From the NCBI GenBank assembly GCA_963281255.1, contig OY725498.1:3658001-3722000 (forward strand): a stretch of 64,000 nt of DNA, written 5' to 3'. The position numbers and the translations under genes were made by a program. Under the pieces are notes generated by a model that saw only the letters and a program-made list of their open reading frames with translations, ran no database searches and was not told the origin of the DNA. Shown one piece after another: positions 1 to 64,000 of the stretch. The number at the start of each line of letters is the position of its first letter. Position 1 is the stretch's first letter. The DNA is from Aphrocallistes beatrix. Its lineage: Eukaryota > Porifera > Hexactinellida > Sceptrulophora > Aphrocallistidae.

Positions 1-1202
1 ATTCGTACACCCTAATATTCATCATTCAAATGGTTATAATACAATTCTGCTAATGGAGTCAATAACATTTAATCGGTAACAAATACGTACAAAAAATTTG
101 CTTAATTAGCATATGTGTAGAAGTGTTTTGCTTTAAAATATTATTAACACAACGACTGTCGGACGATGATTGGAAATATTTTACCATTTTTTACAGAGGT
201 GTGAAAATTTCGCTTAGATAGTCGAGTCCGTATGTTCACCATTTGACACCCCATGCCAATTTTCATAACCTTACGACTTGCCAGTTCTTTAATCTATTCG
301 AACAAATTGTAAAAATATCTAAAAAGGACATAGCGTTTTAATATATAAGATTTAAGCGAGTCACCAATTCAAAAGATTGGATAGATCAGGAAGAAAGGAA
401 TCTCAGGATCAAATCGGAAGTTAGAACTGCTGATCCCAGTCATACATTTAAAATATTCCCCTTCTTATTTTCAATAAAGGAATATTTTCTGTGTTTTACG
501 ATCTTTGATCGAAGATCATAATCTTATCTTATATATTAAAATGCTAGGATTTTTTGTGTGATTGTCCGAATTGATTGAAGAATTGGCAAGTCGTATAGAT
601 ATCAAAATTGGCATGTTGGTGTCAAATGATATGACTACTATTAAGTTCTAAGATCTAAGAGAAATATTCACACCTCTGCAAAAAATGGACAACTTTTCTA
701 TAAAATATATATGACTTCACTCCCACAATAGAAAACACTGTACGACACTACAGTAGATTGTCATTGTTATTATGTAATACTTCAAAGCCACAACTTATGT
801 TAGATATCTTAATTTTATTATAGTGTATTGCAATATGTGCATATTTATGTGCATATTTTCACACCTTTATATACATATTTTCACACCATTTGACGAATTT
901 TGAAAAATATGCTAGATACTAGCTTCCGGTTGACATGGGGTTTTTAGGGGGTGTAGATCCTGAAAATAGTATTTTCGAATCTATGCGATAAATTCTATTC
1001 GTTTACTTTTGTTTACATTAGATACATAAAGTAAACAAATTACAAAAAAAGGCTAGAGACTGGCTTCCAACTGTTGACATGGGGTTTTCTGGAGTGTAGA
1101 TTTCGAATATTATATTTTTAGATCAATATGATAATTTATTTGTTAAATTTTGTATACAATATTTATATAAAGTAAACAAATTCCCAAAATAGGCTAGATT
1201 GA
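1..1202. repeat. Repeat-rich DNA downstream of MED14
   Basis: No gene is visible. About 190-340 and, inverted, about 540-690 hold two copies of a repeat family that recurs near 9330-9480, 15850-16000 and 46700-46870. Its marks are an outer edge reading TCTTATATATTAAAA and an inner CGAATTGATTGA block. Positions 850-1200 match, inverted, the stretch at 7425-7620, including a twice-repeated block about a 'GACATGGGGTTTT' core. The TC edge recalls a Helitron 5' end, but no 3' hairpin plus CTRR end was found, so the class is open. Confidence 0.5.
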
Positions 1203-1267
1203 GTAACTCCAGGCGCCCGCAGGGCGACTCTGCACACGAAGTGTCCGCAAGCCGCGCAGCGCGCTTG
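1203..1267 (-). repeat. GC-rich hairpin module, copy 1
   Basis: A GC-rich island in AT-rich DNA, the reverse complement of the module at 7337-7420. It holds the CGCCC/GGGCG hairpin and a degraded GCGGACAC/GTGT hairpin. The DNA beyond it also matches the flank of the 7337 copy, so the two share one parent repeat. Confidence 0.7.
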
Positions 1268-1640
1268 TGCCATAATAAAGAATGGCTGAATATTCGTTGC
1301 CAGAACATTCATCATCGAATGTTCCCGTGATGGATACAGCATGAATTAAGCTCATTAGAAATAATTTGAGTTCATTTAGATCTGGTTAACGCATATGTCA
1401 GTTCAATGAGTCCATGGTTCTTATATCAGCCCCCAAATGCCTCTTTTAAAGGCTGGATTCCTTGTCCTAAAATGCCTGAAATTAACTGTATCATTTTCCT
1501 ATCTAAAATACCTGGATTCTCATGACGTCTCGAACAGGAAGGTTAATCCAACACATATTCCTAATACAACGAATATCCCGGCGAAGGATGTTTCGTTAAT
1601 GCTTAATAATATAGTTAGATAAAGTACGTATATGGGGAGG
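1268..1640. other. Non-coding DNA 3' of MED14
   Basis: The stretch between the hairpin module and the MED14 stop codon is AT-rich, with no open frame that resembles a known protein. It probably contains the MED14 3' UTR and polyadenylation site, but no signal was singled out. Confidence 0.3.
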
Positions 1641-4600
1641 TCACCATTTAAATGAAGAGAGCTCACCTAAAAAAGTGCATAATGGTGGAAGATGAGGTTT
1701 GTCATTACTAGGTAGCAAAAGCGACTTTAGCGTAAAATAGTTGATTGTTTTAGTTGGGTGGGAAGGAGGAACGCTGCTATTGTCTGAGTCATTAGGGGGG
1801 AAGAAATGGTGTGTAGGTTTTGAAGATGTAGGAAGTAAAGGACTAGGCTTGGAGGACGCAGTTGGAGAGTGTAAGAAAGAAATAGGAAACTTTCTAGCCT
1901 GAGAAACAGCAGAAATAGGTAATGAAGGCGGAAAGGAGTCGATAAATTTATCTAGAAGATGTAACACTCGTTCAGTTGGATCTTGTTTTTGTATATGCAA
2001 TATAATAGTATTGAAGTTATAATACTCAATGTCAACGCCAACCTTAACCGCAATGCTAATTATTGCTGGGTTATTGTAACCTATTTTAAATTGTTTAGTA
2101 CTAAGTTTTGATTGTTCCAACAATTTGTAGAGCGGAAACAGTTTGATGAGCCCACATAAGAGTTGAGGAATGGAATAGTTCAAATTAAAAACCTCTTCGA
2201 AACCAGATTTTGCAAAAGTAAAAGGACTGATAGCAAAATGTATTTGGAATTTGTTTAATCGACTGTTCCAAGTTATATCCAATCTCGATTCTTGATAAAA
2301 ATCTGGATCGTCAGAAGAAAAAGATATAGAGAGTCGTGTGTATGAATAGTTCCGCACTTTAGAGCACTTCCGAATTAGTTCACATCCTTCAATGTAAACA
2401 GAATACTCGACAAGAGATCTAAATAGCACAAGAATCGCAAACCAGTCGGAAGAGAATTTATCACATAGCGCTTTACCATAATTGGATGCACTGTAACTGA
2501 GGTTTAGTTGTTGTACCGTTTTAACAGCAGGAGAGATGAGGGGAGATGACGTAAACAGTACGGGAGATGAGAATGAAAGTTGGACCTTCCATATTTTATT
2601 CTGAGGGATAAAGTGAAATCTACAGAACGCTAAATGCTCACAAAATCGATTATATACCAACTTAGAAATGTGGTTAGGACAAGGAGGCTTGGTTAATACG
2701 AGTGCGTAAGAAGAACCATTCATAACTGATGCTAAAAAATGCTCTTTACACCCAATATGATTAAAAGCAGATTGTAAACATAGAATTGAAACTTGTGCGT
2801 CTAGCTGATGCAGTAGATTGAAAAGGAATTTACGATCGCTTGACCTTGTATTGGAAATTGAATAATAATAGAATTGAGTTCCAAAGTTCTGTAAACGGCG
2901 CTTTTGCAATGGATCAATAAGGAAATAACTAGAATCACTCCCGAAGGAAATTCCACAGTCTGGCGTCAGTTGGAATAGATGAGAAATTGATAGAAAGGAA
3001 TAGGAATTTTTATTGAACCCATCTAGCCTGCTCTTAGTATTAACTGCAATTGAATTCTGTTGAAATGATAACGAAACGGGTCGAGTTTCCATCATATACA
3101 TGCTCTCTCCAATATGTCCCATGTTTGACGCAGTCTGGTCTTGACTCAAAGCTATAACCAAATAATGATAAGGCGTATGGAGCTGTATGAAGAGGCGAGA
3201 ATAGAAGGAAGAAATCCTACTCTCCTTCTCTTTAAACAGAAAAGTGATTGGGAGAACATTTTCATTGATGAGAGGGAGCTTGTAACTGACGCACAAATCC
3301 ATCTCGATAGCCTGCTGCTCGTAATACCAGAGTCTGAATTGAGCTCTGAACTGAGTGAGAAACTCGGCCGAAAGAGATATATTGTCGAAAAGAGCTCTGG
3401 CAAAATCATCCAATTGACCTTGAAGTTTTGATGATCTCGCTTCTTTAGAGCATAAACTATAAATAGTCGAGTTGGACGAAACACTAAAATCATTGATGAT
3501 ACATTTTATTTGTCCGTTTCGCGGATCCTTTGATACTTCTAACTTAGCGGGAATATCATCAAATCCAAACGAAAAAATTAGGGAGGGAGGAGAAGTGTGG
3601 AGCAGAACTGGAAATGGCCACTTTTTGTCTTCTAAACACTTCTGAATAGTTTGTAGAGAATGGAGACATTTGTCCTCGATACAAGAATGGATCAAGTCGT
3701 CTACGATAAGCTGTCCTGGATCTAATTGTATTTCGGAATTCCTTTGCAAGCCAGATTGAGTTGAAGAACTAGAGTCTGAGAAGGGAGTGCTCTCACAGTG
3801 GGAATATACCTACAGAAATACGTAGGATTACATGAGAATAATTTGTACCTGAATACTGGGGATGAGATTAAACAGGTAGAGTAAAAGTCCAGGGACGAAA
3901 GCTAAGCTCCGCTACTCATTTATCCCAGCCTAATCGATAAAAATGTTAAATTTATAATATATTGGAATCGATTGGAACATATTCGATATCAAAATATTTT
4001 CTCCTCGTCTCAAGGTATTCTTAAATAGCGTGTCACTATAATACGTATATCGTATCGGTATTTTTGATTAAGTTATATGCTAATGAGTCTCAAAGCATAT
4101 TATTATAGGCGACAATTGATAATTTTAATGGATATTTTGGCTGTTCGAAGAAGATATTATAAAAATAAATGACCATTGGTCATATTCCGTGTGAATTCGA
4201 GGAATATACAATCAATATAGCCATCTATTAACTGTTCTGTAACGACCAACCAAATCTTCAGTTGTTCGGACATTTTTCTCATTATAATACTAGAGCTACG
4301 CATCTACGTAAACTTCCTAAATCTCACAAAATCTTATTTTTATTCATATCCAGTCAAAGGTTGTACCAATAGCTAGATATACTTCTAGAATAAAACGAAC
4401 ATCCCTCTAATTTCAGGAAATCAGTACATAGTAAATTCCGTTTCGCATCGCAAGCTAGTAACATACCAAGTGAGGTTTAGCATGGGAAGCGGATACAGAA
4501 ATGGAACTGTTCGTTTGCAACGAATAGGTATTGTACCAGTAACCAATTCGCAGCCGCTCTCCAGGAATGTATTCTTCAACCTTAAAGCTCTGTCTTCCCC

Positions 4601-6800
4601 AGTGTTCAGTGAGGTGATACAACTGCATACAAAGGACGTAGAGTTGTAATGATTGAGAAAATGAGTGTAAGAGATAGTAAGCATCACTCAAGAGATTGTC
4701 TGCATCCTACTCGATATAAATGCATTAAACTTAACATACTCTATTACTCTGAATGGTCACTGTTTAAGAAGACTGCCGATTATTTTCCATATTTAAGTGT
4801 AAATTGCGTATTTCTCTCAAATTTCGAAAAAAATTATGCTTAAAAAAGTGATCAATGGTTTGTAATGATCGTTATTCGTTACCACAGACATCGTTAATTT
4901 TATGTGTGCCTGCCCTTTGGGCCGCTCGGTCCCTAAAGTTCAGGACAGTGCTGTTGATGAACTGGTCGTGAGTTTAAATTGAGGCCCGTAATCGAGCTCT
5001 AGTTTGGGTGTGAGAGTGCAAGCGGCGGTGGGTGAGGTGTCCCCTGGACTCCTCACCTTCATGCCACAAGTTCGGTGGGGGGCACATTGAGGGGGACACT
5101 TAACACTATGACACCGGACGACCGAGTGGGTTTTAAGACGCCAATGATCGTTACACTTCGGCAGAAAAGTAAATTGATCTGAATCAAATTTAGAATTATT
5201 CGCAGTAGATTTCAAAGTACCTGGTTTAAAAGACGAGCTTGTACAAGGTTTCGAAGATAGTATTCTTGATAGGGTGACACTAGTGGTCTTTCTTCAACTG
5301 ATTGTACATCACGAACGAGAAAGTCCAATTGAAATAGGTTCCATGGGGTAGCAGGGTAACCCATCATAAGAGTCAGCCTTGCATCGAACTCGTGAGGGAC
5401 GTGCATCCTCAGGCAACCCCTCGGTGATAATTTGAGATGCGCCGTGAGTATCTGAGGTAGAGTGGGCACCAAATTTATCAAACGTAGTCTCAGGTTCTGA
5501 TCAAGTTTATCCCTCGTATCACACTTCTCTGATCGAGTGAGAGGTGGTAGAGATACCAGACGATTCATTATGCAGGTAGGGAGAAAGTTGAAGTTGCATG
5601 TTCTATGAAATAATTAAGATAAAATTATTGTTGTTTTGTTAACGAGTTTTGCTTGCTTTTTAAAAAATCACGAAAAATAAATAAAAATATTTACAAAGAA
5701 TTTCATCAACCTAACTTTCGGGACTCAAAACCATCCTCTAACAATTTAAACATAACAAGCGCGCTTCGCTTCCTTGCGCTGCGCGGCTAGCGGACACTTT
5801 GCGCCGCCAGAGGAGCCCTTTGGGCGCCTGGGGTCACATTGATTAATTATAAAGGAGATAACATCTCTAAATATGTCTGTCCTACAGCTTTAATCGATAT
5901 CGCACGAAAAATCACTAAATTTGCCCAATTTTTAAATTTTTGAGACGTAATGATGACGTCATAACAGAGTGATGAGTCATCATTTTTTGACAATAGCTGC
6001 ATCATATGTGAGGTATATTAATATACACATTCTATTAAGATTTCATCCTCACTTAAAATGGCTGAGTTATGATCGAAAAACTTAAATTTCTAATTATAAA
6101 AAAAGGTGACAATGACGTCATAATTCAATGATTAGTCGACATTTTCGTCTGAGCTCAGAACATAGTGGAGCCATAGACAAAAGACTCCCACATTCCAAAA
6201 ATCACTTTCTGCGCTTGGCAGTTTCTTCAATCAATTCGTTATATATATATATATATACAGTCCACTTCCCAAAACCGGGGCAGACCGCAATCCGGGCGCA
6301 TCCGGAAAATATGGTTGTGCTCTAGACAAATTACTCTCGGAAACCGGGGCGAGTTTGGATGTTATTTTTCTTTGCAAAATTATGTTTTTATTCTAAAACA
6401 TTCCATTTGTATATGCTTAATGTATGAAGAGTTGTTACACAGCATTTATAGGTGTGGATGCCACGATGAATTAGAGTCAAAGCACAAATTTTACTGTCAT
6501 CAATGTAATACCAATGAGACAGACTGACTGTGTAGTATGTACATACGTATGTACTATACAAGGGCGAAACAACAGGTTCGGCGGGTATGTGAGAGCCGTA
6601 CCACTTTTTGCAGTGGTCTTGGTATAACATAATGATTGAGGATGCTAGTAGTTTCACGGACCCAAGATTATTTCTCTCTAAAATGCTTTGTTTTTGTCAC
6701 GAGCTATACTAACTTGATACAATACATATAATCACTCAAAACCGGGGCACTCAGCTCTGGTCCCGAGGTGCCCCGGTTTTCGGAAGTGGACTGTGTATAT

Positions 6801-6849
<49 letters not shown>

Positions 6850-9800
6850 CACATACGCATTAATTAATCGAGTTTTAATAGTAAGGATATCGATTGTCTG
6901 TCGAAAAGTATACAAAAGGTGCGGAAATACCTATACAATGTTGAGTAGACCAAGGATATCACGAACATGTCAATAATGAAATCGCGTTTATAATTAAGGT
7001 ATTATCTCAGTCTATAGGCGCATCTACTGTGGGCAGTAGCGACTCCACGGGTGGGCCAGGGGGCCATGCCCCCCAAATAAAGTTATAAAGTTGCTTCTTA
7101 CTTTTTGTCTTGATTTTGTGTATCAAAATGAATGAATAATAAGATAAATTAGATCAGAATTATTGCTCCATAGATGGTTAGAATCAGGGGCAGCGCAAGT
7201 TTTATACTCTGGGGTCGCAAATGTGTGGCAATCCTTCGCGATGGGATCGCGGACCCTCAGCTGCATATCCAAACTATTTATGATATTTGATCGATTGCTA
7301 TTAGTATTTGGAATAGACCTCAAAGTTTCAAGATTACAAGCGGGCTTCGCTTGCTTGCACTGCGCGGATTGCGAACACTTTGTGTTCGCAGAGTCGCCCT
7401 GCGGGCGCCTGGAGTTACTCAATCTAGCATATTTTGGGAAATTGTTTAATTTTATATAAATATTGTAAACAAAAGCAAACAAATAATTTATCATATCGAT
7501 CTGAAAATATAATATTCGAATTCTACACCCCTAAAAGCCCATGTCAACCATTGGAAGCTAATCTCTAGAATTATTTTCAAAATTCGTCAAATGGTGTTAA
7601 AACATGTATATAAAGGTGTGAAAATATAGACATAACCATAGCCTACTGTATATAAGCCCTCACAGTAACTTGCGGATTTGAGACTAGGGATGCGGTAGAA
7701 GATGGTTGAACTAATACATGAGCTGCCTTAAATCATTAACAAAGCACAATAGAGCTTAGGAATGTATTACCAGCATATATAAATATGGTGTCAAAGTACC
7801 CATATCCGTTGTTAAAATTTAGATTAGTCATCATATGGTTCCGCAATAAGTTATATTTGTGACAAATTTATTGATTTTCAGATGTCGTTTAAGGGCACTT
7901 CTAATTGTTTGTATTATAATTTTTTTCGCATAGAACTGAGATGTGAATGGGTTAATACGAAAATTTGGAATTTTTTCATGGAATGTTGCTACATTCCAGT
8001 GTTGCTATGGAAACGTGTTTTGGTCAGTTGGGGTTATATCTTGAAAACCGCAAGAGCTAGACATTCAGATGTAAGACCATTTGATAGCGAGTAGACTATT
8101 TCCTATTAAGTGATAGTAAATGTATCTGTCTAAATTCAATGGATTACGAGTTATTAGACAATTTATCATATTGGTAACATTTGGTGATTTGTCGAATATC
8201 TCGTAAACCAGGGGTGCTCAAACTTTTAAATCTACGGGCCACTTTAAAAATTAGTCTCCGCCTTACGGGCCACAAATCATAGATCGCCTCTGGCTTTAGT
8301 TCAATCAATTTTCAAGCTATACTATTTGACCTCATATTGCATTAACAATGGATTATACTTGTAAATTCAGGTTATTGACTTAAATTATAATCTTTTGAAT
8401 GGATTCGAATCATTTGATGTCTCTTTTGAACTCAGCTTGTTTTCTAGCAAGTGGACAATAGTACTAAACCTAGATTTGGGGTATACTATGTACTAACCAA
8501 ATACTGTATTCATACTAGGAACATTGATGCATTTGTAGAGTATCTATAATTATTTATATATGGTGTTTAGAAAAAACAATTATTATCTGACGATTGAAGC
8601 ACGTCAATCTACTGTATATATATGAATAATGAAAACAAGCGAATTATCCGCGGGCCACAGCAAATGGTCTCGCGGGCCACCGTTTGAGCACCCTTGTCGT
8701 AAACCATTGAATTTAGACGTCGAAAATATATTATTGCTTAATAGGAAGTAGTCTATTTCTATCAAATGGAATTACATTTGAATGTCTGGCTATTGCGGTT
8801 TTCAAGATATGACTCCAACTGATCAAAACACGTTTCCGTAGCAACACTGGAATGTACCAACATTCCATGAAAAAATTCCAAATTTTTCGTATCAACCTAT
8901 TCACATCTTAGTTCTATGCGGAAAATTTTATAATAAAAACACTTAGAAGTGCCCTTAAACGACATCTGAAAATCATCAAATTTGTCACAAATATAACTTA
9001 TTGCGCAACCATATGGTGACTAATCTAAATTTTAACAACGGATATGGGTACTTTGACACCATATTTATATATGATAGTAATACATTCCTAAGCTCTATTG
9101 TGCCTTGTTAATGATTTAAGGCAGCTCATGTATTAGCTCAACCATCTTCTACTGCATCCCTAGTCCCAAATCCGCAAGTTACTGTGAGGCCTTAATAACA
9201 ATTACGAATTAAGGAATTAATAACAATGACAGCCTGCAATAGTGTTGTACAATGATTTCTATTGTGAGAGTGAAGCCGTACATAGTATTGTATAGAAGAG
9301 GTGCGAAAAATTGTTTTCAATTTTTTTTGTAGAGGTGTGAAAATTTCGCTTAGATCTTAGAACTTAATCGTAGTCATATCATTTGACACCTACATGCCAA
9401 TTTTCATATTTCACGACTTACCAATTCTTCAATTCGGACAAAAATAAAAAACAAAAAATCCTAGCTTTTTATTATATAAGATTTAGTGCAATGAAATGTG
9501 TTTACTGTTAGAATGTGTTAGAATATTCTAGAATTGTAAAAATATTAAGTAACAAATCTTAGAAATCTCGCGACTCCATAAGGAGTCGCGAGATTATCCA
9601 TAGGGATCGCGGCCGCGACCCCCTCACGCCGCCCCTTGTTAGAATAACTGTAGATCGATATTTCAGCGTCTAAGATTTGAAAATTTCCCCAATACCCCTT
9701 ATTTGCTCGCTTCGCCTGCTCAGGACTCCCCCAATCCAAAATCCTGGCTATGCTAACGCTGGTCTTCTAATTCTAGGATAGACGAATCTAAGTTGGCACC

Positions 9801-11810
9801 TAAATTAAAATCTCGGAACCGCCACTGACTGTGGGTTTTGTAGACTTGGACACTGGGTGGGTATATAGCTTAATTTTGTTTTTCTGGGTGGGCACGTGCC
9901 CACCTAAAATGGCCCTAGTTGAGCCTATATCTCAGCCCAAATCCTTCATTGCATCAAAGTTCTAGAATCTTTAGCAAATTTCATATTCATAACATTGGAT
10001 ATTGCGTAGATTAGTCAGAGGGGTCAGCTCATCCCGATTGATCCGCACGGGCTAATACCTTTTGAGTTGAATATTTTAATTGGATTTATAAAATCTACTC
10101 GTACGATAGGCATTTTATTTTTACGTATTTAATTATAACGAAAATGAAGCAGGGAGAATAAACATACTCCACTCCAAAATCCTCACTTTCCTTACATATT
10201 AGTGCCCGTTTATTTTAGTCTCTAATGGGACAAAAATTCCGGGGACGAAAATTCCAGGGACGAAAGTTCCGCTTACCAATGAAAGATATATATATACGAA
10301 AAACAACAAATTTCGTAGGGACGAAAATTCCGCGGACAAAAATTCCGGAGACGAAAATTCCGCTACCCAGTGGTACCCGCTAAGTATTAAACAAGTTTCT
10401 AAAAATTCTTATACAATAGAGAACAAAAAAACTGTTATATCTTCTGAATCCTTAGTCTGGAATTTGATTTAAATCAATTTCGCATCCTCTCACCTTCTTA
10501 AAATTTTGTTCTGGAAACTGTGTAAAAAATCTATAAATATGCTAGAAACTAGTTCTCGATGGTTCATCTAGGATCCCAGGTTTAGGTGAAAATTCAGAAA
10601 TTGTATTTGTTGAGAATATTACAAATAGTTGTTTAAACTTTATTTTTAGTGCAGCTTCGCATTTTGAACAAAATAATGTGAATATTTTATGTTATTAACA
10701 TATTGATATCTACATATTTTTGTATTCCGATATTCACATTTCTCATGTTCCTTCGAGTCACTTCCTGGAGCTGCACTATCGGTCTGTCGATGACATTTTT
10801 TAGAATATAAGCAAAATTATGCAATTGGAAAGACACAAAATGTGATTTAGGTAGAGATGAAGTGTCAGCAGAGCTTGCCTGTGTATCATAATTTTGCAGA
10901 TCAGCATAGGCGCAACTAAGGGTACTTTGGAGGTAACATGCTAGTGAATTTGCCTACTCACTAGAGTTGGACCCAGAGGCGTAGTCAATCCAATTTTTAG
11001 GGTGTGTCAATTTCGACCCGTCGCGAGAGAGTTGAGGTTCCCAATGCTAATTTGTGAATTTTAATGGGCACAACCTTGTGAGGTTGCGGGCTAGGCCGCA
11101 TGTGCCGCACCCTGGCTACGCCTTGGTTGGACCACCTCTGGATTTCAGAGGGTAGCTAAGAGAGTATAAAATATTTTCAGGGGAATTCTAGCCCCCTTTG
11201 AGGAGGTGACTACTGCAGGGCTGGATAGACTTCTGAACCTCAGAGAAGGGCAAAGGAAGTCTAAAATATTTTCAGGGGGGTGCTAACCCCCGGAGGGGAT
11301 GGCTAAATGCAACCCTGCTACTCACCCTTCAAAGCCTAGTTGCTCCGATTCAAATTAGTACTCAAATTAGTATTTACAATGATTATTCGAAAATCGATTA
11401 TACTAGTATAACTAAACAGTACGTACATGAGAGATAAGTTGTGGGTTGTACTACCTTAAAATGTCGATAGCACTGACAATGCAGTATCTGGGGATGCCGC
11501 AATGCCTCAATTCTTGAGTTTGCTGGAAACAAAGAAAGTTAGCCGTGTCAATGTATATGTCAGACTTTCCATCTAAGCCTGTAGTAAAAGCTTCAAGGTT
11601 TTCAGAAATTTCTCGAGAAGATGCCCAGTAAGCAATCGCAAGAAGTCGACAAAACTGGAAGTTGGTTTTCTGTGCAAAATGTGCCAATTTTATCTTGCGC
11701 TCTGTATCCTGTTTAGTAGGTAACAGCTCAGAGAGAAGAGAGAGATCATGGTAAGTAGATTGTATGAGGCTGTTGAGTAGATGTCCAAGAGAAATGGAAG
11801 ATTCTGCCAT
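1641..11810 (-). CDS. MED14: Mediator of RNA polymerase II transcription subunit 14 (four exons)
   Basis: MED14 is the scaffold that joins the head, middle and tail of the nuclear Mediator complex. Four exons read in frame: 11455-11810, 5221-5602, 4467-4706 and 1641-3809. Introns lie at 5603-11454, 4707-5220 and 3810-4466, all GT-AG. The sum is 3147 nt, giving 1048 residues. Exon 1 carries the conserved start region (LLPTKQDTERKIK); exon 2 starts with an LPTCI block and has LVQAR near its end; exon 3 has LLHSFSQSLQL and HWGR; exon 4 is the long C-terminal half with FSSDWFAIL and ITWNSRLNKFQIH. The human protein is about 1450 residues; the proline-rich tail is much shorter here. The start is the first ATG of exon 1, because the frame upstream of it opens only on a TTG. 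Intron 1 is filled with transposons. Exon joins are inferred from splice sites plus family alignment. Confidence 0.9.
3810..4466. other. MED14 intron 3
   Basis: AT-rich intron of 657 bases. The donor is GTATGT after a leucine codon, and the acceptor is TTTCTGTAG. A short 'CCAGGGACGAAAG' motif at about 3890 resembles the tandem motif at 10215-10375. Nothing else is seen. Confidence 0.6.
4925..5215. repeat. GC-rich block inside MED14 intron 2, possibly a SINE
   Basis: About 290 bases that are clearly more GC-rich than the surrounding intron. The minus strand has a tRNA B-box-like string (GAGCTCGATTACGGGCC), so a tRNA-derived SINE is possible. No A-box, tail or target duplication was confirmed. 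The 91-codon open frame across it looks like no known protein and is most likely chance. Confidence 0.3.
5757..5836 (+). repeat. GC-rich hairpin module, copy 2
   Basis: Begins ACAAGCGCGCTTCGCTT, as other copies do. The middle hairpin is weakened here (GCGGACAC against GCGCCGCC). The last hairpin is GAGCCC/GGGCGC around TTT. It abuts the AT-rich CRE-bearing repeat at 5838-6240. Confidence 0.7.
5838..6240 (+). repeat. AT-rich repeat family R with CRE-like palindromes
   Basis: One arm of a dispersed family. Further copies lie at about 12390-12600, 12780-13180, 14740-15000, 15360-15576, 16000-16125 and 21310-22075. It runs from the GC module to an outer end reading TTCTTCAATCAATTCGTTA. Two exact TGACGTCA palindromes lie in this copy, at about 5953 and 6114. 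No coding capacity is seen. Confidence 0.75.
6258..6793. mobile_element. pogo/Tigger-like non-autonomous element
   Basis: The ends are inverted copies: CAGTCCACTTCC and GGAAGTGGACTG, each followed inward by AAAACCGGGGC-type motifs. A TA lies directly outside the left end, and a TA lies two bases beyond the right end. The interior has no transposase. Its ends are built like those of the elements at 23700, 25405, 35334 and 35640. Confidence 0.75.
6794..6850. repeat. (ACATAT)n microsatellite
   Basis: Simple hexamer tract next to the right end of the pogo-like element. Confidence 0.85.
7337..7420 (+). repeat. GC-rich hairpin module, copy 3
   Basis: The middle hairpin is perfect, with arms TGCGAACAC and GTGTTCGCA around TTT. 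It differs from other copies by a paired G-C to A-T change. The last hairpin is CGCCC/GGGCG around TGC. The right flank continues as in copy 1. Confidence 0.75.
7638..9194. mobile_element. Long-armed foldback element, copy 1
   Basis: Two inverted arms of several hundred bases begin CATAGCCTACTGTATATAAG and fold back at a centre near 8200/8700. The right end is truncated: it stops at GGCCTTA without the terminal GTAGGCTATG. Arms match the elements at 38379-40753, 49616-51422 and 63522 onward. No protein is encoded. A 488-bp hAT element has landed at the centre. Confidence 0.8.
8209..8696. mobile_element. hAT-type MITE, long form
   Basis: The ends are CAGGGGTGCTCAAAC and GTTTGAGCACCCTTG. The 8-bp target duplication TCGTAAAC lies at 8201-8208 and 8697-8704. 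The inner edges carry the TACGGGCCAC and GCGGGCCAC blocks. A shorter copy (217 bp) sits at 20479-20695. Confidence 0.9.
9564..9595. repeat. Perfect 14-bp hairpin near the hAT right end
   Basis: Arms AATCTCGCGACTCC and GGAGTCGCGAGATT with a 4-base loop, just inside the right end of the 7185-9637 element. It is probably a subterminal element feature rather than a host signal. Confidence 0.6.
9646..10973. other. MED14 intron 1, middle part
   Basis: No gene is seen. At about 10215-10375 there are repeated units close to GGACGAAAATTCCG, interrupted by an AT-rich spacer. Around 10540-10800 is a repeat ending in a GGAGCTGCACTATCGGTCTG motif, related to stretches near 49220, 51610 and, less closely, 42340 and 55010. 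Confidence 0.5.
10974..11125. mobile_element. hAT-type MITE
   Basis: The ends CAGAGGCGTAGTCA and TGGCTACGCCTTG are inverted copies. The 8-bp duplication GTTGGACC flanks it exactly at 10966-10973 and 11126-11133. It is 152 bp long and non-coding, and lies in MED14 intron 1. Confidence 0.85.
11157..11300. repeat. Two-copy tandem repeat
   Basis: Two diverged copies of a block with 'GTCTAAAATATTTTCAGGGG' and 'GCTAACCCCC'-like strings lie head to tail. It is non-coding intron DNA. Confidence 0.5.
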
Positions 11811-12304
11811 AACAGACAAAAATATCTAATGAAGGGACCAAAATCAAAGTTTCGAGGTCCTTTGCGTTTGAACATAAAAAAGGGATGCAAAGTATCTTTT
11901 ATTCTCCATATTTTGTGAAGATGGAAAATTAACTTAGATCATGGCCCTCGTATGGGTTTCATTACCTCTATTAATAATACAATGGAGAAATACATCCATG
12001 AGATTCTTATACTAACATAACCATGGATGGTTTTGTAGCATATAATTCTGAGATTATCCGTGGAATCGAGATATTGTTTCGCTTACTCAAACGACCTTGT
12101 GGTTCAACTGGTTTCACCATGACTTGATAACCATCACCACTAAATAGTGTGATCCACTTTTTGGGATACAGTAATAAATTTCATTAGTATAACCCACTAT
12201 TCTGAAACAATTTATTCGAAAAGTATTTTAAAGGGGCGCATAGAGGAGCGCGCTCCTAATTTTGAGGAATGCTTCATGCTCAATGCATGACAAAATATTA
12301 AATA
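11811..12304. other. Region upstream of the MED14 start
   Basis: AT-rich, with no gene. It should hold the MED14 promoter or 5' UTR, but no TATA box or other decisive motif was recognised. Confidence 0.3.
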
Positions 12305-12388
12305 CAAGTGCGCTTCGCTGGCTTGCGCTGCGCAGCTGGCGGACACTTTGTGTCCACCGGAGGCGCCCTTTGGGCGCCTGAGGTCACA
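12305..12388 (+). repeat. GC-rich hairpin module, copy 4
   Basis: Starts ACAAGTGCGCTTCGCTGG. The last hairpin is perfect (GGCGCCC, TTT, GGGCGCC). The middle hairpin has one C-A mismatch. It continues into a family R arm with a TGACGTCA at about 12424. Confidence 0.75.
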
Positions 12389-13180
12389 ATGATTCAGAGC
12401 AAAATGTCGACACATCATGGAATTATGACGTCATTGTAACATTTTTAAAAGTTAAGCAATACAGCTATTGCTATTGAGCATAACTCAGCCATTATAGGAA
12501 ATATAAGGCTGAAATTTTAATAGAATCTGTATACGCGTACTAACATACCTCACCTATGATGCAACTATCATCAAAAAATGATGACTAAGATCATAAAATG
12601 AGTAATTCGAATGTGGAGAATTCGAATTTGAAGTTAAATTAAGCGTATCTCTTACCAATTAAATACCTTGACTCGCTAAATAAATCAGTATTATAACTAT
12701 TTGTATGGGAAATTATGGGGTGTACGAATACTTTTGTTCAGGCAGTGTATATATATATAGTCTATATATATATATATAACGAATTGATTGAAGAAACTGC
12801 ACAGAAAGCTAATTTTTGGCATGTGGGAGTCTTTTCGCTATGGCTCCCCTAAGTTCTGACCTCAGACGAAAATGTCCACTCATCAAGGAATTATGACGTC
12901 ATTGTTAACTTTTTTATTATTATAAATTTCAGATTTTCGACGATTACTCAGCCATTTTAGGTGATAAAAGGCTGAAATTTTAATATAATATGTATATTAA
13001 TATATCTCACATATGATACAACTTTCATCAAAAAATAATGACTCATCATCCTGTTATGACGTCATCATTACGCATCAAAATTTTAAAAATTGGCAAATTT
13101 GGTGATTTTTCGAGTGATATCGAATTTGATAGTAAGACAGACATATTTAGAGATGTTATCTCCCTTATAATTTTTAATGT
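12389..13180. repeat. Family R repeat arms and AT microsatellite
   Basis: A partial R arm runs to about 12600. Then come unique AT-rich DNA and a TA microsatellite near 12750-12778. A second R arm follows in inverted orientation from ACGAATTGATTGAAG at about 12779 to the GC module at 13181. TGACGTCA occurs at about 12894 and 13059. Confidence 0.65.
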
Positions 13181-13250
13181 CAGCCCACGCGCCCAAAAGG
13201 CGCCTCCGGCGGACATAAAATGTCCGCCAACCGCGCAGGGCAACCAAGCG
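13181..13250 (-). repeat. GC-rich hairpin module, copy 5
   Basis: Read on the minus strand, the middle hairpin is perfect: GGCGGACAT and ATGTCCGCC around TTT. Compared with copy 3, three base pairs have changed on both sides. The first hairpin is degraded. Confidence 0.75.
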
Positions 13251-13400
13251 ACAATATCTGAAAAAGTCTTAATTAAGGACATTAAATAACTTGTAAGCTA
13301 ATGAGACATATTTTTAAGATTTTAAATTACCTCTACTTCATCCATGGTAAATTTGATACCAGACCTTGTGTTAACTTGTAGGCTATGGTGTATCCTAATA

Positions 13401-14729
13401 CTTAGGGCATTCAATAAGTTCGTAACCCTACCTATAATTTCTTTGCTAGCCTTATTTAAAATCAGTTCTAGTGTGATTATTACAGATCCATATTTAAACT
13501 ACTATTTACTGTTTAGTTTATCTAAATTGATCAAATCCTTGAGAAGTTACATCAATTTTACATTTGGCTGTTTGACTGAAGTGATATTAATGGCTTCAAA
13601 AATACCAGAAATTAATGTAGAGCATAGAGCCTATATTAAAATCAGGTCGCTTCTTGGAGACACTCCGAGGAATATTTTCAATGATCTATCCCGAGTTTAT
13701 GGCCGTGATGCTTGTTCAGAATCTGCCGTCAAGAAGTGGAGTATTCGTTTTCGTGAGGGGAGAGAGGCGATAGCAGATGACCCTCGGGCTGGAAGACCGG
13801 TTACGGCGACCACCACTAATAATATCTCTCTGGTATCCAAAATGATTGAAGAGGAACCACATATCACGATTGAGGGTATTGCTAACCATGTTGACTTGTC
13901 ATCGGGAACAGTTCATGAGATTTTGAGTTTGTTCTTGGCCTGAGGAAAGTTTGTTCCCGTTGGGTCCCGCATTTGCTTTCTGACAGTCAAAAGAAGGCTC
14001 GATTGGATGCAGCTAAGTCTCTCCTGAAAATTTATGGTCATTGCAATGAAAGGCGATTATTCGAGATCTGTACAGGAGATGAAACCTGGATACGGTTTTC
14101 AGAGCCATTACATAAGGAACAGAATAGAGTATGGCTCCCGAAAGGCACAGATCCACCTGCAATCCCCCGTCCGGACCACTGGGGCCGCAAGGTTGTGTAC
14201 ACGATATTCTTTGATGCATATGGCCCAGTGTGTCAAATTTGCACCCAAAGGGTAGGACTGTTACAGGAAACCTTTATGCAACGGTGATACTTCCTGCTAT
14301 AAAGAAACACTATTTAGAGCGTCGTCCAGGATGTGGACTCAGGGGGATAAAATTATTGCACGATAATGCCAGACCCCATAAATCGAAGCAGGTGAAGGAC
14401 AAATTGAAGTCCATGAGGCTTGTCGAATTATATCACCCTCCTTATAGTCCAGACCTAGCACCCTGTGACTTTTGGCTATTTGATGGTCTCAAAAAACACC
14501 TAGCAGGGAAGACTTTTGATGAGAGGATGCAACTTGGGAGGACCAGCGGTACCTTAGAAACATCCCGGAAGAGGAGTATAAAAAGACATTTTATATGTGG
14601 GTAGAGCGGTTAAAGCTCGTAGTTTAGTACAAGGGAGATTACTTTGAACATTTAGTAAAGTTTTGATATGATATAATGTGTATTGCCCCTTTTTCCATAC
14701 TGAGTTACGAACTTTTTGAATGCCCTAAG
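13401..14729 (+). mobile_element. Mariner element with inverted ends
   Basis: The left end CTTAGGGCATTCAATAAG and right end CTTTTTGAATGCCCTAAG are inverted copies of about 26 bp with one mismatch. TA lies directly outside the left end; on the right, one extra G precedes TA. The interior codes a broken mariner transposase. The same ends are used by the non-autonomous insert at 50377-51142. Confidence 0.9.
13590..14604 (+). pseudogene. Mariner transposase, frameshifted
   Basis: This enzyme cuts and rejoins the element's own ends. Three overlapping frames make up one protein. 13590-13943 has the paired helix-turn-helix region with SAVKKWSIRFREG and DDPRAGRP. 13973-14287 has the first catalytic Asp in GDETWIRF. 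14230-14604 has HDNARPHK and PPYSPDLAPCDFW. The spacing between the second and third Asp is 34 residues, the mariner DD34D pattern. At least two indels break the frame, and the last part loses its C-terminus. The start is taken at the ATG before ASKIPEINVEH. Confidence 0.9.
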
Positions 14730-14739
14730 GTATGTATCT

Positions 14740-15006
14740 CAAAATTGATACAACTATCATAAAAATGATTGCTCATTAATCAGTTATGACGTCACCTTTA
14801 CGCATCAAAAATTGGAAAAATTGACAAAAATTTTCGTTTAAATAACCTAAAAATGCCACTTTCACACTCAGTTTAATCGTTATAATCGATATCACTGAAA
14901 AATTACAAAATTTGTCAATTTTGAAACTTTTTGATGCGTAAGAATGACGACATAACAGAGTGATGGTCATCATTTTAATAATGACGTCATAATAGAGCGA
15001 TGAGTC
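14740..15006. repeat. Family R repeat fragments, inverted pair
   Basis: Two R fragments face each other around a GTTTAATCG... centre near 14875. TGACGTCA occurs at about 14787 and 14984. The right fragment has been invaded by the hAT MITE at 15015. Confidence 0.6.
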
Positions 15007-15014
15007 ATCATGAG

Positions 15015-15359
15015 CATAGGCGTCGGACCCACCCGGCTACCCGGCATGGGCTGGGCTGCCCGGCTCTACCCGGCATCGTCCGTTATGGGCCTATCAGGCT
15101 GGGTAGCAGCCTAATACATTTCCAAAGTCCTAGAACCGTGTATTACTGTATCCACTAAAACATAGCAACTAACATCATGACAGACGACCGGAGAAAGCAG
15201 AAAGGATAGTCGATTTCTATAGAGTTTTATTTATGTTAGTGAATTGTGTGATATTTATTTGTGCCGTGAATGTAGCGGCCCCGGAATCGATTGGGCCGAC
15301 CCCGGAGTCTTCGGGCCGGGCGGCCCGAAGGGCCAGCGGGTCCATTTCCGACGCCTATG
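15015..15359. mobile_element. hAT-type MITE with GC-rich interior
   Basis: The ends CATAGGCGTCGGA and TCCGACGCCTATG are inverted copies. The exact 8-bp duplication ATCATGAG flanks it at 15007-15014 and 15360-15367. The interior has repeated ACCCGGC and GGGCCGACCC strings. No protein is encoded. Confidence 0.88.
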
Positions 15360-15576
15360 ATCATGAGAGTATTGATTGAAGAAACTGCCAAGCACAAAAA
15401 GCTGATTTTTGGCATGGGAGTCTTGGCTATGGCTCCACTAAGTTCTGACCTCAGACGAAAATGTTGACTCATCATGGAATTATGACATCATTGTCACCTT
15501 TTTTATAATTTGCAATTTCAGCTTTTCGACTATAACTCAGCCATTTTAGGTGATAGAAGGCTGAATTTTTAATAGA
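15360..15576 (-). repeat. Family R repeat arm
   Basis: Runs from GATTGAAGAAACTGCCAAG at the outer end toward the GC module at 15577. It is the other half of the repeat split by the hAT MITE. Confidence 0.65.
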
Positions 15577-15655
15577 ACAAGCGCGCTTCGCTTGCCTGCG
15601 CTGCGCGGCTTGCGGACACTGTGTGTCTGCAGAGTTACCCAGTGGGCGCTTGGGG
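15577..15655 (+). repeat. GC-rich hairpin module, copy 6
   Basis: Starts ACAAGCGCGCTTCGCTTGC. The middle hairpin is TGCGGACAC against GTGTCTGCA, one G-T pair and otherwise complete. The last hairpin is reduced to CCC/GGG. Confidence 0.75.
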
Positions 15656-16298
15656 ATATTAGAGAAACAATACACCGCTTTCTTGTTCTCTACTAAGTAT
15701 GCTGAATTGTCATTTCTGATAATTGATTGGTTCTCACATGAACCAATGAATTTCAATCACAAATAATCCTTTTGATTGTATGCATAAGTCACTACTGTTT
15801 GATCCCACTGTATTTGCATTATAAAAGAAACGAATTTGTTTGGTTAGCACAATTTGTCACCTATCTCGGCGAGGTGTGAAGATTTCGCTTAGATCTTCGA
15901 ACTTAATCGTAGACTCATTATTATTTACCCGTGTGCCAAATTTCACATTTCTAGCACCACCCAGTTCCTTAATCAATTCTGCACACACAAAAAAAGATGA
16001 ATCATCACTCTGTTATGACGTCATCATAACGCATAAAAAAATTTAAAAATTGACAAATTTGGTGGGTTTTTTTAGTGATATTGATTTTAACAGTAAGATA
16101 GACATATTTAGAGATTTTATCTCAGGCAGCGAAAGCAGCCTTGCTCGCTTGTTATTATATTAAAACCGAGATCGATCGCCTCCTGACCCTCCAAAATAAA
16201 ACCCTTGCTTTGATATATCCTCTATTGTTACTATTTTAATAAGTAATAAATTAAATTATTTATATTTACAGCTTTTATAATAATTTCAATCGCATATT
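15656..16298. repeat. Dispersed repeats upstream of CFAP161
   Basis: The stretch 15680-16000 matches, inverted, 46690-47010, including a natural palindrome around TTGGTTC/GAACCAA. A short family R piece with TGACGTCA at about 16016 follows. A degraded hairpin-module remnant lies near 16127-16155. The CFAP161 promoter should lie in the last 150 bases; no motif was recognised there. Confidence 0.5.
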
Positions 16299-17141
16299 AT
16301 GCACTGTCATCTTGAACCAGGAAAGACTACCTATGTTCCCGCAGTCCGTATCGGGAACTGGCTAGAGGAGACCGTATTAGATGCAGAGAAGGTCAAGGAT
16401 TTTTTGGCTAAGAAAGATGCAGGAGAGTTACTGATCCAGAAAACCAGCTCTCTACGTGAACAGGTTACAGCACCTGTAGAACTTTCATCTGACAGAGACT
16501 CGGTCGCATTTGGAGACAAAGTAGTATTGTTCCACGTACCCACTGAGCGTAGTCTCTCCGCTCACATTCCATTAGATGTGCTTCACCTCTCAAAAGCTAT
16601 AAAATCTCCTTGCCCTGTTACTGCCTCGACCAACGCCTCTCCTTGCATTCGAAATACATTCATTATTCAAGGTATGAGTCCAGACATAAGTGGTGGAGAC
16701 TTTGTTAGGTTCGGACAGCCTTTCTACCTTACCACACAGCCAGGGGCTGGCGGAGAACTCTACTTACACAGCGATGCGGCTTCCTTTCGTAAGGATGCTA
16801 AGTACAGTAGACAGCAGGAAGTGTTGCTTGTCGACAAACCTTCTTACTTCTGTGCTTGGCAGATACTGAGTGTCAGGCAGAGAGACAGATTAGAATCAGA
16901 AGGTGAGCCAGTGCCTTCGAATAGCGTAATAGTATTAAACCACTGTAAGACGAATCAAAACCTAGCTTGTCTTTCTCAATTCTCATATAAGACAGGATTT
17001 GGCTTGGAGCATGAGGTGACTGCACACACCCATTACACCCAATTCAAGACTATAGACATGCAAAACCACTGGATGGTCATGAACAGGATTCCTCGCCCTG
17101 TTATAGAAGAAACCAGCGAAACGCCGAACACCAAAAAATAA
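16299..17141 (+). CDS. CFAP161: Cilia- and flagella-associated protein 161
   Basis: CFAP161 is a microtubule inner protein of the ciliary axoneme. This single-exon frame of 280 residues matches the family nearly end to end (human is about 300). Diagnostic strings are VRIGNWLEE near residue 16, VKDFLAKKDAGELLIQ, FGDKVVLF, IRNTFII, the FGQPFYL block, NSVIVLNHCKTNQNLA, and EVTAHTHY then NHWMVM near the end. A TTTACAG acceptor-like site lies about 30 bases upstream, so a small non-coding 5' exon is possible. No frame break is seen. It implies that the host builds motile cilia. Confidence 0.93.
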   Translation: MHCHLEPGKTTYVPAVRIGNWLEETVLDAEKVKDFLAKKDAGELLIQKTSSLREQVTAPVELSSDRDSVAFGDKVVLFHVPTERSLSAHIPLDVLHLSKAIKSPCPVTASTNASPCIRNTFIIQGMSPDISGGDFVRFGQPFYLTTQPGAGGELYLHSDAASFRKDAKYSRQQEVLLVDKPSYFCAWQILSVRQRDRLESEGEPVPSNSVIVLNHCKTNQNLACLSQFSYKTGFGLEHEVTAHTHYTQFKTIDMQNHWMVMNRIPRPVIEETSETPNTKK

Positions 17142-17382
17142 TATTGACACTATTTTTCATGCTAGAGTAACTTTATTTTTATTTATTTTCTCCTCTTCAC
17201 TTATTTTAACCAAATATTACACAACAATGCTTATGTAGTTCATAAATACGTATAATCGTAGCCTCTCAAATCAAGCTTCGCAGTGCTATGGACATTTGGA
17301 CCAAGAATGCGTTCCTGGCCGATTGACTTAATACATTATTAGTCAAAAATCATCTGCCGAAGTGAGGCAACCCGTAGTAGCA
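17142..17382. other. CFAP161 3' flank
   Basis: AT-rich, no gene. It presumably holds the CFAP161 3' end. Confidence 0.35.
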
Positions 17383-18040
17383 GGTGCTAGGACACCTTGC
17401 CGAAAGACATCTCGCCGAAAGACATCTTGCCGAAAGACATTGTGCCGAAAGGACATCTTGCCGAAAGGACATCTCGCCGAAGGACATTGTGCCGAAATCC
17501 ATTGAATATCAAATTGTAATAATCATAATTAACAACTAAGTGTCGCATTAACTGGTTCAGAGTTTGAATAAGTTTATTACTATCGAAAGCCCTATGCCAA
17601 CCCTCTACAGAATTATTCGTCCGTGGAAGAGCTCGTTCCACTCTATCTCTGACGTTCCATAGTTCGATTGGAAATAAAGGGCAACGTCTTCTACCATGAT
17701 GTTCTAAACCTATCCATGTCTTCTCAAAGTAATGGAGAAAATCGCTTAAGTCATCAACTAGCTCATCAGATAGTGAATCGATAAGTTCTTCATAACATGC
17801 AATTACATCAATAGCCGGAACAGACGCTAAGGCCCGAAAGTGCTTCATAATAACTGCAAATTCGTCTTCATTTTGTTTTTGCTTTATACTGTACTTTCCG
17901 GATTCTCATTGTAATAATAAGTAATCATCAAACCACATACTTTCGGCAAGATGTCCTATCGGCAAGATGTCCTTTCGGCAAGATGTCTTTCGGCAAAATG
18001 TCTTTCGGCAAGATGTCTTTCGGCAAGGTGGGCGGACACG
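17383..18040. mobile_element. MULE (Mutator-like) element with tandem-repeat ends
   Basis: The exact 9-bp duplication GTAGTAGCA (17374-17382, 18041-18049) flanks an element whose ends, CACCTTGCCGAAAGACATCT, are inverted copies. Each end is a tandem array of the unit GCCGAAAGACATCT, about six to seven units left (to about 17497) and five right (17938-18030). A transposase fragment lies between on the minus strand. The 9-bp duplication fits the Mutator superfamily. Confidence 0.88.
17490..17848 (-). pseudogene. MULE transposase C-terminal fragment
   Basis: About 120 residues with the string PIELWNVRDRVERALPRTNN followed by SVEGWHRAFD. This is a hallmark of the C-terminal half of animal MULE transposases. 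The catalytic DDE core is absent. The frame then runs into the tandem-repeat end. Confidence 0.8.
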
Positions 18041-18049
18041 GTAGTAGCA

Positions 18050-18385
18050 TAATTACTCATCGTTTGAAAACTTTTGATTAGAAACAATTTACTTTCTAAT
18101 CACGATATGCGTAAATGTCCCGCGAGACAAAGTTTGATGGCGTGCGACCTCAACAAACACTATAATGGGCCCAAGTGTTAGTGATTATAATACAAAATGG
18201 GCCCGCCTAATTTTTTGTGTGAAATTGATGCTAAATATAAATATATTTTCTTCCATCATAATGTACTAATTGGGGTGATTCCATGTATTTACTGGTAACA
18301 GCGCGATTCGCTTGCTTGTGCTGCGCAGCTGGCGGACAAGGCGTCTGTCTTGTTTTGAAGTAAGTTCTGCTTTATACATATAATA
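18050..18385. other. Intergenic, with partial hairpin module
   Basis: AT-rich. A partial GC hairpin module (first hairpin and GGCGGACA) lies at 18298-18345. No gene is seen. Confidence 0.5.
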
Positions 18386-18457
18386 CCAAAATCTGTCAGT
18401 TCTTGCTACGGCTATACTGATATGGTAGTACATGTAGCAAGAACTGACAGATGTTGG
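18386..18457. ncRNA. Candidate miRNA-like hairpin
   Basis: Arms 18386-18409 and 18434-18457 pair over 24 bp with one mismatch around a 24-base loop. The core arm is ATCTGTCAGTTCTTGCTAC. Size and shape fit a pre-miRNA, but a tiny MITE would look the same. No expression evidence is available. Confidence 0.3.
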
Positions 18458-18567
18458 GGTCTACTTAATTAAGGATTTTAATTAAGGTTGCCCGCCACTG
18501 GTTTATAGGATATAATCACATTGTGCTTACTCAGCATAATTAGTTCAGTAACGGCAACTGCTATTAC

Positions 18568-19506
18568 GATGCTCGAAGATGGAAAAGATAATGATGAACG
18601 AGTGATACTCTTTGATACTGATTCTACTGCTGAAGTGCCTCGACTGCCTATAGTAGCTAATTATAAGAATAGAATGACTCCTATATATATGTAGTGAGTG
18701 TAGGAGGGAAACAGGGTGAAGCTGAAGGAATGTTTGGAGTTGGAGTGGAGTACCAAACTGGGAATATTTACGTTTCAGAGTATTATAAGAGCAGAGTACA
18801 AGTATTAGATGACAATGGAAATATTTGTACAAGTTTGAAGAGAAAATGAATGGTCCTTGTTCTATTGCTTTTTCACAAAATCGAGGTTTGTGAGTCAGTA
18901 TTTATCTCATTGTGTGTTAGTTTATGATTTGACTAGAACTTTCATTACACAATTAGGAAGTATATGTTGTGAAAAAACCAAGGTTGAAGCCGATTGAACC
19001 GAATATCAGTATTCATGAATAGTTCCTGAACCGAATACGAATATTCGGTACTCTAACCGAATACGAATACTGATAATATTCAGCTACTCTAACCGAATAC
19101 GAATACTGATAATATTCGGTTTGTTCAACCGAATACAAATACTGATATTCGGTCACTCTAACCGAATGCGAATACTGATATTCGGTTCCCAACCAAATCA
19201 ACTATTCGCCAAATAATATTTGGTCTAACCGAATATTGAACTATTCGGTTGCAACCTTGGAAAAAACTCATTTCCTTTACTCACATGGTATTACAATTTA
19301 CAATCAATAAACTTAATGGAGACATATATATGTGTGTGTGATTATCTAAATAGTATAATAGAAATATTCTCAAAGGAGTTTCCAGTAATTATTCAGTTCG
19401 GACAAGGAATACTGAAATATCTTTGTGAGCTTAGAGACCCCGTCAGCATCAAGAATCACAGACACACTTATTCCTCCCCAATTCCAGAACATTGTAAAAT
19501 AATCTG
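18568..19506 (+). pseudogene. NHL-repeat protein, decayed
   Basis: A broken relative of the coiled-coil/NHL gene at 61029-62099. Pieces in order are RVILFDTDS, VSVGGKQGEAEGMFG, TGNIYVSEYYKSRVQVLDD, KMNGPCSIAFSQNRG and, after a transposon, YICVCDYLNSIIEIFSKEF then QFGQGILK. Several stops and frame changes separate them. The last block matches IFVCDFSNNRVQIFSK-QFGKGILK of the 61-kb gene. The N-terminal coiled coil is missing. NHL domains form beta-propellers that bind proteins or RNA. Confidence 0.75.
18979..19259. mobile_element. hAT-type MITE inside the NHL relic
   Basis: The ends CAAGGTTG and CAACCTTG are inverted copies. The exact 8-bp duplication GAAAAAAC lies at 18971-18978 and 19260-19267. 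The interior is a minisatellite built on CCGAATACGAATACTGATA. Removing it restores continuity of the NHL relic. Confidence 0.85.
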
Positions 19507-19592
19507 AGATACGCATGGCTGTATTTGTGGCAGACTATAATTTATCATTTTAATTGATGGACCACTTTTCAATCTTCTGCCTATATTGTATC

Positions 19593-21070
19593 CAGATTCA
19601 ATGATTGCTCAAAATTTTAAATCAAAACGACAAAAACCAAATGATAACAGTATCACAGATGCACTAGATCCACATTTCCAAGAAAACCTAGTCCAAAAGC
19701 TGATCATGTCAACGTTTCTCTTCTTATTGATGAATGAACTGATATATCATGTTCGAAAGCACTAGCAGGTGTCATGCGTTTTTACGATGAAGATTCGAAC
19801 AGTGTAAAAAGCCAAAAATGATGCGGACAATATTTCAATGCTTAATTAATCAACTACAAAACGCAATACCAACCTGTAATATAATTGGATTCGCTGCTGA
19901 CACCTGTAATGTAATGATGGGTGAGCATAACAGCGTCCAGCAGAAAATGAAGACAATCATACCTAACATATTTATTATGCGATGTATTTGCCATACAGCT
20001 CATCTCTGTGCATCGTATGCTTCTAAAAAACTTCCACGAACAGTGGAGGAGTTGGTGAGGGACATATACTCATATTTTTCACACAGTTCAAAGAGACAAA
20101 CCGCATTCAAGCAGTTTCAGGATTTCGTTGAAGTGGAACTACACAAATTCAAGGTCATGCCAAACTAGGTGGTTGTCAATTCAAATGTGTGTGTGATGCG
20201 TAACTTAGAACAATGGAGTGCCTTAAATGATTTTTTTAAAAGATGCTGCCGAACACGATCATCTCTTAATTTCACAGAGAATCAGTGGAGTTATTCAAAA
20301 TCCTATATTTAAAATGTACCTATATTTCCTAGATTTTGTTCTGTCAAAGTTTACACACTTAAACCTTCTTTTCCAAAGCTCAAGCAGCTTGATGCCTCGG
20401 TTACGGAGTTGAAATCTGTTTATTTTGATTTTCTCATCTGTTTTATGCTGGAAGATTATTGGAGACATTGTCCTATTGCAGGGGTGCTCAAACTTTTAAA
20501 TCTACGGGCCACTTTAAAAATTAGGCTCCGCCTTACGGGCCACAAATCATAGATCGCCTCTGGCTTTAGTTAAATTCTATATGGTGTTTAGAAAAACAAT
20601 TATTATCTGACGATTGAAGCACGTCAATCTACTGTGTAATATATGAATAATGAAAACAAGCGAATTATCCGCGGGCCACCGTTTGAGCACCCTTGTCCTA
20701 TTGGATCAATCGATCCGACCTCACAATCTAAAATGTTTCCTTTAAAAACTATGTATATGGACACTCAGGTAGCTGTGAAACTATCGATGGGGGAATACCC
20801 TAAGAGGCCTCAAGATGTCGAATGCTTTTTAAAGCGAGTTAACGATTATTTCGTTGAGGCTGCATCGAAAATAAAGCCCGTTTTCCCCTCGATGGCACTT
20901 TACTTCCAATGCTACAAATTTTGGACCCTAGTTATTCAAATGAGACTGTACCTTCTCTCGCTCCTCTTGCTACTCGTTTTCCCAACCTGATTGCACCCAA
21001 TCAATTACAAGAGATAGATGATGAATGGCGACTAAAATCTATTGTGGAACTCCCATTTAGTAAAGAATGA
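19593..21070 (+). pseudogene. hAT-family transposase, decayed
   Basis: The clearest block is 19818-20168: GFAADTCNVMMGEHNSVQQK, then CICHTAHLCASYASKKLPRT and YSHF-like strings, typical of BED/DUF4371-type hAT transposases. Further pieces are YFLDFVLSKFTHLNLLF near 20320 and PLKTMYMDTQVAVKLSMGEY with EAASKIKPVFP near 20740-20890. The frame is broken many times and is split by the hAT MITE at 20479. No terminal repeats were identified. Confidence 0.82.
20479..20695. mobile_element. hAT-type MITE, short form
   Basis: Same ends as the element at 8209-8696. The exact 8-bp duplication TCCTATTG lies at 20471-20478 and 20696-20703. It is an internal-deletion version (217 bp against 488 bp) and landed inside the hAT transposase relic. 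Confidence 0.92.
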
Positions 21071-21309
21071 ATATCCCCAGAATAATTTTGGGGCGTATGT
21101 CAAGTATCATTGATGGAAAAAGTATTATTAAATTTAAGCTACTTAGTACTTTTATACAGCAAAATGTTACTTTTACCTTTTACCTTAGCATAAGTTTTTA
21201 CTCTTGGCATGAGAATGGCAAGAACTAATTACCTTGGCATGAATATTTGAAGTATGTGGCATGAACTTGCTAAACAACTCATCTGGCAACACTGATTCTG
21301 ACAGATGAA

Positions 21310-22075
21310 ATGTCGACTCATCATGGAATTATGATGTCATTGTCACCTGTATTATTAGACATTTCAGGTTTTTTACTATAATATGACACAACTATCATCA
21401 AATATTGATGTTTCATCATTCCGTTATAACGTCATTATTACGCATCAAAAATTGAAAAATTTGGTTATTTTTAAGTGATATCGATTGTAACTTCAGACAT
21501 TTATTTAGAGATGTTATCTACCCTATAATTAATCAATGTGAGCCTCGGCGCCCATACGACGCCTGGCGGATACAAAGCCGCGGCGCAAGCAAACGAAGCA
21601 CGCTTATATATATGTATTCGCTTGCTTGCGCTGTGCGGCTGGCAGACACTGTACTCGCCGGAGGCGCCTGGACTCAGATTGATTAATTATAAAGTGGATA
21701 ACATCTTTAAATACGTCTGTCTTACTGTTATAATCAATATCACCCGAAAAATCACAAAATTTTGGATGCATTATGATGATGTCATAACAGTGTGTCATCA
21801 TTTTTTGATGATAGGTGTACCATATTTGCGATATACGTATTGATATTGACATTCTATTAAAATTTCAGCCTTCTATCACCTAAAATGGCGAGTCATAGCC
21901 GAAAAACTGAAATTTCTAATTATAAAAAAGGTGACAATGACGTCATAATTCCATGATGAGTCGACATTTTGGTCTGAGGTCAGAACTTAGTGGGACCATA
22001 GCCAAAAGACCCCCACATGCCAAAAATCAGCTTTCTGTGCCTGGCAGTTTCTTCAATCAATTCGTTAGATATAGA
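21310..22075. repeat. Family R palindrome with head-to-head hairpin modules
   Basis: A nearly complete R element: left arm, GC module on the minus strand (21541-21610), an AT loop, GC module on the plus strand (21623-21675), and the right arm ending TTCTTCAATCAATTCGTTA. It shows that the module lies at the inner end of each arm. Exact TGACGTCA occurs at about 21939; the left-arm sites are mutated. Confidence 0.7.
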
Positions 22076-22300
22076 TACAGTCAACTCCGCTTAATCGAGA
22101 CACCGCTTAATTGGGACAAGTCTCCAGGAACGAAGTGGTTCCCATACATATAAGCTAATACTAAATTCCATCGGTTAATTGAATAAATAAATAAATAAAT
22201 ATGCCAGTATTGTATCTGGAATTGAATAGATATCCCCATCTTCAACTAGCATTTTACTGTATCAGACTCATTTTTCTCCTTCAATATCTTGTGTAGAGAT
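22076..22300. other. pogo-like end fragment and AAAT microsatellite
   Basis: A single end CAGTCAACTCCGCTTAATCG at about 22079 resembles the MITE at 35640-35707; no matching right end was found. An (AAAT)n run lies at about 22180-22201. Confidence 0.5.
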
Positions 22301-23507
22301 CTATATGATGTCTGAATCCGTTTTCGCACTAAGTTGATGGGGCACAAATTTCGGAAACCAGATCGAATTTCCTTTCCTCAACTTTTCTTTACCCCAGTCC
22401 TTGGTTACATGTTTACAATCTTGAGGTTTGGATTCAAGATTAGTTCGCTCAATTGTTTTAGTAAAAGGTTTCAAATTAAAGGTATTGATTATTTGAGTCG
22501 AAGGCAAGTAGAAATACTTTCAACTATCTCAACTCTATCCGTATACTTACTTCCGATAATGTTTTCTTTAGTATAGTCGCTGCCTTTTGTAAGTATATTG
22601 GGGCGAACACAGTCTAGAATATGTTCTGGAGTGTCCGAGTTGAAGGGTATAATAAAGTCAACCTCCGGTATCCAATTAAGAATCTTAATTCTAAAATCAA
22701 TTGGATTGATCGGACGGTCTTTTCCCTTTAATTTTCGAATAGATTCATCCGTGTTAATCCCTACCATCAGAACATCCGCCAAGGATTTAGAACGCTCGAG
22801 ATTGGAGAGATGTGCGTGATGGAAGACGTCAAAGCAACCATTGCTGAAAACTATTGTTTTACCAGAGCGTCGAATGATCGAAACAATAAACTTCAACTTA
22901 TCTAAGTCATTTACTACTTTATCTGTTCTAAGATAATTGTAAATATCTTTCAATAAAGTATTTTGGGTCTGCGAAAACAGGAATCTTCTTACCAATCGTT
23001 TTTACTCGTATGCTAGTTAGTATGCTTTCTGTCACTACACCCTTTCTATAGTCAACCAATACCACAGCACAACATGAAGACATTTTCTGGACAATAAAAT
23101 CAATTATTTTCTGTTTTCAGTCCTTTTCTCTATTAACTGAGTTTCTTCTTCGTCTAATCTTGAAAGTAAACTATATTCACTGAATAACCTGGTTTTGTGA
23201 GTGGTTGGCCGATCTAATGCTTCAAAAATACCTTCAGTCATTATATCCAGATTTCAAGGAGACACATCACCTGTTTGCCAATTGCGTCAGCTCCGATCAC
23301 TGAAACTGGGATTACACTATATCCTAGTGATGCTAAATTGGCTACCACTAGCCCAGCTCCTCCTAAAGAATTTGTTCTTGATATTTCTTTGCATACTGGC
23401 AACGGTCCCTCCGGTGCAATACGACAAACTGTAGTCTCCACGTGTGCATCAATCATTATATCCCCCAATACGAGAATAGTTTTACTTTCAAAGCTTTCGT
23501 CGTTCAT
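22301..23507 (-). pseudogene. hldE: Bacterial-type bifunctional heptose kinase/adenylyltransferase relic
   Basis: HldE in bacteria phosphorylates heptose 7-phosphate and then adenylylates heptose 1-phosphate on the way to ADP-heptose for lipopolysaccharide. The order here is the bacterial one. First come kinase pieces: LVLGDIMID and CRIAPEGPLPV with NSLGGAGLVVANLASLG (23507-23249), RPTTHKTRLFS (about 23250-23111), and VVLVDYRKG with VFADPK (about 23112-22935). Then comes the adenylyltransferase: VFSNGCFDVFHHAHLSNLER, LKGKDRPINP and ILTKGSDY (about 22995-22510), and a last block STQII in another frame. At least four frame changes are needed. The second half of the kinase, with the GAGD catalytic loop, is missing. 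No convincing introns are seen. It lies between animal-type transposons, so it is more likely a transferred, decaying gene than contamination. Confidence 0.85.
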
Positions 23508-23699
23508 GGTGTGGAGAATTATGGTCCCAGAACTATATACATATATTACAAGTAATTAATTAGTACAGTAAATATTGAATATGGTGATAGAGGCGGGGAG
23601 GGGGAATTTTTGATCAAATTATTACTATATCTAATGTAGTATTTTTAATTTTTTTATATCCTTACTATTAAAACTCGATTAATACTCATATATATAATA

Positions 23700-25330
23700 C
23701 AGTCGACTCTCGTTAATACGAACACGGATAAGGAGTACAATCGGATAAGAAGTACAAGTTTTGATTCCCCAACATGGCAAAATATATACAAACGAACTCC
23801 GGTTAACACGAACACGGATAAGACGAAATATCGGATAATAAATACGATTTGTGGGTCCCCTTCAGTGCGTTTTCAAACTAAATACATCGGTTAATACGAA
23901 CACGGATAATACGAACAGGTGTGTGCCTACGAGCACTTTGAATATGGTACGTAGTATCTACGTAGATATATACTAGACAGATATTTCTCAATGAAAATAC
24001 AGTCGAATCTCGTTAATACAACATGGATAATGAGTTCTCTATTTGACACAAGTAGTACAATTTCATACTCTCACGTAGTTATCACTATGTATATTAAGTA
24101 TTTTGGACAAATGTGGCTATGTACGTACTTCGGTTAACCCGCCAAGATCTCTCATCAAAATTCCTACGTCATAGTCCAAATGGGGTCCAAATGGACCCCA
24201 GAGATTTTCAATGACATCATAGTCGCAGTGGGGTACAAATGGACCCCAGTAAATATGACGTCCTAGTCGGAGTGGGATACAAATGGACCCCAGCGAATAT
24301 GACGTCCTAGTCGCAGTGGGGTACAAATGGACCCCAGTGAATATGACGTCCTAGTCGCAGTGGGGTACAATGGACCCCAGTAATATGACGTCCTAGTCGC
24401 AGTGGGGTACAATGGACCCCAGTAATATGACGCCCTAGTCGCAGTGGGGTACAAATGGACCCCAGTAAATATGACGTCCTAATCGGAGTGGGGTACAAAT
24501 GGACCCCAGTAATATGACGCCCTAGTCGCAGTGGGGTACAAGTGGACCCCAGTGAATATGACGTCCTAGTCGCAGTAGGGTACAAATGGACCCCAGTGAA
24601 TATGACGTCCTAGTCGCAGTGGGGTACAAATGGACCCCAGTAATATGACGCCCTAGTCGCAGTGGGGTACAATGGACCCCAGTAATATGACGCCCTAGTC
24701 GCAGTGGGGTACATGGACCCCAGTAATATGACGCCCTAGTCGCAGTGGGGTACAAGTGGACCCCAGTGAATATGACGTCCTAGTCGCAGTGGGGTACAAA
24801 TGGACCCCAGTGAATATGACGTCCTAGTCGCAGTGGGGTACAAATGGACCCCAGCGAATATGACGTCCTAGTCGGAGTGGGGTACAAATGGACCCCAGCG
24901 AATATGACGTCCTAGTCGCAGTGGGGTACAAATGGACCCCAGTAAATATAACGTCCTAGTCGCAGTGGGGTACAAATGGACCCCAGCGAATATGACATGA
25001 CGTCCTAGTCGGAGTGGGGTACAAATGGACCCCAGCGAATATGACGTCCTAGTCGCAGTGGGGTACAAATGGACCCCAGTAAATATAACGTCCTAGTCGC
25101 AGTGGGGTACAAATGGACCCCAGTGAATATGACGTCCTAGTCGCAGTGGGGTACAAATGGACCCCAAAAATTGTATGTCGTGCTAGTCTTAGTGGGGTCT
25201 TTTTGGACCCCAATATTGCCTGGGGTCCACTTGGACCCCAGGGTGTCATTGGTGGGTTTTAATACGTACTCCGGATAAGGAGTACAAATCTCCACGGTCC
25301 CTTGGTGTACGTGTTAACGAGAGTCGACTG
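23700..25330. mobile_element. pogo/Tigger-like element carrying a minisatellite
   Basis: The ends CAGTCGACTCTCGTTAA and TTAACGAGAGTCGACTG are inverted copies, with TA directly outside both. Inside the left end the motif 'TAATACGAACACGGATAA' recurs several times, and a third end-like copy lies at about 24000. There is no transposase. Most of the interior is the 44-bp tandem array. Confidence 0.85.
24150..25190. repeat. 44-bp minisatellite, about two dozen units
   Basis: The unit reads roughly ATGACGTCCTAGTCGCAG, then TGGGGTACAAATGGACCCCA, then GTGAAT. The second part is an interrupted palindrome (TGGGGT against ACCCCA), so each unit can fold. Units vary by single bases and one-base deletions. 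Open frames across it are repeat artefacts. Confidence 0.92.
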
Positions 25331-25404
25331 TATATATATTACTTACGTGAAAGAGAGATCACAATAATAGTTTTAATGATAATAACACAGAATATATATA
25401 TATA

Positions 25405-25913
25405 CACTCGAACCTCTCTTATCCGGACCTCCGATATCCGGGCACCTCTCTCAACCGGGCAGCCCTTTCGACATTTAGTCAATATGCATTGTCCTATTTT
25501 CAAGTCAATTATTAACCACAATTCCAGCAATCATTATCATGTAATATTATTTAATGAACTTTGTAATGAATTTGGCAAGATAATTGCGACATCTAATATA
25601 TTCAGGGATAAATACTGCTTAAAATGTATTAATCAATCGCAATGGAATAGTTTCTTTTCTTTTATAGAATATCTATTTTACAATCACCTCTCTTATCCGG
25701 AACTCTAATTTTAATAACCTCTAAGTTCCGGCCACTATATATTGTTTAAACTCACCCATTATACAAATTGACAGTTTTAACACTATAAACTGCTATTCAA
25801 GTTGATTTCTGAGTTACGGGCACCTCTCTTATCCGGACCTCCGATATCCGGGCAAATTCTGTTATCCGGGCACCTTCCGGTCCGGCACTGCCCGGATAAG
25901 AGAGGTTCGAGTG
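25405..25913. mobile_element. pogo/Tigger-like element
   Basis: The ends CACTCGAACCTCTCTTATCC and GGATAAGAGAGGTTCGAGTG are perfect inverted copies with TA outside. Inside each end, CCGGACCTCCGATATCCGGG-like motifs repeat. It is non-coding. Confidence 0.88.
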
Positions 25914-26111
25914 TATATATATATATATATATATATACAAGCACGCTTCGCTTGCTTGCGCTGCGGGACATGCGGACACTGTGTGTCCGCAGAGTAGCCC
26001 AGCTCTACACCCATCTACACCCCTGAAACCCCATGTCGATCGTTGGAAGCCAGCCTCTAGCATATTTTTATAATTTGTCCACTTTATGTATCTATTTTAG
26101 GGAATATAAGG
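25914..26111. repeat. TA microsatellite and GC-rich hairpin module, copy 10
   Basis: A TA run lies at 25914-25936. The module at 25938-26005 has a perfect middle hairpin (TGCGGACAC and GTGTCCGCA) but has lost the last hairpin. A repeat block with 'CCCCATGTCGATCGTTGG' follows. Confidence 0.7.
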
Positions 26112-26625
26112 ACGAGTGTTATCTTAGCGGCCGATTCAGCGGCGGATTCGCATGTCACGTTCAAATATGAATAACTCAGCAAGCATATGTCCTAGATGAA
26201 ATCTAATTGCACCATTGTGTAGAGGAGCATTGGTGCATTCATATTTGATATATGAAATTTTAATATCCTGCGTGATGAGTAAGCAGTGACACTTTTAGTC
26301 CATGTCACGTATCTGATGGAACAAGTCAGTAAATATGAATAGTAGCAATTAGCCCTTTTAACCACATGAAGATGAGCTTTGGTGCACCCCTGAAATCCAT
26401 TTTCAAGACTAAATTCGGAAAACTGGCTAAATGGTAGGGGGCCAAAGTTCGTATTTACTAGTTTGGTAATAGGCATAACTTCATACTGGTATCCAACTAG
26501 GATGTGATCTAGACAAACTTAGCTATTTATCCATAGTTATCTACGCTCTTGATGAATGTCACTGAATTTGTTTACACAATTGATGCATAATTCCTGGTCA
26601 ATTCATAATTAATTAAATATTCCTC
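26112..26625. repeat. Left terminal inverted repeat of the 6.9-kb transposon
   Basis: Matches 32148-32982 inverted with very few differences. A 94-codon open frame (26192-26476, minus) exists only because the repeat happens to be open; the same frame occurs in the right repeat. Confidence 0.9.
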
Positions 26626-26720
26626 CTTTTTTATATTTGATCCCAGCCTAATTAGTATATATAAATTTTTTTTTTTCGAACTAACATTATTCAAACTTGA
26701 CGTTTTCATACATTTTTTTT

Positions 26721-26800
26721 CGCATTTCGCATTTCGCATTTCGCATTTCGCATTTCGCATTTCGCATTTCGCATTTCGCATTTCGCATTTCCCATTTCGT
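26721..26800. repeat. (CGCATTT)n tract
   Basis: About ten 7-bp units lie between the left inverted repeat and the first coding frame. Units are perfect on the left and degrade to the right. Confidence 0.92.
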
Positions 26801-26886
26801 AATTTGCATTCCGCATTTCCATTATCGTTCGCTTTTTTCTTCTCGATTTTTCCTCTGACTACTTCCATAATTCTAAGTCAGAAAAG

Positions 26887-27156
26887 ATGAATAATACGGA
26901 GAGTATTACTTTTTGTCAGGCCTTACTCCAATTGGGATACGATTCTTTTGAATCTTTAAATTCAGCATTAATTAAAGAAAACAGGAGAGCAAGCAATTCT
27001 CTTTGGGGAAAATTGTGCCTTTCGATGTACGGAGTCAACAGAGAGAGGAAACGCACGTTACTCTATACTAATTGGATGAAGAATCGCGGTCAGATAAAGG
27101 ACGTAGTAGCTGCTGAGATGTCATCTAAGGGTGAGTTGAACAAGTCCGACGAATAA
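26887..27156 (+). CDS. N-terminal part of the large-transposon protein
   Basis: 89 residues, opening with an ATG. A basic stretch (NRERKRTLLYTNWMKN) suggests a nucleic-acid-binding region, but no named domain was recognised. A GGTGAGT donor-like site lies near its end at 27130. An unbroken 48-codon frame follows in another phase (27157-27302, starting VQGNSYLDRS), then the transposase frame. So it is probably the first segment of one long protein, interrupted by an intron or by indels. Confidence 0.5.
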   Translation: MNNTESITFCQALLQLGYDSFESLNSALIKENRRASNSLWGKLCLSMYGVNRERKRTLLYTNWMKNRGQIKDVVAAEMSSKGELNKSDE

Positions 27157-27290
27157 GGTTCAAGGGAACTCATATCTTGATAGGAGTGGTAAGATAGCTA
27201 AGAGTGGAAATAATGATAGTTGTCTTGAGTCAACCCCCATGTTAGATATTCCACAATCTAATCAAGAACTGGAACTTGATTGCTTAAACG

Positions 27291-28763
27291 TTGAAATTAA
27301 CTAATACTAAAAGTGATCGAAATCTCAACGATGCGCTAAATCTCCCTAGTATTTCTAATGGAGAATTTAATTTTACTTTGGGTGAATGGGAAAATATAGC
27401 GATGTTACAGGGCAACCGAGCTATCTTTTCGAGGGATTGGACCAATGTCTTTAATGCTAAGATCGAAGATAAATTTGTTTGTGTTATTTGCTTTAAATAC
27501 AAAAAAATAGGTAAAATTAATAGTAGGAAAAGCAATACTTGTTTTTTCACTGCTCATGCAGAATGCAAGTTTTCTAATTGTCTTCGTTTTAAATTTACAA
27601 TACAGAATGAACCTTTTACCTCTCGGCCTGTTAACATTACTGTCAATTATGAAGTAATGGGTACCTTATCCCCTGAGCATTCAAATGTGGACATTGCCTA
27701 TTCAAGAAAATTGTCGAATAGTTTAAGATTGCAGGTAGCCTCTAATTTAACTGATAAATCAGTTGGTAACTACTTTTATGAACAGTTTCCCCATCCCAAT
27801 TGTGAGAGCTCTGCGTTATCTTTTGGTAACTTTAACAATGTAAGAAGTGCCTGCGTCTTGAGGAAGGCTAAGTTTGATTTGTCTTGTCTTCAAAGGTTTT
27901 CTAACGATAATTGGAGCGAACTTTCTGGTTTACAGGAATATTATAGAAATATTACAGTTAATAACATACTTCGAGGGTACATCCAGTCTTTAGGCCATGA
28001 TCCATTCATAGTTCATATGTATTCTCAAGATCAAATTCAAGTTTTGAATTATTTTAAGGGTAAGAAAGTAATTGTGCATTTAGATTCTACCGGGTCTATT
28101 ATTAGAAAAATAAACTCGAGCCAAAAGCGTGTTTTTTATTATGCATTGACTATTCGTCACCCTGAGGTCACAACCAGCCCTTTGCCATTAGCTGAAATGA
28201 TTAGTTCAGCTCATTCTTCTGCAGAAATATCTTATTTCTTACATAAATGGTCTCTTGACTCAAAAAAGGTCTTAAGTAGAGAAATTAATATTGGCCATGT
28301 AGAGATTGATTATAGCTGGGCCCTTATTCATAGTGTTTGTAACGCTTTTATTAAATCTGATATTTTCACATACTTGGAGAAATGTTGGAAGTTATTATTT
28401 AGTCAGGAGGAGGTTTGTATGCAATTCGGTGTTATTCTTCACTTGTGTTCCGCTCACCTAATTAATGGAATAGCTTTTAATGTGAATAAAAAGTTTAAGT
28501 TATCTAAACCAGTTCGAAAATTGTTTCTTCATACTATAGGATATATGATAAATTGTACGCAAATGATAAATTTAGATAGTGTTTTTATGGATTTGTGTTA
28601 TGTCTTTTTAAACCGAAATTTCAATAAGAATGTTGAGAAGCATATACAAAATTTAGAATCATTTATTAGTTATAGTAAAAGTTGCGATGATGAATATGTT
28701 GAACCCGAGGATAGTAATGATTTGACATCTTTTGTGGAAAATGAGGAAAACCTATCGCGATAA
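27291..28763 (+). CDS. DDE-like transposase of the large transposon (central part)
   Basis: A frame of about 490 residues. The likely catalytic string VIVHLDSTGSIIRK is followed by YYALTIRHPEV and PLPLAEMISSAHSS. A second acidic site lies in HVEIDYSWALIHSVCNAF. A CSAHLI motif follows. This pattern fits a group of large transposases that I know from fish, cnidarian and sponge genomes but cannot name with certainty. The frame opens on TTG after a stop, so the true start is upstream (26887) through a frame change near 27290. It ends by a one-base shift into the next frame at about 28755. Confidence 0.65.
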   Translation: MKLTNTKSDRNLNDALNLPSISNGEFNFTLGEWENIAMLQGNRAIFSRDWTNVFNAKIEDKFVCVICFKYKKIGKINSRKSNTCFFTAHAECKFSNCLRFKFTIQNEPFTSRPVNITVNYEVMGTLSPEHSNVDIAYSRKLSNSLRLQVASNLTDKSVGNYFYEQFPHPNCESSALSFGNFNNVRSACVLRKAKFDLSCLQRFSNDNWSELSGLQEYYRNITVNNILRGYIQSLGHDPFIVHMYSQDQIQVLNYFKGKKVIVHLDSTGSIIRKINSSQKRVFYYALTIRHPEVTTSPLPLAEMISSAHSSAEISYFLHKWSLDSKKVLSREINIGHVEIDYSWALIHSVCNAFIKSDIFTYLEKCWKLLFSQEEVCMQFGVILHLCSAHLINGIAFNVNKKFKLSKPVRKLFLHTIGYMINCTQMINLDSVFMDLCYVFLNRNFNKNVEKHIQNLESFISYSKSCDDEYVEPEDSNDLTSFVENEENLSR

Positions 28764-30111
28764 ATCCCCATTTGGTAAGCATTTTAACACAATTTATGAG
28801 AAGTGTAAATCCGAAATTTTACTTTTGAATGATGAGAAACCTTGTTTGGAAGCCAACCCTTGTTATAACCCCGAAATTATTGAATATCTACTTACCCATT
28901 ATATGGCTATAATTCCACTATGGTCAGGCATTATTTTGGGGTTTGGTTCCAGTGAATCCGATGTTTACATGAGTCATTATAGTAATGCAATTGTAGAAAA
29001 TTGGATGCGTATAGTAAAGATAGACATATTAAAGTCTCGTACTGGTTTAAGACCAGGGGATCTGATAAGGATTATGCATCCTAACATAATTAAAAGATTA
29101 GCAGCTTTTTGCTTTGCTTTTCATCCTAGAGCTAAGAAGGTATTTAAAAGTTATAAGCGTAAAAGAGATCCTTCTGAGGAGGAGAATTGTCAGGAGGAAT
29201 GGCAGAGAAGGAGTAAGAAGAAATGTAATAGCTATTTAGTATCTAAATCTATCAGTTTTTCTCAAGTTAGGCCATTAGTAAATAATAAAAATAAAAGAAA
29301 ATTAGATGCAGGAAATGACATAAATGAAACTGAAAAAAAGAAATGTAAAATTAGTGTAGATAAAAATGAAAAAACAAAGCTAAAATTTGTACCTAGGTTG
29401 CGTCAGAGATTATCTGATTTGAAAAAACGTGACTTTTCTGTCTCACGAATCAGTGATAATATCGACAGTGACGCTGTCGATATTATCACTGATTCAGATC
29501 TTGTAGAACAAGATATTTTACGTTTAAAGTTGCCTCCCTTCCGCCCGCCAAATAAAGACTGGCAAAAAAGTATATGTAGTAAATGGAATATTTTGGTTTC
29601 TAATTATATTAATTATGAAATCGATCCTCAGTTGGATCAACAAGATCTTAGAGAATGTAAACCTTGTGTTGTTGAAAACATAGTGGGTGATGGAAATTGT
29701 TACTTTCGAGCTCTTTCGTTTATCCTTACCGGTAGTCAGGAAAATCATTTTAATTTACGCACAATTATAGTTAATAACATGTTAGGTAGATTAAAAAATA
29801 GTTGTGACGCCTTTTTAAGGACTAAATATGTTTACCAGCAAAGTAACTACAGAAGTGTAAAGGATTGGGTAAATAAGACAGGGATGGATAAGAATGGGAA
29901 GTGGGCAACGGATTTGGAAGTATTTGCGACAGCGTTACTTTTTGAAACCGATATATGGGTATATTTAGGACCTGGAGGTACACGCTGGATTGGATTTTCT
30001 GGTAAAGGGAAAAAATTAAATGAATTTCTCGATTGTCCCTCTATATTTAGATTATATCTACAAAATACTGGCTGTCATTATGAACCTGTTTTGTCTGTTA
30101 ATAATATGTAA
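28732..30111 (+). CDS. Transposase C-terminus fused to an OTU cysteine protease
   Basis: After the shift, the frame continues with YSNAIVENWMRIVKIDILKS (probably carrying the third acidic residue) at about 28985-29040. A lysine-rich, nuclear-signal-like linker follows. Then comes an OTU deubiquitinase domain at about residues 310-457: VGDGNCYFRALS with the catalytic Cys, and NTGCHYEPVLSV with the catalytic His. The protease core looks intact. At about 29453-29490 a near-perfect palindrome around GTCGATATTATCACTGATTC lies inside the coding region. OTU domains in transposons may protect the transposase from ubiquitin-dependent loss; that role is inference. Confidence 0.75.
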   Translation: MWKMRKTYRDKSPFGKHFNTIYEKCKSEILLLNDEKPCLEANPCYNPEIIEYLLTHYMAIIPLWSGIILGFGSSESDVYMSHYSNAIVENWMRIVKIDILKSRTGLRPGDLIRIMHPNIIKRLAAFCFAFHPRAKKVFKSYKRKRDPSEEENCQEEWQRRSKKKCNSYLVSKSISFSQVRPLVNNKNKRKLDAGNDINETEKKKCKISVDKNEKTKLKFVPRLRQRLSDLKKRDFSVSRISDNIDSDAVDIITDSDLVEQDILRLKLPPFRPPNKDWQKSICSKWNILVSNYINYEIDPQLDQQDLRECKPCVVENIVGDGNCYFRALSFILTGSQENHFNLRTIIVNNMLGRLKNSCDAFLRTKYVYQQSNYRSVKDWVNKTGMDKNGKWATDLEVFATALLFETDIWVYLGPGGTRWIGFSGKGKKLNEFLDCPSIFRLYLQNTGCHYEPVLSVNNM

Positions 30112-32147
30112 TCCAATTCTTCAATTAAGCCAATTAAATATATTCAACTTCTATATATGACTTTATTTTATTTTGTATCCGTGCTGTTGTTGTCATTGTT
30201 ATTGTTTTTATTTTGTATTCATGTTGTTTTTGTTTTTTCTTTTTACCTCTTCATAGCACTTAGTGATATTATTTATCAAATGCAATCAACTCATTCTCAT
30301 TTGTTGTCATAACCTGGAAGTGTAGAGTGCGTCAAACACACATTTCTAAAGAATGTACCACACAAGAAGTTTCTATTTTTCACAAATCAACATAGTCTAT
30401 TTATATATCAAATATTTGACTTGCCCGAAATTTGGAACCAACAAACTTCTGGTGATTCAAAAGAAGCATTCCACGCATACGTAATTACACTTCAGCAGAT
30501 TTCTAAAAAGGGAAATTAGACGATTTACTCGCTCAAAATGGAAGTGCATTACAATAACAACACTGGCAGGGTGCTATACTTGTTAATTTTAATTAGTCAA
30601 TAGCTTAGTCCAGAACCTCAATTGAATTGACTTTATTAATCAGAGTTATTTTAAGCATATTAATAAAGATGGTAAATTTACAATTACAATTATTATTCAT
30701 TATTTATCAAAAAGACAAAGCCGTGTGGTAAATGCATGTTAAATTCATTATAGTGGAACGAAATTACCTGATAGGTTTATTAGCAAGTATTTGTTTACTA
30801 TTAATGCTCGTTATACAAAATTAAACTTCAAAAGTTTATAATATGTCCTAAAGCGAAAATAAATATATTAAAATCGGGAGCGATTCCAATTTCTATTTTG
30901 ACATTATGAGGCCTTTTTACGAAATTTCAATTTTTAGGTTGACTTGCATGAATTTTATGTCATCAGTGTATGATAAGGCTGTCCAAACCCTATCTCCTCG
31001 GGCAGCCACATTCCATTATTGGGGTCGCGGGGCGAATATAAATGTAGATTCAGAAGTTAATATAAAATAATATGGCAATTATTTCTCAAATGATTAATAA
31101 AAATAACTTATTTTTTAAATATATCAGTCAGTGAACTGAAGACAAGACTACCTAATTATCTTCAACTCTAGGCACTTTGAGATCAATGGATTTTCTCGAG
31201 AATGTTTGCAATACCTGTCTCAGAAATCCATTCACCTGCACATTTTGTATTCCCCTCTCGTGAGCAGTTTGGTAGTGGCTACGGATATTATTACCTTGTA
31301 TGCTGAGAATACCAGCACAAATCAAGCATTGGGGGTTTTCCATGATCATACCTGACAACCCTTTTAGAGCATTTCGCAGAATTTGAACAGGAAATCCTTA
31401 AGGTGATAGGCCCTCAAATTTTGAAAAAAATTGACAGAACCAAATATATTGTAATTTAGTTTTTATTTCATTCTAGGATGTCTAAATAATCCGATAATCA
31501 GATATTTTGTCAATCCGATGATTGTTTATGTACTTGTAGCAGGTTAAATCTGGCCTTTCTCAATCAAAATCTATTGATTTAAATTTTAAAAATTTTCAAT
31601 TGGCGCACATCCGTATGATTACCCTAACTCAAAAAATATTTACATTTTAATCGCAAACATATTGTAAAAAACACGCTAAATCCTCTGATTAAGCTAGTAG
31701 CGAAGCCCGAATTTCAAATAAAAGAAAAGTTTAAAACCTGAAAATTATTTTGTCCCAAAAATTCCTGAGTAAATGGCTCGACAAAATATTTTTCAACATA
31801 AAAAATTATTAAAGTTAAAATTGAACAAAATAGCTTCGCTACTAGCTCAACCATTCGCTAATAATGATATTTGAACAGTAAAATCAACTTGATCCTAGTC
31901 AATAGTTAGTTATGACGAACGGCACAACCACGGATATTGTATAGGATTTAGACTTTAAGTGACTATAACTTCATATTTATTCCTAGTTCGCAACTCATAT
32001 TATGCATTAATTCTTGTACTAACTAGTACTATCCATTAACAGTATAACAATGGCTGAGTTAAGACTTTGATTTTTTGGGGTTTTGTCTCCTTAAATAATC
32101 ATTTTAACAATTTTATCCGTGAATAATAAATTTTGGTCTGTTCTTAC
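30112..32147. other. Non-coding interior of the 6.9-kb transposon
   Basis: Two kilobases of AT-rich DNA between the OTU stop codon and the right inverted repeat. The only plausible coding piece is the small minus-strand frame at 31152-31358. Confidence 0.5.
31152..31358 (-). CDS. Possible small zinc-finger frame in the transposon
   Basis: Contains CLICAGILSIQGNNIRSHY then QTAH: a C-x2-C followed by H-x4-H, as in a C2H2/BED-like finger. It may be one exon; an AGGTAGTC donor-like site follows the stop. It could equally be chance. It lies opposite to the transposase strand. Confidence 0.3.
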   Translation of the reverse strand: MSGMIMENPQCLICAGILSIQGNNIRSHYQTAHERGIQNVQVNGFLRQVLQTFSRKSIDLKVPRVEDN

Positions 32148-32982
32148 GAGGAATATTTAATTAATTATGAATTGACCAGGAATTATGCATCAATTGTGTA
32201 AACAAATTCAGTGACATTCATCAAGAGCGTAGATAACTATGGATAAATAGCTAAGTTTGTCTAGATCACATCCTAGTTGGATACCAGTATGAAGTTATGC
32301 CTATTACCAAACTAGTAAATACGAACTTTGGCCCCCTACCATTTAGCCAGTTTTCCGAATTTAGTCTTGAAAATGGATTTCAGGGGTGCACCAAAGCTCA
32401 TCTTCATGTGGTTAAAAGGGCTAATTGCTACTATTCATATTTACTGACTTGTTCCACCAGATACGTGACATGGACTAAAAGTGTCACTGCTTACTCATCA
32501 CGCGGGATATTAAAATTTCATATATCAAATATGAATGTACCAATGCTCCTCTACACAATGGTGCAATTAGATTTCATCTACGACATATGCTTGCTGAGTT
32601 ATTCATGTTTGAACGTGACATGCGAATCCGCCGCTACGACAACAAACTTTGGCCCCCTGCCATTCAGCCAGTTTTCCGAATTTAGTCTTGAAAATGGATT
32701 TCAGGGGTGCACCAAAGCTCATCTTCATGTGGTTAAAAGGGCTAATTGCTACCATTCATATTTACTGACTTATTCCACCAGATACGTGACATGGACTAAA
32801 AGTGTCACTGCTTACTCATCACGCAGGATATTAAAATTTCATATATCAAATATGAATGCACCAATGCTCCTCTACACAATGGTGCAATTAGATTTCATCT
32901 AGGACATATGCTTGCTGAGTTATTCATATTTGAACGTGACATGCGAATCCGCCGCTGAATCGGCCGCTAAGATAACACTCGT
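32148..32982. repeat. Right terminal inverted repeat, with internal duplication
   Basis: The segment starting AACTTTGGCCCCCTRCCATT occurs twice in tandem (from about 32323 and 32642). This lengthens the open frame at 32297-32902 to 201 codons. I treat that frame as a repeat artefact. Confidence 0.9.
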
Positions 32983-33050
32983 AAATAAGGTTAGTTCATA
33001 ATAAACGATGTCCATATTAAACGGGGTCAGAAAAAGAGGTATTAAAAAGT

Positions 33051-33175
33051 ACAGAAAGCATGCTTCTAAGGTACACAAAGCATGCTTCTAAGGTACAGAA
33101 AGCATGCTTCTAAGGTACACAAAGCATGCTTCTAAGGTACATAAAGCATGTTCTTACACAAAGCATGCTTCAAAG
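33051..33175. repeat. Left subterminal 22-bp array
   Basis: The unit is ACAGAAAGCATGCTTCTAAG plus GT, alternating with ACACAAAG... units. The last two units are degraded. Confidence 0.92.
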
Positions 33176-33401
33176 CTAGTCACAATCGTTCCGCCAAATC
33201 CTAAATAGGTATTAGAATTTTGAACGAACTTTATATCAAATTTATGTTAATTTTTTTGGTTTATTTTGTCTCTGTTTTGTGATATTTGTTGTTTATTTTC
33301 TGTTCTGTTATGTTTCTGTATATTATTATTTACCACACAACAAAACTGTTATGGAAAACACAATGAAATTCCTCTAAACACTAATGTTCTAATAAAATGC
33401 A

Positions 33402-34092
33402 CTAATTAGTTTTACAATTGGTACAATACCACTTTTTAGAAAGTCTTTTCGAGGTTGAAATACAGTTAAAATGGTACCACTCTGCACATCCATCACATGC
33501 AATCATTTTTCCTCCTTCTTGAGTTCTACAACTACAGAATATTTCTATTACATCCGTTCTAATAATACTTCGTACTCTCACAGATGCTGTGCTCACTTTT
33601 GTACTAGGGAATGGAATTATATCTTCTTCCTCGAGACACCTAAGAAGATGAGACCTCATAACTTTTTCATCAAACTGTAGCAGTTGTGGCATCTCTCCTG
33701 CACATATGGCTGTGGCAAATGCCAGGGCATAAAGTCCACAATTACATCCACTTCTCTGTTTCTGTACACCAACATATTGTACGTTGATTGTAGCCTGCAT
33801 TGACATTAGCAATGCACATATTTGTTCTTTTGTGTGCGTAGGTATAGTCGAATAAAGACTGTCAAATACCTTGATTGTAGAGGGTGGGCAACCAACAGTT
33901 GATATAGTTACCCAATGGTTACCACCAGAGTGTAAAACCTGCACAAATTCACTCCTGATAACATTAAAATGAAAAGTTTGGCCCAATAATGTATCCTGAA
34001 GTCCTGAAATCGGATACTTTCTCTTTAATAACTTCTGAGTAGCGTTTATTATGTTATCAGTCAGCCACTCGGATTTACTCCTCAATACATTC
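33402..34092 (-). CDS. Ulp1-like cysteine protease plus PHD finger (3' exon)
   Basis: The last exon of a spliced gene; the acceptor CTGTTAG at 34093-34099 precedes it, and no ATG starts it. Ulp1/SUMO-protease core: GGNHWVTIS (His), VFDSLYS (Asp), VQKQRSGCNCGLYALAFA (Gln and Cys). A PHD finger closes the protein: FCSCRT, CDGCAEWYHFNC, WYCTNC, eight metal ligands in order. Upstream exons probably lie at 34567-35315 and 35971-36289. Proteins pairing Ulp1 with PHD are typical of large animal DNA transposons; the job is unproven. Confidence 0.78.
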
Positions 34093-34099
34093 CTAACAG

Positions 34100-34566
34100 A
34101 AGTTATACAGTAGAGTTGTAGATTTTTTTAACACAATTTAAATCAACTGCATACAAAAATACCGCTATGTCTGCCATGTTTGTGTCATATCTGTCAAATA
34201 ATACAACCAAGGTTAGGTTTAATTATAATTATAACTAGTGCGCTTCGCTTGCTTGCGCTACGCGGTTTGCAACTCAATCATTTGCCATTTTTCGACGAGT
34301 TTGTTAACGTTAACGTTGCATAGAAGACAAGTAATAATTTGTGTTGTTCTTCAAAGTTGTCTTCATGTGCTATATTACGTAACGAACAAGGACGGCGGAA
34401 CCTGTCAGGCAGGTCAAGCAATTGCCTGACCACTTTTAATTTGCTTCTGCCTGGCCTGACGAATGAAACGTCGGAGCTAGTATGAACTGCGGAATACCTG
34501 TCTGTTTCACATAGTTGTACTGTATCAATCGTTTTCCAGATTGCAACTTTCTGTCCATCACAATTA
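34100..34566. other. Interior of the TTAA element between coding pieces
   Basis: A partial GC hairpin module lies at 34236-34272. A minus-strand open frame at 34278-34583 (HEINCDGQKVAIWKTIDTVQ) may be another exon, or coding after an indel, but it matches nothing that I recognise. Confidence 0.4.
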
Positions 34567-35315
34567 ATTTCGTGTAAGGTCAATATACTGATTAGGAGTA
34601 TGCTTTAATTTCCTCTTCTTAGCTCGCTGCTTCTGTACTTTTTCTTCCTTAACTGAGTTTTGATATTTTCGTTTGGTTATGTCCTGGAGGATTAAATAGA
34701 TAAGCACATCATATGTATGTAGTTTCTCAACATTGAAATCACTTACACAATTACTATTCTTTTTTATATCTTTCTTGTCTAACATTTGTGAATTACATTG
34801 GTCTGGCAGATTCATTCCACATTCCTCCTTATTTACTTGATCTTGATCTGTGGGGGCTGCGGGAGGTACAGTAGAAATTGGGAAAATTTGTTTAGCACCT
34901 GATAATTCTGCAAGAGATCTACTACAATATGGAATCTGTCGATCCAGTAGATAATAAGGAGATTCGGGTTGCAATTTGGGGAAGAATGAGTCTGAATCAG
35001 TAGATATATCAGCATCGGCATCCAGATCGTAGTTTGGGAACTCATTTGCATTTGGTTGAGGAGAGGATAAGAACGGAGATATAAGATTATTATCAGCTAC
35101 TACAGATGGCAAATAACTATCCTTAGTTTCATCATTAACAGTCTCCATAGGTGTTGAATCTTTTTCAACTGATGCTTGAAATGATTTATATGATTGCAGT
35201 AGCTTTTGCAAAGATTTTTTATCCAAATGATATTTGGATATATCCTCAAATGGGATTTCTTTCACCCACCATATAGGTTGTAATTCTTTATGCCCCCAAT
35301 AATTTCTTGATTTGC
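34567..35315 (-). CDS. Middle exon of the Ulp1/PHD element gene
   Basis: The acceptor TATTATAG at 35316-35323 joins in frame to the donor at 35970: the split codon makes the Gly of KSIG|KSRNYWGHK. It reads on through LQPIWWVKEIPFEDI, loosely like the WGxxxxxPxWWP-x-IPF motif of NRF-1-type proteins, then an acidic, serine-rich linker and a basic end (KRKLKHTP). The 3' splice exit is not clear; a frame change near 34570 would lead to the frame at 34278-34583. Confidence 0.55.
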
Positions 35316-35333
35316 CTATAATATATGAACATA

Positions 35334-35469
35334 CAGTCGAAACCTGTTTTTCTTACCATTTCTTTACAGCAAAAATTGTAAGAAAAAACCCGATGAAAAT
35401 TAATGCAAAGTTGGAATTCTTTACACAAAAACACGAAAAGCCCAGTGTAAGAAGAACCCGTTTAGACTG
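35334..35469. mobile_element. Small pogo-like MITE
   Basis: The ends CAGTCGAAACC and GGGTTT...AGACTG-type inverted copies have TA outside both. It lies in the intron of the TTAA element gene. 136 bp. Confidence 0.6.
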
Positions 35470-35639
35470 TACACATAAATGACTAAAGAACTTGATGGTG
35501 GATATCTCTGTGTATCTCACTATCTGTATAAACCCCTAATATTTATAGTATTGAGCATGCCATCAATACCTATTCTAAATTGTATTCATTCTAGTGGTGA
35601 TGGACTATCACTATCGTCCTGTTAGGTAGTATATAGGTA

Positions 35640-35707
35640 CAGTCGACTCCGCTTAATCGGGACACCTTGGTTCCAGGGAGCTTGTCCCGATTAAGCGGAG
35701 TTGACTG
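35640..35707. mobile_element. 68-bp pogo-like palindromic MITE
   Basis: Nearly only two inverted ends (CAGTCGACTCCGCTTAATCG and its partner), with TA on both sides. It is a minimal solo-end element in the same intron. Confidence 0.85.
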
Positions 35708-35970
35708 TATATATAGTACCTTATTACCTCGAATAATCGTCCCCCATGGTGTTCGAATAACATAATTATAACCTGGACTCCTCCCAAATTGAATGTATTT
35801 TAGAGATTATCATAAACAAAGATAGTTTCCCAGTAGCTGATAGAGTAAAATACTATATTTCCTCAAATTCTATCCGTATACACTATAACCCTCTGAGTAG
35901 GGCTCAAAATTAATAATCGCCTCGGCTATTAATCGAGGTAATACAGTATACAGTATCATAATTTACTCAC

Positions 35971-36289
35971 CGATAGATTTTTGAGTAACCCATGAAGTTA
36001 ATCTCCTCAAAGTAGATACATTGTATTTTGAGATGTCATTTTCCAGCATATCGATAAACTCGATATCATGTGCTTGCTGTGAAAACTCTGTATCCTGTTT
36101 ACAGCATAAATTTCGCCAAACTGCTTCCTTATTTTCATTGACAAAGGATTTGTAAGAATCTGTTCCCATAACACATAAACTACCTTTCCACGTGAACACA
36201 AGACCAACAGATTCTCTACTAACTTTAGTGAAGTTCTTCAAACTCGAAGCAATCATTTGCCTCGCATTTGATTTGGATACTCGAGGCAT
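35971..36289 (-). CDS. First coding exon of the Ulp1/PHD element gene
   Basis: The ATG at 36289 starts MPRVSKSNARQM; the GTGAGT donor follows codon 106. The strings SVGLVFTWKGSLCVMGTDSY and VWRNL look like the N-terminus of a DNA-binding protein of this transposon group. A relic of the same exon (MPWLTRGNARG, EAVGIVFTWNGGLTVLG) lies at about 46430-46560. I do not recognise the fold. Confidence 0.6.
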
Positions 36290-36364
36290 AAATAATATAG
36301 AAGACAAGTCTTTAATTCATAAAATTTCCACAAGTCCACAGGATATTACTATTTGTGTTGTAAG

Positions 36365-36450
36365 AAGCATGCTTTGTGTACCTTAGAAGCATGCTTTGTG
36401 TACCTTAGAAGCATGCTTTCTGTACCTTAGAAGCATGCTTTCTGTACTTT
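36365..36450. repeat. Right subterminal 22-bp array
   Basis: Four inverted units of the 22-bp repeat, less than 100 bases upstream of the first coding exon. They are both a transposase-binding candidate and part of the gene's promoter region. Confidence 0.9.
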
Positions 36451-36789
36451 TTAATATATGCAGAAAAAACAATTCTTACAGTATATCTTAAATATTTAGT
36501 AATACCAAGAAAGGATACAAGTAACTATAAAATAGACAAAGTTCAGTAGGATAAATCAAATCATTAGCATAATGAAAGACTATTAGTCATAAGGATTTTC
36601 CCTTAGGGGAAGTTCAACAATATGTATATTGCATAATATGTGTATGCAGTGGTTTTAATTAGTAATAGCAGTAATCCTGAGCAGGGTTTTATAATAATGG
36701 TCTATTTTAGCGGGAAATTTAGGTTGCTGATCAACTCATCAATATATATATATATATATATACTATAGATTTTAAAATATATTAAACTT

Positions 36790-37938
36790 ATGGAGGAGTT
36801 TAACAACACATACAATCGCACTGAACTATACCAGTTAGTTCCTAGTCCTGTTCTAGATGTTTTTTTGGTAGCCATAGCAATTACAAATCTCGTAGTGTTT
36901 ACACTCTCAGTCGGATGGCTTGTAAAGATCTGCTTGGAGACGACCAAATTAAGGAAAATGATTCAGACCATAAACAAGATTGAGACAACTGAAGAAAAAA
37001 GTGACAGAATGAATAACAACATACGTTACAGAAGAAATTTGATTCTCATTGCTGTTCTAATAGTTGAAGCACTTCATCTTGTATTAAAAGGCATTGGGTT
37101 CGCAATATTTTTTATCTTTAAATATATCAATAATCAGGATTTAATTTCTGATTGTAGTCGCTTAAATGGTTACAGTACAGAAAAAAGTTTTAGATATTTC
37201 CCCATCACATTAGTTCGATTAGGATTGACTAATGCATTAATATTATCGCTTGTTCTGCTTTTGTCTATTGTAATGGTCTACCTCGCCAAAGCATACAACG
37301 AGCATAAAGACTTCTCAATCTTAAAAAAATATCTGATATTCGGAATCTTTCAATTTGTCAGTGTTTGGATCACCGTCTCCATTCTTTGGACAGCATTCGA
37401 AGGTAGCATAATATTTTCAATATTCGCCATCATCAACTGCATAATCATATTTAAGTCTAGAAATGAACTCTCCCAGGCTCTTACAAAATGGAAACAAGAT
37501 TTGGAGGAGGATTTCTATGAAGACATGGCAGCTTTTTTGAAACGAGAGAAAATAGTCAAAAGATGCAAACAATGGATGAGTGTATTGGTGATATCAACCA
37601 TAATCTACCTCATATCTGTAATACTGGATAGCACAGGGAACTGGATATTTATGATTTCATCAAACCCTTGTATGGTTAGTACCATATTTGGCATGTCTAT
37701 TACAGAACTGAGTGATGGAGCACTAGAAATAGCCTTTAACCTGTCTTCTGTATTATTTTTAATATCCAATATCACCACTCTACAATTTGATCTATTTTTG
37801 ATCCTATCAAATCTCGCTTATTTCATCAATAAGACTTTCTACATAAATTTTGCTTATCAGGACAAGGCTATCAGAAAAATTGTGAAAAACATGGTACATG
37901 AACATCAGAGATTGCTCCAGAACTACAATGTCGTGTAA
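36790..37938 (+). CDS. Orphan multi-span membrane protein, about seven segments
   Basis: A single-exon frame of 382 residues with a clear ATG. Hydrophobic segments lie near residues 22-46, 80-110, 138-168, 182-222 (probably two), 262-285 and 310-345. The N-terminus NNTYNRTE carries an N-glycosylation motif, so it may face outside. A charged loop (KWKQDLEEDFYEDMAAFLKR) lies before the last segments. No GPCR signature (DRY, NPxxY) is seen. It resembles uncharacterised multi-span proteins that I associate with sponges. Function unknown. Confidence 0.7.
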   Translation: MEEFNNTYNRTELYQLVPSPVLDVFLVAIAITNLVVFTLSVGWLVKICLETTKLRKMIQTINKIETTEEKSDRMNNNIRYRRNLILIAVLIVEALHLVLKGIGFAIFFIFKYINNQDLISDCSRLNGYSTEKSFRYFPITLVRLGLTNALILSLVLLLSIVMVYLAKAYNEHKDFSILKKYLIFGIFQFVSVWITVSILWTAFEGSIIFSIFAIINCIIIFKSRNELSQALTKWKQDLEEDFYEDMAAFLKREKIVKRCKQWMSVLVISTIIYLISVILDSTGNWIFMISSNPCMVSTIFGMSITELSDGALEIAFNLSSVLFLISNITTLQFDLFLILSNLAYFINKTFYINFAYQDKAIRKIVKNMVHEHQRLLQNYNVV

Positions 37939-38232
37939 AATATAACTTAGATTTACTATGATGTTTTTACAATGTATATGTAGCGTGACCTATACTATAA
38001 TAAGGTATGTAGTGTGGAATTTTGAACCATGGATGTCATTTAAGTGCATGGATTATTTGTACATCAAGTGATATAATATGAGTTAATTAACCAAATTAGT
38101 GATTCAGATTGTAGTGTACTGCACCATGTAAAATACGGTACATATTTAAGCCATAGCCAACTGTAATATAGCAGACTGTAATAAGGCCTAAGAGTAAATG
38201 TACCAGGGATGCACAAGAAGATGGATTATTTC
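37939..38232. other. 3' flank of the membrane protein gene
   Basis: AT-rich, no gene. It ends at the target duplication of the next transposon. Confidence 0.4.
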
Positions 38233-39179
38233 GGGGGCGCGTCGTTAGTCCTACTTTTTTCAGATGTAGACGTTCGTCCTGCTCCAAAATTGGCATTAGT
38301 CCTACTTTTTTCAGATGTAGACGTTAGTCCTACTCCTAAAATCGGCATTAGTCCTACTTTTTCAGGTGTAGGCGTTAGCATAGCCTACTATACATAAGGC
38401 CTCACAACTGATTGTGGATTTTGGACCAGGGATGCGGAGGAAGACCGTTGAACTAATGCATGAGCTGCCTTAAATCATTTACAAAGCACAATAGAGCTTA
38501 GGAATATATTATCAGCATATATAAATATGGTGTCAAAGTACCTATATCCATTGTTAAAAATTTGATTAGTCACCATATGGTTGCGCAATAGGTGATATTT
38601 GCGACAAATTTGGTGATTTTCAGAGGCCGTTTAGGGGCAAGTGTTTTTACTGTAAAATTTTTCGCATAGAACTGAGATATGAATGGGTTAATACGAAAAT
38701 TTTGGAATTTTTCCATGGAATGTTGGTACATTCCAGTGTTGCTATGGAAACGTGTTTTGGTCAGTTGGCGTTATATCTTGAAAACTGCAATGGCTACACA
38801 TTCAAATGTAATTCCATTTGATAGCGAATATACTACTTCCTATTAAGTGATAATATAATTTCGACCTCTAAATTCAATAGTTTATGAGATATTCGACAAT
38901 GTACCATATTGGTCACATTTGATAATTTGTCGATTATCTCATAAACCTTTGAATTTAGAGGTTGAAATTATATTATCACTTAATAGGAAGTAGTATATTT
39001 CCAATCAAATGGAATTACATTTAAATGTCTAGCTCTTGTGGTTTTCAAGATATGACCCAAACTGACCCAAACACGTTTCCATAGCAACACTGGAATGTAC
39101 CAACATTCCATCAAAAAAATTCCAAAATTTTCGTATTAACCCATTCATATCTCAGTTCTATGCGAAAAACTTTACAGTA

Positions 39180-40484
39180 CGAGGGGTGCCCGATAAGTTT
39201 TTAGCCTTGATTCGAAAACAGCATTATAATAGAATGCATTATTATAATTGTTCAAAATACTCTCCTCCAGCTTTAATACACTTGTCCATTCTGCAAAACC
39301 AACTATCAAAAGCTTCGGCGAACTCATTTTCTCGGATGTCCTCCAAAGCCTCTGATAATGCTGACCGCACTTCATCATTGCTGCTGAAAACCCTCCCCTT
39401 CAACTTCTTCTTAATACGAGGAAAGAGCCAGAAGTCACATGGAGCTAAATCTGGGCTGTAGGGTGGGTGAGATAACTCCTCGAAGCCAGTTTCTTCAATA
39501 AATTTCCTTGTTTTCAGGGCCTTATGTGAACTTGCATTATCATGATGCAGCAGTAAACCCCTTGTCCCATCTTCTGGTCGCATTTTATGAACATTTTGAA
39601 TGAGTTCTGGGAGGCAACTAGTGGTGTACCATTCTGAAGAGACTGTTTTCCACTCTCTAGTGCAACTACTGCACGAATACCTTTAGGATCAAAGAATATT
39701 GCATACATTTGCTTCTTAGAATACTGACTTTTCCTAACTTTTTGAGGGGGAGGTTCACCTATTGGAGTCCACTGACGGCTCTGCTCTTTGGATTCTGGGT
39801 CATAATGATAAATCCATGTTTCATCACCCGTAATCACTTTGGAAACCAGAGGAGAAGTGCCTTTTTTGAATTTTGACTTCATTTTCTTGCACCAATCAAT
39901 TCGGGCTACTTTCTGCTCAGGTTTGAGCAAATGAGGAATCCACCTTGCACAGACTTTTGTTAAGTGTAGAATTTCGTGTAGGATGAATTGGATCACATCA
40001 TTACTGATACCCAACTCGTACTGAATCTGTCTATAGGTTATGTGCTTATCATTAAGTACCAACTTCTCAATTGCGCTGATGTTCTCTGGGGTCGAAGCAG
40101 TCAACGGCGACCCTGGTCTAGGTTTGTCAGTAAGGTCAAAATTTCCTCTTCTAAACTCTCTGTACCAGTTTTTTACAGTAGCAAGAGATGTAACATCGTT
40201 ACCGAAAGCTTGTATTAACTGTTGGTAACAATCATCAATTGTTTTATCCATTTTAAATTGAAAAAGAATAATTGCCCGAATTTGCTCTTTTGTGAGGATA
40301 ATATTTTCAGTAATATTTGCCTGAGCCATCATACAAAATGTAGCAAAACTTCAGAAAAATATATAGTAGAGAGCTAGGATTTACAGAGTCAGTTAGTAAA
40401 GTATCGAGTTATAAGAAAAATGTATGGTTCGTTAATAATGACTTAATATATGTTCAAGGCTAAAAACTTATCGGGCACCCCTCG
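39180..40484 (-). mobile_element. Mariner element with perfect ends
   Basis: Inverted ends of 31 bp are identical (CGAGGGGTGCCCGATAAG...). TA is duplicated at 39178-39179 and 40485-40486. The empty site can be read in the opposite arm of the foldback (ACAGTAAAAACAC). 1305 bp, the normal mariner size. Confidence 0.95.
39242..40332 (-). pseudogene. Mariner transposase, one frameshift
   Basis: Residues 1-245 or so read in one frame from the ATG at 40332: VKNWYREFRRG with DKPRPGSP (paired helix-turn-helix), then GDETWIYHYDP with the first Asp. A single indel at about 39580 moves to the second frame with HHDNASSHK and PPYSPDLAPCDFWLFP; the spacing is DD34D. Everything else looks complete, so this is a recently disabled copy. 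Confidence 0.93.
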
Positions 40485-41132
40485 TAAAACACTTAGAAGT
40501 GCCCCTAAACGTCACAAATATAACCTGTCACAAATATAACCTATTGCGCAACCATATGGTGACTAATCAAATTTTTAACAATGGATATGGGTACTTTGAC
40601 ACCATATTTATATATGCTGATAATATATTCCTAAGCTCTATTGTGCTTTGTAAATGATTTAAGGCAGCTCATGCATTAGTTCAACGGTCTTCCTCCGCAT
40701 CCCTGGTCCAAAATCCACAATCAGTTGTGAGGCCTTATGTATAGTAGGCTATGGCGTTAGTCATACTCCCACAATTGTCTACCATTTAAATGAGATATAT
40801 GCAAGAAGAAAGGGAAGAGCAGCATTTTGAGTCGGGAATATTAGCCAAAGGCTGTGAAAGGGGCATTTATGAATGAGAGGTGGTTGAGTGGCATTTTAAG
40901 TGAGAGACAGTGAATAACACGGATAAATGGTACCTTTTGGTGAGATCAATTGAAATAGTTTTAGTAGTACGTAGTACTAACGCCTACATGAAAGAAGTAG
41001 GACAAATGCCAATTTTGGAGTAGGACTAACGTCTACATCTGAAAAAAGTAGGACTAATGCCAATTTTAGGAGTAGGACTAACGTCTCCCATCTGAAAAAA
41101 GTAGGACTAATGCCAATTTTAGGAGTAGGACT

Positions 41133-41643
41133 GTTTCGTGCCAGGTTGATTCACGTGCCAGATTGATTCACTTGTATTAATGGACCATGGACACTGTAGT
41201 GTCGTGCCAGATTAATTCACTTGTATTACTGAACCATGGATGCTGAGTTACCGTACCAGATTGATTCATTGTTTGTGTAATTATGTGATACGAACAATAT
41301 GCATTGCTTACACAGTATCTGCACTTTATGAGGGAGTTACTGTATGATAATTATCACATTTTCGCATACGCAGCTAGTAATTCCGAATTTATTCAAAGGA
41401 TTATCTTTCAAGGATTGGAATTGGTAAGCATTTCAACTACGTAGTTTCTGAAAATGGAATAATATTTGATTTTTATTCGTTAATCACTTATGCTGTCATA
41501 CAAAGTTTGAATCAATCTGGTACGGTAACTCAGCATCCATGGTTCAGTAATACAAGTGAATTAATCTGGCACGACACTACAGTGTCCATGGTCCATTAAT
41601 ACAAGTGAATCAATCTGGCACGTGAATCAACCTGGCACGAAAC
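41133..41643. mobile_element. Second foldback element
   Basis: Arms GTTTCGTGCCAGGTTGATTC and the inverse, about 165 bp each. The 6-bp duplication AGGACT lies at 41127-41132 and 41644-41649. Within each arm the unit CGTGCCAGATTGATTCACTT recurs. It is non-coding and lies inside the minisatellite of the outer element. Confidence 0.85.
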
Positions 41644-41853
41644 AGGACTAACGTCTCCATCTGAAAAAAGTAGGACTAATGCCAATTTTAGGAGTAGGAC
41701 TAACGTCTACATCTGAAAAAAGTAGGACTAATGCCAATTTTAGGAGTAGGACTAACGTCTCCCATCTGAAAAAAGTAGGACTAATGCCAATTTTAGGAGT
41801 AGGACTAACGTCTACATATGGAGTAGGACTAACGCATGCGCCCCGATTATTTC

Positions 41854-43355
41854 AATTTTAATAATATCCCATTTATTGTACTATAAAGATATTTTGCAAC
41901 CTCTTCTCTTTGAAAACTCCCTAGCCCAGTTAATCCAATTTGATATGAGACTGGTGATTCGATATTAATGATTTATTGCTTAAAACACAAATACACACTG
42001 AATCACAATATAATATTCAAAGTATACAATAAACATACGATATGAAGATTTTTTATTCGCTCTATCACTCTCTCGGAACTCGATTAACATCCATACCACA
42101 GCAGGGACCACAAGACATGTAACCTATATGCTAGAACTAGATAAATAAAATGAGATATATTGGAGATACATACAAATACAAAAATTGAGATCCACGATTA
42201 TGAGAATTACTTTATTTTAAGTTTTTCAATGCCTTTAGCTAAGACTAGGGAATACATACACACACACACATACATAAGGACGGACAGACGGACGAGATAC
42301 TCCGTCCATGCCATAAGGGCATCTCCCTATAGGAGCTGCACTAAAAAGGGACAGTATTTTTCCCACTATATTTAAGATTTAGAATCAGTTGCGCATGCAA
42401 AGAAGGAGAAAGCTGCTTGTAAAGTTGAAATGATACAGTCCAGTGGGCAAAAGAAAACCTAAAAGAAGCACATAATCAACTTAGTGGCAGGAATGCAAAG
42501 CGTTTGGAAGATAAATCAATCGCCATAGTGGCTAACAGCATAAGTACAGGTGAATCTGGAACTCTCCCAAGCTATTTGATACAGGATTGAGCATGAAACA
42601 GATTGTTAGTGCACCAGCGAAGATGTGTGTTGTGGTGTGCGATATATTTACGTCCTGAAAACATGATCAGAGGAATACTCACAAACCACAAATATGTCAA
42701 GCATGGCGATATGGCCAATGAAATTACCATATGCGACTTCCTATTCAGCAATAATACATTTCTCACTGAAATAAATATTAATTGTAGAGATAAGCAAATA
42801 GATCCAAGTTCCAGGACCCGAGAATGAGCGCCAACAGTAAGGAGTCTATGCTTATAGTAAACATTCTTGGGGGGCGGGCGGGGGATCCATACCACCCCCA
42901 ACACATTTTTTCAGGCCAACCATAGGCGCCAACCTAAGGGCTAACCCACCATGATTCGAAGATGGCCCTAAACTCACAAATTTGGGGGGTTTTGGAGTGT
43001 CAAAATCTTCACATGGAGCAACAAGGGATCTTTTGCAAAATTTCTAACCTCCATTCTTTTCTTGGGGGAAGTGTTCAAGAATGGATATTCAAAGACTATG
43101 AAGTTCCAAAGATTTCCATTTTCGGATGATATCGAGTCATAGCGGCGAAAAATCAAGACATCTACAAGTAGACAGTACAAGCTTGTACATATGTTACGGC
43201 TGTGGTGCAAAATCCCATGATTACATTATCATGCGCCTAAATGCCATGATATCACGTGACTACTTTAATTCTCCACCTCAAAAGCCTCCTTGACACCTGG
43301 TTTCGAGCTCCATTCCTCCTTTCAAATGCAACTTTGGCCATCTTCCTGCGAGGAA
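41854..43355. other. Intergenic, dispersed repeats
   Basis: No gene recognised. About 42250-42345 has a GGACGGACAGACGGACGAG block followed by GGGCATCTCCCTATAGGAGC. Relatives lie near 49255-49330 (inverted) and 54950-55030. About 42640-42760 shares a block with 47480-47560. Open frames here look like chance. Confidence 0.45.
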
Positions 43356-43620
43356 TTTCCGGCAAACGCTCTCGAAGCTAAACATATCATCCGCGTACTG
43401 GACAATCCCCATCCGACCTTGCGATATAGAGAAGACAGCATTCCATACTCCCCACGGACTGTTTAAAATGTTAGCTATGCCATTCGGATCCTGCAACAGC
43501 TAGGCCACCTTCTAAAGATCGAAGGATCAAGCTTAGACGAATCAATAATATTGCAAAGAGTTTCTTAGACGATTTACTGATCTATTCTCAAACATTCAAC
43601 GAATATAAAGGCACTGACAC
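43356..43620 (+). pseudogene. Reverse-transcriptase fragment of a Gypsy-type LTR retrotransposon
   Basis: A short piece of the polymerase fingers/palm with SSAYWTIPIRP, EKTAFHTPHGLF and MPFGSC. After a stop and an indel comes a weak match to the motif around the catalytic aspartates. No LTRs, gag, protease or integrase are seen nearby. Heavily decayed. Confidence 0.7.
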
Positions 43621-43904
43621 TACAACTAAAAAAAACCTGCAGATGCATCTATAAACTACAGGAATTAACGAACTTCTATGAGAACTGCGAATCATACATC
43701 CCAGAGTAAACCAAATTCCAGCCTCATAAGTTTAAGCCCAGAACTTTATACCACTATTTTCTACTATTTCCAACATATTATTCCGGATTCAGAAGAACAA
43801 TCTCAAACACACAGCTAAACCCACACATACCTTATACCACACACCACTATCACATATGTCACAGCACCAATAAAGCATAGCAGCACATCAAAGCAATTGC
43901 AAAC

Positions 43905-44165
43905 TTGCAAATTACAGAGCTATGTATTAAAGTACTGCAGTATTACAGCCTTCAGCATTACAATATTACAATACTGCAGGATTACAGCATTACAGTACTG
44001 CAGAACGACAGCACTCCTGCATTACAATATTACAGTATTTACAGTAGTACTGCAGCATTACAGTACGTACTGCAAAATTACAGCATTACAGCATTACAGC
44101 ATTACAGTACTGCAGCAATATTATAGCACTTCAGCATTACAGTACTGCAACATTACAGTACAGCA
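43905..44165. repeat. (ATTACAG)n / CTGCAGTATTACAG tract
   Basis: Degenerate tandem repeat on ATTACAG and TACTGCAG. The open frames across it are repeat artefacts. Confidence 0.92.
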
Positions 44166-44585
44166 GTGGGGAAGCGGAATAAGGTCGAATTTTCAAAACT
44201 GGAATAAAGCCAAATTTTAAAACCAGGAATAAGGCCGAATTGTTTAAACTGGAATAAGGCCGAATTATTTAAACTGGAATAAGGTCAAATTATTATTTTG
44301 GATCTAGAGGAAAATGGTTTTTAATTTGTGAACTAATGAATGGAGGGTCGATTGGGAGCATTTTTTGGTTTGTTGGGAAACAGGGGAGATTTTAAATTTT
44401 GCTGACGTGGAATATTTTAAAATTTACCTGATGAGGTGTTTTTAAGCAAATGTATATTTAACTTTTTGTCACTTACGTATTTGTATCAGTATTACGTACA
44501 TATCACTCGACTCTTTCCAGTTGTGAAATTTCGGCATTATTCCAGTTTTGAATTCGGCCTTATTCCAGTTTGAAAATTCGGTTAT
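44166..44585. mobile_element. Probable MITE with repeated AACTGGAATAAGGCCGAA ends
   Basis: The motif AACTGGAATAAGGCCGAA occurs four to five times on the left and two to three times inverted on the right (44515-44580). Exact ends and target duplication were not fixed. Confidence 0.5.
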
Positions 44586-44599
44586 TAATGCATTTAATT

Positions 44600-44860
44600 T
44601 TGGTTTAAAATCAAATCAATCTTTGATTTTTGCTATAAATTTTCAATCAAAACAATCTGTAAATCAATTGGAATGAAAAAATCATATTGAAATCGGGAAA
44701 AATCACATGTATTTTCAAGTCATTTCGAAATCACTATAAAATGAAAATTATATTTGAAAATCATTCTAAATCATTACAATAATTCAAAATGATTTACATA
44801 AATGATTTTGATTGAAATCAATCCCTCCAATTTGAAATCAATTTGAAATCATTATTCCCA
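44600..44860. repeat. AT-rich low-complexity stretch
   Basis: Repeated AAATCATTTTGA-like words; no coding. Confidence 0.6.
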
Positions 44861-45200
44861 GTGAAGTCATACGCAAAGGAACGCATGAAATTTCTTCGTT
44901 CTACCGATATTGAAATGGAAATGACAATATTCAAACAGAGGCGCGAAACCTGGAAGATATTTTGGAATTATATCCTATTATATGTTGGCAAAGAAACTCT
45001 GATAAATTACCTCTCATGTCGAAACTTGCGAAAGTTTACTTGTCACCAGCATCAATTGCTGATGTAGAAGTTTATTTAGTGTCGCTGGGCGCGTTTTCCG
45101 CCCACATCGCTCTAGACTCTGTCCTAAAACGATATAACTTCTTGTTACTCTAAGATCGTCTACTTGCCAAGAAAAGAGATCGCTTTCATCTACCGTATGT
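44861..45200 (+). pseudogene. hAT transposase C-terminal fragment
   Basis: Contains ICWQRNSDKLPLMSKLAKVY followed by LSPASIADVE: the hAT dimerisation region, in which W-x-N-x(3)-P-x-LS-x-LA-x-x-YL is followed by a serine-rich ER-LFS motif (degraded here). Upstream parts of the protein were not recognised. Confidence 0.55.
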
Positions 45201-45761
45201 AGTGATCTAGTTTTCATACTACGATTATCATCTAATTTATTAATCATTTCATGTGAGTATTGCTGCTGTTACAGGATACATTATTTGCTAATACTTGTAG
45301 TATTACATATATGTATGTATTCATATGTACACGTACTCTTGAAATAAATTATCGACTTATACTAACATTATAACTTTGTCTTTGTATTTTTGGAAGGTTG
45401 AAGTTTAATATTAATAATGAAAATTTCACATAATTGTGAAATTTACCTTCTGAAATTGATTTTATTTTGATTTTAAATTGTTGATTTTCGTTTGATTTTA
45501 GTATAGTAGGAAGTTTAAATGAGGCGAATCAAAGCACTTCAAAAATCCAAAGGAAATCCAACAAAATATGGAAGATATATCATTAGAGAAATTGGAAATA
45601 AAATACCTATCTACCTACCCTGTTACTAATTTATCCACCCCTCGTCATCATGGATCTCCCGCATGCAAAACCACTAACTTTATCACCATATCTACTAGAT
45701 TCACGAATCCACATGTCATGCATCGATTTAGTTACAAACTTGAGCATAGCTACTTCTCTAA
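45201..45761. other. Intergenic
   Basis: AT-rich, with no gene recognised. Confidence 0.4.
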
Positions 45762-46600
45762 ATGGCTCGTCTAATTAACTGCAACTCATTTGAAGAATTA
45801 TACCAACTATTCGTTGCATTATGCATTTCATGTTCTGCTAGGAAAATATTTCCTGAGTTAATAAATGCTATTTGCTATGAAGAATATAATTTAGACGTAG
45901 ATATGGATTACTTACCAGAATTAGACGAAGGACTTCCCAATGAATTGGGAGATAGTATAACTTACGTGAATATAAATCTCGATATGGAATACATTTCAGA
46001 AATAAACTTGCGAACAGTCAGGTACTTATCGAAAATCTTGAAAATATATATGTAGTTTGCATTTTGATGAAAATGCACTTTTATTTGGTCCGAAATTACC
46101 CAAATTTCTTGCTATTCATTATATGCCCAGTTGTGGAAAATTGGATGAAAATAGTAAAAAAGAACATATCGAAAGTTCATACCAGCAGATTTTATAGAAA
46201 AAAATATCAAAAAGATACCCCAGTTTGCCTCCACCTTTATCATGCAGTCGTTATCCAGACAACCCACAAATGCGCCGCGATACCGAGTGAGTATAGTCTG
46301 GCACAGCATTGCTCAAATAAGTCCCACTGTGTAGACGATACTTGGTATTGCGGCGCATTTGTGGGTTGTCTGGATGGCGACTGCATAATAAAGGTGGAGG
46401 GAAATTGGGCTTGGGATCTTTTTTATTAGAAATGCCATGGCTGACTAGAGGAAATGCTCGTGGATTCTCTCTAAAACCCTGGCTAACTTCAAAGATACTA
46501 CAAGTGAAGCAGTCGGCATAGTTTTCACTTGGAACGGTGGGTTGACCGTCTTAGGCTAATGATTTTATAAACTATGTTTCAAAAAACAGGGAAGAAGTTT
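45762..46600 (+). pseudogene. Relic of the large protease-transposon family
   Basis: LINCNSFEELYQLFVALCIS (45768 onward) parallels the end of the transposase frame at 28.6 kb. VVENWMKIVKKNISK at 46130 parallels IVENWMRIVKIDIL at 29.0 kb. Then MPWLTRGNARG and EAVGIVFTWNGGLTVLG (46430-46560) parallel the first exon of the TTAA element at 36 kb. Several stops break it, and a palindromic MITE (46224-46404) interrupts it. Confidence 0.65.
46224..46404. mobile_element. Palindromic MITE
   Basis: 61-bp arms begin TTTGCCTCCACCTTTATCAT and end in the inverse; the loop is about 60 bases. A related half-copy lies at about 47100-47245. Confidence 0.85.
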
Positions 46601-46604
46601 GGAA

Positions 46605-47750
46605 ATCTGTTGGATTAACTATATCCCATCAGTATTCACTTTCCAAGTCCCTTATTGATCAAGAAATGGCCTATATAGACTCAACCCCTTTATCTAATCT
46701 TATATATTAAAACGCAATGGTTTTGTTTTTTTGTTTGTTTGTTTGTGCGAATTGATTGAGGAACTGGGAGGCTAGAAACGTGAAATTTTGGCACACAGGC
46801 AAGTAATAATGAAACTAGAAGGGAGTTCGAATATCAAAGCGAAATCTTTACACCTCGCCGAGATAGGTGACAAAATGTGCTGACCAATCAAATTCGATTA
46901 TTTTATAATGCAAATACAGTGGGATCAAATAGTAGTGACTTATGAATACAATCAAAAGGACTATTTGTGATTGAAATTCATTGGTTCATGTGAGAACCAA
47001 TCAATTATCAGACTTTTATAATGCGATTCACACGATTCTATTTCATATAGGCCAACTTCTGAAGTGAGTGCTTCCCTATATGTTTTAATATTTTCCCACA
47101 ATGCACCGGAATACCAAGTGAGTTTAGTCTAGCACAGTTGGACCTATTTGAGCAACAACTGATCCAGACTATACTCACTAAGTATTCCGGCGTATTTGGG
47201 GATGTCTGGATGGCGATTGCATGATAAAGGTGGAGGCAAACGGGGTATTTTTATGATATTTTTTGTACATAATGGAATCATTGATGAGTCACTATCTCCT
47301 GATCATGGAAATTGTTACCTACTTTAAAAGGAATCTCAATGTGTTGCGAAGTGTCAGCTCAAAAATCGTATTGTAACTTATACACCTTTTGTCAAAGTTT
47401 CATTAATCTCACAGTTATGGTATTCTCAAAAACCCGTTATGGAGTAAAAATATATAGAATGATGTGAAAACCGCAAAAACTAACAATATTTTAAGTATGC
47501 CAATGTGACCAATGAAATCCCCATACACGACTTCCTATTCAACATTAATATATTTAATACCAATATAATCGATGGTTTTCGAGATATCAATAAGAACAAA
47601 CTGGCCTAACTTGGTGTATAGTCAAGATGAGTGGATTGTCCAGGTAGTTTAGAAGTCCTGACTAACTTACCCTAAATTCTAAACCAAGTCTTGACTTGTT
47701 TTAGTTGTTTTCCTAACTTTTCAAGACTCAGAACTTAAACTAAGTCTTGT
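46605..47750. repeat. Dispersed repeats
   Basis: 46690-47010 is the inverted match of 15680-16000, with the TCTTATATATTAAAA edge. 47095-47245 is a diverged copy of the 46224 MITE. 47480-47560 matches 42640-42760. No gene recognised. Confidence 0.55.
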
Positions 47751-47752
47751 TG

Positions 47753-48030
47753 CATGATATATTTCTACTACCTTTAGTTTAGTCAAACAACCACCACCAA
47801 ATTGTGGGGATCGTCACAATTTAATGGCATGCGACACAATTAAATGACACGCAACATAATTTAGTGTCAGGCGACTCAATTTAGCTTCTGGCGACATAAT
47901 TTTGTACATGGTTTACTATATTAAATTGAGTCTCGTGCCACTAAGTAATGTAGCGTGCCATTAAATTCTGACGCTCGACACAATTTGGTGGTGATTATTT
48001 GACTAAACTAATAGTAGAAAGAATATCATG
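47753..48030. mobile_element. MITE with ends in TAGTTTAGTC
   Basis: Inverted ends: CATGATAT...TAGTTTAGTC then CACCACCAAATTGTG, and the inverse at 47985-48030. The interior repeats CACAATTTAATGGCATGCG-like words with alternating orientation. Target duplication not fixed. Confidence 0.65.
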
Positions 48031-49609
48031 GTAATTGTCCTGGTCACCTATTAAAGTATACGAATTATTAATAGAATTACAACAGAACTAAAAGATTTAA
48101 AATAATTTTGGTCCATAGGGGTGGCAATTTCAAAATTCTAGCGTGTTCGGCGTAATTTAACCTTATAATGCTTAGTTTGAACTTAAATTTAGTTTAAAGT
48201 TCAAGCGTACTTGACCATATTAATAATTAATATGGAATCTGCGCTATATAAATGTATATTATTATCAATCAACTTCAATTAATAGAAAATATCCTCAGGA
48301 TTCCTAATGTATTCATGTGTACACCAACCACTACATTGTACTCATTGTGATTTAAACTTTGATAAGCCTGAGGGAAAAGAAAGCATTTCCTAAAATGCAA
48401 TTGAACAATGCAAACGTTACTGCATTCTTTCCATTTCACACAAAAAATCTATCGACAAATTACTCATATAGCAGCAATGTCCAATTCGGCTACTAATAAG
48501 AAGAAGCCAAAAGCGATTAACTGCAAATTTCCATCCTGCAAGAAGCAATAATGCAAACAGGGCATTACTGTTTGGAACAGGAGGTTGATTAAGGGATGTG
48601 CTAGTAATTACAAGGTGTATTTTGTATGCTAATCAGATTTATTTGAGTATGGTTGAATATAAAAACAAAAAGATTTATTCATCCTAAAAGACCCTTCAAC
48701 CAATAAAATGTAACTTTGTTCCTACTACATAATCAGAGCTTTGATATTAGTTATACCAATAATCGTGACGGTTAGTAATTGAGCGAATTTCTATCACTTT
48801 TTTCGTACGTATGAAATTCCCGGCAATTATTCGAGCTCCATTATTCGGATCGACGTATAGTGTCTAGGCAGTAATACTGTATCTACTAAATAATCATATA
48901 CGTACCGACACTACTAGTTATTATAATTACAGTTCAGGTTTTCCTTGAATAATCACAGGTGATTATTTTTTCATACGCATGAAGAATAATTATTCAAAGA
49001 GATATGGATGTACGTATATATACATATTTTCACATTTTTAAAACAAATGTGTACTTATATTTAAAGTCAACATCGAGATCTCTACGGCTAATATAAGATA
49101 CTTTCTAAGTAGAATCATGACCTTTGCGCTTAGATAGTCATAATGCGAATATTTAATAATAAATTATTAACATATATATCCATATATGTATGTATAATTT
49201 TAATTCTCGTTGGTATTTTAATGGAATTGCTCTATCGGTCTGTCAATCGACATTTTTAATGCAGCTCCCGTAGGAAGATGCCCTTATGGTATGGACAGCT
49301 TGCTACGTCCGTCCGTATTATGTCTGTCCGTACGCGCGCTACTGCGAAATCTAACAGTCCGATTTAGCCAAAGTTCGCATGTACGTAGGATCTCTTTATG
49401 GTGTAGGTGTGCACTGTCAATATTTTTTTACTAAAATCTCATCACCAGTTATTATAAGCATATATTCGTATTTTAACCTCCACTGCAAAGCTTTGCTTAT
49501 AGATAAGTAAGTAAGATCTCCATGACTATTTTAGGGTAATTCAGTATGTAGAATGCAATTTTCGCACTTTGAAAGTAATAATGTGTATATTTTATGAGAT
49601 ATTAATTAA
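48031..49609. other. Intergenic, repeats
   Basis: No gene. A block at 49220-49330 (CTATCGGTCTGTCAATCGAC, GCAGCTCCCGTAGGAAGATG, GTCCGTCCGT) is an inverted relative of 42250-42345 and shares words with 10740-10800 and 51600-51650. The rest is AT-rich without recognisable content. Confidence 0.45.
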
Positions 49610-49615
49610 CATATG

Positions 49616-51422
49616 CATAGCCTACTGTATATAAGGCCTCACAGTAACTTGCGGATTTGGGACGAGAGATGCGGTAGAAGATGGTTGAACTAATACATGA
49701 GTTGCCTTAAATCGTTAACCAAGCACAATAGAGCTTAGGAATGTATTACAAGCATATATAAATATGGTGTCAAAGTACCAATATCTATTGTTAAAATTAA
49801 TATTAGTCACAATATGATTGCGCAATAGGTTATATTTCTGACAAATTTAGTGATTTTCAGAGGCCGTTTAAGGGCACTTCTAAGTGTTTTTATTATAAGA
49901 TTATTCGCTTAGAACTGAGATGTGAATGGGTTAATACAGAAAATTTGGATTTTTTTCATGGAGTGTTGCTACATTCCAGTGTTGCTATGGAAACGTGTTT
50001 TGGTCAGTTGGGGTCATATCTTGAAAACCACAAGAGCTAAACATTCAAATATAATAGATAGCAAATAGACTGTTTCCTATTAAATGATAATATAATTTAT
50101 TCGTCTAAATTCAATGGTCTACGAGTTATTATACAATTTATCATATTGCCACATTTGGTAATTTGTCGAATATCTCGTAAACCATTGAATTTAGATGTAG
50201 TAATTATATTATTGCCTAATAGGAAGTAGTCTATATGAATGTCTAGCTCTTGCAGTTTTCAAGATATGACCACAACTGACCAAAACACGTTTCTATAGCA
50301 ACACTGGAAAGTAGCAAAATTCCAAATTTTCTGTATTAACCCATTCACATCTCAGTTCTAAGCGAAAAATCTTATACTTAGGGCATTCAAAAAGTTCTCA
50401 TCTCATATCTGTATCTCAAATGATAGTGAAAATAGGATATTTCCGATTTGTCCATTGTATTCCTTAGGGGATCAGCTTCCAATTTATATATTGGTTTATT
50501 TTAAAAGGACAATTATTGTGGTTCCTACATTAGATTTTTTGTGCATCGGTTTAGGGTAGTGTCGAAAAGTTGGAATCTCCCCATTGAAAATGGCTTAAAA
50601 CTAAATTTGGAGAATAAAAGTTGTGAAAATCGTAGAATAAGGTCATTAAAAGGTTAAATAATTAAGAACCAATGTGAAAAAGTAAACGGGAGGTGTTCAA
50701 TAGTATTGCTCGTGTTGAAAAAATATCATGCTACTTTTAGTGGATTTTTTGTCAATTTTCGCCACTCAAAAAGTGGGACAAAAATGGTAGTAAACCACTT
50801 CAAAACATAGTATTCCCTCAGCCTCAAACTATAATACTTCAGAAAATTCAATCTATATGTTAGTTGATGCGTAGAATTCGATGGAGGGATCAGTTTTAAT
50901 CTAAATTTGCTCAGAACTGAAATATATCAAAGGGAACCCGAAAAATCACGTTCAAAGGGACTACCTTAAACCGATGTACAAAAATATAATGTAGGAACCA
51001 CAACAATTGTCCTTGTAAAATAAACCAATATACAAATTGGAAGCTGATCCCCTAAGGAATACAATAGACAAATAGAAAATATCCTATTTTCACTATCATT
51101 TGAGATACAGATTTGGGATGAGAACTTTTTGAATGCCCTAAGTAATAAAAACACTTAGAAGTGCCCTTAAATGGCCTCTGAAAATCACTAAATTTGTCAG
51201 AAATATAACCTATTGCGCAATCATATTGTGACTAATATTAATTTTAACAATAGATATTGGTACTTTGACACCATATTTATATATGCTTGTAATACATTCC
51301 TAAGCTCTATTGTGCTTGGTTAATGATTTAAGGCAGCTCATGTATTAGTTCAACCATCTTCTACCGCATCTCTCGTCCCAAATCCGCAAGTTACTGTGAG
51401 GCCTTATATGCAGTAGGCTATG
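49616..51422. mobile_element. Long-armed foldback element, copy 3
   Basis: Arms start CATAGCCTACTGTATATAAG and end in the inverse. CATATG flanks both sides (49610-49615, 51423-51428). The fold centre is near 50150. The right arm carries a mariner-derived insert. Confidence 0.88.
50377..51142. mobile_element. Mariner-derived foldback insert
   Basis: The ends CTTAGGGCATTCAAAAAG and CTTTTTGAATGCCCTAAG match the mariner at 13401-14729 almost exactly. TA is duplicated (50375-50376, 51143-51144). Inverted arms of about 170 bp enclose a non-coding centre of about 400 bp. It is non-autonomous and could have been moved by the 13401-type transposase. Confidence 0.92.
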
Positions 51423-51428
51423 CATATG

Positions 51429-52325
51429 TATATACACATATTTTCAAACCTTTAAAAAAACTACATAGATGACTAATATAAGGTATTTCAATGTGTTGGA
51501 TCCGATTTTCATACTTTGAACCTAAGAATGCGAATATATTATGAGTTATCATAAATTAAGTAGTCCAGATAAATCACGATATTCATATCTCACGTGCCAG
51601 TCACTTACTGGTGCTGCACTATCATTCTGTCGATCGACATTTTATTTATTGAATACATCCTAACAATTAGTTACACTACTAGAACAATCAGATTAAAGCT
51701 TTGAATTCAAAAGAAAGAGGAAATGCGGTGATAGGGAAGAGAGTAGTTCTTTGAACTCGGTGCAAGAATAAAACAAAACCATTCTCTTCTCAACCTCAAG
51801 TATTAGACAGTAATGAATGTGCAATGTACAGATGCTCTAGCAGGAACTAGAACAACAAATTACTGACAAGCCATCTTGTCACACATATAGTAAACTGGTA
51901 TGTCTTCTTATCAATGTGAGACATATGAGAATATTAAATTAACATTTTATACTCTGATACCTGTGAAAAGTCTGTAAAGTGACGAGTACACCATTATCAT
52001 GCATATATTTAAAATACCCCTTAACAATCATAAATTTAATAAACAAACTGTTAGTTCAACGTTATTAGCTGCATAATTTCGATAACTTGATTATAGTAAA
52101 CCAGTGAAGACCAGGACTGTGATAACATCAGTAATTAGAATTTGTATGAACTACGCACAATGTTACGCTGTTAGATTCTTTATAGAATTATTGGAAATTC
52201 TCGGCTATAGGCCGTGTAATCGACTAACACTAAATAGTGGCAGTCTTATGTTATAAAAGTAAAGAGTTCTGTACTAAACCGTTAATTAATAATTAATTAT
52301 AATTTATACGTATTGATCAAGAATA
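51429..52325. other. Upstream region of the RhoGEF gene
   Basis: A repeat fragment with GGTGCTGCACTATCATTCTG lies at 51610-51640. The rest is AT-rich and should hold the promoter of the next gene; no motif was singled out. Confidence 0.4.
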
Positions 52326-54437
52326 ATGAATTTTAAACATGAAAAAGTAAAAAAATTATCCTATTCAGGAATGATGACATCCTCATTATTCAATGAAAAA
52401 GATATTTTATCCCGGAAGAATACTAACACGATCCAGACTGGATGTCGGAATTTGGGACAATGCAGTGGAAGAAATTATGAACATCTTCGACGACGAAATG
52501 CGATCATAGGGAGCAGGGCAAGATACACGTCCGATTGCACAGATGTCGAGGAAATCGAAAAACGCTCAAGCAGTGGGCACAATTGGTTAAGGCCCATGTC
52601 TTCTTGTGATCTAAACGAAACAAGCTATATCAGCAATGATACATTCCTATCATCACCCAACTTAGCTGCAGGAACATACGAGATAGAGCCAGAGCTTAGG
52701 AAAGCATCTCCAGAACTCTATTATGAACAAATTTCAACCGATTTAAGTGATGACATCACGATTCATTATACACATTGGAGTGATTGGCTTCCTGAGGATG
52801 TGGTACAGTCTTTAGATAAACAGCAATTCAAACTGCAAGAGGCAATCTGGGAGTTTATCGTCACAGAGTCAACGTTTCTAGCAAATCTCAAAATCATTTT
52901 AGGTGTTTTCCTCCCACAGTTAAATCGTTTGAAATATCTTGACCTAATCGACGATATACACCCGCAAAATATTTTTGGTGGAATCAATGAAATTTATAAA
53001 TCACATATCAAATTCTGGAAACAATGTCCTCAAAGATGTATGAAAGAAGCGGGGAGGGGAAACGTACCACTTTCAGAAGAGAAAATAATAGAATATTTTC
53101 CAATTAATTTCGAGTTACATTTCGAGGAGTATCTTTCACATTGCCTCTTCGCTCCGAAATACCAAGACCAGCTACTAAATTCAGAGAATAATTTGTGTTT
53201 TAAAGAGTATTTAAGATGGTGCCAAGAACATAAATATTCAAAGCATAAAGGCTTAGGCGATTTCATATTAGAACCAATGCAGCACGTAATGAGGTACACG
53301 CTCTTAATCAATGCAATCAAATCGCACAGTTCTTCCATTGAGAGTAAGATTAAACTGGGGAAACTCGCTGAGAATGTTGAGGCATTCTTAACGCAAGTCA
53401 ATTCAAAATTACGTGAGCAAGAAGAAATGGAAATCGTGAAACAAATCAACAACAATCTAGAGATATCGTCTTTTATGGAGCCATATGGCCATGAAGAAAA
53501 ATTCCTATCGAAATACTACAAGTTTGATTTGTTAGCTCCTATGCCTGGACTTCCGTTCAGTATGGCTAGGATTCTGCTCAAGTTTAGTAAGCTAAAAATG
53601 CGCGATCTAAGCACGAGACTTTCTTCTTTGAGAACGACATTCCTCCCAGAAACGAGCTCTGGTTTTGTATCAGTTAATATCTACTTATTCACAGACACAA
53701 TCTTGATTGGTAGAGAAACGAAACGCGGCACCATTTCACTGCTAAAGCACCCTATCATATTGGAAACTGTCATTCTTGAGAAACGTTCACAAGATCAATT
53801 CTTCCTTATCTCCCAATCAGAATTTAACATGCCGATCGAGATACTATGCTTCAAGAAATCTAACCCCAAAGTAATAGACTCATGGTTGGATGCAATAAAG
53901 AGAGCTTCAGATGAGTTTATCAATGCAAAGAAAGATTTCGAAAGCGAGAATTGCTTCATGAGACATATAATGGATATCAAACGAGATAATTACTTCGCTA
54001 CAAACCATTATAGTAGTGAATGTAGCCAGGAAACTTCAAAGAGAAACTCAGAATTGAGTGAAACCCTCATTAATATACTGGATACGAACAGAGAAGAAAA
54101 TCTAGGAACACTGTTCACAACTTATGAGGACTTCGAACCAAAGGAAAGTTCTAGTGTTAAGCAAAACTACGATTGTGTAACTACTAATGGTAGAGAATGC
54201 AGTGAAGAGAGATTTCAGGAGAGAGAAAGAGAAATAAATAAAGTTTGCGTTGTAAGAAGGGAAGTACAAGAGAAATCTGAAACAAATAAAGAAATAAACA
54301 CCAAAATTACACGGACTATATTTAAAATAAAAACTGAAGAGAGAAGGATAAAGAAATGGCGACGGAAATCAAATTCATTTTCATTGTTTAGTTGCTTTGG
54401 TGGTAGATTTAAGCGCATCGAGTTTTCAACTGATTGA
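52326..54437 (+). CDS. RhoGEF of the PLEKHG5/6 type (DH-PH)
   Basis: A guanine-nucleotide exchange factor that should activate Rho GTPases at membranes or actin structures. Single exon, 703 residues. The DH domain lies at about 165-365: LDKQQFKLQEAIWEFIVTES at the start, then CFKEYLRWCQEHKYSKHKGL and LEPMQHVMRYTLLINAIKSH (the conserved helix that contacts the GTPase). The linker FDLLAPMPG is typical of PLEKHG5. The PH domain lies at about 415-530, with VSVNIYLFTDTILIG and a final DSWLDAIKRA. Serine-rich N-terminal (1-150) and charged C-terminal (530-703) tails carry no domain that I recognise. Intron-free, unlike most vertebrate relatives. Which PLEKHG member is the ortholog cannot be settled by eye. 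Confidence 0.88.
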   Translation: MNFKHEKVKKLSYSGMMTSSLFNEKDILSRKNTNTIQTGCRNLGQCSGRNYEHLRRRNAIIGSRARYTSDCTDVEEIEKRSSSGHNWLRPMSSCDLNETSYISNDTFLSSPNLAAGTYEIEPELRKASPELYYEQISTDLSDDITIHYTHWSDWLPEDVVQSLDKQQFKLQEAIWEFIVTESTFLANLKIILGVFLPQLNRLKYLDLIDDIHPQNIFGGINEIYKSHIKFWKQCPQRCMKEAGRGNVPLSEEKIIEYFPINFELHFEEYLSHCLFAPKYQDQLLNSENNLCFKEYLRWCQEHKYSKHKGLGDFILEPMQHVMRYTLLINAIKSHSSSIESKIKLGKLAENVEAFLTQVNSKLREQEEMEIVKQINNNLEISSFMEPYGHEEKFLSKYYKFDLLAPMPGLPFSMARILLKFSKLKMRDLSTRLSSLRTTFLPETSSGFVSVNIYLFTDTILIGRETKRGTISLLKHPIILETVILEKRSQDQFFLISQSEFNMPIEILCFKKSNPKVIDSWLDAIKRASDEFINAKKDFESENCFMRHIMDIKRDNYFATNHYSSECSQETSKRNSELSETLINILDTNREENLGTLFTTYEDFEPKESSSVKQNYDCVTTNGRECSEERFQEREREINKVCVVRREVQEKSETNKEINTKITRTIFKIKTEERRIKKWRRKSNSFSLFSCFGGRFKRIEFSTD

Positions 54438-55327
54438 AATAAATGGAATGGAATAAAATTAGTATATAAAATTGAATATCAGCTGATTCATCTATATACT
54501 GGCGTAAAAATATATTGGCAGGCAGGAATTACATGATAAATCAATTTATGAATTTTAAACAAAAATTCAATCTCTGGTATATACTACTAGATTGTACTCA
54601 ATTGAAAAAGTTGAAAAAGTTGAAAAAGTGGTGTTAAATAGTACATTACAGGCATTCAGGTATTCGCTTAAAATTCTGTTCCATCATTTTCACGTTCATA
54701 AAAGAAATGATGAAAAATTTGAAACCACAAAGTTCACATTTCCAAAGATTATTATATTTTTTGAGAAAAGGTGTGAATATTTTGCAGAATTTGCATCCGG
54801 GTTCAAATCTACACCATACAAGGTTTAGCACCACACCCAGATTGTAAACCCCTAAGAACATATCAGTATGGATTAGGAGGGTATATAAATCTATAAACTT
54901 TACTTTATTTATGGTCCAAATTTGGTGCAATTTGGTCCATTAGAATTCCAGGCGCGAGCAGATGGACGTACGGACGTTATACGCCAATCATGATACAAGG
55001 CATCTCCTATACTCGGAGCTGCACTACAAAAACATCGAGTTTAATATATAAAATATCAAGGTAGTACGTATGATGACTAAATCAATTACCTTCAAAACCA
55101 CCTCCCAAACACCAGTATCTGCCAATCATTTTAGAGAATGTCAACTTTTATTAAATACGTATCCTCATGATAGAGGGGTTTTCAGAACCAACTCCAACTC
55201 GTTCAAGCTATTCCAATCTATTTCGCTTCTAATACATATCAAGTATACGACACTGCTATTAGAATTGACATTAAATAATTTATAACAGAGTCCTGTATAC
55301 TTTGTGATTAAAGTCGAATTCATTTGA
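54438..55327. other. Between RhoGEF and CPT2
   Basis: No gene. (GTTGAAAAA)n-like short repeats lie at 54600-54625. A dispersed repeat with ATGGACGTACGGACG and GGCATCTCCTATACTCGGAG lies at 54950-55030. The two genes converge here, so both 3' UTRs should lie in this stretch. Confidence 0.5.
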
Positions 55328-57256
55328 TTACTTTCTCTCCAGAACATCGATAACCTTATTGATGCTAAGGTTGAGCGCATCAGCGAACTCCTTGGCATCT
55401 CTAGCCTCGTAGCTAGTGATGGCAGCCTCAACGCTCTCATCCTTCACAACATACCCAACTCCGAAGCCGTCATCCACGACAGGAGCAAACGCTCCAATCA
55501 GCACGCTGTCAGAACTAATCGTACTGGTCGATAGGACGAAGTGGTTCACGAACTGGTGTAGAGGGTCAGTGAACAGGTCAGGGGTCTGAGAGTCCAATTC
55601 TTTAGCCAGCGCTGCCAGGCCAAACATGTGCCTATCGAATCCTTTCCCCATTACGGCCTGTTTGACTAGACTGGAGTGCTTCTTAGAGCAGGAAACTAAC
55701 TTCTGAATCAGTTCTTCTGTGGCTAGTTTTCCACTAAAGATCGCCTTCGTACAGTCAAGAGTTTCATTCGTGCAAGGACGCATTGTTTCTGTCCTTCCGT
55801 GTTTGAATGCGGAAGTGCTGGCTGACTCGTAGGTTGCAGCTGTCTTTCCATTGGAAATTAAATAGTAAGCCATTTGTATTGCTAACTGAATGCATGCGTC
55901 TGGAGATAAATCTATTTTTTTGAAATATTTCCGCCCACCTCTTTCAACCTGCAATTCCTTCATTTTCAGTTTATCTGTGCGGGTTTTGAACTCTTGACTA
56001 ACTCTCTCAATTGTTTGCTTCACATTATCACTCAGATTAAAATTCATTTTTTTAACTCTAGTCTCTGCCTTACTCTCTTTCTGAGGTTGGAAAGGGTGCT
56101 TCGCACTGTTCTCGTAGAGAGCTTCGAACAACCTCATCACAGCCACTCCGTCCCCCCAAGAATGCTCGAAGTGTAGACCGCAGTGACCCTGAGGCTCGAT
56201 TATAATTTGGAAGCACTTATCAAACCATCGATTTACTCCATCTCCGTGAAGCATTGACTTCGTTATCTCGGACACATTCGATGAATCGTGTGAATCGAGG
56301 CAGAGTAAAAATAAACCTTCATCGATGGATCTGAGAGATTCTGCATTCTCCTCATTCTGGACGAGTTCTTTCCTCGCCTCTGTCCACGTATCCCTGTCTG
56401 CGGCGGTGAGGATAGAGACAGGGTGCGATGGAACTGGGGGGCTGGATTCTGTTATTCGCAGGAGGTGCTGGTGGATCTCATCGGGGGATAGGACTGTACC
56501 GTCTTCTCGATAGACATCGAAAGAATAAAAGTTTCCTTTAAAAACCACTGAGACGTGTCTCGCACCTGTGTTTGCTACCAACGTATCTTTCTCTGGCATT
56601 GGAATTCGAGTTGAATTGAAAAGATTTTGGAACTGCACCATATCGAGTGGGAACGCTTTATAATAGAAATAAGATGTGTAGGTTTTCAACATGCCGGGTA
56701 ACAGTCTCATGGTTCGTGCGTAAGACTCAGTTTGGCTCTTTCGAGGATTCATATGGAATATCATTGGCTTGAGTTGGTTGTCTAGGAGAGAAGCTTTGAA
56801 TCGAGCGGCGAGAGAGATCATCTTAGTCGCTCTCTCCAATTGGTCCATGTTATGAGGGTCTGGTTTGAAACCCATGAAGGGATTGTGAGTGAGGACGACA
56901 GAGGATCTGTCTCGAAGGTAACGGTCCGTCCATGGTCCGGTTATGTAGCTTGTGTGTTTGTTCTGTTTGTTGCGAGCTACAAGTTCATCTTGCAAGTGTC
57001 TGCCGCTCGTTTCCAGCTGCTTGAGCAGACTCTGCACGTGCGCGAACTGCTTCGAGTCCAGCAGCGGCATCACAGCTGCGAGGTAGTTGCCACAGCTGGC
57101 GGAGAGGCTGGGGATCGGGAGCTGAGGGAGGTACGGCTGGAAGTAGTGGGTGGGGAGTGAGCTGGTCTCGAGGTAGGAAGCTGCTGGGAATGAGGCGGAA
57201 AATTCTCGTGTGGATCTTCTCAAGGAAAGATGTCTTGAAAAGGAGTGGCGAAACAT
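55328..57256 (-). CDS. CPT2: Carnitine O-palmitoyltransferase 2, mitochondrial
   Basis: CPT2 sits on the inner face of the inner mitochondrial membrane and converts acylcarnitine plus CoA back to acyl-CoA for beta-oxidation. One exon codes 642 residues (human 658). The N-terminus MFRHSFSRHLSLRRSTREFS is rich in Arg and Ser without acids, as a mitochondrial presequence is. Family strings are LPIPSL, then YLRDRSSVVLTHNPFMGF, TGARHVSVVFKGNFY, and the catalytic string LHFEHSWGDGVAV with His at residue 365. TYESASTSAFKHGRTETMRP is the conserved carnitine/CoA site, and FGVGYVV follows near the end. The start is the first ATG of the frame and precedes the presequence. Confidence 0.95.
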   Translation of the reverse strand: MFRHSFSRHLSLRRSTREFSASFPAASYLETSSLPTHYFQPYLPQLPIPSLSASCGNYLAAVMPLLDSKQFAHVQSLLKQLETSGRHLQDELVARNKQNKHTSYITGPWTDRYLRDRSSVVLTHNPFMGFKPDPHNMDQLERATKMISLAARFKASLLDNQLKPMIFHMNPRKSQTESYARTMRLLPGMLKTYTSYFYYKAFPLDMVQFQNLFNSTRIPMPEKDTLVANTGARHVSVVFKGNFYSFDVYREDGTVLSPDEIHQHLLRITESSPPVPSHPVSILTAADRDTWTEARKELVQNEENAESLRSIDEGLFLLCLDSHDSSNVSEITKSMLHGDGVNRWFDKCFQIIIEPQGHCGLHFEHSWGDGVAVMRLFEALYENSAKHPFQPQKESKAETRVKKMNFNLSDNVKQTIERVSQEFKTRTDKLKMKELQVERGGRKYFKKIDLSPDACIQLAIQMAYYLISNGKTAATYESASTSAFKHGRTETMRPCTNETLDCTKAIFSGKLATEELIQKLVSCSKKHSSLVKQAVMGKGFDRHMFGLAALAKELDSQTPDLFTDPLHQFVNHFVLSTSTISSDSVLIGAFAPVVDDGFGVGYVVKDESVEAAITSYEARDAKEFADALNLSINKVIDVLERK

Positions 57257-57334
57257 TCCTAAATAGGATATTGTTGAAAATGGCAGAATTTTTCAAGTAA
57301 ATACGTACTATAGTATTAACCGCGGACATACATA

Positions 57335-57490
57335 ATTTACGGAATGTTCCGTAAATTAGACATTTATAATATCCGGAATGGGATTTCCGTAAATTAGGTT
57401 TTAAAATTTCGGAACCATTCCGTCAAATTCCGTAAATTAGGTATTCAGATTTCACGGAATGGCTCCGTTCCATTCCGTAAATTAGGTAAG
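57335..57490. repeat. TTCCGTAAATTAG repeats upstream of CPT2
   Basis: Four near-identical copies of TTCCGTAAATTAG lie at about 57347, 57384, 57428 and 57473. Several are preceded by an inverted CGGAAT, forming imperfect palindromes such as ACGGAATGTTCCGT. They start 80 bases before the CPT2 ATG. This could be a short tandem repeat or a promoter element cluster. Confidence 0.6.
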
Positions 57491-57781
57491 TCCATTCTCC
57501 GCCACGATTTGAATGCACATTTGTTATCTAGATACACCAGCTTGGTTTATTATTTTATTAATTACCTAGCACTTAAGATATAAGTGAATAAACGAGGATG
57601 TTACAGTTAGTTGATAGATCTGAATGCAAACCAATCTCTAACCAATATAATTACTATTCAAATCCGAAGAGTATCCTGATGTATTATTAACTATTTTATA
57701 GAAAATATGAATATGGAGTAACTTATCACTACAATTTAAAAAACGGTACAGTGGAATCCCAGACAACTTCAGGATAGCGAC
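57491..57781. other. Distal CPT2 upstream region
   Basis: AT-rich, with no gene. It ends in the hAT target duplication ATAGCGAC. Confidence 0.4.
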
Positions 57782-58750
57782 CAGTGTTCCCTCTAAGAAT
57801 CCGTGACGGATCCTTTGGATCCGTGAAGTTAATTTAATTTCCGTGACGACACTTCCAGTGGGAGAAAAATTCCGTGCTCAGATTTCATGCTCTACCGTAC
57901 TCGGGCAATATGACAAGGGGCGTGACTAGAACTACCACGTTGACTTCCCTTCACTGTACTGACCATGACCATAGCAGCAATATCACATTCCTTTTAGAGT
58001 GTTTAGATAATGAGAAAGTCTCTTGGTGACTATATGAAAGACTTCTCTTGGCTGGAAGTGCGACAGAAGGGCACTGCGTGTGAGTACCGCTGTGGTACCT
58101 GTTCTGTTCGTGGGGCGAAGAACAAGTTCAGTGAGTGGCGTGTGCAGAAGGTGGGGTTCCAGAGATCCGATGACGGATCATCAGAAAGCCGCGGACAAGA
58201 ACCCTGCCCTGCACGGCAACGCCAAGCTCACGCCCCAGATGTGGGCCGCGGCGAAGGAGAAGGCGCCGCAACAGGCTGGCCTCGCACCACTTCGTCTCTT
58301 GTATGTGGATGTCGCTGTCGGCCACTCCTGACAGAGATGTGGTCTACGCACATTGGGCGCAATCCAAGGCTCGCCGCGAGGTCGTCGTCAGGGCAGTGAA
58401 GCGAGACAGCGCTGGACAACCTCTACATCCTCAACCTAACAAGACTACTTCGCAGACTCTGATTTCTAACCGGATTCTGCGGAAAGCGATGAGGATGATT
58501 ACGATTATTAAGTGGTACAAAAGAGTGACTTTCTGGTAGAGGAAGACTGGAGTGAGAATGACTAGACTTTTTCCCCACACTATCTTTGCATACATCAACA
58601 ATAATCTTAACAATATAATAATCCTTATAATCCTGTAAATGAAATTTTCCGTTTTAAGGGTCCGAAATCCGTAAAATTTCCGTATTTGCCTTTGGCGAAA
58701 ACAGGCAAATTTCCGTACGGAAATTTTTGAGTGCCTTAGAGGGAACACTG
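57782..58750. mobile_element. hAT element with GC-rich interior
   Basis: The ends CAGTGTTCCCTCTAAG and CTTAGAGGGAACACTG are perfect inverted copies. The exact 8-bp duplication ATAGCGAC lies at 57774-57781 and 58751-58758. The interior (58010-58440) is much richer in GC and codes a broken zinc-finger-like start (DFSWLEV, CEYRCG, KNKFS and, in another frame, MTDHQKAAD), as in the N-terminus of some hAT transposases. The catalytic part is absent. Confidence 0.9.
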
Positions 58751-58914
58751 ATAGCGACCATCCTAAAACTTAGACTTTCCAGACACTTATTTCCGAAATA
58801 TACCCACATCAAAACTACGACTATTTTTAGCCCGAGGTTTAATTGTATGAGTTGATGTGTAGAGCATTTTAATTACAGTAATTGGTCAAATCATATTAAT
58901 ATTAGCATGCAGTG

Positions 58915-59937
58915 TTACAGTTTCAAGGGTTTCAATCCTAGAGACGCTCTCAGCTCATTTTGCTGTCTAATCTCTTCCAACTCCTCTCTGCTGTACTTCC
59001 CACTCAACTCTTCTCTCCCTCTCTCCTTCCCCTTATCCCTGGTCTTATCTTCTCGTTCTCTCCTATCCCGATCTCTCCCCCTGTCTCCAGTATCATGCTC
59101 TCTTCGCTCTCTCCTCCTGTGAGGAGGAGGACTTCGTGATGCTGATCTGCTTCTCCTACGGTGTGAGTGCCGACTGCTATGCGGAGAATGCTGTCTCCTG
59201 TGTTTGTGCGAGTGCCGACTGCTGTCTCTATAGGGAGAAGAATCTCTTCGTCTATACTTGTCATCGGGAGACAAGCTTCTGTGTCTCCCGCTGGATCTCT
59301 TGTGCGAGCTCTCCTCACTACTCGAGCTCTCCGACTCCGGGTCGCTCGCAGCTGGATCGTCATCGTCACCAGCAATGTCATCGTCCAGAGCTGAGACTCT
59401 AGGGGGCAGCACCTCACTCTCCTCAAGCACCCATCTTTTCTGGAGACGCGGTAAGAGAATACCAAATACCCGTTCCTCAATCAGCAGCTCATCGATATAC
59501 TCGTCCATATGCGTCAGGGTGTACTCCCCCTGGACATTCTTGAACTTCATCTTCCGATAATCGATGTAGAGAGGCTCCAGATACTTGTAGACGTCCACAG
59601 ATGTGCCCACTAGCCTCAGGTAATACGCGCCTAACGCCCTCACGTACTTGTAATCAGACCGTCTTATAAACTCCACTATGATGTCCTTACTCGGTTGTAT
59701 CTGAAGCATTTTCAGCACGAGGCATAGGAAGGGTGTGACCTGTACATTCTGTCCAAATGTCCCTCCTATGTGGTCTAGAGCCATGGCTTTATCCACCAAA
59801 AGCTCAGCTGTGAGGCCGAAGCATTCTTCTTTCCAAAATCGGCTGTCGTATATCCTATTCCGTATTATTTTCTCAACTAAGTATTGGGGGTTGGTGCCCT
59901 TTATTGAGTTCGCTTCTTTTATCGTTCTGTTCGCCAT
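58915..59937 (-). CDS. PRPF38A: Pre-mRNA-splicing factor 38A with a HIND-like C-terminus
   Basis: A component of the spliceosomal B complex that acts with MFAP1 before activation. 340 residues, intron-free. The PRP38 domain lies at 1-180: TNPQYLVEKIIRNRIYDS, WKEECFGLTAELLVDKAMAL, VTPFLCLVLKMLQIQPSKDI, LEPLYIDYRKMK, ILLPRLQKRWVLEE. An acidic, serine-rich linker (about 185-215) and an RS/RH-rich region (220-310) follow. The last 25 residues contain EIRQQNELRASLGLKPLKL, which resembles the Hub1-interacting (HIND) element of SART1/Snu66. Human PRPF38A ends in an RS tail without this. The start is the ATG before ANRTIKEAN; the longer frame upstream opens only on TTG. Confidence 0.93.
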   Translation of the reverse strand: MANRTIKEANSIKGTNPQYLVEKIIRNRIYDSRFWKEECFGLTAELLVDKAMALDHIGGTFGQNVQVTPFLCLVLKMLQIQPSKDIIVEFIRRSDYKYVRALGAYYLRLVGTSVDVYKYLEPLYIDYRKMKFKNVQGEYTLTHMDEYIDELLIEERVFGILLPRLQKRWVLEESEVLPPRVSALDDDIAGDDDDPAASDPESESSSSEESSHKRSSGRHRSLSPDDKYRRRDSSPYRDSSRHSHKHRRQHSPHSSRHSHRRRSRSASRSPPPHRRRERREHDTGDRGRDRDRREREDKTRDKGKERGREELSGKYSREELEEIRQQNELRASLGLKPLKL

Positions 59938-61028
59938 TCTCTGAAATATTTGATCCCGTGATAACACGAGGTATGACTAAGAATACAAGTATGCAGTCCC
60001 TACCAGGAGTATATCTAATGAAAAAAATACATGTACACGTTTTGTCTACTCAAGATTGTGATTCGGGTTTCCATGGAGTAGGTAATGCACATACACCATT
60101 ATACCAATTGCAAATCTATAATCCTGTATTCCGTCTTTAAACAGTCAAAACCTGCTTTGGGTGTCTAATCAGAACAATTTTAACCAGGGAAAAAAAGTAG
60201 TAGCGACCCTTTGCAGGATTCTCAGGAAGTGGTCTGCTTTCAGGGGGTTCTCCAGCTTGGGCGGGGTCTGTATTGCATACTGCCTCTTCAATCGCAGAGA
60301 TGGAAGCAAATCGTGAGAGAAATGGAAAAACAATCTACTCCTTTTCATGTACATCTTTGAAGTTAACCAGGAACAAATCAATTATTCTTTTGAAAGTTTC
60401 TCTTTTTGAGAATAAAAGTATGCATTAGGAGCGTAATATCAAAGATTTCACAATTTCACGAATTGGACAGTTTTAGTAACCCCACCCTTTCGGCCTGGTG
60501 GAGGAGGGGGTGCCCAGATCCCTTCCATCGGCGCCAGTTCATGAGGCAACGGACATCTTTCAGTAAGGAAATAATAATAATGTATATAAGGCCTGTAACG
60601 AAGTAACTTGCCTCCTGTAACAAACTTTCCGGGGTACAACCTAAGTCAGAGTAACCTTGGGACAGGTTACTTCGTTACAGCACTAGTTTTTTCATGGAAT
60701 GAAGATGTATTTATAATATAAAGTAAGAATAATTCTCACTTTCTCACAAAATAGTAATTAAAATTCGTAGCAGCGCCATCCTTGGTTACATTACTGTTTA
60801 CATTGAGATTCAGTATTCCACATCTTAACCTAAGTTAGGGGTGATATTCTTCATAAAATATTTTTTTTTAACATCGAAAGTAAATTCTGTTAAGTCTAGA
60901 ATCAAAGAAATGGATCATTACAAATACATATAGCAATGTCTGTAACTCTAAAATTAATCCAACAAAAAATACTAAAATTAAAATTCAACAGATAAAAATA
61001 CAAATGAAGCAGGAATATTCTGAAATAA
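59938..61028. other. Upstream of PRPF38A, to the NHL gene
   Basis: No gene. A small palindromic MITE lies at 60593-60680 (arms CTGTAACGAAGTAAC and GTTACTTCGTTACAG). The first 150 bases next to the PRPF38A ATG should be its promoter; no motif was singled out. Confidence 0.5.
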
Positions 61029-62099
61029 TTAGAATATCAGAAGACGGTTGAAACTTGCGAGGATGATTCTCCCTCTTGCATCTAGTGTGACACCAAAAGG
61101 ATACTGTATGCCATCAGTGATTTTATGAAATAAATCTTCTCGATTGAATAGAAAAATAGCATGTTGGCTATAATCTGAAATAATAAAGCTACCAGCACCA
61201 TCTATACAGAATAAGTAGGAACACGTAAATGTTTGGAAATAGAATTCAGAACAGCATTCTGTACCTGAGTGAGGTTATACGTAGATGAAGGAATATAGAA
61301 AAGGGTTAGTGTGGTTCAGTACATAAATGTACTCCTTAGTTAGTTTTATGTCAGAAGGAGACTTCAGTATTCCTTTTCCAAACTGAGACTTAAATAGGAA
61401 ATCTTTGGAGAATATTTGGACTCGATTATTACTAAAGTCACACACAAATATATCTCCATCATTGATAGGAATGCCATATGCGTATTTTAACTGTTCTTCT
61501 CCATTCCCTGGAGTTCCTATCTGTTTCAGGAATGTTCCATTCAATTCATAAACTAACAAACCAGTTTTGTAGTGCACTGCTACTCCACGAGGATTATAGA
61601 ATTGTCCTTCCTTACCACCTGATGTTCCTCCTATACTGAGTACAGGAGTCACTTTTCCCTCATAATCTACTACAGGTAGGCTAGATACTACAGAAGTAGA
61701 GTTAGTAACAGTAAGTCTACCAATAGTACCAGCTAACTCCAATATTGTCTTGTCAAAGTCGAGACTGACGTGTTTAGATTCGAACTGAGATTCAAATTCT
61801 TTCCTTTTCTCTGTTGTTAGATTGATGATAGACTCCTGAATTCCTTTAAGGTTTTCAGATTTCATTTTGTCCCTAGTATAATGTGAGACTTGTTCAAGCT
61901 CTGTTAGAGATTGTTTGTATTTATCTCTTTCTCTTCTGTAAGTGTTTAGAATCTCTTCCAATTCGTATAACAGCTTTCTCTCCCTCTCTTTCAAACAATC
62001 CATCAATTGAAGAAAACATATTCCTATTTCCTTTTTAACTTTGGAGATTTGAACCTCGAATCCATCATCTTCTGAAGAGATAACGTCTGCTGTTGCCAT
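61029..62099 (-). pseudogene. Coiled-coil/NHL-repeat protein, probably disabled
   Basis: The first 274 codons are open from the ATG. A long helical coiled coil (about residues 14-125) has heptads through MDCLKERERKLLYELEEILN. NHL blades start at GGTSGGKEGQFYNPRGVAV. The first blade jumps from VHYKTG to LLVYELNGTF, so the usual strand with the Y-V-x-D-x-x-N-N-R-V motif is deleted in frame. Blade 2 (IFVCDFSNNRVQIFSK) is normal. At about 61280 the frame shifts to YNLTQVQNAVLNSI, and at about 61212 it shifts again to CIDGAGSFIISDYSQHAIFL; the stop is at 61029. There is no RING or B-box. This type is common in sponges. Two indels suggest decay or sequencing error. Confidence 0.75.
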
Positions 62100-62646
62100 G
62101 AAAGAAATAATATAATTCTAAATTTAAATCTTTCGTTAATTTTAGGCTTGCATGGACAAAAGGACCTAACAGTTATCGCATGGCTGTGGAATTAGAGGCG
62201 AAACACAAATTCAATTTCCAGCAGTTAGTGTGCCTATTAGAGGTAATTATAAATTTTCCTTTACTAAGGTCTGACAAATTTTATTATTCTGTGTCCTATA
62301 GTAGTATATTAGAACCATGATCCAATATAAAACAGGACCGGAACCACCGGTACGGTTGATCAGGACCACTTCAAACCTGGTGCATATGGCCTTAACAGTA
62401 CAGGGCACAGTGCTGAAATGAGTATTGATTCAAGACGTAATTGTTTAAAAGATAATGATTAAACTGAAATGACACTCACCTCCCTGATTTGTGACGTTCA
62501 CTCAATAGTATTAATGTTTAACTGAAAGATTTAGCTAGTTTCAAGCTCTAAATGACTTCTTAGTGCGTGAGGAATTCTTGAGGACAAGCATCATAAGACT
62601 TTTGTGTTCCTCGTTATGTTCAACATTGCTTCTTTGGTGCCCTCAA
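62100..62646. other. Upstream of the NHL gene
   Basis: AT-rich, no gene recognised. It ends at the hAT element. Confidence 0.4.
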
Positions 62647-63220
62647 CAGGGGCGGATCCAGGATTTCACGAAAGGGGGGGCCCAATTTGAATAATTATAT
62701 TAAAACCCATATCAAATGACCATTTGCATATACTATACTAAGATTCATAATATTTTTTAGTATGTAATACTGTGCCACTGTATTACCACTAGAGACTGAA
62801 AACTAGCAGCTGCTGATGGCTAGCACTCAGTCTCATCACCTGCGTTATCTAATATATTTCTTAACTTCATCAAGCGTGGTCTTTTGATGGCAAACCGATC
62901 TACAATCTCAGAATACGTGAGATTATGTCTTTGTGGACATAAAGAAGAATTAAATCATTTAATCGTTCTTCACCCATTGAGCTACGGAGTTCCGTCTTTA
63001 CATATGCCAGGGCAGAATTGGCCCTCTCAACAGTAGCAGATGTCACTGGTGCTATTAACAAAAGGTCGATGTTTTTCTAGATTGCCTTTCTAGATTGGCC
63101 TAAAGAAAATGGGGGCTCCAAATATGTAACAAGGAATATACTACTACGAGAACGAGTGCATTAGGCTAGTCCTCGAAGGGGGGGCCCAGGCCCCCTGGGC
63201 CCCCCCTGGATCCGCCTATG
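62647..63220 (-). mobile_element. hAT element with transposase C-terminal remnant
   Basis: The ends CAGGGGCGGATCCAGG and CCTGGATCCGCCTATG are inverted copies with two changes. CTCAA flanks both sides (62642-62646, 63221-63225), shorter than the usual 8 bp. On the minus strand at about 62870-63065 a frame reads VERANSALAYVKTELRSSMG, then LNDLILLYVHKDI: the hAT C-terminal dimerisation region. The rest of the transposase is gone. Confidence 0.8.
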
Positions 63221-63225
63221 CTCAA

Positions 63226-63521
63226 CCACAAAGTACTCCTATACTACCTCACAACTGCTAATGACACATTGATATTCACATATAATAAGAAAGAGCATTC
63301 AGAGGTTTCCTGAGGGATTTGTCCCCAGTTGAGCGAAACTTAATTGAGCGAAACCTAATTGAGCGAAGTATTAATGATAGCCAGGATTAGACTTGAATTT
63401 TCTATAGCGTGTGGTGCGCCTGCATTTGTCCGAAAACTTCTTAACTTCTTAACCTTTCCTACTATACCTTCTGCCAAATTGGTGGGATAAGGCCTAATTT
63501 GAAGTAGGAATAAGGTTTTAG
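63226..63521. other. Intergenic
   Basis: No gene. A short GAGCGAAACTTAATTGAGCG repeat lies at about 63330-63370. Confidence 0.4.
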
Positions 63522-64000
63522 CATAGCCTACTGTATATAAGGCCTCACAGTAACTTGCGGATTTGGGACTAGGGATGCGGTAGAAGATGGTTGAACTAAT
63601 ACATGAGCTGCCTTAAATCATTAACAAAGCACAATAGAGCTTAGGAATGTTTTACCAGCATATATAAATATGGTGTCAAAGTACCCGTATCCATTGTTAA
63701 AATTTAGATTAGTCACCATATGGTTGCGCAATAGGTTATATTTGTGACAAATTTTGTGATTAGGCCGTTTAGGGGCACTTCTAAGTGTTTTTATTATAAT
63801 TTTTTCATGGAATGTTGCAGTGTTCCCTCTAAGGCCGGCCGATATTTTGGTAATTTGGTGGACGGCCGGCCGATTTTGACTGGATTTCGGCCGATGCCCA
63901 GCCGGTCGGCCCGAAATTTTTTGATCCTTAGAGGGAACCCTGGAATGTTGGTACATTCCAGTGTTGCGATGGAAACGTGTTTTGGTCAGTTGAGGTTATA
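63522..64000. mobile_element. Long-armed foldback element, copy 4 (cut by window end)
   Basis: The left arm starts CATAGCCTACTGTATATAAG. It is interrupted by a 125-bp hAT MITE. The second arm, if present, lies beyond the window. Confidence 0.85.
63818..63942. mobile_element. 125-bp hAT-type MITE
   Basis: The ends CAGTGTTCCCTCTAAG and CTTAGAGGGAACCCTG are almost the same as those of the 57782 element. The exact 8-bp duplication GAATGTTG lies at 63810-63817 and 63943-63950. The interior is two GGCCGGCCGAT-like inverted blocks. Confidence 0.93.

Follow-up and report, generated by a model that had tools for sequence, protein, structure and literature searches.

Remains of a prokaryote-type hldE gene, probably with part of a neighbouring cupin gene, in a chromosome of the glass sponge Aphrocallistes beatrix

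A broken hldE gene of prokaryotic type was identified in a genome assembly of the glass sponge A. beatrix. The window analysed here is the whole stretch of 64,000 nucleotides comprising bases 3,658,001-3,722,000 of contig C12, and the assembly contains 100,537,919 bases in 28 contigs. The hldE gene encodes a heptose-7-phosphate kinase plus a heptose-1-phosphate adenylyltransferase, and its relict occupies positions 23507-22489 of the window on the minus strand, with the pieces in the order of bacterial HldE. In our view it is quite probable that prokaryotic or phage DNA with hldE, and probably a cupin gene, reached the germ line of a glass-sponge ancestor, and that the copy is now a pseudogene. 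A bacterial or phage stretch, probably with these two neighbouring genes, would have entered the germ line and integrated into a nuclear chromosome; in the subsequent decay the kinase would have gained two frameshifts and lost its catalytic half, and the cupin gene would have been cut to a fragment with a stop. Judged by its sequence, the relict encodes no working ADP-heptose synthase today, and enzyme activity of this copy is not expected.

Two pieces of the relict match the kinase profile TIGR02198: the N-terminal one (E 8e-20, 71.2 bits, profile positions 3-80 of 315) and a further one (query 22931-23116; E 5.7e-7, profile positions 131-188). The adenylyltransferase matches TIGR02199 (E 1.5e-38, 131.8-132.6 bits). 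These matches are far beyond chance and confirm what a previous inspection of the letters alone (the sequence-only reading) had proposed, namely that both HldE domains are present in the bacterial order; the four HldE motifs quoted there were all found, on the minus strand. Every hldE piece scores below the curated cut-offs (345 bits for TIGR02198, 181.5 bits for TIGR02199), and the two kinase pieces lie far under theirs, the catalytic half of this domain being missing.

A frameshift-aware alignment of the relict against a profile of 16 full-length relatives spans profile columns 13-453 of 482, i.e. from approximately the natural start to near the natural end of the protein. The gene is not contained in one uninterrupted reading frame. 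Three frame changes were counted: frameshifts near 23255 and 23112, and a third at an internal deletion near 22930-22914. The deletion removed roughly 125 columns of the kinase and linker; in the alignment, 99 and 25 columns are left unaligned on the two sides of a doubtful 16-residue island. The GAGD loop of the kinase is deleted, and the alignment thus bears out the loss of the second half of this domain that had been noticed earlier. The sequence-only reading had counted at least four frame changes; the alignment gives three inside hldE, and a fourth would have to be assumed only for a C-terminal tail that shares the frame of the downstream piece. Of the extent given there (22301..23507), the hldE body takes up 23507-22489, whereas 22301-22488 is not hldE and contains a probable piece of a downstream cupin gene. 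The second kinase piece, which lies in another frame, had its best tblastn match (E 5.9e-6) in locus L161. Splicing as a rescue of the frame was rejected: at both frameshifts the neighbouring kinase pieces lie one to a few bases apart, which is too little for an intron. The coordinates of these features and of the flanking repeats are presented in Table 1.

Table 1. Features of the hldE relict and its surroundings (positions in the window)
Feature	Position	Strand	Basis or remark
hldE kinase, N-terminal piece	23256..23507	-	84 codons, ATG at approximately the natural HldE start; TIGR02198 and alignment
hldE kinase, second piece, other frame (RPTTHKTRLF... LDEEE)	23113..23255	-	Frameshift-aware alignment; tblastn
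hldE kinase, third piece (VVLVDYRKGVV... VFADPK)	22931..23112	-	TIGR02198; also found by genome-wide profile search
hldE deletion junction, frame change, TAA nearby	22914..22930	-	Alignment
hldE adenylyltransferase domain, open to near natural end	22489..22914	-	TIGR02199
Probable cupin relict, C-terminal part, one in-frame stop	22271..22405	-	Cupin_2 and two cupin profiles
Dispersed host repeat, left flank	21617..22079		Many contigs
Dispersed host repeats, right flank	23655..24700		Many contigs

The adenylyltransferase half is uninterrupted in the frameshift-aware alignment and lies in an open frame of 170 codons. This frame stops close to the natural C-terminus, and approximately three residues seem to be missing ahead of the terminal ST motif; alternatively, the tail may be read in the next frame. 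No in-frame ATG is present in this frame upstream of the active-site motif. Two motifs are altered: HxGH reads HHAH and STT reads STC.

The constraint on this domain was assessed at the 22 columns in which 92 de-duplicated relatives are at least 97% constant. The window sequence retains 20 of these 22 near-invariant residues, a share as low as which was found in 2 of the 92 relatives (the median relative keeps all of them), and its mean identity to the 92 relatives (37%) is the lowest among the rows. By this measure, the sequence still falls within the range of proteins that appear to work, but at its lowest end. Since 20 of the 22 residues are kept, the decay looks late: most of the divergence apparently accumulated while the gene was still constrained, either in the donor line or in the sponge, the decay being recent by comparison, and we infer that the adenylyltransferase lost constraint only late. 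In neutral sequence there is roughly one indel per eight to ten substitutions, and from this ratio and the few indels of the relict the relaxed period can be roughly put at only a few per cent of neutral change.

Directly downstream of hldE, on the same strand, positions 22405-22271 give a cupin-like reading, TKDWGKEKLRKGNSIWFPKFVPHQLSAKTDSDII*ISTQDIEGEK (the asterisk marks the stop). This piece is short (approximately 45 codons) and each single match to it is weak. Pfam Cupin_2 matches it at E 0.022, under the cut-off of that model. Among the fetched relatives it has 22 matches (E 0.018 to 0.84), 16 of which are in register and lie in cupin genes located downstream of a heptose adenylyltransferase. 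With a profile of 12 cupins, the piece ranks first among the reading frames of the window (E 0.0025; next 2), but this profile is biased, because the 12 cupins had been selected for their resemblance to the piece itself. A second profile was therefore considered, built from 47 other cupins with the 12 window-matched ones left out; the piece again ranks first, with E 0.067 and a score of 10.0, below the HMMER inclusion threshold (next 2.1). In a random control (2 Mb of the composition of the window, three frames), the score observed with the 12-cupin profile was never attained (maximum 12.5), and that observed with the 47-cupin profile was attained twice (maximum 13.2). On these moderate statistics, it is probable, though not certain, that 22405-22271 is the relict of a cupin gene.

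The neighbourhood of heptose adenylyltransferase genes was surveyed in 135 loci (L009-L113 and L137-L166), among them 80 IMG/VR loci sampled from a larger set of matches. A cupin was found at E 1e-5 in 59 of the 135 loci, all 59 among the sampled IMG/VR loci, and 56 of these cupins follow the adenylyltransferase on the same strand, at -200 to +2500 bases; these counts do not represent independent cases, since many of the IMG/VR loci are near-copies of one another. No cupin beside the adenylyltransferase was found in the 18 cellular loci from genome contigs, nor in the 30 Bacteroidota loci within their flanks of approximately 1.5 kb. Of the two named phages inspected, P-TIM68 has a cupin gene after the adenylyltransferase, and S-T4 has none annotated there. 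The probable cupin relict stands where many viral relatives carry a cupin. Part of a heptose gene cluster from a prokaryote or phage was therefore probably transferred, and we infer that the DNA arrived as such a piece.

The relict resembles several known arrangements, none of them completely. Like bacterial HldE/RfaE (NF008454, TIGR02198 plus TIGR02199), it has the kinase followed by the adenylyltransferase on the same strand; it differs from them in its broken frames, the missing GAGD half, the altered HxGH and the scores below all curated cut-offs. With the heptose clusters of marine phages, represented by gp191-gp195 of Prochlorococcus phage P-TIM68, it probably shares the adenylyltransferase followed directly by a cupin on the same strand: gp193 is the adenylyltransferase, and gp194, annotated as a cysteine dioxygenase, scores 134.9 bits with the 47-cupin profile. 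In contrast to the relict, the kinase and adenylyltransferase of P-TIM68 are separate genes with an epimerase between them. P-TIM68 also contains kinase, epimerase and phosphoheptose isomerase genes, and in marine phage contigs (L083, L084, other IMG/VR loci and L175) the heptose adenylyltransferase often occurs with a cupin. The three short phage proteins with both domains that were aligned (383, 382 and 441 aa) lack a kinase segment of approximately 35 residues; its presence in the relict points to a cellular or a longer phage type. The kinase-adenylyltransferase pairs of Bacteroidota (L138, L161), encoded by adjoining genes, have the highest summed similarity over the four hldE pieces, but their genes are separate, their identity to the relict is about 40%, and no cupin is present in their short flanks.

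None of the sampled relatives is close to the relict. Identities range from about 33 to 51%, and the best segment among the matches listed (51% over 108 residues) is in a monodomain protein encoded on a 223-kb IMG/VR contig. In the genome searches, 221 of 395 genomes gave a match at E 1e-20, the highest score (134.6 bits) being that of a genome of the phylum Bacteroidota. Searches of the phage and plasmid collections with blastn gave no match at E 1e-5, and hence no sign of a close DNA donor there. A scan specific for the window sequence gave eight viral loci, the nearest of which was already in the set, and a scan of viral loci with the N-terminal kinase piece yielded 59 pattern matches, none of them a relative by tblastn.

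Phylogenetic trees were built from prokaryotic and viral homologues only, with other lineages, notably Pseudomonadota, represented only by a few plasmid records. In a tree of 128 rows, the window groups with two IMG/VR and three Bacteroidota rows (SH-aLRT 97), and the same six-row group was obtained in a tree of 89 rows (support 91/98), which took 20 of the 59 phage-clade rows and whose bootstrap had not settled. We do not regard this grouping as established. When the window was constrained to join the phage clade in the 89-row tree, the log-likelihood was 9.07 higher, a solution missed by the free search (p-AU 0.616). The adenylyltransferase branch of the window is the longest end branch of the 128-row tree and the fourth longest of the 89-row tree, and its place is unsure for this reason. 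We name no donor from the trees. The sequence-only reading had pointed to a symbiont as a possible donor; none of the lineages sampled is close, and a cluster of phage type would suit the gene neighbourhood as well. We consider the donor likely to have been prokaryotic or phage, and not another eukaryote.

The contig that carries the hldE locus is at least 4.0 Mb long; the locus lies at 3.68 Mb and has the same GC content as its surroundings. The repeat on the left flank, which ends approximately 410 bp from the gene, has at least 161 matches (40 scored of 6,731 candidates), and the repeats on the right, which start approximately 150 bp from it, have at least 69 (40 scored of 565 candidates). 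With host repeats close on both flanks and such a long contig, the relict appears to be integrated in a host chromosome. The neighbours had been described as animal-type DNA transposons; a Mos1/mariner-type transposase is indeed encoded at 39514-40350, whereas the immediate neighbours of hldE are the dispersed host repeats.

Several other elements were noted in the window. Frameshifted remnants of mariner-type transposases are located at 13326-14604 (plus strand; assigned by sequence reading) and 39242-40350 (minus strand; Pfam HTH_48 and Transposase_1). Near-identical open frames in opposite orientation, 26192-26518 (minus) and 32255-32902 (plus), enclose ORFs at 26803-30111, one of which has an OTU domain; taken together, 26192-32902 has the appearance of a large transposon bounded by long terminal inverted repeats. 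The ORF at 33402-34127 (minus) encodes an Ulp1-type C48 protease domain and a PHD finger, and is possibly transposon-borne. A tandem repeat at 24127-25000, also present on contigs C4, C6 and C7, has a raised GC content (0.49 in 24001-25000). The product of the ORF at 36769-37938 (plus; 389 aa) resembles a multi-pass membrane protein and matched nothing in Pfam at 0.001.

The profile searches covered the 100.5-Mb assembly frame by frame regardless of introns, so a gene divided into many tiny exons could be missed. No second or intact hldE was found in the assembly by this intron-blind search, contrary to the suggestion that an intact paralog may exist elsewhere in the genome. TIGR02198 matched the hldE locus twice and a ribokinase. 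TIGR02199 matched (i) the hldE locus, (ii) an ethanolamine-phosphate cytidylyltransferase, with two tandem matches, and (iii) one further protein, without an NCBIfam match at 1e-20, whose sequence resembles that of a choline-phosphate cytidylyltransferase. GmhA had no match in the assembly in the same kind of search. Nothing in the assembly exceeded the cut-off for HldD, the matches to its profile being GalE, a protein similar to dTDP-glucose 4,6-dehydratase, and two weak ones on contig C17. The sequence-only proposal is supported as far as the prokaryote-type gene, its location in an animal chromosome and its decay are concerned, but not for the intact paralog.

Contig C28 (17,996 bases) is the mitochondrial genome, with COX1 and, beside it, COX2 and ND3 (the latter two recognized by sequence reading). 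The COX1 gene uses TGA 14 times and TGG never; ATA, AGA and AAA occur at what we take to be isoleucine, serine and lysine positions, respectively. A paper on Aphrocallistes vastus describes glass sponges as reading AGR as serine, otherwise known only from some bilaterians, as strongly favouring AUA for isoleucine and as making almost no use of UGG (PMC2267718). The mitochondrial codon use fits a glass sponge (Hexactinellida). The compactness of the genome also agrees with this (80 Mb are reported for A. vastus and 61 Mb for Oopsacas minuta; PMC10282587).

Three other explanations were weighed against transfer from a prokaryote or phage. The least probable is an assembly chimera or microbial contamination: sponge DNA preparations do contain microbes, but the locus is deep in a long contig, host repeats flank it on both sides, its GC content is the local one, and a live bacterial gene is not expected to carry such lesions. 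It is also very improbable that only the kinase half is dead and the adenylyltransferase half continues to function as a gene or exon. The long open frame, the aligned domain without a frameshift and the near-invariant residues retained would agree with retained function, but the domain has no ATG before its active-site motif, HxGH has become HHAH, residues have seemingly been lost before a terminal motif that reads STC, and the partner enzymes GmhA and HldD (for the latter, none over the cut-off) were not found in the assembly.

More serious, though still unlikely, is eukaryotic inheritance or spread between eukaryotes, in which the glass-sponge copy would belong to the heptose-enzyme family reported in some protostomes and dinophytes and would have been lost late. 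Such enzymes have been reported in some eukaryotes (PMC11461863; PMC11573728), and a long branch combined with 20 of 22 near-invariant residues could reflect long constraint outside the sampled bacteria. However, there is no intron inside the aligned parts of hldE, and a cupin relict in prokaryotic gene order is unexpected for a eukaryotic gene. We retain the entry of prokaryotic or phage DNA into the sponge lineage as the preferred explanation.

The sequence-only reading had held that no such pathway is expected in an animal. This is too strong, because heptose-activating enzymes are already described in some protostome animals, as well as in dinophytes (PMC11461863; PMC11573728). These enzymes (Tang et al. 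2024, as cited in PMC11461863 and PMC11573728) are, like the relict, of prokaryotic type, and include cases in animal genomes; in contrast to the dead glass-sponge copy, they are reported as enzymes. The link that had been drawn to innate immunity through ALPK1 is weak, as this protein is described as limited to vertebrates, and the same two commentaries carry the proposal that the capacity to produce the compound sensed by ALPK1 was lost in animal lineages (PMC11461863; PMC11573728). Prokaryotic genes in a sponge genome have been published for Amphimedon (PMC4784904), and a compendium from which pseudogenes are excluded places Porifera in the top seven animal phyla by number of reported transfers (PMC13342648). 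The best-ranked literature matches listed include no report of hldE in a sponge, and a word search for heptose, HldE and RfaE in the main text of the Amphimedon (PMC4784904) and Salpingoeca (PMC7971027) papers gave no occurrence.

Heptose enzymes of animals being already known, the novelty of this case lies in the glass-sponge host and in a probable transfer at the level of a gene cluster. It documents a dead transferred gene, a class omitted by design from at least one compendium (PMC13342648), and arrival together with a neighbouring gene, which is probable, would point to DNA-level transfer of a piece of a cluster. It is conceivable, though we think it rather unlikely, that glass sponges once ran a working heptose-activating cluster derived from a microbe or phage, which had arrived as an operon fragment, stayed long under selection and was lost only lately in this lineage; other glass sponges may still have such a cluster. 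The relict adds a non-bilaterian animal to the scattered eukaryotic record of heptose enzymes, and in this way bears on the proposed loss related to ALPK1 (PMC11461863; PMC11573728).
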